The translations under genes were made by a program, and so were the position numbers. From positions 5,211,364 through 5,275,363 of the forward strand of contig CM040751.1 of NCBI GenBank assembly GCA_022829145.1: a stretch of 64,000 nt of DNA, read 5' to 3'. Origin of the DNA: Albula goreensis (lineage: Eukaryota > Chordata > Actinopteri > Albuliformes > Albulidae). This document shows, piece after piece, positions 1 to 64,000 of this stretch. Below the pieces are notes generated by a model. That model did no database searches. It was not told the origin of the DNA and saw nothing but the letters and a program-made list of their open reading frames with translations. The stretch's first letter is position 1; every line of letters starts with the position of its first letter.

Positions 1-1980
1 TGAGGGTTTCAAGGGTTAGGGTTTCTAAAATTAGGGTTAGGGTTTCTAGGGTTAGGGTTTCTAGGGTTAGGGTTTCTCAAATTAGGGTTAGGGTTTCTAG
101 GGTTAGGGTTTCTCAAATTAGGGTTAGGGTTTCTAGGGTTAGGGTTTCTTGAATTAGGGTTAGGGTTTCTAGGGTTAGGGTTTCTCAAATTAGGGTTAGG
201 GTTTCTAGGGTTAGGGTTTCTCAAATTAGGGTTAGGGTTTCTAGGGTTAGGGTTTCTCAAATTAGGGTTAGGTTTCTAGGTTAGGGTTTGTGAAATTAGG
301 TTAGGGTTTCTAGGGTTAGGGTTTCTCAAATTAGGGTTAGGGTTTCTAGGTTAGGGTTTCTCAAATTAGGTTAGGGTTTCTAGGGTTAGGGTTTCTCAAA
401 TTAGGGTTAGGGTTTCTAGGTTAGGGTGTCTAAAATTAGGGTTAGGGTTTCTAGGGTTGGGTTTCTCAAATTAGGGTGAGGGTTTCTAGGGTTAGGGTTT
501 CTCAAATTAGGGTTAGGTTTCTCACATTAGGGTTTCTAGGGTTAGGGTTTCTCAAATTAGGGTTAGGGTTTCTAGGTTAGGGTTTCTAAAATTAGGGTTA
601 GGGTTTCTAGGGTTAGGTTTCTAAAATTAGGGTTAGGGTTTCTAGGGTTAGGGTTTCTCAAATTAGGTTAGGTTTCTAGGGTTAGGGTTTGTGAAATTAG
701 GGTTAGGGTTTCTCAGGGTTAGGGTTCAAATTCTAGGGTTAGGGTTTGTGAAATTAGGGTTAGGGTTTCTAGGGTTAGGTTTCTCAAATTAGGTTAGGGT
801 TTCTAAAATTAGGTTAGGGTTTCTAGGGTTAGGGTTTTCAAATTAGGGTTAGGGTTTTGAAATTAGGGTTAGGGTTTTAGGGTTAGGGTTTCTCAAAAGG
901 GTTAGGGTTTCTTAGGGTTTCTAAAATTAGGGTTAGGGTTTCTAGGGTTAGGGTTTCTAAAATTAGGTTAGGGTTTCTAAGGGTTAGGGTTTCTAGAATT
1001 AGGTTAGGGTTTTAAAATTAGGTTAGGTTTCTAGGGTTAGGGTTTCTCAAATTAGGGTTAGGTTTCTAGGTTAGGGTTTTAAAATTAGGGTTAGGGTTTC
1101 TAGGGTTAGGTTTCTCAAATTTTTCTAGGGTTAGGGTTTTAAAATTAGGTTAGGGTTTCTAGGTTTTTAGAAATTAGGTTTTTTAAATTAGGTTAGGGTT
1201 TCTAGGGTTAGGTTTAAAAATTAGGGTTAGGGTTTCTAGGTTAGGGTTTCTGAAATTAGGTTAGGGTTTCTAGGGTTAGGGTTTCTCAAATTAGGGTTAG
1301 GTTTCTAAAATTAGGTTAGGGTTTCTAGGTTAGGTTTCTAAAATTAGGGTTAGGTTTAGAGGTTAGGTTTCTCAAATTAGGTTAGGTTTCTTGGGTTAGG
1401 GTTTTGAAATTAGGGTTTGGGTTTCTAGGGTTAGGGTTTCTAGGGTTAGGGTTTCTAAAGTTAGGGTTAGGGTTTCTAGGGTTAGGGTTTCTAGAATTAG
1501 GGTTAGGGTTTTAAAATTAGGGTTAGGGTTTCTAGGGTTAGGGCTTCTCAAATTAGGGTTAGGGTTTCTAGGGTTAGGGTTTCTCAAATTAGGGTTAGGG
1601 TTTCTAGGGTTAGGGTTTCTCAAATTAGGGTTAGGGTTTCTAGGGTTAGGGTTTGTGAAATTAGGGTTAGGGTTTCTAGGGTTAGGGTTTGTGAAATTAG
1701 GGTTAGGGTTTCTCAAATTAGGGTTAGGGTTTCTAGGGTTAGGGTTTGTGAAATTAGGGTTAGGGTTTCTAGGGTTAGGGTTTCTCAAATTAGGGTTAGG
1801 GTTTCTAAAATTAGGGTTAGGGTTTCTAGGGTTAGGGTTTCTAAAATTAGGGTTAGGGTTTCTAGGGTTAGGGTTTCTCAAATTAGGGTTAGGGTTTCTT
1901 GGGTTAGGGTTTTTGAAATTAGGGTTTGGGTTTCTAGGGTTAGGGTTTCTAGGGTTAGGGTTTCTAAAGTTAGGGTTTGA
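1..1980 (+). repeat. Telomere-like satellite, G-rich strand orientation (left arm of inverted array)
   Basis: The stretch is a tandem array in which TTAGGG-type hexamers alternate with TTTCT and CAAA links. The commonest unit is 36 bp (for example TCTCAA recurs at 75 and 111), made of a 15-bp half with AGGGTTAGGGTTTCT and a 21-bp half that adds CAAATT. There is no long pure TTAGGG run, so this is a telomere-derived satellite and not a working telomere tract. Copies between about 260 and 1400 have lost many single G's (GGTTAGG for GGGTTAGGG) and contain short truncated units, while 1396-1980 is clean. The G-rich strand on top is the wrong orientation for a chromosome left end. Long open frames run through the array only because 36 is a multiple of three. 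Confidence 0.95.
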
Positions 1981-2260
1981 GTTTAGTCTCGAGACTAAAG
2001 TTAGTCTTGAGTTTCGAGTTTGTAAGTTTTGAGTTTAGTCTCGAGTTTAAAGTTAGTCTCGAGACTAAAGTTAGTCTTGAGTTTCGAGTTTGTGTTTTAA
2101 GTTTTGAGTTTCGAGTTTAGTCTCGAGTTTAAAGTTAGTCTCGAGACTAAAGTTAGTCTTGAGTTTCGAGTTTGTGTTTGTAAGTTTTGAGTTTAGTCTC
2201 GAGTTTAAAGTTAGTCTCGAGACTAAAGTTAGTCTCGAGTTTAAAGTGAGATTTGAGATT
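1980..2260 (-). repeat. CTCGAG-core spacer repeats, left (inverted) copies
   Basis: About three and a half diverged copies of the AT-rich spacer family lie here, in reverse-complement orientation to the copies at 2304-2667. The shared block TTAGTCTTGAG starts at 2001, 2071 and 2153, so copy lengths vary (70 and 82 bp), unlike the constant 83 bp on the right. Each copy carries two or three CTCGAG (XhoI-type) sites inside the small palindrome AGTCTCGAGACT. The last copy runs into the hairpin centre at 2252-2277. No coding or RNA-gene features are visible. Confidence 0.9.
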
Positions 2261-2277
2261 AAATTTGAAATCTCAAA
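2252..2277. repeat. Imperfect hairpin at the symmetry centre of the inverted array
   Basis: TTTGAGATT at 2252-2260 is the exact inverse of AATCTCAAA at 2269-2277, with an 8-base AT-rich loop. The spacer family and the telomere-like repeats switch strand on either side of this point. It is therefore the local centre of the large inverted repeat, although the two arms are not equal in length. Confidence 0.8.
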
Positions 2278-2303
2278 CCCTACAAAAACAAATTCAAACT
2301 CAA

Positions 2304-2667
2304 GACTAACTTTAGTCTCGAGACTAACTTTAAACTCGAGACTAAACTCAAAACTCAAAACTTAAAAACACAAACTCGAAACTCAAGACTAACTTTAGTC
2401 TCGAGACTAACTTTAAACTCGAGACTAAACTCAAAACTCAAAACTTAAAAACACAAACTCGAAACTCAAGACTAACTTTAGTCTCGAGACTAACTTTAAA
2501 CTCGAGACTAAACTCAAAACTCAAAACTTAAAAACACAAACTCGAAACTCAAGACTTACTTTAGTCTCGAGACTAACTTTAAACTTGAGACTAAACTCAA
2601 AACTCAAAACTTAAAAACACAAACTCGAAACTCAAGACTAACTTTAGTCTCGAGACTAAGCTCAAAC
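2304..2667 (+). repeat. 83-bp tandem spacer repeat, 4.4 copies with exact spacing
   Basis: Copies start with GACTAACTTTAGTCTCGAGA (GACTTACTTTAGTCTCGAGA in the fourth) at 2304, 2387, 2470, 2553 and 2636, exactly 83 bp apart. The fifth breaks off after about 25-30 bp into CCCTAA-type repeat. The copies are nearly identical: the fourth has a single A-to-T change in the start motif (GACTTAC for GACTAAC) and a CTTGAG in place of CTCGAG. Such uniformity beside a variable left arm points to recent amplification or homogenisation of this side. The unit holds the palindrome AGTCTCGAGACT and a second CTCGAG. The family is not one I recognise. Confidence 0.95.
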
Positions 2668-4650
2668 CCTAACTTTAGAAACCCTAACCCTAGAAACCCA
2701 AACCCTAATTTCAAAACCCTAACCCTAGAAACCCTAACCCTAATTTAGAAACCCTAACCCTAGAAACCCTAACCCTAATTTTAGAAACCCTAACCCTAAT
2801 TTGAGAAACCCTAACCCTAGAAACCCTAACCCTAATTTTAGAAAAACCCTAACCCTAATTTTAGAAAAACCCTAACCCTAGAAACCCTAACCCTAACCCT
2901 AATTTGAAACCCTAACCCTAATTTGAGAAACCCTAACCCTAGAAACCCTAACCCTAATTTTAGAAACCCTAACCCTAGAAACCCTAACCCTAATTTGAGA
3001 AAAACCCTAACCCTAATTTCACAAACCCTAACCCTAGAAACCCTAACCCTAATTTGAGAAACCCTAACCCTAAGAAACCCTAACCCTAATTTGAGAAACC
3101 CAAACCCTAGAAACCCTAACCCTAGAAACCCTAACCCTAATTTTAGAAACCCTAACCCTAGAAACCCTAACCCTAATTTGAGAAACCCTAACCCTAGAAA
3201 CCCTAACCCTAATTTGAGAAACCCTAACCCTAGAAACCCTAACCCTAATTTTAGAAACCCTAACCCTAATTTGAGAAACCCTAACCCTAGAAACCCTAAC
3301 CCTAATTTAGAAACCCTAACCCTAGAAACCCTAACCCTAATTTGAGAAACCCTAACCCTAATTTCACAAACCCTAGAAACCCTAACCCTAACCCTAACCC
3401 TAGAAACCCTAACCCTAATTTTAGAAACCCTAACCCTAGAAACCCTAACCCTAATTTGAGAAACCCTAACCCTAGAAACCCTAACCCTAATTTTAGAAAC
3501 CCTAACCCTAGAAACCCTAACCCTAACCCTAGAAACCCTAATTTTAGAAACCCTAACCCTAGAAACCCTAACCCTAATTTGAGAAACCCTAACCCTAGAA
3601 ACCCTAACCCTAAGAAACCCTAACCCTAACTTTAGAAACCCTAACCCTAACCCTTTGAGAAACCCTAACCCTAATTTGAGAAACCCTAAACCCTAACCCT
3701 AATTTGAGAAACCCTAACCCTAGAAACCCTAACCCTAATTTGAGAAACCCTAACCCTAGAAACCCTAACCCTAATTTGAGAAACCCTAACCCTAGAAACC
3801 CCCTAGAAACCCTAACCCTAATTTGAGAAACCCTAACCCTAGAAACCCTAACCCTAATTTCACAAACCCTAACCCTAATTTAGAAACCCTAACCCTAATT
3901 TGAGAAACCCTAACCCTAATTTCACAAACCCTAACCCTAGAAACCCTAACCCTAATTTGAGAAACCCTAACCCTAGAAACCTAACCCTAATTTGACAAAC
4001 CCTAACCCTAGAAACCCTAACCCTAATTTGAGAAACCCTAACCCTAGAAACCCTAACCCTAATTTGAGAAACCCTAACCCTAGAAACCCTAACCCTAATT
4101 TGAGAAGAAACCCTAACCCTAACCTAATTTTAGAAACCCTAACCCTAATTTTAAAACCCTAACCCTAATTCTAGAAACCCTAACCCTAGAAACCCTAACC
4201 CTAACTTTAGAAACCTTAACCCTAATTTGAGAAACCCTAACCCTAGAAACCCTAACCCTAATTTTAGAAACCCTAACCCTAATTTTAGAAACCCTAACCC
4301 TAGAAACCCTAACCCTAATTTGAGAAACCCTAACCCTAGAAACCCTAACCCTAATTTTAGAAACCCTAACCCTAGAAACCCTAACCCTAACCCTAATTTG
4401 AGAAACCCTAACCCTAGAAACCCTAATTTCACAAACCCTAACCCTAGAAACCCTAACCCTAATTTCACAAACCCTAACCCTAGAAACCCTAACCCTAATT
4501 TCACAAACCCTAACCCTAGAAACCCTAACCCTAATTTGAGAAACCCTAACCCTAGAAACCCTAACCCTAATTTGAGAAACCCAAACCCTAGAAACCCTAA
4601 CCCTAATTTGAGAAGCCCTAACCCTAGAAACCCTAACCCTAATTTTAGAA
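2668..4650 (+). repeat. Telomere-like satellite, CCCTAA orientation (right arm, well-preserved part)
   Basis: The same 36-bp satellite as at 1-1980 lies here on the other strand: CCCTAACCCTAGAAA alternates with CCCTAACCCTAATTTGAGAAA or ATTTTAGAAA. CCCTAA reading inward is the orientation expected at a chromosome left end. Variant units such as ATTTCACAAA cluster (3845-3930, 4425-4510), which suggests local amplification. Nearly every unit keeps the full hexamers, unlike 260-1400. The longest perfect hexamer run is about four units (3380-3405), so this too is satellite and not telomere proper. Confidence 0.95.
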
Positions 4651-5423
4651 AACCTAACCCTAGAAACCCTAATTCTAGAAACCCTAACCCTAGAAACCCT
4701 ACCCTAGAAACCCTAACCCTAATTTGAGAAACCCTAACCCTAGAAACCCTAATCCTAATTCAAGAAACCCTACACCTAGAAACCCTAACCCCAATTTGAG
4801 AAACCCTAACCCTAGAAACCCTAATTTGAGAAACCCTCACCCTAGAAACCCTAACCCTAATTCTAGAAACCTTAACCCTAATTTTAGAAACCCTAACCCT
4901 AGAAAACACTAATTTTAGAAATCCTAACCCTGGAAGCCCTAACACTAATTTTAGAAACCCTAACCCTCGAAACCCTTACCCTAATTTGAGAAACCCTAAC
5001 TCTAGAAACCCTAACCCTAATTTCACAAACCCTAATCCTAGAAACCTTAATCCTAATTCTAGAAACCCTAACCCTAATTACACAAACCCTAACCCTACTT
5101 TTTGAAACCCTAACCCTAGAAAACAAGAATTTGAGAAACCCTAACCCTGGAAACCCTAACCCTAGAAACCCTAACCCTAATTTTAGAAACCCTATCCCTA
5201 GAAACCCCAACCCTAATTTTAGAAACCCTCATTTTGGAAAACCCTAACCCTAGAAAAACCATAACCCTAATTCTAGAAACCCTAATCCTAGAAACCCTAA
5301 TTATAATTCTAGAAACCCTATCCCTAGAAACCCTAATTATAATTAAAGAAACCCTATCCCTAGAAACCCTAACCCTAATTTTAGAAACCCTAATCCTAGA
5401 AACCCTAACCCTAATTAGACTAA

Positions 5424-5565
5424 TCAAGACTAAACTTAAACTCAAGATTAACTTAAACTCGAGACTAAACTAAAAGCCCAAACCCTACAAACACAAACTC
5501 CAAACTGAAGACTAACTTTAAACTCGAGAATAAACTTAAACTCAAGACTAACCTTACACCCAAGA
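5424..5565 (+). repeat. Diverged island of the CTCGAG-core spacer family
   Basis: This AT-rich segment contains AACTCGAGACTAAACT, ACACAAACTCCAAACT and GACTAACTTTAAACTCGAGA, which match the 83-bp unit at 2304-2667 with scattered changes. It sits between degenerate CCCTAA repeats. It shows that the spacer is an old component of the array and was not introduced only at the inverted junction. Confidence 0.85.
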
Positions 5566-6175
5566 AAACCTAACCCTAATTCTCGAAATCCTAACCCCAG
5601 AAACCCTAACCCTAATTCTCGAAACCCTACTCCTAATTCAAAAAACACAAACTCTAGAAACCCTAATTAAAGAAACCCCAACACTGGAAACCCTAACCCA
5701 GATTTTAGAAACCCTCACCCTAATTCAAGAAACCTTAACCCTAATTTAAGAATCATCCACCCTAATTAAAGAAACCCTAATCCTAATTTTAGAAACCCTA
5801 ACCCTAATTTTAGAAACCCTAACCCTTGAAACTCTCACCCTAATTTTAGAAACCCTAATTCTAATCCTAACTTTAGAAATCCTAATCCTAGAAACCCTAA
5901 TCCTAATCATGGAAACCCTAACCTTAATTATACAAACCCTAACCCTAGAAATCCTAACCCTAATTATACAAACCCTTACCCTAATTTCAGAAACCCTAAC
6001 CCAAGAAATTCTAACCCTAATTTTAGAAAAACTAACCCTAGAAACCGTAATCATAATTTTAGAAACCCTTACCCTGATTATAGAAACCCTAATCCTTATT
6101 TTAGAAACCCTAACCTTTGAAACCCTAATCCTAACTCAAGAAACCATAACCCTAATTTCAGAAACCCCAATTCTT

Positions 6176-6297
6176 GAAAATCCAAACTCTACACAAACTC
6201 CAAAAATCTTAATGTTAAACTCGAGACTAACCTTAAACTCGAGCCTAAACTCAAAACCCAAACCCTATGAACACAAACTCCAAAACACCAACAAACC
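6176..6297 (+). repeat. Second diverged island of the CTCGAG-core spacer family
   Basis: AAACTCGAGACTAACCTTAA, a second CTCGAG and ACACAAACTCCAAAA appear in the same order as in the island at 5424-5565, about 740-750 bp away. Both islands carry CCCAAACCCTA where the amplified 83-bp unit has CTCAAAACTTA. They are therefore closer to each other than to the amplified copies. Confidence 0.82.
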
Positions 6298-6540
6298 CTA
6301 ACCCTAATTCAAGAAACCCTAACCCTAGAAACCCTAAACCTAATTTGAGAAACCCTAACCCTAGAAAACCCTAATTCAACAAACCCTAACCCTAGAAACC
6401 CTAACCCTAATTCAAGAAACCCTAACATTACAAACCCTCACCCTAATTCTTTAAACCCTCATTTTAGAAACCCAAACATTAATTTAAAAAATCCTATCCC
6501 TTAAAACCCTAATCCTAATTGTATTAACCTTAAGCCTAAT

Positions 6541-8030
6541 TTCTCGAATTTATTCCAAAAGAGAATACTTAAAGTATTTAACAGCAATTTATCTGAATTT
6601 AATTGCTGAATCATCTTCATGTTATGAGATATTTCAACTGTTTGAGTTTCTACCTTTTTTCTCTGACAACCAATGTGCCACAAGTATGCTCGTGACTCAT
6701 TGATGCTTGCACCATATTTTTTTTGCTGATAAGGAATTATGTCAGCTCTCTATTATTAGGAGTTGCGGGTGAGGGAGAGTTTACCAATTATAGTTTACCA
6801 AATTGTCATGCAGAATGCACATAAATGTTATGTAGCTTTTAAACATGTAAAATATCAGCCAAATATTTGACTGCAGTCATAAGTGAACTACCACAAGGTC
6901 ATGGGAAACAGAGTAAGCTGGACAGGGATAACTGTGAATATCCCTGTGAAATTGAAGTACTGTAATATAAATTATATGTGTATCATATACATTCATTTAT
7001 AAAATATTGTTCATATTCGATGGTAAATTTTGATGTTGCTAATTTAATTTTATCATCCCCTTTACTATACAGAAAATAGATTTCCACCAAAATCTTCACT
7101 GGATTTGTTTATTTCAACTGAAAAAAGTTATTTTCATTTTTGGAGAATCCAAAGTGCATACATCCATAAGTTGATATTGGGGAAAAGGTATCATGCAGTA
7201 GCATGCATGAAGCCCAAAATGCATCTTCAACAACTGCAGCTTATTCACTGTACTCATATATTATTCAGTATTTCCCTGGAACACAAAAGATGTAACTTTT
7301 AATGTGAGAGCCATAAACTGCATGATATCTGATATGGTGGAGAGAAGAATATCGCCTTTCTGACAAGATCAGCATACACACTTACATGTGTGTGCCTGCC
7401 AGACACACACACACACACACACACACATAATGGAGGATTTCAGAAGTGTTTTACCAGCCGCCCCAGTAAAAACCTACAAAGTAATATTTCTCTATAACCC
7501 AATTAATTTCTATTTGTACTTCTTTAGAACCTCTACTGAGCTGCCAGATTATGCTTTTTTTAATGCATTTTAACAAACATGTAGTTGCATGTATGCGATG
7601 CTTATGTAAGTATGCAATAAGCCTATAATCTAGAAATAAATAATGAGTGAGATAATTCAGGACCATTTTATGGGCTATGACTGCACTTAATGGTTTTTTT
7701 TTTTTTTTTTTTTTTTAAAAACAGTTCCCTCTTTAAATTCATTTCTGTTGTCATGCATGGATGAGTGGATGTTTCTCTAATGAATCGTGATGTGTACAAA
7801 TACATGGGTTGTCATACAGTTTTTAGTGTTTTGCCTGGATAATGACATGGAATTAATGCTTCGTTCCAGTTTTGACCCGTAATTATTAACACTCTTTATT
7901 ACAGAGGATGTTTTGATGGAATCCTCACCTTTACCTCTGTGTATCACAGGTGCATTCTCAGAGGCGTCGTACGACATGAGTAATCTCACCACAGTGTGTC
8001 ACTCTGTCACTGGGTGTTACCAAAAGCCTT
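6541..8030. other. AT-rich unique DNA proximal to the satellite
   Basis: This is the first non-satellite DNA. It has no recognisable gene, and open frames are short and unsupported. It contains an (AC)13 tract at 7403-7427 and a 23-base T run followed by A5 at 7694-7716, which could be a retroelement tail, but no body is recognisable beside it. Confidence 0.6.
7403..7427 (+). repeat. (AC)n microsatellite
   Basis: An uninterrupted AC dinucleotide tract of about 25 bases in AT-rich unique DNA. Confidence 0.95.
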
Positions 8031-8335
8031 GGGGGGCGGTGGGGGGGGGGGCGATGAACTGCCATCCATCTGTCATCCGGAGCCCCGGTGAACGGTGCCA
8101 TCTACAACACACGGTGCCACATTCACAGCAGGCAGCCTCCCCCCCCAAGCCGCTTCCCACCCGATCCCAGGGTCACCCAACAGGACGTGGCATAGGTCCG
8201 TGTCCTTTTCTACAGCCATCACCGCAATCTGTCCCTGTTGGGCACCGAGGTGAGAGCTGGGTCATCCCTGCTGACTTTGGCTTCTCATCCAACTCGAGAG
8301 GCACGGCCTTGTTTTCTACCCACTCATAAATTCAA
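8031..8335. promoter_or_regulatory. GC-rich island, possible conserved noncoding element
   Basis: GC content and CpG frequency rise sharply against AT-rich flanks. The block opens with a G-rich run (8031-8051, G6-CGGT-G11) and contains a C8 run near 8131-8138. An open frame crosses it but has no recognisable domain. A regulatory role is inferred from composition alone. Confidence 0.25.
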
Positions 8336-9229
8336 TACAGTGAACCATAAGTTAGAATGTACAGACAATAACGACAGTGGGACATGGAATACAATTTTCA
8401 CTGAGGTTGTTTTGAGCCAGATGGCTTATTTACAATATCAAATTTTATTTTTGTGTAAAAATTAAAATATGGATTTGCCAGCTTCCATTGATTTCATTTA
8501 TGATTAAATAATATTGTCAAACTTATCAACTCTTATGGCATCAGTTTTTAAAATTGCCAAAAGACCTCTTCTAAATGAATTGCCGGTATAAAGTATATAT
8601 GATAAATTTGAGCAATTGATGTTCTGCATTCTCGGCTTTATGGACATAATACCACACTCTTTTGATTTTCGGCGTATGAAATTAAAGTTTCAATGGTTTT
8701 CAACTTGACATTTGTTTTGGTGCATTTACAGGCATATGACTAAATTATGTACAGTATTAATCAAAACAAAACCTTGTGAACCTTATTTTTGGATAAAAAA
8801 ATGTATTTAAATGTAATTATGAGCTGTAAATGGTTACCAGAAGGTGTGTCTACTGAGGTGAATGTATGTGCTGTGTTCCAGTCTGAAGGCCTAAACATAC
8901 TTTGACTCTTTCAGAGCATGTGCAATTTAATCAAAATGAATATACCCAAAAAATCTCTTTTTGGGCATATATGCTGTACTTTTGTAAATTGAGAGGAACA
9001 TCATTCCAACGTGTATGTATTTGCTTGTCTCAAAAATAATATTAGCAAGCACAAATATAATATACTCATATATGCTCTTAAATGGATTCAGGTCATTGGA
9101 CTGAATTCCAGCCGGTTCCTGTTTGGCTTTGTTTGTCTGAGCTATTGCTGTCTGTTGTCCTGGCCTCTTTTTTGTCATGCATTCGTAGTTCTGTGATAGT
9201 CGTCCATGTGAGAGCCATCTCCCTGGTTT
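8336..9229. other. AT-rich intergenic DNA
   Basis: No gene, repeat family or RNA is recognised. The sequence is AT-rich with scattered AATAAA-like words and no long open frame worth reporting. Confidence 0.5.
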
Positions 9230-9700
9230 CACAGGGCAGAACACGTGCGTTCATATGTATTCTCCCCCTCGAAAAACCATAGAAGCCGCCCTATAAATAT
9301 TGCTGACCACCCACTTCTCGCACGATTGAAGAACTCATCAATATTTGACACCGGGGCTGTCAGCGCAGGGACGCCATCCATTATTAAAGGGATCACACGC
9401 CACACCGCTCCGCTCTTCGCCGCGAGGAAGGGCGGGGTCCCCCACTTGGCACATGGGGAAGCTCCACAACCTTGGGCCAGCACTCATCAAATTGCCCTCG
9501 AAAACCTGGCAGAGAAATTAACCTTGTTACAACGGGGAAGAAAAGATGACAATTAGTTGTGTCAGGCGGAGGGACCGGGCCCCTCAGGGTGGGGGGCCAA
9601 GTTTCGATGGATGGCCGCGAGCGCTGCAGGAGGAGAGATCAGAGTGGCGGCTGCATGGAGAACATCGGGATCCAATGACATCCTGCTGCCTATTTGAACA
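9230..9700. promoter_or_regulatory. CpG-bearing island, possible conserved noncoding element
   Basis: About 470 bp of higher GC and CpG content stands between AT-rich flanks and includes AAAGGGATCA (a TCF/LEF-like core) near 9385, ATTATTAAA and several CGCG/GCGC words. Short open frames on both strands lack known domains. The pattern resembles vertebrate developmental enhancers or a small CpG island, but no conservation evidence is available here. Confidence 0.28.
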
Positions 9701-10464
9701 TGAGGAGAATTTGCATTCTGTACAGCCCATATTTTGAGAGAGTCTAATGTGCAGAAAATTTGGAAGAATGCATGAGCAGAAAATGTTTTTTCAACCTCTG
9801 AATATGTATGACAGGAAATAAGGGAACACATACAGCTGTGGAATGTCCCATGTGCTTAAAAAGTATTCCAACCTTTCATATTGAGTGGTAAAAGAGAGAG
9901 GAATAAATGGATTTGTGGTTGGAGAGATGGAGACAGGAGGTGCCGGTCATTAGTATTCATAGCGAAATAGACAGACTGACTGTAAGATATCACAACAGGG
10001 GTGTGAAGTCCTGATGGAGAAAGGGCAGCTTCTTGTTGTTTTGATTTCCCCTCATGCTTGCTTGGTGATGTTTTCAAGAATTTAAATCTTGATGAGTAAT
10101 TTCATTACTTTATCAACAAATGCACTTGACCTAACTATTGTTCCCTGTGGAACGCCAGACATGATCTCAGTGTTGTTATTGCTGGACTGCATTTATTTAA
10201 CAGAAGTTTCATGAAGATTTCACTGAGTTGAATAATTAGCCCTGATGGAATCACCTTTTTTTTTTAAAAAATCTATGCCTTACAAATAAATCACTGCAAA
10301 TATTATTCTTGTGATATTTTTGAACTTGAAAGGCTGTGTTTGTGGACAATATAAAACAGAAAAACTTACACATTTTTGCTTATATAATTATACAGAAAAT
10401 AAAGTATATTTTGTAATTGAATCCATAGTGCAGAAGCTACAGTTTTCTGATTAGCAGTTGCTAA
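9701..10464. other. AT-rich intergenic DNA
   Basis: Nothing recognisable: AT-rich, a short T9-A6 junction near 10257-10270, no supported gene. Confidence 0.5.
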
Positions 10465-11067
10465 ATGAAAAGTACTGCAAGTACAGCAGCGATGAAAGGA
10501 ATCCTCAAGATGATGCTGATGAACCAAGTACATCATCCAACCTTTGGCCTTGAAGCCATGGGGCTCTTAAAGGAGCAATGTGAGGAAATAGGCTTGGTGC
10601 ATGAATTTATTACATTAATTGATAAAATATATATCAAAAACAGCAAAGTGTTAAACAGTTTTGTGAGTAAAGTAATTCAGTTGACCCAGATAATGCACAG
10701 CAGCCATTTTGTGCCGGAACAATCTGAAAATCTCTGTTCCTGGAGTGAAAAGTTGATCTTTTACCCGATTAGAAAAGGATATGTGGATAATTTGAGTATG
10801 CCACAGTGGAGAGTTTGCCAGCTTTCATTTTGGGATTTCTCCTCATTCCAGGGGAGGACTGCATCTCTCACACTGAGCACACCATTTTCAACAGCTATGT
10901 GGACTCTCGTATCCAAGCACTCATCAGACGAGCTTGTGATGGAGGCTAGAATGAGATGGGAGAATCCTTTCTGATGATTCGGTATTTCAGCACCGACCTT
11001 TACCATGTGCTGCATGTCTTTGATCCTCAGAAAAGGATTAAAATGGACTTCTCTCTTTCACGTTTGT
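10465..11067 (+). pseudogene. Possible decayed coding relic of unknown origin
   Basis: An open frame of 169 codons runs 10465-10974. A second frame on the same strand carries separate protein-like stretches: one near 10475-10545 with an acidic Ser-rich run (DDADEPSTSS), and one near 10850-11065 with a single stop. Stretches of coding-like composition split over two frames are typical of a frameshifted relic of a transposon or retrocopy. I do not recognise the family. Chance open frames remain possible. Confidence 0.2.
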
Positions 11068-12319
11068 AAATAAGGTTTTTTTTCCCAGCACAACTGAACC
11101 GAATTATCTTCTGCAGTAATCGCTGGCTTCAGGAGGTGGAAGCTATGATCATGTGATAACAACCCTCACTCCTTTAGACATTGCAGGTGCTAAGCCTAAA
11201 ATGTTTGACTGCCAAAGAGCAATGAGACAAGGGAACTAGTCAGCTTACCGTGCATCCTGGTTGGATGGTGCAGTTTCAGTTTCAGGGTCTGCATTTTTCG
11301 CTTGCTGTGTTGAAACCGCATCTTTGCAGTTTGAGCCACCTGGTTGCCTGGGGAGTTTATTTAAATTTTTGTCGTGTGACAAGTCTAGCCTTGAAATGCT
11401 GTATTTATATGAGAATTGAGGCAACCACCCATCAACTCATGCTGTTCTTTAAAAGGGAAGGATTGACTTGCATGTGATGTTTATATATGTTAAGATATGC
11501 TGCAGATTTCTAAATGAAGCTTATGTACATTTCTGAAAGTTCGGGACAAATGGTTTTAGGGATTCAGAAGCCATGTATTCTGATTAGATTTGTATGACAG
11601 ATCATGTGGAGTGATGGTGAGGAAGATGACTTGTTTCCTTTTAAAATATTGCCTGTATTCCCAAAAACTCCAAATCACACATTTTTTTTCTTTTTTATGT
11701 TTGTCATCATCAGGTATTATGTATGGCATTAACATAGTATTTTAAATTGAAACAAATCTGACAGGCAGTGCTTGTTCTCTACATGTGCCGAACAGCTGCG
11801 TTTCCATTCAAGTTGGTCATTAGCTGAACAGTCGCTGAGACAAGACCAAAGTAGAGCCATTCGACTCCCACCGCTAGCCTGGAAGCGAAAACAATTCAGC
11901 TCTTTTAAAATGTATTTTTGTTTTGTTCAAGACAGGTCATTTCAGCTGTTTAATATGAAATCTAGTGAACTCTTACACCACCACCATCACCGTGAGTGAG
12001 TCAGAGAGACCGGCAAAGGCCTCAAAAGAGCTTTTCTTGAGCGGTGGGATCTGTGACAAGAAGCTCAGGGAATTTCCATCGCATGGAAACATCGGAGATG
12101 GAGCCATGTGATCTGGATATGAGTCGCAGGTGTGATGAGTGAGGTGTGGTGAATGATACAAGTGAGAAAATGTGCGGAAAATGATCACATCTCGTGCAAA
12201 ATATCTGGACACTCAAAATGTCCATAAAATTTCATTTTGAGCCCTCGTTGTCTTTGGTTTCATACCCATGCCTTTCCAATGTTTAAGTTAGCTTAAAGAA
12301 GTGGAGCCCAAGGTTCAAA
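11068..12319. other. Intergenic DNA with no recognised feature
   Basis: Mixed composition. A short CAC-rich stretch lies near 11977-11991. No gene, repeat family or RNA could be supported. Confidence 0.45.
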
Positions 12320-12700
12320 ATGCTTCAGTATCTGTCCATTTCCAAGGCGCGATACCACGCAACTCCGCCATGCCATAAATCGTGAAATGCCAGCACATAT
12401 TTAAAGGGCTGAAGTTCATTATGATTAATCTGCTGTGCAAACATATATCTGGAATGTTCCCACCAAACTAAATTAATTTCCCTTGACGGTGTACATAGCT
12501 CAAGTGTCAACAGCATTTAATTTATATCGCCCTGCCGTGGTCTGTATGTACCTTGGACGAAACGGTGATCGGCAAATATCATTTCGGTTCTCAAATACTC
12601 ATCCGTGGTAAAGCGGTAATAAATACGAACGATTGACAAAACCTCAAACATATGGATGCACTGAGGTCTTCCTCTCAATATCTTTTAAATGAAAACAATA
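12320..12700. promoter_or_regulatory. Candidate conserved noncoding element with homeodomain-type sites
   Basis: The block is free of simple repeats and unusually rich in CpG for its AT content (GGCGCGATACC, GACGAAACGG, ACGAACGATTG). It carries the perfect palindrome GATTAATC at 12423-12430 (an Otx/bicoid-like TAATC pair) and AAATTAATTT near 12470. No frame stays open with a recognisable product. By its texture this is one of the best enhancer candidates in the window, but that is inference. Confidence 0.3.
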
Positions 12701-14323
12701 CTGCGAATACGCGGTTATGAAGGTGTATTAATAAAATCGCTTTAAAACCCAGTGAGCTGAGTTTTATTAAGTGTTGGATATTATGATCAGTTGGCAAGCG
12801 CATCATTGTGAGCTAACCATTGTCGATGACATCCTGTTTGATATACGTTGCGGGATATACATACACTTTGTAAGGTTGCATTGAGACATCGCATATATGT
12901 CTTGCTGCATCCATACATGTTCCATAACATGCATGGATCCCACACACCACTCAACAGCAGGACTTAATCCACAAGAAAGAACCTTAAACTCAGCCAAATG
13001 CCAAAGCTGACATTGGCACAGACATTTTTGAAACCCAACTCCACAGCCAGAGAGTCTCCTTCAATGTATCCTGAAAAGAAAGCCAGCAGGCGAAGCTTTT
13101 ATTTGTTTGTTTGTATGTTGCTTTATTTGTCTTTGTTTATTTGCTGGCTTATTTGTTTGTTGATTTCCTTTTTTTTTTTTGATATATTTATTTGTGTGTT
13201 TATTTTTTTTGTTTGTGTTTTTTTTTTCCTACTCCTCTTGACACTGGCCTTATTGCCATTTAATGACATTCAGCTTTTCCAAACGATTGACTTTGAGAGA
13301 CGCCCCGGCTTTGAGAGGAACAAAATATCCTGTTAAAGATTCGACTGGCAGTATCATTGACCCGGCGGTGAAGGTGCCTTTGTGTTTCTCTGTAAATCAT
13401 GCTGGCCAATGTTCTCCGTGCCTGCCAGAGCAGCACATGTAGATTGGTTGCAAGCCTTTACTTACTCCGGTGTTGTTTTTCTGTCCCTCACTTTCAGCGG
13501 TTAGCTTCATCCTGCTGGTCTGCCCAGTCTCAGAATATGAGAATGTGTTTCCCCGCTCCATTTCAATTGGCACATATAGCAAAAATCGATCAATTACACA
13601 AGCAATTTTTCCTTCCGCTTCTGTATTTTTATGGGTATTATTATGCGATAACAGACTTAAAGTAATTCCGAAATGGCATTTAAATGTTTGTTTAATAAGC
13701 TCTGTTTAGTTTACAGTTCTAATTAAACATTTAGGATCAGCTGTGTAATGAAATGAGGACATATATAGACATGGAACTCCTAAGAAAAACTGGAAAACAA
13801 ATCAAGCAAATTCCACAATATTTGCTCCCTTACAACCAAAGTGGGTGACATTGTTATGTGATATTAGACACTGGCAAATGTCATTTATATGACATTTATG
13901 AGGATATGAGGTATATTTAGAGAGGATTGCCTAGAATTGGTAAAATTAGCCCATCACCACGAGAGAAATGTGCTTGTATCCTGTCCAAGGTGGTATCTGA
14001 GACATTCACCTTGACGATTTTAAATGGGGCAAATACATCTCTCTGATGGTTTTGCCTCAGAGCCCACTCGAGATGAAAGCGCGAAAGTACAGACCTTTTT
14101 GTTGCTGTTACCTGTCCTTTGTGTGAAAATATAAAAATGTAGATTATGTAACCTTACGTGATTCATTACAAATTGTACTTATGTACTGTCAATTTTGAAT
14201 TGTGAATTGACTTTCATCTGCATTTCTATCGGCTCTACCAGTCTGTGGGAGATATTTTGGCTTTTTAAATTTTGGGGTTCATAGCGAAAATAAATACCTG
14301 CATGATATTTATAATAACTGATG
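12701..14323. other. AT-rich intergenic DNA with a T/G-rich simple region
   Basis: No gene is recognised. A low-complexity tract of TTTG, TTTA and T runs occupies 13097-13235. The remainder is AT-rich unique DNA. Confidence 0.5.
13097..13235 (+). repeat. T-rich (TTTG)n-like low-complexity tract
   Basis: Imperfect ATTTGTTTGTTTG units are mixed with T8-T11 runs. A hydrophobic open frame across it (Phe/Leu/Cys/Val only) is a by-product of the base composition. Confidence 0.85.
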
Positions 14324-14874
14324 TATACAGTGGGGTCCAAAAGTCTGAGACCACGTGTGGAAGAGCTTCTATTTTGCATTCTTTTGCAATGTAATACAAT
14401 TGTTAAATTAAAAAATTAAATTTTGTGTATTACCATTTTGAGCAAAAGGTTGTTTCTTTGAAAAATGTACATGAATTTCCAGAATGTCTTAGTTTTCAGT
14501 ATGTCCCCATTTTGCTTTAATGACAGGGTGCACTGGAGCTGGCATGGACTCCACAAGTTTGAGCAAAACCTGACGATACATCTTATCACATGTTCTTTAA
14601 GTGCAAAAAACTTATTTGGCCTTTAAGTGCCCCAATAAATGTTCGATGGGGTCTGGCCTTTTCTACAAAGGGATTTATAGGGTCATTGTCACATGCTGAA
14701 ATTTGACCAAGACATAGTATAGAATCTTCAAATTTCTTCATTTTGGATGTCATAACTTTCTTTGTTTTAAATGTTTCAAAATCCAAAAATTGTAGATTAT
14801 TTCCAGATTTCCATGAAAAAGGTTTGAGGAAAAAAAAATTCAATGTGATCTCAGACTTTTGGATCCTACTATAC
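14324..14874. mobile_element. Tc1/mariner-type non-autonomous element (MITE) with inverted ends
   Basis: The left end at 14324 reads TATACAGTGGGGTCCAAAAG, followed by TCTGAGACCAC. The right end, ending at about 14874, is its inverse with a few changes (GTGATCTCAGACTTTTGGAT, then CCTACTATA). TA dinucleotides at both edges fit TA target duplication. At about 550 bp it is far too short for a transposase, and none of its frames shows transposase motifs, so it is a deletion derivative moved in trans. Terminal sequences of this CAGTGGGGTCCAAAAGTCTGAGACC kind are widespread in fish and amphibian genomes (established knowledge). Confidence 0.75.
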
Positions 14875-16857
14875 ATGAAATCTGTTGCACCAGCTTCACT
14901 GAAGACATTTCCTGTTGTTAAGTTGATGGAAAATGTCATAAAATTAATTAAGCGGCAAAATGTTTACTGGAGGATATTAATCTGTCTCTTGGCCAAGCTA
15001 TAATTTTTGGTCAAAGAGCAAAGCTCTGTAATTCGGCTTTCTGTGATTGGGTGTAGCCCACGAGCCTCCGAAATATGTTCGCGTCCATTTATTTCTGCCA
15101 TTTCCTTTATTGACTTCCCGACTTTATGCCTCACTTATCATGGCCTCATCAGAGACCAAAAGTCCCTATTAACAAATTGATCAATTGTAGAGATTTGAGG
15201 CAATCAATTTAAAAAAAAATAAACAGCACATTAATTTCAAGGAATTCAAATGATAGGGCCCTTACCCGCACGAGTTACTTCCATCAATCTCCAAGGCCAT
15301 TGTGAAAATGGAATAAATATATACTGGCCCAGTTGCTGGCATTTGAAGCATAGAGTTTATATTATTTGGTGAAGGACATTTTTATGGAATTTGATCTGAA
15401 GTGATACCTTATCTTTATTGAAGACATTCTTTGGTTTTGATTTAAGGCCATATGTGTTTCCTTTGTGCTCCTTTTAGCAGGGAATAATAAACAATACAAT
15501 GCCATATCTGCCCACATTCATCAGTTCTTTTTTCAGGGAAATGTGCTTACCTGTGAGAGCCAATAAGTATCAATATTTTGACATTATTTTTAGATGCATG
15601 GCAGTGGTGGTGTTTGTTTGGAAATGACTGTAAATTGTACAATTAATCAGAATTATGCTGTTATTTTCTGGAATCGCTCTTTTTCATGACTGCTGCATCC
15701 TGTACGTGGGAGCACTAAGTGGAGAGCATCCATTAAACCAGCTCTATAATTAGAATGGTAAGCCTTCACATAGCACTGTGAAAATGAATGCCTTTTTGGA
15801 CTCATCTAAATTGCCTCGATGTTGAATATGATAAAATGCATTGCATGAGCTTCACAATGGTTTGATTTTCTCTGCAGTCCGCCGTTTCGGGTAAGCCCCT
15901 TTGTCTGTGGTCACCTCCCCCTTTATGATGTCATTTTGATTCGAGATGCCGTCTTTTCACATTGAAGTGAAAAAGGAGAGCTTCATGTATATTTTTGCAT
16001 GATGAACTCAATGGATTTTACATCTGTCTGAGTCAGCCTATTTCATGGCGTTCATTGAGAGGTTTCAGTGTTATTTTGACCCATTTGAGCCAAATGGACC
16101 AGCACGGCTCTTTCTCATCACGGAAAAAAGCCATGCTTGAAATGGGAGATTTAATTACTGACCAGGCTTTTGTGTTACGTTAATATAATGTCAGACATCG
16201 CATTAATGCAGAGCTTTGTTTACATGCACACTGCACAACCCCTAAAATTATAACACGCAACTGTAATTCACCAATACATAATGCAGACGTTTTAAAATGC
16301 AATTTCTGTACAAACCTCTTTTACCAGTTTGTCACTGACACTTAAAATAAGAGAATCTTATTCAATAGAACTTTAGGACTTCCCAGTGGCCAAGCTCTGG
16401 GATAAAATAATAACAATATCTTGGTGATAATGGAATAAAAGGCATAAGAGGACCACAGAGGCTGATTCTGTCACAATGAATAACCACAGAATTTATCATG
16501 TTAATTTTGCAAAAAAAAAAAAAAAAAACTTCAAGGTGGCTGATTATGAAATTCCATAAACCTACTGGTCTGTGAAGAGCTGGGCTAGTCGATGAATCTC
16601 CACGGGTGATATTCTGCAGATATCCTCCACCCGAGGGGTGCTGATTACCGTATCCAATCCAGATTATATCTGCGCAAAATGAAATCCGACTGTTTCCTCA
16701 GAACACACACGAAGAAAGAGCTGAGAATTAGTGATGATAAAAATGCACATGCTGTTTAATTTAACCGAGAGTCCACGACAATGTTTTGCTCTACCAAATG
16801 TGGGACATATGAAAAGTGAATTTTGGAATAAAATCCATTTTATTAAACAATTAATGC
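14875..16857. other. AT-rich intergenic DNA
   Basis: No gene is recognised. It holds an A18 run at 16511-16528. The part at about 15890-16190 is less AT-rich and free of repeats, and could be a conserved noncoding element. No RNA gene or terminator is visible. Confidence 0.45.
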
Positions 16858-17100
16858 TTATGTCATCAATCCCCTTCTAAGTGCCCCTCCGGCATGCGCA
16901 CGCTCATTCCGACTTGTCTGCCAACGTCGGAAACATTTCTGGAAGTCCTTTTGGTTAATCACCTTCAGAAGGTCTGTCGCTTCAGATCTTATGTCTTCGA
17001 TCTTGTCAAACCGCTTCCCTTTCATCGTTTGTTTCAATTTGGGGAACAGCCAGAATTTGTACGGTGCCAAGTCTGATGAATAAGACAGATGCAGGACAAA
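16858..17100 (-). pseudogene. Mariner-family transposase, C-terminal relic
   Basis: Read on the minus strand, the frame gives a stop, about seven residues, then SYSSDLAPYKFWLFPKLK and, further on, KGKRFDKIEDI and DFQKCFRRW. This is the end of the mariner DD34D catalytic domain: the family has PYSPDLAP-(C/Y)-FLFPKLK, then a KGxRFxxxEEI block and a terminal FxxCFxxWxxR block. The third catalytic Asp is present (codon complement of 17071-17073). An in-frame stop lies about 14 codons before it, and the rest of the gene (helix-turn-helix, first two Asp) is not recognisable upstream. The terminal GxYxEG motif is altered. The copy is dead and truncated. Confidence 0.85.
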
Positions 17101-18470
17101 TGTTTACAGCAAACTTTGTGATAATCGCTCCTTTTTTAAAGGAGCATTAAAAGATGGTCGTAGCCATACCCCATGTCCAGGATTATTGGCTACAGTTACA
17201 TGCTGTTCAAGTTCTAGCTTTTCATAAGCAAACTGCATACTACCAGGCACATACTCATACACATACTCATCAAAAAAGTATGCATAACTTCTTGGCTTAT
17301 ATGTTTAAACGATAAACATGGTTTGTGTGGTTAAAGACAGTTGGCCATTTTTACCTTACTCTCATTGGTAAAGTTAAATGGTCATTGGTAATGATAGGCA
17401 CATTGTAGCGGATCTAAATTAAGCTGAAGATGCACTGAATATTTTATAAGCACAATGCTAATGAGCTTCATTCTTCCAGGTGAATTCTGGCATGGATAAA
17501 TATGATAATGATGTAATTTATATTTCGGCTCGCTAACGGCACAGAAGGTAAGGGGTGAAGGTGGTGAAGGTGGTGCAGGCCCCTCCCTGACCCTTTCGCT
17601 GCTCATGTTTCACAAATCGCTCAAAATGGAAGACCAGGCCTCGCACCGGCTCCGCCAATTTTGCGGTGCCTGTACATGAGTGACAGGGACGGGCGCCGCC
17701 AGCGATAGAGCTGTTCACCCCCAACATGCGTCTGCATTGGGAAACATGCCAAAGTCGGCTCTCTGTGTCAGCGCACATTATAAATGAGGGTGCATGGATG
17801 TTGTGCTTTTAGCCGTGACTTGCATGGCCCTGACTGGGATAACCAGTCCTCACACGCAGCCCCTGGTCTTTGCACATTATGATAAATCCACAGGATTAAG
17901 CCTTTGCGTTGTCATATAACATTCCTCACTCGTGCTGCCATAAATCCATTGTCTGATCTTCCGGAAAAAAAAAATACACTCAAGCAAATTGTGTCCATCG
18001 AAGATGCTTTTCTTCTCAGTCTTCAACCGCAACTTTCTTAAATTGGATATTCCAGCTTATTTTCGGCAGTAAGTGGTTTCAGGAAGGCTTTGTGTAAACA
18101 GAACTGATGTTGTTGACAAGTATGGCGATGGCACTGAATAAATCATTAGACTATACAGATTGCCTGTATCCTGCTGCTGTTGTTTTGCCTTTAGGCAGGA
18201 TGGACAGATTTCTCACTTGTTCATACACACACACACACGTGCACACAGACACATACACGCAAACGGATGTACAGTTTTTCATGTGTAGAAACCCAGTGCC
18301 ATGAAAGATGTATATCCTCGCTACCTGCTTCACCAGTTGTCCTTTCACTCTGATTCATAGATAGACCGATGGAAAATCTCTTTCATAACCATGTATCGGC
18401 TTGCATATTGCATATTCATATGCTTTACAGCACAGCGGTGAGGTGACCCTCAAATGAACTTGACGTTTCA
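17101..18470. other. Intergenic DNA downstream of the mariner relic
   Basis: 17101-17340 may hold further decayed mariner sequence but nothing is readable. 17520-17800 is more GC-rich and repeat-free. A short CA-rich tract lies at 18224-18260. No gene is supported. Confidence 0.4.
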
Positions 18471-18490
18471 TGAATGAATGAATGAATGAA
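18471..18490 (+). repeat. (TGAA)5 microsatellite
   Basis: Five perfect TGAA units. Such tails sometimes mark 3' ends of LINE elements, but no LINE body is visible upstream. Confidence 0.9.
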
Positions 18491-20057
18491 AATAATTGCC
18501 TGTTCAAGAGCAGGATGCTGTGACATGTGACTCCTCTGATTCACCCTCTTACAATCAGAGCTTCTTTTCACAGCGCAGATGCACCACCAATCACATGCTG
18601 CCTGCCTGTGTTGTCATTGGACAATGGCAACAGCTATATTCTTGTCTATGTATTGATGGGCACTGGCAAGCACCAGCAGAAGCAGATTGTGGTGGGACTA
18701 TCAAATTTGACGGTTTGAGAGAAAATGAAGTTTCAGTCATCTATGTTTAGCATATGTTGTGTCAAGTATCCCAGAATAGTCATTAACACAATTTGCTGAA
18801 AGACCTATTCAGTGTCATGCAAAGGTCAACAAAAAGCTGAGGTAATTTGATGAATTTTCCATCGTGATGGGCATTTGTAAGCTTTTAACACCAAGTTTAA
18901 CATGATTCTATGGGGATACGTCATGTTTTTTTTCCATGTTGGTGTGATTCCCGCTCTCACCACAGGTAGCTAGCGATCATTACAACAAAGCCGTCAGATG
19001 TAATCTCCATAAATATGGGAGACACCAGTCTCATTACAAACTCGCTGTCGTGCGGAGTGAAAGTGCTCCGATCTTGAGCCCCATCTGTCTGCTCACACTC
19101 GCAGTGTGGCATTTAGCGGATGACTCTGTGTGTCACAGCTACGATAACGGGAGCGTCATGCCGAACCCTGTTTCTGTGGGAGATGGGCAGAAACCACGGA
19201 TTGACAGAGTGGAAAAGTGGGGCGGGTCAGCGCCAGTGTGAAAGTAAGGTTGTCGGTTCAGCCAAATAAAATGTACTCTGCCAGATTCTCCGCAGAAGAT
19301 CTTGAACTGACCCTGAACTTGCCCATAGTACTTAGCGGTGTTTAGTCACAGTCAGACTGCAGTTGTGTGGTATTAAATGTTGAAAAATGGTATCGGTTTT
19401 TGCTTGTGATGACTGTGCTTGACTTTTTGCTTTTTGTGTCACGCTTTCTGATGGAAGCCTAAATATAGACGCACTCCTTTAGCCCAGACCCAGGCAACAT
19501 TCAAAGCATTTGGTGGGGGGTGGTTAGTGAGAAATGAGCAAAGCATTGTGGGTAGGGGGTGTGGATGGCATTTTCAGCAAGCGGTCACCTTCGGTAGCTT
19601 CACTCTTAGGCTCCGTCTCGTTTAGATTCCTTTCCACGCACATTGATGATGCAAGAGAATTTATAATTGCTGAGCTTCCCCTGTGGGTGTCCTGACGGAT
19701 TCTTAATGTCAGATAATCGTGTGCTTGTTATCGGGCGAAACCTGACCTCATTAATATTTTGTGAACAAATTCCTGCAGCGCGTAAACAAGCTGGGGCAGC
19801 ATCCTGTCACTGCTGCCTCTGGCATTTAAGTACACAAACCCCCTGTCTCTCTCTCCATCAGACTCTCCAAGAACCTCAGAACAAAACCCCTTCTAGACCC
19901 CTTGAGGAGCACCACAACAAAATGGCCTCTCTCTGAGTCCCAGGTGTAGGGTGTTTTTCCAAACTGCAGTCCAACTGATTAAACCCATACCACAGGCCCC
20001 AGACCAGGTCTGCTGAGACCTGAATTTCTATATTCTCATCTCCCAACACACATGATA
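18491..20057. other. Intergenic DNA with one CpG-bearing block
   Basis: No gene is recognised. About 18960-19260 has higher CpG content and no simple repeats, so it is a weak conserved-element candidate. The rest is ordinary. Confidence 0.4.
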
Positions 20058-20281
20058 TGAGGGAGAGAGAGAGAGAGAGAGAGTGAGTGAGTGGGAAGGA
20101 GAAACAAAGACAGATTCTGAGTGGAGGAGAGGGAGAGAAAGGAGAGGGAAGGAGAGACAGAGAGAGAAAAGACTAAGGGGAGGGGAGAGGGAAGGAGAGA
20201 CAGAAAGAGAAAGTCTGGGGGAGAGAGGGAGCGGGAAGAGAGGAGACAGGGAAGAAAAGAGGAAGCAGAGGGGAGGGAGTC
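20058..20281 (+). repeat. Purine-rich (GA)n/(GGA)n tract
   Basis: Over 220 bp the top strand is almost pure A and G, opening with (GA)n and passing into GGGA/GGAGAG mixtures. A 33-bp block containing GAGAGGGAAGGAGAGACAG recurs about 43 bp later (from 20142 and from 20185), so part of it grew by segmental duplication. The open frame through it (Arg/Glu/Lys only) is not a gene. Mirror-symmetric purine tracts of this kind can adopt triplex (H-DNA) structures. Confidence 0.92.
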
Positions 20282-20338
20282 CTTCTATAAAGCAGGCAGA
20301 ATTACTCACTGCCTCATCTCCACTCATTCCTGTTTTTA

Positions 20339-20500
20339 GTCTCTCTCTCCTCCCTCCATCAATGGTGATTCAGCCAGCATTTAAATCCCGACCTCCTCCC
20401 CATCCATTCTCTCCCCTCCCCATCCCTTCTCTGTCTCTCGCACCCTTTCCTTTCTTAAATTTGTCACGAGGCCCTTTTCTCCCCACTCGCTTGTTCATTC
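20339..20500 (+). repeat. Pyrimidine-rich tract facing the purine tract
   Basis: CTCTCTCTCCTCCCTCC and further CCTC/CCCATCC stretches make the top strand strongly C+T rich, with short mixed breaks. It lies about 60 bp after the purine-rich tract, so the two could pair as a long imperfect stem. Confidence 0.7.
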
Positions 20501-22534
20501 TGATTTTCGTTGCTTAGTTTCCTCTCAAACGCAGCCACCCATCAGCGGTTGATTGATTCCTCCTCGTGTGCAGATTTCCCCGTCATCAAGTGTCCTGTGA
20601 GTAGGCTGTATCGGTTTGTGATGAGAGTTCAGCCAATTTCAAAAGCTTAACAACCCTATCGGTTCTATCTGCAGATAAATCTGAAGTAGCTAGCTTTACC
20701 ATTTTCACTCCCATATCATATCTTTGTGACAAACAATACAATAATAAATCTGTAATTACTTCCAGCATAGTCTAAAAAAAAATTAAGTCTTTTCAGGTGT
20801 TTAATTTGAAGAGGAAAAGGTCACAATGCAGGAAAATCTCATGTTAATAATACGTTTGACTAAAAACAGGTCCCTGTAACTTAGATCCCTATACATTTTA
20901 AGCTTCTGTAATCGTTTATTAATTTCCACCAGTTAAATGGCCGACAGGAATGGCCACTTCTTTCCAGCAGACCCAAAAGCTATTTGTCTCAGGCCAAAGC
21001 TGTCTCACTCCCACCTCCTCCACCTCCTCCATCTCCTCCATCTCCTCCTGAGTCTCGCCTCTTTCAGGCTAGAGCTAATGACTTGACAAACATGGCAGTA
21101 ACTAACAATCCGTTCTTCATCTGGGAGGGGCAAATTCATGTTTTTGTCACACTTTGTACCGAAGAAAAATTGAGACCAAGGGGAAGTCTGATGTGGCTAT
21201 TTCCTGAAAGCAGTAAGCTATTAACGAGCGTCATCAACTTCTGTATGCAAATTTCTCATCGCAGTGGCAGATTCTGCATTTGATTAGCAGGGTAATGAGT
21301 TCTGATAATGGCAACTGAGAAAAAGGGTGTGACTGTACTAATAAATCTGGACTTTTTCTTTTTTTTTTTTTGTCCCTCCACTCTCATCCCTTCGGTTATA
21401 CACACAATGTTATCGTATTTTTACGCCAGATGCAGCAATCCATAAGAATGGGGCTTTTTGTAAAACAAGAATGTTACAATTCAGTTTTTAAGCCGATGGT
21501 ATCATCCCAAAAAAAAATAAAATGGAAGGGCCATTCTCCCTCAGGGATAATGTGGATTTAAGGACGTTGATGAAGGATCTCATTGTGGCTGTACCGAGGC
21601 TTTAACCACCAACCTTCCAGGTCCAAGTCAAACACATTCGCCAATTGGCTGTCGGCCACTTCCTCTCGTGACAGACATGAATGGTAATATAACTCTGAAG
21701 AAGTTGTGTTTGGTGGAGAGATAGGGATCAAGGTCAGAGGCGGTTTATCCTCCGCCTCACGCTGCAGTTTTGCACCTGAGTTTGCAGGTGTTCGGTATCA
21801 GGAACAAACATGCACGCGCTCCTCCCCACACATGCACAGATATCTCCATCCCTCCATCTCGGGTGTGATATTCCAGATGGCAGCCTATAATTGGCTGACT
21901 GTGTCTGCCTGTAACATGTTGCTGGGTTAGAAACTGCAGGCTGCGAACGCTCCCGAATCCGTATCCTGACGTAATCCAGCTGATGAATCGAGGATGTTTT
22001 TTTTGTTGTTTTTTTTTTTCTTCCCTTTCACAGACCAGCAAATCTTTCTGGAAGGAGTACCGGTGTGGTGAACACACTAACGCATATAATGAATAATTAA
22101 TAAGTCGTCAAATTGATGCCAAAGATATTTAATCAAATGATGCAATCAGCGTACCGTAATTTTCTAAAAATATTGCCCGTGCACACAAAGACGGATGGTT
22201 CTCTGGTGATGCTCAGTGTGCAGTAAAGTGGCTAAAATCTAGAGGGAAGGAAACTCACGTTATCAGTTGTATACAGATTATCTGAACCTCCTGTTCGCAT
22301 GCAAGGAGCTCTGGAGGAAAGCTTTGGTTCGTGGCAGATAGGTGTGTTATCCAGTGCCTTTGAGTCTTAAGGCAATCATTTTCATGCATAACATACTCAC
22401 AGCTTAATACATTCTATGTGCTGAACAAGTGATGGGATATCGTGTTTGAATGCTATCGTGCTATCTTTCAGCATCGAATGAAATATCGTCATCCCACAAG
22501 TATACCCTTTAATGTGTAATTAAAATGTGTATTC
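20501..22534. other. Intergenic DNA
   Basis: No gene is recognised. It includes a CCTCCA-type tract at 21010-21050, T runs near 21358-21371 and 21998-22020, and mixed unique DNA. Open frames here are short and partly caused by these tracts. Confidence 0.45.
21010..21050 (+). repeat. (CTCCTC CA/CATCT)n trinucleotide-type tract
   Basis: Repeated CCACCTCCT and CCATCTCCT words with a period of 9 and 3 bases. It encodes Pro/Ser runs by chance in one frame. Confidence 0.85.
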
Positions 22535-22557
22535 TATATATATATATATATATATAT
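22535..22557 (+). repeat. (TA)n microsatellite
   Basis: Uninterrupted TA dinucleotides of about 23 bases. Confidence 0.92.
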
Positions 22558-24299
22558 GTATGTTTGACTCATCTTTTTTTGCCTGTATTTTTACATGTAC
22601 AATGTCATCCAGAGGACTTCTTATCTTGTGCTTTCGTCCCCTCAGATTTGTTTCCACGAGAGTAGTTCACATTCGTTTTGTGTATTCAAAAAGTTGCACG
22701 GCAACAGGAATTGTGGTGTATAGACCAGGTCATATTGTCCAGAGAGCTGGAAGATATTGTAAGAATACTATTGAAACCACCTGGCTTCATGCCATAAACT
22801 GTTGCTGTCAGAAATACAAATCTGCTGCATCAACAGCAACAGAAACAAAGGCTCAGCTTCTGGCAGGCTTACCCTCCAGCATTATGTGCTTATTTCACAA
22901 TATACAAGGGGAGAAAAATCAGTTTCAGACCCCAAAGACAGAAATAAAGAATCTGTTTTCAGCCACACAGCATGGAGCTCATGGTCTTTCTGCCATTGTG
23001 TAAGTTTGATATTTTATTCGATCTTGATGTTGGTGCCTGAGGATTGTCAAGGCTGACGCACTTCAGGTATGTAAATCACATCGCCAGTGTGCATGTCACA
23101 TGACCTCTCTGATTGTCAGGAAAGATGGTGATTGGAGCTGCCCTCCTTTTAAAAATAAGTACAAAAAAGAAGGTTAACAACTTTGGGGAAATTTACTTTT
23201 TGCTCAGCTTAATGGAATTAATGATTGGGGAAGACGAGGAAAAAAAAGATCCAGGTGCATTCTGGGACCATCCATTATGGCTTAATCCAGGACTCCAACG
23301 GGAAACATTAAGGACATCTGTAAGCGTTAAAAAACGGAGGCCATTACCTCGGGGAATTGATTCCCTTTTAACTGAGCTCTGGGACTTAAAGTCTTTATTA
23401 TGCAGGTCCGTCAACCAAACAGCCTTGACCTCCGGAACGAATCTTGGCTGCTTCAAATAAAATTGATTTAATCCTCAATTGAACCTAGGGAGCGGTAGAT
23501 CCTTTCTCAAAATAAGCACCGTCCCGTCCGTCCGTCCCTCCCTTCTGCTCCTTGGCATGGGCACAAAATAATAATGGTCGCTCAAAGGCGGAGGTGAAAG
23601 GAGGACCCCTTCTGCTGTCGATGTCACCGGAAAGTGGGGGCTGGAGAATTCAAGGATCATTGAAATAACCTCGTCACTGACCGAGGAAATCAACACGACC
23701 AAAAGCAAGGCCTGCTCTTGTGAATGAGTGCAGTTCGTATATCTTCATTTCGCTTTACAATTTGTTTTAGAAGGGCTTGGATTAGAAGTGGGTTTTAATG
23801 TCAATATTGTTTGAATATTTACATTAATAAATGCATGAGCACAATTGGCATCGTATCTGAGTTCTGCCTTGCTATATGTATTTGAATCCTTGGTCTTGGC
23901 TGCCCAGGATTAGGAGTAGATTTAATTTTCTTTATGCATTAACGTGAATATTGTTTGCAGTAGCTATGAAAAGCTGTGGATGGCCTACATATTCCGAGAC
24001 GTTGCAATATGGGTGCTGTCAGTTTCCACTGCTGTAAAATATGATTGCTTCCATTTTGGCAGTAAATTCCTACAGCTCTGTATCAAAAACCATTTTTTTT
24101 CTTTAGCTTTCTTTTCACTTTTCTTTTTCTTTCCTTGTTACATCTGTTTTTTTTTCCTTTTTACAACCATACCTGCTCATTCACCTGCTTCCCCTACCAT
24201 GTTATCTTTGTACTCAGCTATTATGTAAATTAAGAACGTTTTCGCTTTCTCCCAAGATTCTGGCCCTGTTGCTAGGCCTGGTTATACTTTGTAGTCTTT
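22558..24299. other. Intergenic DNA
   Basis: No gene is recognised. An open frame of 158 codons (22527-23003) has no domain or splice context. 23100-23700 is repeat-poor and moderately GC-rich, with a small (CCGT)n tract at 23522-23538. T-rich runs lie at 24093-24165. Confidence 0.4.
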
Positions 24300-24710
24300 G
24301 TTAAACATCAAACAACAAACCGTGGGACACCTGGGATATGTCGCAGGGGGTAACTTCCGCCTTCAGAAATTTGGAGCCGGGGGTCTCTTCCAGCAGGCTG
24401 TAGCGCAGGCCCTGGGGGGCCCTCACAGAAAGTGGGGCAATGTTTTCCATCAGCGGCACGTCACGCAAGAGCCTTGCGGCTCAGAACAGGATCATTTCAC
24501 GGCTTCCCCTGTTCCCGTTGTGGGGTGGTAATGGGTCCAGATAACAGAGGGATCTGCGTGACCGGGCAGTTTGCATTATATCTAATGCAGGGCCTGGTGT
24601 TTGTAAAAATAAGCTATTGACACGAGCATGAAGCTCAGCCGCCAGAGCAAATGGCGGCTGCTGCAGTTTCCAACCCTGCTCACGATTCACTCTCATGTTG
24701 GGTCGGACCC
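24300..24710. promoter_or_regulatory. GC-rich island, candidate conserved noncoding element
   Basis: About 400 bp with raised GC and CpG and no simple repeats. It contains the inverted pair GCATTA (24573-24578) and TAATGC (24583-24588), with a four-base gap, a layout typical of paired homeodomain sites, and a CAGCCGCC...GGCGGCTG stem near 24637-24660. No recognisable reading frame. Confidence 0.28.
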
Positions 24711-26869
24711 AGTGAGATGTAAGGTGCTGAGTCCCATGTGGAATTCAGTGCTGGCTAAAGATGGCTGTTTTGCCTTTTGAAGATGGACTGCATCTCAGCT
24801 GTGTGTGTCAGCAAGCTAAGTTCACAGGGTTACATGAAGTTTAAAGTTAATCCACTTCATCAGTCAAATTCTATTTCGAGAGAGAGAGAGACATGCTATG
24901 TGATGCAAACAGTCTGTATTGCTCAATGACAGTGAGTATATTTAGGATTATCCAGTATAGCACAAATAATGCTTTTATAGGCATGGTATAACAACTCATT
25001 CCAACTTTTTACAGTGTGTTATAACAGTCATAACAGAGTTATAATAACTACAAGCATGATGATGCTTTGACAATGATTTTGGTAAAAGCACAAAAAAGTT
25101 GTTTCAGCTCCTTGGAAGCCATGGGGAATTCAGAAATGGTGATGATTGGCTGTAGAAGTCTTTTTTGTTTTACAAAAGAAAATAATTCATTTACAAAGAG
25201 CGGAATTCTTAAGTCAATAAAACAGCATAAATTAGACTTGTTAACCGTTGACAGCATAAAACCTTAAATTACAGTGGGGAGAACGGTGGATGTTTGCTTT
25301 CGAATGGTGGCGTAAATGAGCTGTAAATTTGTCAGAACTCCAGGTGTGGCACAAGTTCTTCAAATTGTTTCAGATTTAATATGTTTCATATTGTCAACTG
25401 CTTTCGTACAAGAGCACCTTTGCTAATCATGATCAAAGCAGTATCTTCTAACTGAAGTTGACCAAGCGATCTTGATAGCTAATTGTGTTAGCTGTATTGC
25501 TATGTGGTATGAAAATAAAATAATTGACATCCCTGCCATCAAATATTGAGCATATTTAAATAGTCAAATATGTGGCTTCTAACTTTATACTTTGTGTTAA
25601 TTTGTTTAGTGGAAATATCATTCGTTAAAAATATTCATTCTTTACTTACAGATTCAGATTTTTTTTTTTTTAAGTTCATGTTTGATTATGGATTTAATTT
25701 ACTGCTTCTGTGTCTTTCAGCTCTCGACATTTATTCTGCACTTTGCTGTTTCTTTTCTGTTTTAATTTTTATTTAAGAAGGCAGATTTTTTTTTATTTAA
25801 AAAGTGCTGCTGAAAAGTGAAGGAATTCAAAATTGATTTTAATTGTCTGGTCCTTAAGACTCTGTGTCATTTCATTCACTTGTTTATCTTAATCCTAAAC
25901 GACTCAATTATACAATTTAATCTCATTCAGTTCAATTAAGATAGCACTGGTCTGTATGAGTTATTTGTTTTCGTGGCACAAATCGATGTAAATGTTGTAA
26001 AAATACTTTGTTTAAATAAACATTCAATTACACATCCATTCCAACTCTGGTATAAACAGATAAATTTCCACTGATAAAATTTCCACACTAATTGTCAGCA
26101 TTCAGTCCAGCCAAACTCTCCAATAAGTATAATAGAAGCAATGGGTGGGGATGTGGGAGTTCTTGGAACTATTCGGAAAAGGAACATCCCCTCATTTTCT
26201 GTTACTTCATGAATAAGATATACGTCACTTCACTTATATATGCAACAAGGTACATCATGTCATGTAGAAAAAAAATAATGACTTTTAATACCATTTCAAA
26301 AGTACGTGATGTGATATGTAGCTGACAAACATGTCGGTGGGCTTTTAATGAAGCTAAACAAATTGTTTCTGGCTCCATCATCGCACAATAATATATTTGG
26401 AATTTGGTTGGCATTTTGAAGGGATTTTTCAACAGTCTTTAACTGAAAACTGAGCACGTGATTGGCAGATGGCAGTAGCTAACCCTCAGGATGCATGCTT
26501 CAGCTTCATTTGTGTTGCCATCTCATTTCACAAGAGTGCCCCCTCTGGCCAATCAGATAATTGCAGGCACCTTGCTTTCATCAGCTGTGCAGTCTTTCAT
26601 CAGGTACTGTGCAGCTCAGCCAGAGGTATGAAGGAACAGTGCTTCAGTGGCCCTGGATTAGCCCTTAATACAGGTGTGTTTTTGCATTGGTGTGTGCATG
26701 TGTGTTGATATGAGGCCAAATGAATGAAAATAAAATCACAACAAAGATAATAATAATCATAATCATCATAATCATAACTGTAATGTGGAAGTGGAGACCC
26801 TGGAATAGTGTATCCACTGTGAGAACCCTAACAAGGCAGCAGTAGCAGCAATGTCATAAATCAACAAAA
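24711..26869. other. AT-rich intergenic DNA
   Basis: Long AT-rich stretch with no recognised gene or repeat family. It contains a GA dinucleotide tract near 24880-24891, T11-T12 near 25659-25671, and AATCAT-type trinucleotides near 26745-26777. Confidence 0.5.
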
Positions 26870-27190
26870 GACCTTTCCCTATTCCTCCATCTATTTTTAT
26901 CCTCCGTTTCGCTCCTCTCAGCTCCTCTCCTCTACCCCTCTGTTCCCCTCTGTTCCTGGATATTTATGTTGATTGTTTGCAGACTCCCTCCGCTCTCTGT
27001 CATTAATTAAAGGCATGGGAGGGGGAAGGCCTCTCGCATGTCCTGCAGGCCTGAGTGTTGATTTTCCCCGGAGGTTGCTTTCGAATTCCGGCGGTTGCCA
27101 TCCGTTACGTGACAGGGCTGACTGCGCTGCGGTGCTGAGGAGCCAGATATGGCGAGCCAATACCCTCACCCTCCTTTTAAGAAAATAACC
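26870..27190. promoter_or_regulatory. Candidate conserved noncoding element
   Basis: Opens with a pyrimidine-rich stretch, then a repeat-free block with TTAATTAA (27003-27010) and CpG-bearing sequence (TTCCGGCGGTTGCC, CCGTTACGTGAC). Short open frames on both strands lack domains. Inference from composition and the homeodomain-type site only. Confidence 0.28.
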
Positions 27191-27975
27191 ACCGCTTAAA
27201 TTATTTCTTAATACATGTCATTCAGAATGAGGACTGCGCTGGTTCTGGTGCATATTGTTGCAGTCTGAGCTATAGCTAATCAAGGCAGATATACATTTTA
27301 TCCAACTGGCTGTTTTCTGTGAATGTAAAATGTCTAAATATCTTTTTGACATTTTAATTGATTTTTTGTAATCTATTGAAATATATGTGGGGGGGGGGAG
27401 GTTTAAATATGGTGTCGGATCAATTCTGTTCGATCACACGGCACATTATACACAGAGGACAAAAAACCTCCAGAATCGGTTATTCTGTGACCTGCACAAA
27501 CTAGTAATTGCATTAGGGAAGGTATGGAAAGTAACATGAATATTTATCAAACTGGTGGCTTACTACATGAGCAGCATCATACAGAAGATCAGTGTTCACA
27601 TAGCACAAATATATGTACAATATATATGTAAGTACCCATATGCACATATACTTTTTTTTAAAGAGAGAGAATTTTCTCCATTAAATTTGGTAAACGCTGA
27701 ACACACCAAACTGTGAAGAAAAATAATAATAAATGGCATGTTTATGCAGTCCTGTGGTGAATGTGAGGGAAAGGTTGAAATGACAGGGAGCAGTGAGACC
27801 ATGGTTGAAATGACAGCCACTTTAAATGCAGAAACCGAATCCCTGTCTGAAATGACAGTCACACTTTACTGAGTCAGTGTGCAATTGACTTATCTGAGTG
27901 CACTCTGGGTAGCTATCAATGCAATATGAGAACCATCGTACGGCATTGCTTTTGCTTAGCAACGGGCTTTGTGTG
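27191..27975. other. AT-rich intergenic DNA
   Basis: No gene is recognised. A G10 run lies at 27389-27398. GAAATGACAG occurs three times between 27776 and 27862, a small decayed direct repeat. Confidence 0.45.
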
Positions 27976-28298
27976 AGCGCATGTGGGTGTGTGTGTGTTT
28001 GTGTGAGGGAGGGAGATTGTGAGTGTGTGTGAGACAGTGTGTGCGTGCCCATGCATGTGTGCATGTGTGTATGTGGGTCCATGTGTGTTTATGTGTGTGA
28101 GACAGGGTATGTGTTTGTGTGTGTGTGAGAGAGAGAATGTATGTGTGTGCTTGCATGCATGCATGTGTGTGTGTGCGTGCGTGTGTGTGTGTGCGTGTGC
28201 ACGTGTGTCTGTGTGGATACATGTGTATGAGAGTTCATGTGTTCCTGAGTGTGTGTACATGCATATGGTTGTGTGGATACTTGCTTGTTTGTGTGTGA

Positions 28299-28336
<38 letters not shown>

Positions 28337-28339
28337 TAC

Positions 28340-28397
<58 letters not shown>

Positions 28398-28402
28398 ATG
28401 TG
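27976..28402 (+). repeat. TG-rich compound microsatellite
   Basis: (TG)n is interspersed with TGCATG, GAGA and TGCGTG words, ending in an uninterrupted (TG)28 at 28341-28396. Alternating purine-pyrimidine sequence of this length favours Z-DNA. Long Thr/His or Cys/Val open frames on both strands are artefacts of the repeat. Confidence 0.95.
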
Positions 28403-28732
28403 TGAGGGGCATGCCAGTCCAGCAGCATCAACCAGAATCTGAGATGGTGGGGTCAAACACCAGCATTGGAGAGACGGTCTGCAGTGCACTAATTTAGGGC
28501 CCACAGGTAATCCCGCGCGTGATGGAGTGCACCTCCGCCATGTTGCATAATGGGCCGATCTGCCAGTCTCAGGCATCCATCTCCATCTGCCATCGTAGTC
28601 CCTGGAAATGGCTGAAAGTGTCACATTACACGCATGCTAAACCAAGAGGAGCGCCCCTATCTCTCCCCTCTCCAACCAGTAATGCAGAACAGTCCCTGTC
28701 ACACACAAGAATGGGGGAAAAAAGAAATGAGG
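28403..28732. other. Non-repetitive DNA between the two TG-rich blocks
   Basis: A moderately GC-rich, repeat-free stretch without a recognisable coding frame. Confidence 0.45.
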
Positions 28733-28905
28733 GGTGTGTGTGTGGTTGTGTGTGTGTGTGCATGTGCTTGTATGAGTATGCATATATATGTGTGTGCCCA
28801 TTTGTGTATGTATCCATGTTTGTGTTTGTATATTTATAGATGTGTGATTTTGCATGTGGGTGAGTATATATGAATGTTTGTATGTGTGTGTGTGTGTGTC
28901 TGCTC
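28733..28905 (+). repeat. Second TG-rich compound microsatellite
   Basis: GTGTGTGTGTGG, TGCATGTG and TGTATG words, with an almost pure TG run at 28882-28899. It lies about 330 bp after the first TG block and probably shares its origin. Confidence 0.9.
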
Positions 28906-29009
28906 GCATGTGCATTTGGTATACTTTCAAATACAATGATTTTTTCCCCATATTTGTGTTAGTTTCCCATGTTCTCTGTCCTTTATGTCTCCACCATTAC
29001 CATTTGACA

Positions 29010-29430
29010 TTTTTTGACTGCCGCATCTCGGTGTGCGATGAGAAGAAGCGGATTCTGCACAGGGCATCACCCCGCCCCCAACCAAAGAGGTCAGCTGACC
29101 CGTCACATGTCACCCGACGATCCCCATGTTTTATTTTATTTATTTCACGCGCAACCTGGTTTGCAGTGGCAGAAAACCGCAGGCGGTCAAAGACCTCTCG
29201 CACGGAAAGGGTCCGCTACAGAGATCCGTGACCCGTATTCCAGTCATGTCACCGCCGTCCCCACAGTATCACCTGTTTTAACGAGGAGGACTTGGGAAGA
29301 GGGGAAGGGAAGGGAAGGAACCACGGCGGAATACATTCAACCCCCCAGTTCCGTCCACAGGGCCTCATTTATGCTTGAGTTGCCATTTGCTTTGGATTGG
29401 CTTACCATTTCCATTGGTGCCTGTGTGCTC
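29010..29430. promoter_or_regulatory. CpG-bearing island, candidate conserved noncoding element
   Basis: Raised GC and CpG content with E-box-like (TCACATGTCAC) and TCAGCTGA words, plus a small GGGAA repeat at 29297-29317. No domain is seen in its open frames. Confidence 0.27.
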
Positions 29431-30744
29431 ACATGATGCAACAGAATGACATTCCGGCTCCTTTTTTATTTTTTTTTTTCGGGTGCCTGAATTCCTCACC
29501 CTGCTTACAAATGAAATCTGACTCTTATTTTTGTAGGTAGTTTAATTCTGAGGTTGGGAGCCTCATGCTGACTCACAATTACACGTACAAATTAATTGGT
29601 AGGATTCAGTTTGCAAGAATAACAAAATGTAGGACAACTTGTTCTTCCTTATGGCTGGGTTTCTCTTGTATTTTATGAAGATGGAAATGGAAAAATACAT
29701 TTTTAGATTTTCTTTTTTATTTGAACCAACCCATTACAGGAATAGAGCAGTGCGATTCTTGACTGGATTTGATGAATTTGCAACATCTGCCAAGTCGGTT
29801 GAAATATGTGTTCAGGTTTTCTCTTTCTCCTCACAAATTAAAAATGAAATGACACCACCGAAGACTATACTAGACAGTTTTATATTTTTATTTCTTTTTG
29901 AGTTGGATTCACGTGCAAATTAACAGCTTACATGGTCCACAGTAAAGGTGTCAGTCATTTCCCTGTGCGCTGAGAATAAGCAGGATTTAGTTCCAGTAGC
30001 TTAATAGGACTAATTAATGAATCAGCTTTGTGAGCCAATCCAGAGCCCAAATAAGCTGAAATCTTCAACTCTGTGAAACCTAAAACAGTAAAACTGGACA
30101 AAGCACATCTGATATAGTCACAAATAACAAAACAAAACATTAAATCTGGATACAGTAAGTGCTTTTCGTTAAACTCTCATTTAAATCTTTCACAGCAGTT
30201 TGAATGGAGGGGAGAGTGTAAGCTGAAGTTAACTGTGGATTTTAAAAGAGTCCAGGCCGTTATTCATATCTGGTTAATACTTGTGACCTTCAATGTCACA
30301 GTAGCGATACCTCAGGGACGCCCAGACATTAGCCTCTCCTCAGCTCACTTTGGCCGATGTATATTGAGACGACCATCCTCTTATTTAACTTCAAAAGACA
30401 AGTGGGCAGCAGAGAACATTAAAGCTCGATAATCCTGTTCTAAAGTAAAACATTTTGCAAGGGCCCAAGCGTGGAGAAGAGCATTGAGTGACCACAAGTC
30501 TCTTTGAAGAGTTCCAGTCGACGGAAAGCACAGTCTGGCAAAACTGCAGCAAAAAAAGACTTGAAAAGACAGCGCAGCAACCGACAGACAGATGAGAGGT
30601 TGAACATTCGACAAACAGTTTGGACACCTGGGAGAGTGCTCGGCGAGGACTGTTTTCTTCTCTGTTTGTTCTGTCCTGTGTGCGTCCCCATCGATAATGG
30701 TGCGGCGTTTGCTTAGTTTAAGGGAGGCTGAGTGAAAGCGCTGA
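29431..30744. other. Intergenic DNA
   Basis: No recognised gene. It contains T-rich runs near 29463-29479 and ordinary AT-rich sequence. A 65-codon frame at 30235 begins with a hydrophobic stretch resembling a signal peptide, but nothing else supports it. Confidence 0.45.
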
Positions 30745-30896
30745 CATTTTGCAAAGCAGCTCATTTGCACAGCTGGGTTTTCATGGTGGGAAAATAAATG
30801 GAAGTAATTTGCACTGGGGCTGAAGTAACAGTCGGATTCAAACCCATGACCACTTGGTTGTAAAGCAAATGGTCTAATCACTATACCATACTACCA
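30745..30896 (-). mobile_element. tRNA-derived SINE of the common teleost type
   Basis: On the minus strand the element starts near 30896 with GGTAGTATGGTATAGTGATT (pol III A box) and reaches the B box GGTTTGAATCC about 40 bases later (complement of 30834-30844). The tRNA-like head (about 70 nt) is followed by a body with AAACCCAGCTGTGCAAATG and AAAATGTCAGCGCTTT. That is the order seen in the tRNA-head SINEs of many teleosts, whose bodies have CCAGCTGTATAAATGG then AATGT...GCTTTGGATAAAAGCG (from memory of the family). The 3' tail is lost and substitutions are frequent, so it is an old copy. It supports a ray-finned fish origin. Confidence 0.78.
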
Positions 30897-31839
30897 ATTT
30901 AAACTCATCGCATTTATTGCTGTTGGTTCAGTTTTTGCACTTTTTACCAAAAATCCAGGATTTCCTCCTGATTTTAATCATGCAGAGTCTGCTCATTGCT
31001 GTAGCCTCTCCTATCAGCTTTGAAGGGGGTCGAGTAGCACACATTATCACCTGTAAATGTCATGTTAGCCGTTGCTCCATTTCATCCCATGAGTTTCAGT
31101 ATTCAAAGTCAGACCATGGGCTTGGCGAAAGAACCGTGGGCTAATCCATACTCTGGGAACCACATCTATGATCCGAGAAACATAAGAGCAGAGAACCACA
31201 CAGGCCACAGGTCCCACAGGACCTACAGGCTAATCCACCCACAAGAACAGAGAGCTGTTGACCAATCAGCTCTCCCAATCATGGGTCACTCAGCACACTC
31301 GCATAGTGAAATAACAGAATGAACCCTCCAGCACTCCACACTGTCAAAAGTATTCATTTCATATTGTTTAAAATATCTTTATACAATTACAGATGAAGCC
31401 ACAATCTCGTATTGCATTGCACGACACACCAAGAAAAGGAGAAAAGTAAATATAAATAACACCACTTTAAAATACGTTTTTCATAAAATAACTATCTAGC
31501 AAGCCAGACTGCAAGCAAAGTTTGTGAACACTGAAAAAAAACTCTTACAACGGCATTATAGAGTTATATTGGTTCGATAATGCTAAAACTAAACATATGG
31601 GAACTTGTGTTAGGTGTTTGTTCTTCTGTATCGACATCAGTGATATGAGTCAGTATTGAGGGAAGACCTGTTGCTAGTATGAGCTAATGTCAGCATCCAC
31701 ATAAAGACATCTTTCACATTACGTCTTCAATTAAATGTTCAAAGTGAAACCGTTCGATCATGGATAGCATCACCATAAACGCTGGCCACACCCACAATAA
31801 AGGCAAAAGTCCCACTATATAATACTATTAATATCTTCA
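30897..31839. other. Intergenic DNA
   Basis: No gene or repeat recognised. Moderately AT-rich unique sequence. Confidence 0.45.
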
Positions 31840-32210
31840 AAAACTTCAATAGTTCCTGAATCAATGCAGATATGCTTATTGACGACTGCTCTAGCAATTA
31901 TGCAGGAATTATAAGGCAGGACTTGATCATTAAGAATGCTAAGATGGGTTTCACTTGAAATGATGTACAGTGGAATAATACTACATAATGCATACATTAA
32001 TTATGTATAAACCAATACCTCAGCATGAGGAATGCTTAAACGGCTTTCACATTAAAGCACGCAGACTGGAATATTACATTAAGTATCCACAGGACGTGTA
32101 CATTATAAAGCAATACCTTAGCTTCATGAATATTGAAAAAGGTTGTCACTTAACAGTATATATGATACTCTGCCGTGGCATGTACTACACAAAGGATTAG
32201 CGTTTTTGCA
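31840..32210 (+). repeat. Highly decayed tandem repeat, about 97-bp period, 3-4 copies
   Basis: The order GAATGCT, TTTCAC, GGAATA and CAATACCT-AGC is repeated. GAATGCT starts at 31934 and 32030, and the corresponding GAATATT at 32128, spacings of 96 and 98 bp. TGGGTTTCAC, CGGCTTTCAC and AGGTTGTCAC follow at matching distances, and ACCAATACCTCAGC and AGCAATACCTTAGC precede the second and third copies. A partial copy precedes the first. Similarity between copies is low, so the array is old. No family recognised. Confidence 0.65.
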
Positions 32211-33700
32211 AAGGTAACTTCAAGATTACATATGGAGTTAGCTTTGGGGTGAAAGGTCAAATGTTAACGATAAGGGCAAGTGTTGAAAATATGTCGTCTG
32301 AGAACTCAGCTTGGAGTCCAGTGAAAGACTAAACCTGTCAGGAATGACGGTTCGCCATCTGGTAAAACAAGGATAGGTGAGAATACTTTTATGTCCATTA
32401 ACATCACGATTGACTCTTTGCTGTTGGAGCGACATGGCACACTTTTTTTGTATGAACGATCATTACGAGACCAGTACCAAAGGGACTCGTTCTCTCAGGC
32501 TGTTTTGGATTGGTCTTTGACATCACATGTGTGACCTCAAGTGGAATCATGTCCCAGTTAGCCTAGCATCCAATATAAGCATGCTTTACGGCCACCTTTA
32601 ATGAAGGACGACATTTGCTTGAATATGCTTTATTGATTATTGTTTTGTGTTTGTGAAGATTTTCAATACACGACTTAAAGCCTTTGTGAGTAACACTGCT
32701 TAAGGTGTGAGCAGCACCCTGATGAAGACTGACAGCTTCTAAACTGCTCTGTAAGTCTGCCAAAGCAAACTGGGTTCGCTCTGATGAAATCCAGAGAAGA
32801 TCCTCCTTAGGGTGTGTAAAGTGTAAGGAGCGCAGCGTCTTTGCCAAAATATGGGTGGCGTCAACATACTGCTTTGAAAATCTTTTGACATTTGTGGATA
32901 TCCAACCTAATGAATTCTAGAGCTCCATAAAGCATCACTAAAGCTCAAACGGCTTTTGGCATTTCGCAGGCATCTGTTAACAGTTGTGTTCAACAACTTC
33001 TGTTATGTTCATGCAATGACATGAGTTTGCACTAATTCTCTGACTAGTTTGGTGGATATTGGTGGTGGATATTGGAATGACATTGATAGACAGGAAGACT
33101 GTAAAATGAAGTATCGTTGAGAAAGAGACAGCTCTGCGCTGTATGTATATGTACTCCATATTGGTGCCTGATATTAATTGAAGTAAGAAAAAATGTAACT
33201 TAAAAACAGAAATGATATCACTCTCGGACAGCTCCCAATAATATCGAACATCAAAATCTAAACAGCCATAGATTCAGTCAATATTTGTCCGGAGGTGTGA
33301 GACTGTAATCACCAAAGTTGTTTTCATCACTTTTTCCCCAAAATGCCGATTTGAAATAACTAATTGCATCCATAAGCTGAAGTCAAAAACGTGACCTTAT
33401 CCTCCAGTTTAAAAGAACATAAACAAGCTAATTCTCCTCTCTGCAACGCATTTTCCTACCAGCCAATTGTTCGCTTCTTTTTGCAGTCCACACACTGAAC
33501 TTACAGGCCTAGATTCATTAAAATGCATTGCTTCTTGATGGGATATTTTCTATTGTAGAAAGAAAAGAAAGCAATACAAAGGATATCTGCTTGTCTCTAA
33601 TAAAATGTAACATACTTCATGAAAATTATGCTCTCATGCAATATTTTCATTGAGTTGTATAATTGTATAAAAAATTGTACAGTTTTGTTTAAATGTAGAC
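32211..33700. other. AT-rich intergenic DNA
   Basis: No gene recognised. A 94-codon minus-strand frame at 32563-32847 has no domain. GGTGGATATT is directly doubled at 33051-33072. Confidence 0.45.
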
Positions 33701-33904
33701 CAGGGCAACCAAGGTGAGGTCCTGGAGATGTACCTACCGGGAGGTTTTCCAGTTGTCTCTCAAGGAGCACCACTTTTTACACTATGGCAGACGGTTTAAC
33801 AAACTGAATTTGGAGAGTAATTTAAATCAGGTGCTGAACTGATTGTGTAAAAGGTGAAACATCTTGGGGAGTAGATTTTCCAAGACCGAACTTGGACTGC
33901 CATG
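33701..33904. mobile_element. Short palindromic-ended element, about 204 bp
   Basis: The left end, CAGGGCAACCAAGGTGAGGT then CCTGGAGATGTAC (33701-33733), is matched at roughly 70% by the inverse of the right end, GTAGATTTTCCAAGACCGAA then CTTGGACTGCCATG (33871-33904). The interior has no coding capacity. Elements with a CCTGGAGATCTAC / GTAGATCTCCAGG terminal pair are common in fish genomes (from memory), so this is probably an old non-autonomous DNA transposon copy. The terminal duplication is not clear. Confidence 0.6.
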
Positions 33905-34794
33905 ATTGCATTTTGATTGCATAGCCCATTGCGTTTAAAGGCTATACATCATGCACAGCTTTCTATGCAAAATGTAGGAATGTCAGAATGCCATTTCATG
34001 CAAAAAGGATTGATGGCCGTCGATGACACTCAGTCAACCCTCCAACTGAACACCTCCCCAATGGCTGAGATGGGGCTTATTCCCCTTATGGTTACCAGTG
34101 GTGCTGCCAGTGATGTGGAAGATTATAGTGATTCAAGGGGCCCCAGGTTACACAGGGGCCCCAGGTTACACAGGGGCCCCAAAACTGCACATCAGCGTCA
34201 CCATTATTCTCAGACGGCTTCGTATCATACTTATTCATGAGGCCCTGGATTCATGTCAGTGACCTCATGGGTTAATTTCAGGTTGGGCATAGTTTAAAAT
34301 GACTAGGTGTAAGAGTGTGAGGCCCAACCCCACACTGAAGCAATATCTTAACCTGTTTTGGCCCTCAGCAGTCCCAAACCGTATCCATGAACCGTAAAAC
34401 TGTTTAAAACAAATTCATTTACATGCAGGACAAAGGTGATTGAATCCTGGTCATGACCTGGCACTGATAGATTTGGCCAACTCCCAAATCTAAGCAGAAG
34501 TAGTGAGACGAAGGACCCCGGTAATTTGCGGAGAGGAGATCGATCACTCGGTTCGGACATTTATTCCATCGCCTTTCTGAAGTCAAAATTGAAAAACAAT
34601 AAGAAGGAGGAGAAGGAGGAGGAGGGGAAAGCCCAATCTTTACAAGCTGCCGTGAAGGTAAATCCCCAGGGCCGGATAACAGCTCTACTTTGGCTAGGAA
34701 ATAATGTTTACTGGGCGAAACACCTTTGCTGATGAATAAACAGCATCCACATCCAGCACAGCACATGCTCTGCTGAAAAAGGCTGTGAGCCGGT
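33905..34794. other. Intergenic DNA with a short GGGGCCCC repeat
   Basis: No gene recognised. It contains the 18-bp tandem repeat at 34137-34180 and a GGAGGA tract at 34604-34627. Confidence 0.45.
34137..34180 (+). repeat. 18-bp tandem repeat with GGGGCCCC cores
   Basis: GGGGCCCCAGGTTACACA occurs twice in tandem, followed by a third GGGGCCCC. Each unit carries the 8-bp palindrome GGGGCCCC. Confidence 0.9.
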
Positions 34795-34925
34795 CACATG
34801 ACATCATTTTTCATTCTAACCGTGTCCTGATTAGGGCACAGTGGTGGCACTCCAGCGTCTGGGGACTGGATTAAATTGAACCCTTCGGCAAAACACCGCA
34901 TGCACCCAACTTGCAAACAGAACTT
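34795..34925 (-). mobile_element. Probable tRNA-SINE relic
   Basis: On the minus strand, GAAGGGTTCAATTTAATCC resembles a SINE B box and T arm. It is followed by GTGCCACCACTGTGCCCTAA and AGGACACGG, which matches the GTGCCACTGTTGTGCCCTTGAGCAAGGCAC-type body common in fish SINEs. The A box is not convincing, so the head is decayed or a different family is involved. Confidence 0.42.
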
Positions 34926-35399
34926 GTTTTTTGTTTGTTTTTGTGAGTTGGGGTTCTGCTACCAGAGAATTACCAAAGCACTGCATGAATCCACCTTGGG
35001 AAGCAGTGATTGGTGACCGGATTACAAATGCTTGCCTCATCTGGATTTAGAAATAATGTGAAACCAGTGTCACAACATTGATATGGTCATATTATTTATA
35101 ATTATGTTTGTGTTCACAAAATATGTCTGGTCTATATTAAGATTCTTGTCCTTGTGGTACGTTGGTAGCCATTTTAAGAATTCCCTTTTTACTTTGGACC
35201 TTGATGCTGAACTGTTTCTCATGGACTGTAATGGTAGAATGGGTATTCTGTCTAAATGTATTTTCTTCATGTCTTTCACTGCTCACCTCTGGTAAACTCT
35301 GCGGGGTAAATACGTTAAACATTCCCGAATATAAAAGCCGCTGAACGAAAATTATCCAAATTTGCCAGAAAGAGAAGATTCATAAAAGAAGCAGTTCCA
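34926..35399. other. AT-rich intergenic DNA
   Basis: No recognised gene. A TTTTTGTTTG tract lies near 34927-34943. Confidence 0.45.
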
Positions 35400-36270
35400 C
35401 GTTGTGTGGGGGAAATTGCGAGATGAACAAAGTGAATATTCAAACCATTTTCTCTCTCTGGCAAGGCGAGAGCTGACTCCATCCAAATGTTTCACTTCTC
35501 CAGGCAAGCGAGTGCACTGGCTTAAGTCTCATAATCCCTTTTCAATATCCGTTAGAAATGTCAATATGCCAACAAGAATGCGGGAGATGTCTGTGGAAGC
35601 TTACTGTTAAGAACTCGCACTCCAAACAGGTGACTATTTGTCATTGACAAAGAAGCTTTTTCAGCCACTATTACAAAAAAAAAAAAAAATGAAATAAACG
35701 GATGTGTGTAGTTAGTGTCTCGCTGGCAGAGATGGCGGATACATATCAGTGGGTGTGCGCTCTCTGTGCTTTGTTTAATGCTCAGCCAATCGCGCTGTGC
35801 TGTTTGTCTTTCATCCTCCTGTACGTTCTCACCCCGACAGAGATGCGCACGCGAACCCAGCGGTTTCTCCTGACTCATCGCCATTGTTCGACCGGAGGCT
35901 GCGTATCCGTAGCTCAGATAATTAGAGACACCTTTTTTCCAAAAAAGCCAAGCCGAAAGAGCAGGCCGCCTTCAAAGGGATCCACCAAACAATGCGGTTT
36001 CCGCATTCTGTTGCGAGGTTCGAGCCGCGCCGTAGTAAACAAAGCGTTGATGAAAGTTACAGAGCACCCTCGTAGGAACTCAGAGGCTCCTGTTACATGT
36101 TTGGAGGGTTGTGAAAAAGCAGGAGTGGGACAGAGAGAGAGGGCATGGGAAATGTAGGCAGTAGGAAAAGCTGCGTAGGAATGGCCCCGGCTTGAGCGGA
36201 CTCTGGTTCTCGCGGCGTTATTTATGCGCGGACTGCGAATGTGCTGATCTTGGCTGGGCTTATAAATAGA
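35400..36270. promoter_or_regulatory. Broad CpG-bearing region, candidate regulatory block
   Basis: A region of raised GC and CpG, interrupted by an A15 run at 35676-35690. It includes CCAAT (35787), GCGC words and a perfect hairpin AATGCGG-TTT-CCGCATT at 35991-36007. Around 36200-36270, GCGGCGTTATTTATGCGCGG is followed by CTTATAAATAGAGC (a TATA-like AT box at 36260-36269), which could be a promoter, but no transcript or first exon can be assigned. Confidence 0.25.
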
Positions 36271-36394
36271 GCTTTGGATATCATCATAACAAAGAACATG
36301 CTTACACAGGAGGGAAAAGCTGACTAGCCTCTTACCGTTGAGCCACGGGCATGATGGACTGCCATGTTCTTACAAAACCCAGTGTTCTAGTTCC
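36271..36394. other. Short intergenic stretch
   Basis: On the minus strand, CGTGGCTCAACGGTAAGAGG (36332-36351) resembles a tRNA A box, but no B box follows at the right distance. Confidence 0.3.
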
Positions 36395-36560
36395 GCTATG
36401 ACTAGCAGAATTACCAGTGGAAGAGGTGGCAGCTGTAGCATTTGTAGTACTAACAGTTGTAGCATCTATAATCATAACAGTGTCAGTCCTACTTCGGGGA
36501 GTGGTGGCAGTATTAGAAGTTGCAGGATCACAACTCGTAGTAGCAGCTGTATAGCCAGTA
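36395..36560 (+). repeat. Cryptic trinucleotide repeat (AGT/AGC/ATY mixture)
   Basis: Words such as GGCAGCTGTAGCATTTGTAG, ACTAACAGTTGTAGCATC and GTAGTAGCAGCTGTATAGCC show a strong three-base periodicity without a perfect unit. In one frame it reads as Ser/Thr/Cys/Asn-rich, and on the other strand as Thr/Ala/Ser-rich. The similar bias on both strands indicates a decayed trinucleotide repeat and not a gene. Confidence 0.7.
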
Positions 36561-37239
36561 CGAACTGTGATAATTGCGTTTGCAATTTCTGAAGAAAATG
36601 CTTTGCATAATACAATGGAATGTATGCAGTCTGTGCAAGAAACAATTGGGAAGTACAATGAAACATAATTAAAATATTACATTCATATTATTTTAGGGCA
36701 GGAAACACATGTACAGAGGACTGATAAGATAAAATCGGATGTGCATGACGGATTAGCCGCTTTTTCCAAATACACTTGAAATTACACAGATTTCAGACAA
36801 AGACCTGATATTTCTTCACTAACGAACACAATTGTCAATGGAATTCATAACGGTTCAAAGGATTTTACTTAAAGCATGCTTGCTAATTGCATAAAAACTG
36901 TCAAATTGATTCACTGTATGTACAATATGATTCCATTCATATATTGCATGGCTATGAATATGCTGTAAAACAAAATGATAAAACTTCTGCTACAATCATT
37001 GAAGGAAACTCTAACAACCGAGGCCAGTCGGGGGGCAGCTTCTTCTGGAAGTGAAGCTTACAATTCGGGAAAGATTCATTTTGCAATATAAAGTATTTCT
37101 GTTTCCTTTGTTGTAGCGTTTTCCTTTGGACAATCTCCAAGTTTTTAATCTACAGTTTTGCTGCCCAGCAAAGGGAACATGCTTTCTCAGAGAATGGATT
37201 CTATTCTCTTTCATTAATCAAAAACAAACATGTCCCACT
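36561..37239. other. AT-rich intergenic DNA
   Basis: Nothing recognised. Confidence 0.45.
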
Positions 37240-37540
37240 GTCTACTCCTAGAGCGTTGCCATGTGGTTTTCTTTTCCGCCTGATGAGGCTAGCGTCAGCT
37301 GCCAAGGGCAGTCATTCTGTGCCCTCCGTGCACCGAGGGATTCTGGGACCCGGGGAGGGTTTTTCACACTCTCCGCAGGAAACCGAGTCTCTTATCTCAG
37401 GAGGAGTTACTTATCTTCCCCGAGGGCACGGGAGTTTCTCCTGCCAAAGATGGCCACCTCGCCAGGGCATGCTGGGAAAACCATATGGTTCACATGCAGC
37501 CAAAGCCACCAACAGTCTTTGGGGACAGGAAGCTTTCTAA
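37240..37540. promoter_or_regulatory. GC-rich island, candidate conserved noncoding element
   Basis: About 300 bp of raised GC content in AT-rich DNA, with GATA-type TTATCT words twice (37392, 37411) and no simple repeats. Two overlapping open frames occur without domains. Confidence 0.27.
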
Positions 37541-39129
37541 TTTCTAATTATTATCTAATCATGTGCATCTGCTTACATTTGCAGTGTAATTATATCAAAA
37601 ACAAATGAAAGAATAAATGAGAAAAAAGGCCAAAATGCTTTGGTGCCAGGTCTGGGCCTGGTCAAATGGAATTAAAAGGAATGAATAGATGAATGATTTT
37701 TTTATAAAACTAATCAACAACTGACCAAATGACGTCAGTAACAAAGCGGTCAGAGGAGGAACTGTCCATTTCATGTCTTGTTTCACAACAAATTTAGCAT
37801 GTGATGGATTTTATTGTATATCCCATTTCATTCGTATATATTGGAAAACACTTGCTGGAATTCCTACGGCATTTTTTATTCATTCATGCTTGAGAGGAAT
37901 TGGCAGCATCCACAGTAGTTTTCTTTATTCAGTCAGAAGTGTGTACAAAGACATTTTGATTCATCGCGGTTGTTCCTCTCTTAATGAATGAATTCGCAGG
38001 TGTGTGCCTTGAGCGCTCTTGCTTCATGACATGAAGATTTGGTTTGTTCCTCCTTTTTAAACCTCTTTTGGCTGGGTAAGTCCCTCTTATTGTCATGAAA
38101 TAATAAATAAAATAGATAATAATACACCGTCCTTAACTGCAACAATCTGAACTATCAAGCTCAGAGTGGTTAACGAATAAAACAAGAATAACTTACGCCG
38201 ACTAAAGAATCCTAGGAAGCAAAATTCATAAGCTGATTCACACAGATAAAGCAAAATAGGTCAGTGTTTTTTTTTTTTTTTTTTTGTAGGGAAAGGTTGG
38301 CAATTTTATAGCATCATAAAAGCTCAAATGTTACATCTCTACTCCTACGATGATTATTGTGCAGTGGATTCTCAGGAAGACGTGCCGAAATACAAAAATG
38401 GCAGAAAGTCACTGTGAATGAGGCTAGATTCTAAATGACAAGCAAGTCTGAGGTGTTAGACTTCGTGAAACCAGGAACTGTTTGATATTGGAATATTCAC
38501 ATGTACATTTTTTGCAATATTTCCATTGCATTTCATTCATTCTTCACTCAAAGCCAAGGTGTAACTTCCCCGAATTCTTTCCCATCAAACTGATGGCCTT
38601 TTGTCAGGATGGATTTTTACTCGTCAGTGGTTGGAACAGCTTGCCAGGTCATGTGATAGAGGGTGACCAATCCAGGCTTGATACAGTATAGGACAATGAC
38701 AGTTCGTAATTAAGTGATTAGTCTGGTGAAAGTGAATGGCCTGTTTACTATCTCTTACTACATTTTTTATAAGCTATAAAGCGGAATTCCCTGATTCACC
38801 TTAGAGGAGATGATAATATAAATTAATTGGGAGGGAGGAAAAACGATCTATAAAGCATGCTGTGGTTCAAACATGAATATTTTAAGAGTGGAAAAGTGCA
38901 GTATCTTCAAAACCGACAGTTCATTTTTCATGTTTTCCTCGGTCTTTTACGGTCTTGTCAGATCTGAGGTTCATTTTACAACTTAATGGTTCTCCTGTTA
39001 ATGACACAGTGGTTTCCCTGAGAGACTCAGAATGATATACATGCCATGGATGGTAATTATTTGCCACGTAGCATGAAATATGGCTGTGAAATTGTCTTTT
39101 TTATCAAAAAAAATGCATTAATTGGCCCC
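37541..39129. other. AT-rich intergenic DNA
   Basis: No recognised gene. A T19 run lies at 38267-38285. The remainder is unique AT-rich sequence. Confidence 0.5.
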
Positions 39130-39760
39130 ATGAGAAGCAACACGTTACAGCTGTGTGTCAACTGACAGGCGTTCGAAATGGAAATCAAAGTGGGAGCCCA
39201 GCTCTCGCATTGTCTAACTAATGAGTTCATCTTATGTTCCCCTCCTTTATGTCTTTGAGAATAACGTGTCTTGAGTGCGGCCTATCGTCATATACATGTT
39301 GAGTACCGTAAATGCAGGACGGTCTTGCTTGATTCATGACTGCGCGCACACACACACCCACACATACACACCCCTCATCTTTTAAGCGGGCAGTGACAAG
39401 TGTCCCGTCTGCCGTGGAGACGGTAATCAAGATGGCCGCGGCGGCAATTAAATTTGACTGAGGAACATAGGCGCGCTGGCTTTGTAATTACAATCCCGTT
39501 GGACAAGGCTAACGGGAGGAGGAAGAAATATATAAATAATTCAGCCTGGGGTTTTGAACACACTTCAATTAAAGGATCCCAAGAAAGTTCCAGTGGACGC
39601 TCTGGGTTTCTCATAACTAAGAGCTCATCTGTCATCAGCCTTGTCACTCAAGTCATTTACGGTCCGCAAGCAACTTTAACCTGTGAACAAAAAGGCCCTA
39701 TATACTTACCCATAATGCACGTGGATGTGTTTGATTAGTCTCCAGCATTCCCGGGGCCAC
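39130..39760. promoter_or_regulatory. Candidate conserved noncoding element with a palindromic homeodomain site
   Basis: CpG-bearing, mostly repeat-free block that includes AAGATGGCCGCGGCGGCAAT (a YY1-like AAGATGGCGGC core) at 39429-39448 and the perfect palindrome TGTAATTACA at 39483-39492, a classical paired homeodomain site. A short CA-rich tract sits at 39348-39371. No recognisable protein. Confidence 0.3.
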
Positions 39761-42475
39761 GTGATCCCATAGGAATCGTTGGGACCTGGTTCCAACAGTG
39801 CATTAAATACTAATTCCTTTAGACAAATGGACGAAATGTAGCCGGGCACAATGTAGCTGATGAAAAATTGCATAATATGATATTTTGTCATCACATTGTT
39901 TGTTTTGAACACTGGTTCGCTTGTAATAGTGAATGCCTATGTTATTAAAACAAGCTGTTATAGCAAGCGCAGTTATTAAAAACGGTACTATGTGAGTAAT
40001 TCTGTAAAGCTGTATTTGCCATCGAGGTTGTGAGAATGTCCGACCTCGCACATTGTTTTTCAGCAAAAAAATATCTACGGCGAAACCATAAACAATATTA
40101 GTGCGACCTGGATGGACTGACACTGGCCAGATGGGAGCCTTTTTTCCCATAGAGAGCACTGGTGGGAAAATTGACTGTTAATCATCGGTTTGATCTGATT
40201 TGATGAAGAAATGAAATGCAATAAAAACAGAACATAACATAAGTCTGCAGACTCAGCTGTTAGAAACAGAACTCACTTTCCGTAGCTCGTGAGAGCAGTA
40301 CTTTCACGGTCTTCAGAGAGAACTGATGGGGTACAAAAGGCATGAACTCATTAGGGGAATCAGTACCCTCAGATTTAGCCTTTTTGTATTTATTCCATAA
40401 CTGATAGACATAAAGAAATTGAGTTTTCTTTTCAAAAAAAAGAAGGTTCACTCAGTGTTTTTTTTCCTCCTTATGTAAATAAAATACACTGACCATGAAT
40501 CCATTCTCACAGATCTTAACAGATCACCACCATTAATGTGCATATACATTTTATGCACATTTGGCTCTGACGAGTCCCATCTGAAATGCATTGTGGGTCC
40601 ATATTGGCAGCAGGGCAAGGTTCAATACGTAAGACAAGGATGACAAATTGCATGGCTTCCTTTGCCCAAAACTGTAATCTGTGGCTCCATATCTTGCCAA
40701 GATCTGCTCAACCTAAACGAGCCTGTCAAACGTATGCCCATCCATCAACGAGCTGGAAAAATTCGGGAGTCTCAGTTGGCGTATGGGATGTGCAGGAAAG
40801 ATGTATCTCACGAAAGAGTTGCTCTTTATCTTCAGTTTGATGGTAATGTCCACGTGTAGTCATGATTTATTCTTCAGTGACAAGACTGCCAAATGTATGA
40901 ATGATGATGAAAGATCCGTATACTTTCTTTGCGCTGTTTGGAGGTTCATATTTGCAAATGATATGGACGGTGCGTCAACATTAAGTATTGTTTATTAAAG
41001 ATTGTAAATGAGAGTGGAAAGGAATGTCACCATGGAATTTTCGGCAATTAGATGGTTTTGCTGGCATCAGTTTTAGCAACTCGCTACATTTAAAACAGCA
41101 TTTTCACTTGCTGAAACGAAAACATTAACTCCACCCACATTTTTCAGTGTTTTTGATAAATCAACAGTGGGCAAGAATTTGTTAGCTCCCAGCAAGCAGT
41201 CTGTGACTGTATCTTAATCTTACTGAACAAAAAATGAAATAAAACAATATGCATGTGGAAAAAAGCCGAAACGAACAGTCTCTGTTGTCAATAATTGCAT
41301 GTCAAATGTCAACCACACCACAAATTACATTAGGTTAAACACTAAATGATTTTTTATTTCATGTACAAAAAAAACATCTTAAATCTATTAAAAGCTTTGA
41401 TTACCAGCAGTAACATAACAGCGTAAAGCGATGAAAAATATGAGAATAGGGAAAGTGTGGGATCTGTGAAAAGAAATAAATATTCAACAACAAAACATCT
41501 TCATAACTCCTTGTCATTTGCATCTATCCATGACGACTTCATTGAATTATTATTGCATATTACAATGACACAACCAATAAGGAATCTGTCTAAAAACAGC
41601 TGATTGGAGGGTACTCCTTCCTCAGAGAAACTCCGGAGAAGCTCAACTGTTTTTCGTCAACATGCAAGAATCCATTTAGACAGCATCCTTCACACCCCCC
41701 AGAGTTCAACTCTTTAAATCGGATCCAGCAGAGCTAATTAAACCAATTTTGGGTATCCGGTTTTTATTGCATTCTCCTACTGGAAATTTGAACTCAGGAT
41801 TCAAATTGCATAATGCAGGATAGGAAAGTCTGTTCAGTGGCAAGTTAGACGAGAAAAATCAGGCCTGGTAATGATATCTTCAGCATGTTAATGTGCCAGA
41901 TCAGTTTAGTTATTTCCACTTAACGTAAAGCTGTGCTATATTTTTTTTGTGATTTTCCCCATGTGAGTAACTCAGTATAATTCCCTCTCAAATGCCACGA
42001 TTCTGACTAAACTAACATTGACTGAGGCCTGTCCTCTCTCAGCGGGTGGCAGAAAGCACCTTAGCGTCTCTGGAATCATGTGCTGTCAGCTGCTATTCAG
42101 AAATGAACCCAATCAGAGCGCCGGTCTAATAAGAATGAGCATCCCGCATGCCTTTTTTATGTATTTATTTATTATTAAATCCACATTTGTTACATGGTCT
42201 ATCGAGGGCTCCTAATTGCTCTTTGTGCTCTTGGGTAGTTGATGGTTTTTCAGTCACATATCAGTGTGGGGGACAAAAAAAAAACCTAATCTCGGCCCCC
42301 AATGGTATTGTTGAGTAAGTGAAAATACTGAGATTGGATTGACTCTCTTTTTCCAGCTCTGAATAGAACATCTCTTTGTGATTATTACTGTGCTATAATT
42401 GGTTGAGGTCTCTTACCCTTTATGAATACAGTCATGTGTAACTCCATTTCCCTCTCATTCTGTTCCCCCCTGAAG
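39761..42475. other. AT-rich intergenic DNA
   Basis: No gene recognised. A 10-bp-arm hairpin lies at 40535-40561. 40580-40860 is less AT-rich and partly open in two frames, without domains. An A9 run lies at 42276-42284. Confidence 0.45.
40535..40561. repeat. Perfect short hairpin
   Basis: AATGTGCATA and TATGCACATT form 10-bp arms around a 7-base loop in AT-rich DNA. No U-run follows and no known RNA matches. Confidence 0.8.
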
Positions 42476-42528
42476 GCTACATCGAGGGTACTGTAACACA
42501 CGGTGAAAAGAGAAGACGGAGAACAGCG
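42476..42528 (+). other. Candidate exon A (unrecognised)
   Basis: A pyrimidine-rich stretch ending TTCCCCCCTGAAG precedes it, and GTGAGT follows directly. The 53-bp segment is open in one frame only, giving YIEGTVTHGEKRRRRTA and ending at a codon boundary. The basic run is notable but the peptide is not one I recognise. Chance splice-like borders are common in long introns and deserts. Confidence 0.2.
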
Positions 42529-45500
42529 GTGAGTGTTTTTCTCCTCATTTACGTTAAAAGGTGCAGTTTTTGCATCCGTATGTCTGTATCCATATTAATC
42601 TTCTCAACGTCTCTTGATTAGATCAAGGATATTAGAATTGTGCTTTAGCTGCACCACATGTTCAGGGTCTAGATTGTTTGGATTACTAAGAGAATATGAA
42701 AAACTGCTTGTCGGTGTGTGTGCACCTCGGCAAACTCAAAGGATATGTTTTCATTTTAATGACAAATAATGTATGTAATGCAGATGGGGTTTCGCTGTCT
42801 ATCATTGTGATTAAAAATTCTCATTACTATGTAAACATGAGTGCCACATTATTACCTTTTATTGATATTTAATCAAGACTCCTGTTTGTGAAGACATTCA
42901 GTTATTAGCTTTTGGATTTGAGAACGTGATGGCCAAATCAGTGTTGGATACACAACAGTTTAATTGTATTGCCGGTTATTTGGAAAGTGAATACAATGTG
43001 GTAGCTGATGCTTAGCTGGCATGGTAATATATGCTTGGGTAAGCAAGTTCTACTGACTGCTTGAATCGGGTGGTTCTTTAAATTTCAGAAAGTGGTCGAC
43101 CTTGCCATTGGAGGTTCTGCTTTTGTGGCTGAAGTCCTACAGAAGTATATACTTCATTTTGAATATTTTGATCGACTGATTTATACCTGTGAACTTGTAT
43201 GGCCTTCATCCTCCCATGCAGTTTTTGCCACTGCTGTCTGATGACGGGACACAGTTAGCCATTTTAAGGTTACTAGCGTTCTCCTAGCTACTGGAAAGAG
43301 TATTTGTGCTATGCCAGTATGTATCAACTTACATCCATAGTAACAGAGAAGCCAGCATGCTCCTGTGTCATGACTTGACCAGATTTTAATCACAAGTGTA
43401 TGCATTCATATTCTATACATGCCAGATATATCTATTCGAACCTGAAATATTACTGGTTGGAATTACAAATAATATCGTCATTCTTTCATCAGTTGAATTG
43501 TGACACAAAATCTATTACTGTTATTTTATGATATAAGGGTCTGTTTAAAATGAAAAAGACGAGAAGCCACTTAAAAAGTCATTGTGGGCATAAATCATTT
43601 CATCATGTGACAACGACACTATTAAAAATCGCAAACTGTCAGAGTACTGTTTTGATCCAACGGTTTTGGCATATACGGAAAGATCACAGGAAAACTGTGG
43701 GAGAAATGATGGAGAGAAAAAATGTGAATGTGGGAGGCTACAGCTTGTTTACAGAAATATTTTGACAAATATTTTTGGCATGGTGATCGGTAAACAGATT
43801 TCATTCCTGACATTTGATTTTTGACAATAGTTATTCTGCCTCCCTATCAAATATGTTCTTTCTAGTCAACAATTTTCACAGAGATCCTTTGATCAGCTTT
43901 ATTTCGCTGTCTCTTATAAATCATACAACTAATTATCATGCACAACCAGGGTTACAGCGTATTTGATTTACCTAATGTTGTTTCTGCATTGACCTCAGAG
44001 TAACCTGTCAATCATTTATCCACACTTCTAGAATACTCTTTCCAGGAACCCCAAAAATATCCCTGGGTTTCCTCTTCTATGAATCTCATCGTGTGTGTAT
44101 CAGGTGAAATATAAAATACAGGGAGAGATTTTCTTTCCCAGCCTCTTTATTTATTTTGAAAAAGAAAAAAAAAAACTGTTGTCATATTTATTTCTGGATT
44201 GCAGACGGTAAAAGCTGGGTATGACTAAAATGGCTTTTAGGTGCGATTCAGATGCCCTGACAGTCGTGAAGTGAAAGCACTGGAGCAATTACAGTGCCCC
44301 TGTGAAAATGGAAGACCTTAAATTGATCAGGAAAAATGGTGCCTCTGTCCGTTTGAGCACACTTGGTGTTTCGGAGCCCTTAGCGGTCGGGCCAGAATTG
44401 CCTTTGAAAGTCTCGGCCTGGATATTGACTGGCTTCTTAGTCGGCTTTCTCTGACTGAGCGAGTGCTCGTGCCGGGAAGCTTCAGGTCAAATCGGCTCAC
44501 GGGTCGAAGCATCCAGTGATGCTTGAGCTCAGCTAAAAGGCACAGACCGGCAAGTGTATGCAAAGGACAGTGTGAAAAAGGGAACCTCCCATACAATACA
44601 GCCATGCTGTTTCCGGATGTTGTGCCAACAATTAATACAGGTGCATCCAGGTATGCATATATCATAGTGTTATTTCTTCATTGCACCTGTATGATATGCT
44701 TCTGTCAAGGCGGTAGCCAAACATTCAGGGCATTATTCGAAATTGACACACTATAGGAAAATGTTATTCTTATTATGAACTACATATTTGCCAGAAAGTA
44801 ATTAATCTCAATGAATTAATGTTTTTTTTGGTATGTGGTTACAAGACTGTGATCTGGATCTATGAGGCCAATGATGTGACCCCAAGAGAATTTTTTTACA
44901 AAACCAGTTCAGTAATCCTCTTTTGAAATGATTGCCTTTCTGTACCTCGGCTTCCGGAGATCGATAATCTAAACTCTGCCTGGCCTGTTTTCCGGAGAGA
45001 GAGTACACAAACGCAACACATCACTGATATTCACCTGTTTTTTTATGCTATTTATGGGTCCAGGATGTGATCAATGACAAGTCCTTATGAAGCAGCTGTC
45101 CTAGATGTTGAGCTGTTGGGTAAGCTGATGTTTGAGCAGGGTTTATTTTCAGATATAATTACTGGTTTAAGGCTCACTTGACAAATCCTGTGTTTTCTTT
45201 AGCCGTATATTGAATCCTGTAGGTATGAAAGCATGTTGCACAATGGAAAAAGTCCAAAAATTGATGGCACTGAACGTAAGAGTAATTGCATTGTGAATGT
45301 TGGACAGGAAGTTCTATGTGCTGTGGGAATTTTATTATTATTGCAGACAGCGTGTATTTGTACTTAAGTACTGCAATGTTCTTATTACATACTTATAATT
45401 TTGACTCACATTTACTTGTTCTTATCCACTTAATTTATATACTTAGATATTCTTTTTTATTTCCATAATTTTGAAATTGACTTTCAAAAATATCCAACAA

Positions 45501-47071
45501 AATATCACTTCAACACATTAATACATGTACTGACTTAATGTTTAGTTTGCTCATTCAGTCATCACTTGACCCAATTGTTTTTGCATTGTCTAACCATTTG
45601 CAATGCAGCATGGGGTGGCTTTGATTTCTTCTGGAGGACCTTTCTCCTGTGGAGACTGGTAGATTGCGAGAAAATTAAAGTTGAGTGCAGCTTCACTATC
45701 AAGCAGACAAAGCAGGGTTGGCTTTGTTGGGGGGTGGGGTTGGGGGAGGGACTGAGGGATAAATACAGGCCTCCAGTCTGAAGAACAGTGCGTACAAGAC
45801 AGATACAACTTCCCTCCATTCCATATGTCAAACGGGGTGGATCATAGCTCTGTGATGTCTGCATATATCTGAATCTAATGTTGTGCTAACATATTAGCTA
45901 TCAGGTGACAGCTGTTCCCTGTGTAATAAAGAGAGCAATTATATTCAAAAATCCCATATGGTCATTTGAATATCAATGTCAATCTTTCTCGAGTGCTTAC
46001 AAAATGAATTTGTAAAGTTTTTGGGATGAAAAGAACCAGCACATATTTTAATTATAAATTTCACTCAAGCTGTTTCTCCCTTTGAAATGAATATGCTGTT
46101 GAAGGCATAACACATACATGTTATTGAAATCAAGTATGTCACATCACTGGGGAGCCAATGCCTAACTTTGAGACTAAATCAAAATGCTTTAGCCGAAGTT
46201 AGGTTGGTAACATTTCATATGTTACATGAATCATCTAACTGTATGACAAACATGTTGCTCAGACTATATATCAGGATGTAAAACATAGGCGATTTGATAG
46301 CAGTGGCTGTGGATAAGATCCAAATTAGCTATCTTGCCGTCAGACGAGATAGGGACTACATAGCTAACCTTACCTAAAGCAATACTCTTCACCCACAACA
46401 CTCTCCATCTGAAAAGAAGTGTCAACAAGATCAGTCGCTAAGGTTGTGTGCCAGAATTTTCATTTTCTTCGGCCTTACCACTGGAGACCTAGGTGGTACA
46501 GATCCCTTTGCTGCCATTGCTGATCATGCAAGCCGAAAGCTTTGCTTGTCCACATTTCATGATATTCCTGCCTCCCTGCACACCACTGGCTGTGGCAATT
46601 GAAGTTGTCAGTCAGCCAGCTACAGTACAGGCCTACTATGCTTTTACTGAGCAATTTCAAACCTCAATTTCGCAACTATTGTCAGTGGCAGTGGGTGAAG
46701 AAATCTGGAAATGATTGGAAAATATTTATTATGGTCCTGTGACAATATTTTAACACAACAATCTTACCTATTATCCCTTAATGCGGAGGTTAGGAAAGGA
46801 GAGCACAGAATTAATAAAAACCTGAATTTCAGCAGTCTGTTGCTGCACTGATGCTGAAGTATTCATTTATAAATCATTCCTTTTTAAGGACAAACTTTTT
46901 TCTGGGTAAAATGTCAAAGCAAACAGCATCTGTGTTCGTATGCAACTTCATTTAAGGTGCTTTTGTTTGAGGATATTGGAATGGCCTCGCTGAAACCTCT
47001 CTCCCCCTTCTAACACAGTGCTTTAGTCCTGATAAATATTTAATCTATCTCAAGTGTCTTCTTGTGTACAG
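42529..47071. other. Intergenic or intronic AT-rich DNA
   Basis: No recognised gene or repeat family. An A12 run lies near 44164-44175. A perfect G-quadruplex motif lies at 45729-45750. 44320-44660 and 46470-46710 are less AT-rich with short open frames lacking domains. Confidence 0.45.
45729..45750 (+). other. G-quadruplex motif
   Basis: G6-T-G4-TT-G5-A-G3 gives four G tracts with loops of 1-2 bases, a canonical stable quadruplex pattern. Confidence 0.85.
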
Positions 47072-47124
47072 CCTGGGATGAGATTGTTATTGTTGCCGAT
47101 GGTGACATCTACACCTCCTTTGAG
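47072..47124 (+). other. Candidate exon B (unrecognised)
   Basis: Preceded by TCTTCTTGTGTACAG and followed by GTGAGG. The 53-bp segment is open in at least two frames: one reads WDEIVIVADGDIYTSFE, the other PGMRLLLLPMVTSTPPL. Only the second joins in phase to candidate exon A on the left and candidate exon C on the right. Neither peptide is recognised. Confidence 0.2.
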
Positions 47125-50100
47125 GTGAGGCCTTGTATTTGCTTAGGCCATTTACACCAGCAGGAGATAAGGCCTGTGAAATAGACAATAAAAATTCAGC
47201 ACAGCCTTAGAAAAAAATGCCAGTGACAGCTCTCATGGAACTTAAGTATATTCTACTTATTATTTTTTTTTAATTTTTATGGAAAAACGGACAACGTCTG
47301 TTTCTCTTCCCATCAGTCCAGGACAGAAAGAGGAGGTCGGTGGTAATGACCTGTTAATAAAATGTTCAGAATCTGTAATTTGGTTTATTTTTAAAAGGGA
47401 ATTGGTAAATGAGGAAAATTGGAGAAGCAATTAGAGTATAAAAGTGGTGTCTTCCATGTTTATAAATGTTTTGGAGAATAATGATGGGGGGGGGGTGTTT
47501 GCCAGAAGGAAGTGACAAGTGTGTTAGCATGTACGTGTGATTTCATTAAGATTGCATGAAAATAGCTGGGCTGACAATTTTAATGAGCCCACCTCCTGTT
47601 CTTCTTGTCTCCCATAGGAGTGATCACGTTCTCCTGTACGATGCATTGAGAGCCCTGAATGCTCATGCTATCCTGTTAATTGAAGGCTCTTGCTTAATCA
47701 CAGAGAGCACGTTTTCATCTGTGTTTTCATAATAATGTCCGTGTCTACACATCAGCAACAAAGATGGAGTCTTCGTTCAGGGCTAATGGAATGTCCTGTT
47801 TGATTTCTCTTTGTCAACAGCGGCTCAAAGTAAGCCATCAAAACTCGCATTTGTCAAAGTATGCATACGTCTGTACTTCTAGTCTCGCTGAGCTAAGGTG
47901 CAAGAGGGAAACAACTCCAGCCTTTTGTTAGTTTTGTGTCTACAGTTTTGGCTCCAGTTTTGGGTCCAGCTTTTGTTTGTTCCCAAACTTATTTTCTTTT
48001 TTTTTTTTTTTTTGCTTAAAATTATTGTCATGACTGAAGAGTACCTTAAAGAAATGTTTTTCTCTCAGCTGTGGAGCCTGAACACATTTTTTTTCCTGAA
48101 TTACTGTGTTATCAGTATAATGCAGTTTTGACATTTATAACAGCAGTTTTACCCAACAGTTCATAAAATTACTTCCATATTTATTTCAGATGAACTGATG
48201 GCATATGCAGCTGAAAAAAGTAAAGTCATTTTTATCTGAAATTTACATCAGTAAGAAATGTTAGGGCTATATATTGAGATTGCTTTAAATTTGGAGTTAA
48301 CAGCATAAACAAGATTTTATTATGATTCGATATATTCCATAAAATCGAGTTGGACTGAAGTGGAGTGGTCACAGAGGGACTCAAAGGAAACTGAACATTT
48401 GAAAGACGGACAGAATTAAATCTCCCAATACAAGTCAGCCAATACAACAGTAATTTCATCAGACCGAAAAAATTGCAGTAAAGTTGTTTATGGCTTGACT
48501 CTGTGGTCGCCATTTGCTGCTGTGTGGTGTTCCTTTTTTAATTGGTGCATGTTTTGCATGTAAATAATTAATTTCAGACATTAATCTCTTTATTATTGTT
48601 GAGTTCAGCCCCAGAGATGGACCTTTTTTTCCCCCTGCTCCTGCTTCAAACAACTAATTTCGATCCAGTTCAATTCCCAGAACCTCTGCTGTACTTAGCT
48701 ACAAGGAGAATGCAAATTGCTTTGTTAATGTGATGCAGTGATCTCTCTTGAAGAGATCCCAGTGATACTCCTCCGCAGCCTTACATACCAATTTTGTTTA
48801 CATCCCAAAATACAGAATTCACAGTCCATACTAAAATGCATTTATATGAATATATTCAGTTATTTCCAGTCCATATTCTTCAAGTTTGTGCTCCAAGTTT
48901 GATTACATTTATGGTTTGATGCATGTAGGAAATAGTACTTCAGGGAGCTGCTTGGGTATTGCCTAGTGCTTCATGTATTTGAAATTAGGTTGTAAGTAAC
49001 TGTACGATGGAAGTTAGTCCATAGGATGTTCCAGTTCACATTTCAGCCATTTCTCTCAAGGTGCTGAGTCATCGATGGCATTAGATAGCTCCGCCTGCCC
49101 CTAGCTTTACCTATATGAGACCATATGACTGTTTGAGGCTGTACGAGAGTCAGATGACCCATGTCAAGTTAATTCTGCCATAGGCTTGGTATTTCTGCAT
49201 TACAAAATTAAGGATCATGGTGTGGAGTGGTTACATCCCCCTATTGCTCCTCTGAGAAATACGTTAATACATTTTCTCAAGATGGATATAGCACAAAACC
49301 ATGCTGTCTTTCACTGTGGGTAATGAGCAGTGCAATAACTAACACTAATACATTATTGGCACATTTATTTTTTACACTTAGATCCTAAAAACCTGTTATT
49401 AATGTGTTAATTAATGAGTTTCCAGATACAGAATGTCCAACTAAATGTTATTTACACTGCCTCTATATCACACAGTTTTATTTGAAGTCGAGTGACTTTG
49501 TATGGAATTGAGTTGACGTCAGACTACATTACAGTGTATGTTTTTTATGATTTGTACAGGAGTTGTGTGCATGTGTGTATGTGCACAGGTTTTTGTTTCT
49601 CCAAATCACCCATTTGCTTTTTTGCTGCATTCACTAATACTGGTTCACTAGTAGATTATTCCACGGTAAGTTGAATCATCTGCAACCTCAAGAACAGTTT
49701 CTGGCAGTCTTTCATAACTTCACAAAATTTAGCTTTAAAATGGTTGGTCTGATTACCTCAGTAAAAGCAGAAGTTTAAATGAAATCCATAAAATGAAAGC
49801 ACTCTCCCTGTTTAAATCGAATATTTCACTTACATTACGTTTTAAAACGGCAGTATCAACAAGAATGGTTGTGAGTTTTTGTCACATCCATGAATGCGTA
49901 TGTCACCATAAGTATTTACCGGAACATGTTTGTGGAGAAGGCTATCTGCAGCTGTGTGTGGTAATGTATTGTATTAAGGCTCTCATCTCTATGGTTATTC
50001 AATAAATGACAAACCAAGCTGCCCATTAATATGGTGCACTAATGCAGGGTATGAACATTAGGCCCCTTCCCAGAGATACCCTTTGAAATGCAAAAACAGT

Positions 50101-52052
50101 CTGATGCAAGCATGATTTTTCCAAAGTGCATATACAAGCCATAATTCCTCATCCAAAGTGGTTTTTGAACAGACATGCTTATTTGCCTCTGTATGAGATT
50201 ACATATATACTTACAGAGCACTCACTCACTGGAACTACATTGAGAAATCCCGCAGTTTCCACTTATACAGTGTTCCTGTTTGGTTTAAACCAACAGTTTA
50301 AATCTCTTGGGCTCAGCAAGCTTGCTGAAGCCTTATGCTTGCCTAGCTATCGTTTCATCCAATTAGCCACATGCATTCTTTCGTCAGTAACCAATGTAAA
50401 GTATGGTAAACTATTTATCAATCCCTGGGAATAGTATTTACTGGTGTATTATTTATAATTTGGAAAAAATGGTACAATTGTGAGAGTGGTAAATTATGAA
50501 CAGAACTTAGATGGGAGACTTGCAAGTTCGTGGAGTTGTCAAACACAAATGAAGCCGATATGTGGCGGTTATGGCACCTCTGGTCATCAGTCATGATCGT
50601 GAAGTACGTTGAATATTGTTACCGTTCGGCTCGATATAGAAGTGACGTAACGGATCAAATTGCATTGCAGATGATGGGAAATATGCTGTCAGCTGACTCA
50701 GCGGGCTGTATGACTGTGCTTCATTCTTCAGGCGATCGATGCTTCATACAATGAATAAACAATGAGGAGAATGAGCACATTTTATGTATGCAAGTTATGT
50801 GGAGGATATTCAAGTCGGGAAGAATAGCAGGATACTGGCACAGAGGTTGGGAGGGGCAGACGTAGCCTGGCTTGAGCCTTCAGGTATGTCACTGTGTGCG
50901 CCGTAGCACTGCTCTCGCTAGGCTGTGCCATTGCATGGCCTGAGTTCCAGCACGGCAGAGAAGACGCATATGCATGTTGACTGAGGAGCTCAGAATTCCT
51001 TTTGAACATGTCTCATACATTTGAGGCATGCTTTAATTAGATTTCTCTCCTTTTATTTGAAAATCCTTTTTGCTCATGCATGACTCATCTGTGCTGAAAA
51101 ACCAAAGAGGTTCATTGAGTAAATCTCTCTCAAATACGAATCCGTTTTCATTTAAACCGGTTTAGACGTTCTGCCCTCCCTAAATGATGGTTATGGTAGC
51201 CAGGCTGTTGTCTCTGGCTGTGGGCGGCAGCCCGGCGGATCGGCGAAGGATTGGCGGCTGACATTGCTTTTGAAGGTTGTGCTCCTGTCTCACTGCTCAA
51301 TAGCGACCCCTCTGGTGGGTTGGGCGACTTCAGTGACTGCCATGGGCTGCATGGACGCAAACCAAAAGGGAAAATAAAACGTGTCTACTTATGACATGGA
51401 TGAAATAAGCAATATACATATATGTACATAACAATAATAATAATAAAAATGATCATAATAACCATGTCCCAGTGAGTTTAAAACCATATGGAAAATATAA
51501 AAAATTCTACTTAGAATGACTTATATGACATAAACCACATTTTTTCACTAGAATAAGCTTTTACATAATCCAGATGAGAAACTGTTATCCCAGGTGTTTG
51601 CTATATCATATGTTTCATTATATTTCATTGTTTCAGGGACACAGAAGAGGAATCTGGTTCACTCCTTCTGTGTGTGAAGTAGTTGAACCTCCATCTCTGT
51701 CTTGCCTCAGAAAGATAGTGCTGTTATTGAAGATTGCAACAGAGAGATGGATTCTCATGGATACAGGATGTCAGAATTGTGGTCTGTTTTGATTATGTTG
51801 ATCTGTGGAAGGGGTGGTATAATCTCTTGAGTCACTGGAAGACTGATTTGGCATTGCATATATTACTACTATTTCTATAAATGTATGATGACTTTTTTTA
51901 ATGGTGATGATTACTTTGCAGGATAATTTTTTTGTTTATATTTTGAGTCCTTTTTGGTATGACATATCAATGTACTCTGATGGGTTTACAGTTAAAATTC
52001 ATCTCTCTCTTTCTCTGTCCTCTCCCTCTCTGTGTGTGTCTCTCTGGTTCAG
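47125..52052. other. Intergenic or intronic AT-rich DNA
   Basis: No recognised gene. A G10 run at 47486-47495, a T-run at 48000-48014 and unique AT-rich sequence. At 47821-47829 a nine-base segment CGGCTCAAA is bordered by CTTTGTCAACAG and GTAAGC, like a microexon. At 51627-51675 a TTTCAG followed by a short open frame and stop could be a terminal exon. Both are very weak. The CpG-bearing stretch 50560-50700 is a minor conserved-element candidate. Confidence 0.4.
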
Positions 52053-52160
52053 TGATGTCCTTGACATCACCGAGACGTGTCCAGTGAATCTGAAAATGGA
52101 TATCTTCCTCACCAATGACCAAACCCTCTGTAGGGACCTGCTTTTTCCCTTTCCTATGGG
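52053..52160 (+). other. Candidate exon C (unrecognised)
   Basis: A long pyrimidine tract (52001-52050) ending TCTCTGGTTCAG precedes it and GTAACT follows. The segment is 108 bp, a multiple of three, with one frame open throughout: DVLDITETCPVNLKMDIFLT followed by NDQTLCRDLLFPFPMG. It enters and leaves in the same phase. Third codon positions are richer in G+C than the surroundings, which favours real coding use. I do not recognise the peptide. Of the exon candidates this has the best borders. Confidence 0.28.
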
Positions 52161-55100
52161 GTAACTAATGTTTTCAGATCTGAGGTAAATTCATCTTCTC
52201 TGACTTTGTTGTCCGATATTGTTCCCGTCGCCATCCCTCTTATTTTCATTAACACCATTTCTTTCGATCTGTCTGAGATGGTATAATGCTATTCTCCGGG
52301 AGCCAGTCGCGACTCTCTGTTCAGACACTGCAGTCCCTGGTATCTTCAGAGTATTATAACACGTCTGCAGTCACTCCAAGAAGTCATATGGAGTCGGTCA
52401 ATGTTTAGTTGAGCCTCCAGATTTATCCTCCATTACGGTGCATTAGTGTGGTCATTATATCCCATTGTGTGCGTTAAGACAAGTGGTATTTTAACTGTGT
52501 AACTGCAGAAATGGGCCTGGACGGCCATTTTACCTGCACACAAAAAAGTGGTTTGAGTGTCGAAGGCTTTGCCTGCCAAACAGCCAGCTAGCTTCTAGCT
52601 GAGGTAAGCACTTTGAAAATACCCTTGAAATTATTCCAGAAACCACCAAACTGGCACTGTGCATAGATACTTACCTAAGAAAAAAGAGAAAAGAGAGAGA
52701 GAAAAAACCCTTCACAAAACTTGTGAAGATAAATAAGGTGTCACATGAATTTTTGAATTCATTTTATCTATCCAGGCTGTTTTAACAACCATTTTTCATT
52801 TTTGAGAGGACCCATTAAGTAGACATGAGAAGAGGGAGGACTGACTACGTTCTGAGCTCACTGTTCAATGCATCAATTCTCACGAAGTCAGTACGACTCA
52901 CACATGACACCTGAATAAGCCATTTTACCTTGGAAGGACCATAGGAGTCAACTCTTCTTCTGTGCTGAAGGTAAACATGTACCAGAATCACCTATTATTT
53001 CATATGACATGCGATTCACGTCATTCACACTTATGTGTGATAAATATTCAAGCACATATACATACTGAGAGCCTATGGACTTAAGAGAAAGCAAGCACAG
53101 ATATGTTTATCTATCCTGGAGATGAATCCAGCTGATTAAGACCAAGCTTTGAATGAGGAAAAAAATAAGCATAAATTATTCAAACGAGTCTCGCAGTTAC
53201 CTGTTCACAGCTGGATGCTGTCATTCATTTCCTGTAAGATCTGACAGGTTTAAAATGGCAACAAAATGCATCAGGTACAACTATCTCCTCATGTTTCATT
53301 TATGTTCTGACACCTTCTGCTCCTCAAAGTGTCCACGAGGCCCAAAAAGCTGTGGAACGTTAAGAGGGGAGGCGCAAGGGGAGGATGGAAAATGTGGAAA
53401 GATTATTACCACGGTATGTAAAATAAAACAGCATCACTGTGTGCGCGGTATGGCTTGAAAATTTTGATTAAAAAAAGAAAAAGAAACATTGTGATCGAAT
53501 AGACTGAGCTCATAAATATTAATGTGACACTTCCCATCTCCTTACATGTTTGCTTTTTTCAGGCTGCGTAATGAAAATAATAATCCAGTCGGTCCTGAGT
53601 ATCGTTTTTATTCGGTGCTGCTTGCTTTCGGCAGAGATGACAGGGGAGGTTTGTTGAGTGTCAGGGCGAGCAGTAGTGGTTCCCGATGAATGGGGCTATT
53701 GGGGGGGGTTCTCCTGTTGAAATGGCGGCCCTGGGCCTTTGTGGAAACATGCTCCTGAATCGCAGATGATGGTTTTGCATGCACCTCCTTTGATTGAGGC
53801 AGTCAAGTGAATTTGATGGCTAAATGACAGTGTCCTCCTACAGTGTCCAGTGTCAAAGGACACTGTTGCAAAAGATTTGAGCCGGCTTAATATTGATCAG
53901 GGTCCTGGAGTAAAACCTCGGGAAATGTGATTACTGTTGGCAGATATTTTTACATGTACGCATCCTGCTCTGAGACACTGTGCTGGTGTCTTTTTTTGCC
54001 AGGGTTAGCCCGTTCCCATCTAGCCCCCAAATCCACATCTGTCATGTCGTGCCGCACCGCGGAGAGTCAGGAGGCACTTCGGCCCGTCGTATCCCACTGA
54101 ACGTGCGACTGAGCGTGGTGGGCGTGTGCGTGACTGTGCATGGGGGGGTGTGGGAACCTGACCGGGCTTGATAATTGGCACAGGAGCGAGCATGTCTCAC
54201 CGCAGGGCGAGGGGGGCTGGGGGGTCTTGTTGCTCTCAGCGGTGCATGCATCAGAAATCATAGAAATGAGGTCGGGGCGTGGGTGTGCAGAGGCCAAAGC
54301 CAAGCAGCCATAAACGTACTGCAGGTTTGCATGTCTAAACAAAAGAAGCAAAGGCTGCTGAATGCGAAATAAAAGAGCATTTAAACCTGGTAGATTTTGT
54401 GTACTCTTGCTGCTGGAGTGAAGCAGAAAAATAGGTAGCTATTATTGTGTGAACTATTATTGTTGATTGAAAAGATCAAATTGAAACCTATAAAGCAGGC
54501 AATAAATGGGAAATGACATATAAAATTATATGGAAGTCAGTTTTGAAATGTGCTTTTATATTGGGTTGAATGAAATCAGATTGTAACACTGGAAAAAAAT
54601 AAGTGCAGATACATTATAAGGAGTATTAGACCAGTAGTATAAATATACATTGCATTACTTTATACAAAATATTACATATTATTTTTTTGCGTGTTTGTAA
54701 AAGTTATGTAGTGGTTGTAATATTCAAACAGATCAAACAGGCAACTTCTCCAGTTCCAGAATACTGAGTACAGGAACTGGATTTGGAGTGTACCTTTTTC
54801 CTTTGTAGTCCTTGTATTTTTTATTTGTTATGCAGTAGAATATAGCTGTAGTCAGATTGCAAAGAACTAGTACATAATGTTGCATATTCAAGGTGCATGA
54901 AGGGAAGGGTACAATCCAATTAACTGTATTATCCGGTTCATCTAACACAGTACTATCAGAGCAGAAGTTGATCAGTGATGGAATACAGGAGACAAGACAT
55001 TTTCATTTTGAACTTCCCATTTAGTTATAAGATTTCATGAACCACATGAGCTGTACTTAGCTGTCAATCACTGACCTGTTTGAACCAATAAAAAAAGCTG

Positions 55101-56019
55101 TGCTTTCCACAGCCAATGTATGCTACTGTTCAAAATTGGGTAATGGTACTATATGGCAGCCCCTCCCATTTTTGTTTCAGGAAAAACCTCAGTCAGTCCC
55201 CTGTCATCAATCTGACATAGCTGGCAGTAAAGTTTTACATAAAACATGGAGAGGTACATTGTTGAGTCTCATCCCTGAGTTAGTAATTGAACACATGTCA
55301 GCTAGCTAAATGAGACAAATTTACCTCAGTATTAAGTGAGTAAACAGTGTTTTTGGCAATGCAACAGAAATTGCGCTTTAGACAGATACGATTTGACCCA
55401 CAGGAGCTCCATTTAAATTTGGTTGCCTTGCTCCCATCTGCCCCTACTTTGGAGAGACAAGTAACAAGTTGGACACGAGAATGTTACACAAAGCAGAGGG
55501 AGCAGATCACATTATATGTACTCCAGTCACATTATTCAAATATTAATTTCAAATTGTACCATTGCAATTAACATGGAATGGAATTTCATATGAGTAATAT
55601 TACATTATCTTTGGAGTAGTGAGCTATTTTTTTCCTCAATGAATTTCTCCAAGAATAGTTAACGCATGTGTCCAAAGTCCACCTAATTTATGTAATTACA
55701 GGTTATAGCAACTTTTTATTTATTTTTTTTCTGGGAATTTATGATGCAGTGAAGAGCAGAACTGCTTAGACGGCGAGAGCAACTTACTGGCATCCTCGAT
55801 TCTTGTCCACAGATGAGAAATCCATGTATACACCAACAGCAGGAAGGGATTCTGGGAAGTGTTGTTTATAGGATCAAGAAAGGAGGGCTCAAATCCTCAC
55901 AGATTCAATAAACTCATCATCTCCATGTCAGAGATCTACTGTATATTTCTTCTGGACATGACGTGCTGGCATGTTTTTACTTTGTTCAGTGGGGAATAGA
56001 AGGATACATAGCACAACGT
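52161..56019. other. Intergenic or intronic DNA
   Basis: No recognised gene. It has G-rich short runs at 53701-53709, 54144-54150 and 54208-54221. 53980-54330 is CpG-rich with open frames on both strands lacking domains, and may be a small regulatory island. The remainder is AT-rich. Confidence 0.42.
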
Positions 56020-56300
56020 GCTCTGCCGTCGATGGCAGTCCTCCCCTGCACCCCAGGACCGTGTTTTTCAGGGGGAAAACGTGACAGGCCTCGGACCTCA
56101 TTAACTTTTCATCTCCGCTTCTCCCCTACCCAATCCCTTCCCCGACAGAGCTGACGGCAGCCCGGCTCGGGCCGGAGCGACGGCGCGGGGTGTTGAATTA
56201 TACAGAGGCCGCCGCTGTAGATTAACGCATCCGTAGCTGAAGTGCACCAGCGGGGCTGCACCCTTTCTTCTTCGTGATTGTTTGTTGATGCATGTCTGAA
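56020..56300. promoter_or_regulatory. CpG-rich island, candidate regulatory element
   Basis: The most CpG-dense stretch outside the other islands (CCCGGCTCGGGCCGGAGCGA, then CGGCGCGGGG at 56160-56190), followed by GGCCGCCGCTG and repeat-free sequence. No TATA box, clear initiator or first exon could be assigned. It may be a CpG island promoter of an unplaced transcript or an enhancer. Confidence 0.3.
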
Positions 56301-57259
56301 GTATGTGCTTTGCGCGGTCTGGAGAGAGCATTGTTAACACATACAGAATTAAATGTGTCAGTGTGAATATGCTCCAGAAAGGTTGCCTGAGGTTTGGCGA
56401 TACAATAGCCAGCTGCTGGAGTTATTTCGGTGAAAACTGCTGTATCGCATTGATCGCTTATGACAACATGTAAATGGAGTACAAATACAGAATGAGCTTA
56501 ATTATAGAACATGCACAGCATGAACAACTAAACAAAAATAATTTTGATCTAAACAAATGTAACAAGCTGAAATGCTTTTTTTAGTGTTTTTCTAGAATAA
56601 GATCTTCAGATTGCACACAGTACAAGATAAAACGGCTTTATCAAGGCATGGCATATTTGTGCTTTAATGAACAGTATTTAATATTTAAAACTAGCATGTA
56701 AGAAAAGGCCTTTTGAAAAATGTGTTGAGGGTATGTCTTGTTCAGTAACACTGCCGGTGTGATATTGCTGGGAATGCAAGAGAGGCCAGGCACCAAGACA
56801 CCAATTTGTGGCACTTATTTTCTCCTTTCTATCGGGAGCCTGAAGAGTCTGCAGTGGAATAAATCAATAAGAGGGAGGGGAAAGTAAAGAAGGATTGTGC
56901 TGGAGGAATACAAATGTATGGATCAGGGGGCAGAGAGGACAGTGTGAACCCTCTGATCCTCTGCAGTGTGTGTGTGTGTGTGTGTGTGTCAGTGCTGGCC
57001 AGCTGCTTAATTCTCCCCAGTATCATTCAATTACAACTTTTATTTCTGCTTCCCTCCTCATTTCCTTTTTCGATCGCTCCCAGAATCATCTTGCAACATT
57101 AAACAAAGCGACTGGAATAAAGAATCTGTTATTTGTGTCTTTGTAGCTATCATCTAAATGTGTGATATGTTGTCAAAGACTCAAAAACAAAATATGTTTA
57201 ATGAAGAATAATTCCCTCTATACTTTTTTTTTTTTTTTTTTGGGGATGTCAAAACAATT
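56301..57259. other. Intergenic DNA with microsatellites
   Basis: No recognised gene. (GT)12 at 56966-56989 and a T18 run at 57224-57241. Confidence 0.5.
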
Positions 57260-57600
57260 GCCATGGTTTTACCCTCCCTGGCAGGCCAGTCGAAGAGCAG
57301 TCAACTCGCCTGATGTTGTTTACAGACAAACAGCAGGGCGGAATCTCTGGTTTGATCGGAAGGGCCGATTCGTCAATACTCCGGAAGCCTTGTTCACGGA
57401 CAGGTTGTCACATTTCATTGGCAAAGCAGAGGCCAACTGGTGATACAGATCAAGGGCGGAGAGATCAGTGGGGCAACGGGGGGTGGGCGAGGCACCTAAA
57501 TATAGCACGTCCTTCTGTTGTACTACTGTAATAGGAGCTGGTTTCAACATGTAGCCAGCAAGAGTTAAAATTACACCGCGCGAGACAACATAGTCAGCAC
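57260..57600. promoter_or_regulatory. Candidate conserved noncoding element
   Basis: Repeat-free block with raised CpG (GCCGATTCGTCAATACTCCG, CCGCGCGAGAC) in AT-rich DNA. It is open in two frames for 70-90 codons but without recognisable domains, and the minus strand is open too, which argues against real coding use. Confidence 0.28.
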
Positions 57601-57924
57601 TATCAACGTGTTACATCTTTATATAAACATGAATTCTTGAAAAGAGTGCTTGGTTTTGCGTTGGTGTTTCTGCACTCGCGGGAAACAAAAAAAAAAAAAA
57701 GAAGTAAAAATGAAACCAGGCCGGATACCGCAATCTTGGCTGTCACAGTTAATTCCTGATATCAAATCTTACTCTTTGTTTCCTGGAAACATTAGCATTA
57801 GCGTACGCCGTTTATTTGAGCAGCTTAAATTCCAGGCGCAAACAGTTCGGAAGATCTTAAAACCAACTGTGTCATAACATCTTCAGTAAACATTATCTAT
57901 ACTGAAGCAAAGGGGAGAGGGGAG

Positions 57925-57930
<6 letters not shown>
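57601..57930. other. Intergenic DNA
   Basis: Nothing recognised apart from an A14 run at 57688-57701. Confidence 0.45.

Positions 57931-58006
<76 letters not shown>
57931..58006 (+). repeat. (CA)38 microsatellite
   Basis: A perfect uninterrupted CA tract of 76 bp, the longest pure dinucleotide run in the window and likely to vary in length between individuals. Confidence 0.97.
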
Positions 58007-58008
<2 letters not shown>

Positions 58009-59009
58009 AAGCGTGGTTAAACATTAAATCCAAAAAGACTATGGATGCACTTTTGGCTGTCTTGGGACTGGAAGCCATTTCACACTGTGTGAAAAATAAC
58101 CACCTTCCTTCGCACCTGCACCTGGAGCAGTGTGATTAAGTATGTACGGCGGGTTTGTGCTGATTCAGGGATGATGCAGTGGAAGCAGAGGAGGCTCGGG
58201 CCCCCAGCTGACTCGCACTGGATCCTAAAGATAAGGATACTGTAAAATCCCATTGATAATACAAACGGCCAGGACAGCGTTTAGACTCCCTCTATAAATA
58301 ATTAAAAACAAAACACACAATGTAATTCATCACATTACCATCGCATGTTGGTTAACATTCCGAGCATTTCATAAAAGCAGTTCTTGTATTCATAAATACA
58401 TAAGATAAATAATCTTTGCAGGATTTTTGTTTCCTTATTTGGGCATCTTACACCTGGCGGTTTACTTTGCACCCTGGCTATTCATTAATAAAATAAATAT
58501 TTAAATAAACAAAAATATGCCCTCGGAGTTGCGTTGTCAGCAAGCTCAAGTGCAGGCTGTGTCATTAGGCATGCTCATTCTGGGAGTGCTTAACAGCAGG
58601 CTGCAGTTAGCATTGCGCGCGAGGGGTAGGGCGGGTTAAGGCTGGCCAGGTTTTGTCAGGCTAATGCTGCGTTCCTTTCTCGCTGCCAATATCAGCCCTG
58701 GCTTTCACTGGCTATACCTTGCCAATGAGATACAGTGAACAGTAAAATTAAGGGCACCTTACTGAATATGAACAGTAAATTCTATGCCAAATAAAAAATA
58801 CAATGAGCAAAATAAATTTATGTTCAAACGTGATATTCCATTACAATTGTTCTGATAAAATATTGGGTCACATTTTAAACAAAGTGTTACTTATAAAGGC
58901 TTAATAACGCATATGTAAAGGCATTATGTCAGGTTTATGAAGGCTTTACGTGTGCTTCATAAAACATTTATAAATAACACTGTTTGTATGTAAAACTTTG
59001 TTTTCCTAG
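58007..59009. other. Intergenic DNA
   Basis: 58100-58230 and 58520-58700 are more GC-rich and repeat-free, possible conserved elements. 58870-58985, with GTTACTTATAAAGGCTTAAT and later TTCATAAAACATTTATAAAT, may be a decayed element with inverted ends. No gene. Confidence 0.4.
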
Positions 59010-59094
59010 TTGAGACAGAAATCGACTCCATATGGCTCTTCCCAAGTGAGGAATACTTCTCCTGTATTACTGTATGACCTGCAGGTGCTCATGG
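59010..59094 (+). other. Candidate exon D (unrecognised)
   Basis: TTGTTTTCCTAG precedes and GTAAGT follows, both close to consensus. The 85-bp segment is open in one frame only, reading LRQKSTPYGSSQVRNTSPVL followed by LYDLQVLM, starting at a codon boundary and ending one base into a codon. A second possible donor (CCCAAGTGAGG) lies inside. It does not join in phase directly to candidate exon C. Peptide not recognised. Confidence 0.22.
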
Positions 59095-60682
59095 GTAAGT
59101 GGATCTGCCAATCACCTGCAGTTCTGCCACAGTGGGCACAAGTGGAAAACTTACAGGGAAAAAAAAAGCTGTCTTTAAACTCACTGAATCGACCAAAGAA
59201 CTATGAAGGCCTCTATCCAGGGTGAAAAAGTGTAAACTGTTCCACAGTACGAATTCAGTGAATGGTCTTGGGTTTTTTATTTATTTATTTTTTTAACATA
59301 GTTATCCAACTTTAAAAGTCAGACATTTAGTTCCATTTCTGGGCACACAACCACCAAACTCCAGTCAGGAATTTCCATCAGTTACTTATCAAATCAAACC
59401 TACTTAACAGATAACATTTATATATATAAATTTTACAGAAGATGATTTCTTATGTGAAACTTCCCAGTCAAAACATTTGCAATGTGTATTTGAATTGTTA
59501 AATGCACCTTTTAAAACAAATGCCCTGACAAAACCAGCATTGAAATCCAAACTACAATTCTATGTTCAATAGCTGCCAATTGTTCTCAACTTAAGCTGTG
59601 AAGTGAATATTCTTTTTCCATTGTGGTATCAAGGTAAACATTTTTCATTGGAAACAACAGTTTTCATTGGCCATAAGTATTTGGACTTGCATTAGTCATT
59701 TAGCATTGTCCCCTTTGTTCTGAAAAACGTTGAGATCTTTCAAGGGAACACATTGCTGAGAATGTGGGGTTCCCTTTACAAGGCCTGACTGCAGTGTTGC
59801 ACTTTTTAAACTAGACCAGCTTATGCCTCCTGCTAACTTTTTACTAGCAAATGACAAGCAACATAAGCATATAGTTTGTAATCGTCTTTAGGTATATCAC
59901 CTTGAGACAATGGAAAAGTGGCAGTATGTTCACATAACTCATGATAGTTTCCTAAATAGTTAATTAGACGTTGTTAGCTTCCGAGTTTGATGAGGTGATT
60001 GATATACGTATTTGCATTCAGATTTTCAAGGGAAATGCAAAACTATAACACTGTACTTATACAGGCTGGTGAATTATACACCATACATCAACTTAATTGG
60101 GCTGCCAAATTAACGTATGACTCTAGAGCTGAATATAAGTTGCATTCAAACCAAATTATAGTGCCGTGCTTCATTAAGTCTGTGTTGTGATGAGCAATTT
60201 TCTTTGGTTTTATTTGATCGCGTAATCGCTTTACAAGTGTTTCTTTCATGAGTTGTGAATGGAGACGGGCACACTTCAAAACAAACCGGTGGGAGAAGTT
60301 GATCATTCTCTATGATTATGACGATTACACAGCCTCACTCTTGGTTGCATGTTTCAAAACAGTGGATTTAAAACATCAGCACTGACAAAGCAAAAGATTT
60401 TACGCATAAAACTGGTAAAAGAGTCTTGGCTCGCTGATGATTGTCTTTTAAATTGAACAAGAGTTGTTTTCAAGAAGGGACATAAGTCTAAGTAGAACCC
60501 ATTGACTGTAAGATTGACAGGTATTTACACTGCATGCTGCAGACACTCACGTGCCAACCGTCATTAACCATTTGCAACAGGTATCATCTCAGCAGTCTTT
60601 CTATCTTCCCCGCTGATCTCTCTATTTGGAATTTTCTATGCATTTATCACATTATCCTGATGAGGCTGGTGTCACCTTATCA
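59095..60682. other. AT-rich intergenic DNA
   Basis: No recognised gene. Words such as GGCCATAAGTATTTGGACTT near 59669-59688 resemble Tc1-type transposon ends, but no partner end was found. Confidence 0.42.
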
Positions 60683-60900
60683 CTTTCAGACCAGCACGCT
60701 CCAACACATGGAAATGGGATAAGGTGATAAGTATTCTTTTGTTCTGCGATAATTTTTTTTTGATATTTTACATTTTCAAAAGAAAACATATCTCTTTCAG
60801 ACCACCGTGCTCCAACAAATGACAATGTTATGTAAAGTGATACATATTCTTTTCTTTTGTGCCTTTTGTTTTTGATATTTTTAATTTTCAAATAAATTGT
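60683..60900 (+). repeat. Two-copy imperfect tandem repeat, 111-bp period
   Basis: CTTTCAGACCAGCACGCTCC at 60683 recurs as CTTTCAGACCACCGTGCTCC at 60794. The following blocks AAGTATTCTTTTGTTCTG / ACATATTCTTTTCTTTTG and TTTGATATTTTACATTTTCA / TTTGATATTTTTAATTTTCA also align. The copies are about 80% alike. Each carries an acceptor-like CTTTCAG and a GTGATA after about 35 bases. Confidence 0.8.
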
Positions 60901-63900
60901 CCTGGAATATTGCATAAGATCAATTTGATGTATCTTCTTTTTTTTTTTTAAGCTTTCGCCTGTTTTCCTACTGGTTCGAATCGCTAAATCATGTTTCCCA
61001 AGCTATGTTTGGTGCTCTACAGTCTCCTGCCAATCTGGGGGAGAAAAGGACCAAAATTAGCCACCCAGCACAAGATCTTTCTTGACAAGAATTGTGATTT
61101 TGGGGGATTCAGCTGTTTGGAAATTTCACAGATGTTGCTTTCAACTCAAGCATGCACCTCTACCAGGCAATGCATGTACGTATACATTATATGCGCAAAT
61201 GGTCATGCTAAGACAGAGAGCACAGTGGCTCACAGGGTGGTGTAATAGATCACTCAAATCCATGGGCCTCGTTATAAAAATGCGTGTGAACTCTAATTAA
61301 TTTCAAGTGGGGAAATATCTAAAAATAGAATTAAATGACTGCAAGAGTTGTAGGTTGGTGCCGGCTACTGTCATTTTAAGTGTTTTTAATGAGTGTAAGA
61401 TCTCAGGCTATTATTTCATTGTATTTCATGCCACGATCTTTTATATAATTAAGTCTCATTGGGGACAGACATGGAGGAAAAAAGCAATGGCACATGTTTT
61501 TTATTTTTTTTTATTGTTTTTATTGTTGACCATTACGGTAATTGGGAGGATCCACACCGTGTGAGCTCAGACCATTTCAGCACTTCTGCTGTTTAAGACG
61601 GCTATGTAATGGCTATATTATGTTTTTAAATGCTTTGCGCTGTTCAGTGCTGTGGCCTGAGAGTTCACATAGACAGACAGATAGATCAACAGATAGATAG
61701 AATGCAAATGACGTATTGTATGAGGGACAATGTGTCCTTTTAAATTTCATGAAAAATCAGTTTCCATCATTGTTAGTTTTCATAAAATCTTTGAAAGTAT
61801 ATTTAACACCAATGTATACCTGAACAGAATGTGCAACCATGGAGTCAGCATCCTGCTTCTGTGGTTATTACAATCCAGTGCAGCACTTATGGTTGTTCAG
61901 CAGATGTCTACAAAATATATCCTTGTTCTCAGTCAATAAATGATTAAAATATATATTTTACATTATGTTCATGAATGCAGTAAAATGGAAGTGTTTTTTT
62001 TTCCAGTTTGAATGCCAGCAAGGTAGATGGGGCCAATATATTATCTTTGAGCACTGCTGTGTTCATACTTCCACATGGAAATTTGTTTGTAGATTCGGCC
62101 GGTAACAAAGTCACAGGACTCTATTGCAATGTGATCTTTTTAAGCAGCTATGACTGAAACAGAAATTAATTTAAAAAACAAAAATCACACCTGACATCAA
62201 GACCATATTAACCACACTGGTGTTTTTCCATCTTGGCGATTCCCTGAAATGTTTTTCAGACATTTCTGTTTAAAAACTTTTTCTTTCTCTCTCTTTTATC
62301 TGATTTCATCTGATATTTGTCATTGACTGTTCCAGCAAAGCATAAAAATGAGAAATGTACAATAAATCTAATTTCATACTGCTCTTCATCTTGCCCTGCT
62401 TTGCATAAATGAGGTATGGTGCAAATTGCTGAGTTTGTGGAATATGAGCTGAATATTAACTAAAAAGGGACTTGCAGTTGCACAACAGAAGAACTGAAAG
62501 TCCTGGGGAGTGGCATCGTGAATGTTATCCACTGACAGTTCACATAGTATTTATATATTTTTTGCCAAATGTTATTGTCAATGTGTAGGTGTAGGTGAGC
62601 TGGTGTCAAAGAAGTTATTTATTACTCAGCAATCATGTGCGTATGAATATTTCTTTCTCTGTTGATGAAAATTGCATCAGATGTCTTATTTGGGACTCGA
62701 GGATGCTGACATCTGTGTTTTCCACCCCAGAGCAATTTCTGCTAGCGATGACTAGGAACAAATCTGATTGTATGAGATTTAATAAACCCCTAGTAATGTC
62801 TTTGTACTAATGATCCATGAAAACCCAATTAAAACCTCATGATTTTGTTTGACATGCCAAAGCCACCACACACATTTTGCAAACCACATCCTGCTAATGC
62901 CAGGTACAATGGCTGAGGGAGTACAGGGGATAACCGTGCCCATCGACAAGGTCTTAAACCTTCTTTTGAAATGGATTACAAACACACGTTTCTGTGGGAA
63001 ATTACTGGGAAATCGTTTGGGAATTAGGGAAACGGGGAAATAGGAAAGGAGGAAAGTAATCCTATCCAGAAATGTGGTCTAACATGAAAATTGAACTTGA
63101 TTCTTATTCAAAGCCATAGAAGCCTTTCATGATGGTGTATTTTTTTGCCCACTGGTATTATAATTACTTGAAATATCAAGTCACTTAACTCCTTCAGCAG
63201 ACAGCAATCAGTACTACACAGTGCTCTAATCTTAAATATTTATCAAGTTTTCATGTAAAAAAATGACACTATTTAACTCTGACAGAAATTATACCAGTAA
63301 CTAATACTATAACAATCGTGTCTTTTTTCCTGTGTGCTGTTGTAATTTATAGTAATGGGTAATTATGTTAAAACATCAAATACATAAGTACAGCCTTTTA
63401 TCTACGTACTGGATTTGTAATGGACGACATCAATCAACAATGTAATGTTTTACCATAATCTTTGTTTTTGTATGGGTTTTATGTAGTTTGTCCAAGCAGT
63501 GAAGGCACAATTTGAAAGTGTTCATGCTCACCTTTTTAAACATCCCCCAAATTCAGGAGAGCTCAGGCAATTAGGCCTCCAAGAGTGTAATTCACCCATA
63601 TATTGAGTCAGAGAAGAACACTTCATTGTAAAGGCAGACTGTGGGTGCCATTTTGAACAGGCAATCAAAGAGTGAAGGGTGACAATCCACAGACCACGCA
63701 CAACCCACAATCTATAACCTTCCCCACTGAGCAACACCACACAAATTACGTGCCACCCCGCAGAGCTCATATTCTTTCCAAAACTCAGTGCCTTTTCTGC
63801 AAAACTGTTGAACTTTAACGAGCCCCAGATTTACAAAATCTACCTTGTTATGCAATTTGTTGCCAAACCAACCGTATCACTGGTGACATTTCAAAATGCC

Positions 63901-64000
63901 TGTCAGACACAGCTTTCACTAAATGTTGTCCCAGATATTCCATGTACTATCCAAATAGTTATCTCTGTGTTTTGCTCAGTTCTCTACGTGTAAAAGGTTA
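60901..64000. other. AT-rich intergenic DNA to the window end
   Basis: No recognised gene. A GATA/GACA-type tract lies at 61667-61700, with T runs at 60940-60951 and 61994-62003. Open frames are short and lack domains. The sequence runs off the window without a feature. Confidence 0.45.
61667..61700 (+). repeat. (GACA/GATA)n short tandem repeat
   Basis: Imperfect AGAC, AGAT and AGATAGATAG units over about 34 bases. Confidence 0.85.

Follow-up and report, generated by a model that had tools for sequence, protein, structure and literature searches.

Why telomere-like repeats stand head to head within a contig of Albula goreensis is the question that this locus raises. A head-to-head order of TTAGGG and CCCTAA repeats is usually taken as the mark left by a fusion of chromosomes, and a sequence-only reading of the locus had weighed such a fusion against a fold-back read at a contig end. 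The window, meaning the whole stretch of 64,000 nucleotides that was analysed, begins at base 5,211,364 of a 39-Mb contig (C11), so that its first position is internal and no contig end. The proposed change from TTAGGG-type to CCCTAA-type repeats is real: CCCTAA is absent from 1-1982, and TTAGGG is absent from 2661-6540. The array itself, which had been assigned to 1..4550, is larger. It measures about 7 kb in all, starting about 500 bases to the left of window position 1 and reaching about 6540 with its right arm (Table 1), and it is flanked on either side by non-array DNA without N. With kilobase-scale arrays in both orientations it differs from a short one-way hexamer run in unique DNA; short runs of that kind do occur elsewhere in the genome, for example at L008. 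Of the 29 frames listed for the window, nine were searched against Pfam with no match, and a tRNA search of the window returned none.

Table 1. Features of the inverted array, in window positions
Feature	Position	Strand	Remarks
Left arm, TTAGGG-type minisatellite	1..1982	+	extends ~500 bases beyond the window, to ~C11:5,210,860
Duplicated stretch in left arm	1386..1465	+	second copy ~1893-1975
Palindromic spacer, left half	1982..2247	+	~70-83-base units rich in TTAGTCTCGAGACTAA
Inversion centre, short hairpin GAGATTTGAG...AAATCTC	2248..2274	.	hairpin
Spacer, right half	2275..2664	-	83-base units, 4.7 copies over 2268-2659 (Tandem Repeats Finder)
Right arm core, CCCTAA-type minisatellite	2665..5420	-	0-9% from unit set to ~5214, more beyond
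Older spacer copy	5424..5565	-	in right arm
Right arm, decayed outer layer	5566..6540	-	11-28% from unit set per 150 bases

The spacer changes orientation where the arms do, at a hairpin centre, as had been read from the sequence. Folded as single-stranded DNA, 1982-2664 reaches -295 kcal/mol, whereas 20 shuffles average -87.7 (z -39.6), and the fold-back runs nearly end to end across these central 683 bases. The inverted organisation around the hairpin was correctly recognised. The window spacer holds nine copies of the 16-base palindrome TTAGTCTCGAGACTAA. Outward from this centre the island has a cleaner core and decayed edges. On the right, decayed layers begin at about 5215 and reach about 6540, with a second old spacer inside the outer layer (about 6180-6290); on the left, the extension outside the window consists of decayed layers that contain an old spacer and, at about -237, a hairpin that is still intact. 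The older spacer copy of the right arm (here 5410-5568) and a copy that the neighbouring island C11:5.158M carries differ at 3 of 159 positions. The duplication within the left arm is a sign of turnover there.

A head-to-head fusion of two chromosome ends would produce this order, as at human 2q13 according to the part of PMC7215372 consulted. However, the array is built of 36-base minisatellite units in place of plain telomere repeats. True telomere hexamers, of which a fusion should show runs, follow one another only one or two times on the left and one to three times on the right. Nor does subtelomeric sequence border the junction: stray hexamers are all that 50 kb on the left and window positions 6541-64000 contain, and the 3' end of the subtelomeric element has no match in the window or its left flank. 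Moreover, among the matches listed, all eight islands with both orientations (the window island included) read TTAGGG and then CCCTAA. The other seven are internal to contigs, one of them 55 kb from the window island on the same contig, and spacers are common to several islands. Since the same order is found at eight internal sites of one genome, order alone is no proof of fusion. We regard a fusion as extremely improbable here; because the window array is one of several similar dispersed islands, the head-to-head mark most likely arose without any fusion.

An assembly artefact, either a fold-back read or a local mis-join at 2264, is a second way to obtain such a structure. The left arm is noisier, as had been noticed, with 28 of 168 units lacking a G compared with 5 of 244 in the right arm, and this frequency speaks for an artefact. 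The loci compared had suggested a strand-wise consensus error behind the noise, an idea dropped because one 19-base pattern of G-less units, counted genome-wide, ran the opposite way (105 forward, 231 reverse); the want of a genome-wide plus-strand bias also counts against an artefact. Mirrored sequence does exist in places, AAAGTTAGGGTTTGAG at 1966 having a mirror copy at 2661. Rare variants had been described as mirrored, and GAAATTAGGGTTTGGG does stand at both 1915 and 2697, but it is present also at 1406. Likewise, the variant pair at 892 and 3651 is present but amounts to weak evidence, because its companion CCCTAAGAAA occurs twice on the right, at both 3068 and 3608. When the left arm was divided into 13 blocks of 150 bases, a single block had its best fit within 60 bases of the mirrored place, and the other 12 fitted best elsewhere in 2659-5420. 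Beyond the junction, then, the search along the arms revealed no mirrored order of variants, and this speaks against a fold-back read. The array also runs into other DNA at both ends without N, and other sites show such a structure again. For this internal array, a fold-back read at the end of a contig is therefore unsupported, and an artefact in general is highly improbable. The difference in arm lengths by whole units, held up earlier as something that a simple artefact would not produce, was in our judgement a correct clue.

How the islands came about is then a matter of their relationship to one another. We consider it moderately probable, at somewhat better than even chances, that the window array is one copy of a dispersed set of fold-back islands whose arms have grown and been homogenised in place. 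An inverted unit would have been copied to new sites in the manner of fold-back transposons, its arms would then have lengthened via slippage and unequal exchange, and copying between arms would have kept the two alike. We infer that the spread was by transposition; the reading carries no claim of host function. Like fold-back transposons, the window island has long inverted arms that contain tandem repeats, and dispersed copies on several contigs share sequence beyond the arm repeat, namely the spacer and the hairpin core. Most islands read have a spacer at their centre. The window spacer matches contigs C8, C16, C17 and C2 as well as C11:5.159M, with weaker matches at C18, C19 and C22, and the C8 spacer as query retrieves the same main islands. 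The hairpin core is present at C17, at the left edge of the window island and, in its right half only, at C2:7.582M, with a match to this piece also at the C16 locus. Several findings count against the reading. The core coincides with the flip at C17 and C16 only, lying at the left edge of the window island and about 10 kb from the flip in C2, and at least 14 further places matched in one orientation only.

The two arms of an island also tend to have unit variants in common, in most islands tested. Only 2 of 720 left-right arm pairings by unit variants reach the score of the true pairing, the true one counted, and one variant has 41 copies in C8, divided 19 to 22 between its arms, and 5 copies in C14. 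The exception, which counts against the reading, is C16, where the likeness of the arms is 0.55 and the mean between islands 0.61. With variants common to the arms in most islands and their order unmirrored in the window, the islands offer a test case for the joint evolution of inverted arms. It is possible, and we propose this more tentatively, that a mobile fold-back family carries telomere-like arms inside chromosomes in a fixed head-to-head order, keeps its arms alike by inter-arm copying and so repeats the signature of fusion many times within this one genome.

Some further observations concern the surroundings of such repeats. The C16 island has a short CCCTAA-to-TTAGGG flip at its left edge, which counts against the favoured reading. 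Plain hexamers facing each other at most 30 bases apart are head to head in four cases and tail to tail in one, too few to rely on. On C1, a galactosaminyltransferase exon (best PDB match 6.6e-08) adjoins a hexamer run. Five loci (L089, L081, L037, L043 and L009) gave nothing at the Rfam gathering score.

A mobile element might not have been needed if internal arrays at several sites broke near a self-complementary spacer and the end snapped back and was copied in place. Such an event would account for the direct flip without a spacer at C11:5.158M and for the lack of target-site duplications beyond chance in the two islands that were read at both edges; these edges are decayed, and their longest shared words are 8 and 6 bases, a length of 8 being reached by 49 of 300 random pairs. 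No common end motif was apparent by eye in the few island edges read. These observations count against the fold-back reading favoured above. The nine palindromes of the window spacer fit a snap-back as well, and inverted duplication via a hairpin has a precedent in the consulted part of PMC3907307. However, TTAGTCTCGAGACTAA is rare in other centres (one copy each in C8 and C17, none in C16 or C2), the spacer and hairpin core common to several contigs would still require a means of spread, and a single polarity in eight of eight islands demands a spacer on one constant side. We therefore think snap-back rather unlikely.

Very unlikely, in our estimate, is that inverted Penelope-like retroelements, joined by their 3' ends to telomere-like repeats, gave rise to the head-to-head order and later lost their bodies. 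Telomere-like repeats do adjoin the element's 3' end in all 12 loci read (of 40 matches), the C19 island has a truncated element between its arms with the 3' end facing the CCCTAA arm, and inverted structures with palindromes are known in this element class, as far as the text of PMC3846280 consulted goes. Against this origin, a BLAST search with the 3' end as query found no match in the window or its left flank, and in the sequence read around the flips of C17, C8 and C2 no element was seen. The C16 element sits within one arm with CCCTAA repeats on either side, as expected of insertion into an existing array. The last frame of the element had no match in the PDB.

Among the matches listed from the open-licence literature, titles and abstract beginnings contain no description of such islands. 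FB of Drosophila melanogaster is a fold-back transposon with tandem repeats in its inverted arms. So is Tetris of Drosophila virilis, with Galileo named alongside it in the portion of PMC4079207 consulted. The dispersed fold-back islands favoured here resemble Tetris-type elements in their long tandem-repeat inverted arms and variable non-coding middle, in a repeat number that varies by copy and in dispersed copies that seed satellite-like arrays (PMC4079207, same portion). Unlike these, the islands have telomere-like arms of several kilobases, and the edges read revealed neither a defined end nor, above chance, target-site duplications, which in Tetris copies measure 8-10 bases (PMC4079207). 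With interstitial telomeric sequences of the short and fusion types they share telomere-like repeats at internal sites; as far as the excerpt of PMC7215372 extends, head-to-head order is given there for human 2q13 and one rearranged insertion, whereas here kilobase-scale arrays of 36-base units with common spacers occupy many sites in one order. Like the Penelope-like elements at chromosome ends treated in the consulted part of PMC3846280, GIY-YIG elements of this genome have 3' ends that adjoin telomere-like repeats, and one is located between the arms of the C19 island; unlike those loci, the window island has no detectable element part, the 3' end being the part tested. Finally, fold-back inverted duplications likewise involve, in the part of PMC3907307 consulted, inverted duplication via a hairpin intermediate, but they are large single rearrangements, whereas the islands described here form a recurring repeat family.

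The inverted telomere-like array at the start of the window lies well inside its contig: the window is bases 5,211,364-5,275,363 of C11, a contig of 39,075,509 bases in a genome of 931.9 Mb and 208 contigs, so it does not start at the contig end that a sequence-only reading had assumed. Leftwards, 50 kb of sequence contain no N bases, and hexamers occur there only as strays up to the final 500 bases; the array starts some 500 bases before window position 1 (edge motif at -516) and ends near 6540, which makes an island, as we call such internal fold-back arrays of telomere-like minisatellite, of about 7 kb. The orientation flip proposed earlier was borne out, with only TTAGGG left of the centre and only CCCTAA right of it. 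The proposed mirroring of the arms holds for the junction and spacer but not beyond, where 1 of 13 left-arm blocks fits best near its mirrored place. Since the arms show no mirror order beyond the spacer, and since the left arm contains a duplication (about 1386-1465 and 1893-1975), their reshaping either followed the inversion or was independent of it.

The repeat is a minisatellite of 36 bases, with subunits of 15 and 21 bases, and the longest hexamer runs are 2 in the left arm and 3 in the right. The central 683 bases are paired over nearly their whole length (-295 kcal/mol with DNA parameters, z -39.6 versus 20 shuffles), and another hairpin, its stem almost complete, lies at about -237 (-34.9 kcal/mol with RNA parameters). 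The 16-base palindrome TTAGTCTCGAGACTAA occurs 9 times in the window spacer, once each in the C8 and C17 spacers, and not at all in those of C16 and C2. Measured per 150 bases against five unit types taken as a set, divergence is 0-15% in the left arm at 1-1950, 0-9% in the right arm at 2665-5214 and 11-28% at 5215-6564; left of the window it is 25-40%, in bins that include spacer. At the loci read, TTAGGG arms have many units that lack one G and their CCCTAA partner arms far fewer, and a genome-wide count of one pattern gave no + strand bias of such units.

Relatives of the window island were found with four queries (the window spacer, the C8 spacer, the decayed right arm and a 43-base unit); for the decayed right arm, scores were given to 26 of 165 candidate stretches and the listing covered some of the 189 matches, which makes the census a lower bound. 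At least eight islands have both orientations, and all eight run from TTAGGG to CCCTAA, although they are not eight independent trials because they share sequence. At least 14 further places appear in a single orientation among the matches listed. Two observations suggest that the order is not strict. The C16 island has at its left edge a short flip from CCCTAA to TTAGGG (stretch L065, C16:23,549,500-23,549,799), and plain hexamers that face each other include one tail-to-tail pair beside 4 that are head-to-head.

Locations of islands and associated features (C, contigs of the same genome; L, stretches read from them; bare positions are window coordinates)
Feature	Location	Basis
Island, both orientations	C11:5.21M (window)	sequence
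Island, both orientations	C11:5.15M (C11:5.158M)	sequence
Island, both orientations	C2:7.57M	sequence
Island, both orientations	C8:30.38M	sequence
Island, both orientations	C16:23.55M	sequence
Island, both orientations	C17:9.86M	sequence
Island, both orientations	C18:7.31M	match positions only
Island, both orientations	C19:19.56M	match positions only
One orientation only	C5:37.67M, C8:27.23M, C13:2.91M, C14:30.58M, C16:19.74M, C19:1.53M, C20:5.98M	
One orientation only	C21:7.69M, C21:23.08M, C21:24.67M, C22:1.81M, C22:20.45M, C23:2.91M, C23:18.39M	
Many G-lacking units	window 1-1400; L046:1-900; L019	
AC/TG dinucleotide microsatellites in flanking DNA	57930-58006; 28286-28404; 7403-7427	
Penelope-like element	L082-L093; L087:853-1584; L089:435-1319; C19:19,562,833-19,563,304	
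About 165-base satellite	L015 (C1:1-6300); L016 (C1 right end); L019 (C2:49,944,000-49,953,999)	

The centres of the C8, C16, C17 and C2 islands match the window spacer. On C11, where 55 kb separate the flips of the two islands, both have a common spacer stretch in which 3 of 159 positions differ; C11:5.158M flips directly, without a spacer. The hairpin core, a centre piece taken from the C17 island, matches the left edge of the window island, C16 and, from its middle onward, C2:7.582M; there, judged by eye, other DNA of about 160 bases takes the place of its left half and is joined at the hairpin (C2:7,582,000-7,582,100; L073, L081). In C17 and C16 the core coincides with the flip, whereas in the window and C2 it lies away from it. 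The shared spacers suggest that an inverted centre travelled with the islands as they spread. Neither of the two islands compared shows a target-site duplication beyond chance: the longest word common to both edges is 8 bases in the window island and 6 in C17, and 8 was reached by 49 of 300 random pairs.

The arms of an island also tend to resemble each other. When the six-base linkers between hexamers were compared in 6 islands, for most over only part of the arms, mean similarity was 0.765 within islands versus 0.610 between them, and 2 of 720 pairings, the true one included, reached the sum of the true pairing. The exceptions are C16, which fails (0.55), and C11:5.158M, whose 0.68 is exceeded by the highest similarity between islands (0.81). 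One unit variant has 19 and 22 copies in the C8 arms and 5 in C14. Variants common to both arms suggest that the arms of an island then evolved together. In the simplest model, a fold-back element with an inverted centre would spread to new sites, probably by transposition, with array growth after the spread and copying between the arms; we consider this course of events moderately probable, its main rival being a snap-back origin in place. More tentatively, a mobile fold-back family might carry telomere-like arms to internal sites in a fixed head-to-head order and keep them alike by copying. Our confidence in both fold-back readings is slightly lowered because the hairpin core lies at the flip in two islands only, and because the palindrome count is high in the window only.

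A retroelement accompanies some of these repeats. One stretch of the right arm of C16 is an element's 3' end. The last frame of this element matches GIY-YIG (PF01541, 2.5e-09), and an upstream frame carries a YLDD box, known as a reverse transcriptase motif; Pfam gave no match on the frame bearing this box. Because of the GIY-YIG match and the YLDD box, we presume the element to be Penelope-like. There are 40 scored matches to its 3' end and 49 to its body, some less than 100 kb from a contig end (on C1, C2, C10, C11, C13, C14 and C23) and others internal. All 12 loci read among the 40 matches have telomere-like CCTAACCC repeats next to the 3' end, and the C19 island has a truncated copy between its arms.

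Both ends of C1 are filled by another satellite, with a length of about 165 bases and runs of TTAGGG, which also occupies stretches near the C2 end. Its hexamer orientation at both C1 ends is opposite to that of a finished telomere. On C2 the hexamer flips at about 49,953,480, and across 49.82-50.11M, including L019, the strands of one 19-base pattern indicate that satellite blocks switch orientation several times.

Several known systems invite comparison. Interstitial telomeric sequences are of fusion and break-repair types (PMC7215372), inverted duplications can be formed by fold-back (PMC3907307), and the strand-wise read errors reported at telomeres are of another kind (PMC9414165). Penelope-like elements with inverted structures and telomere use have been described (PMC3846280). 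The closest analogue that we found for the fold-back islands is Tetris (PMC4079207).
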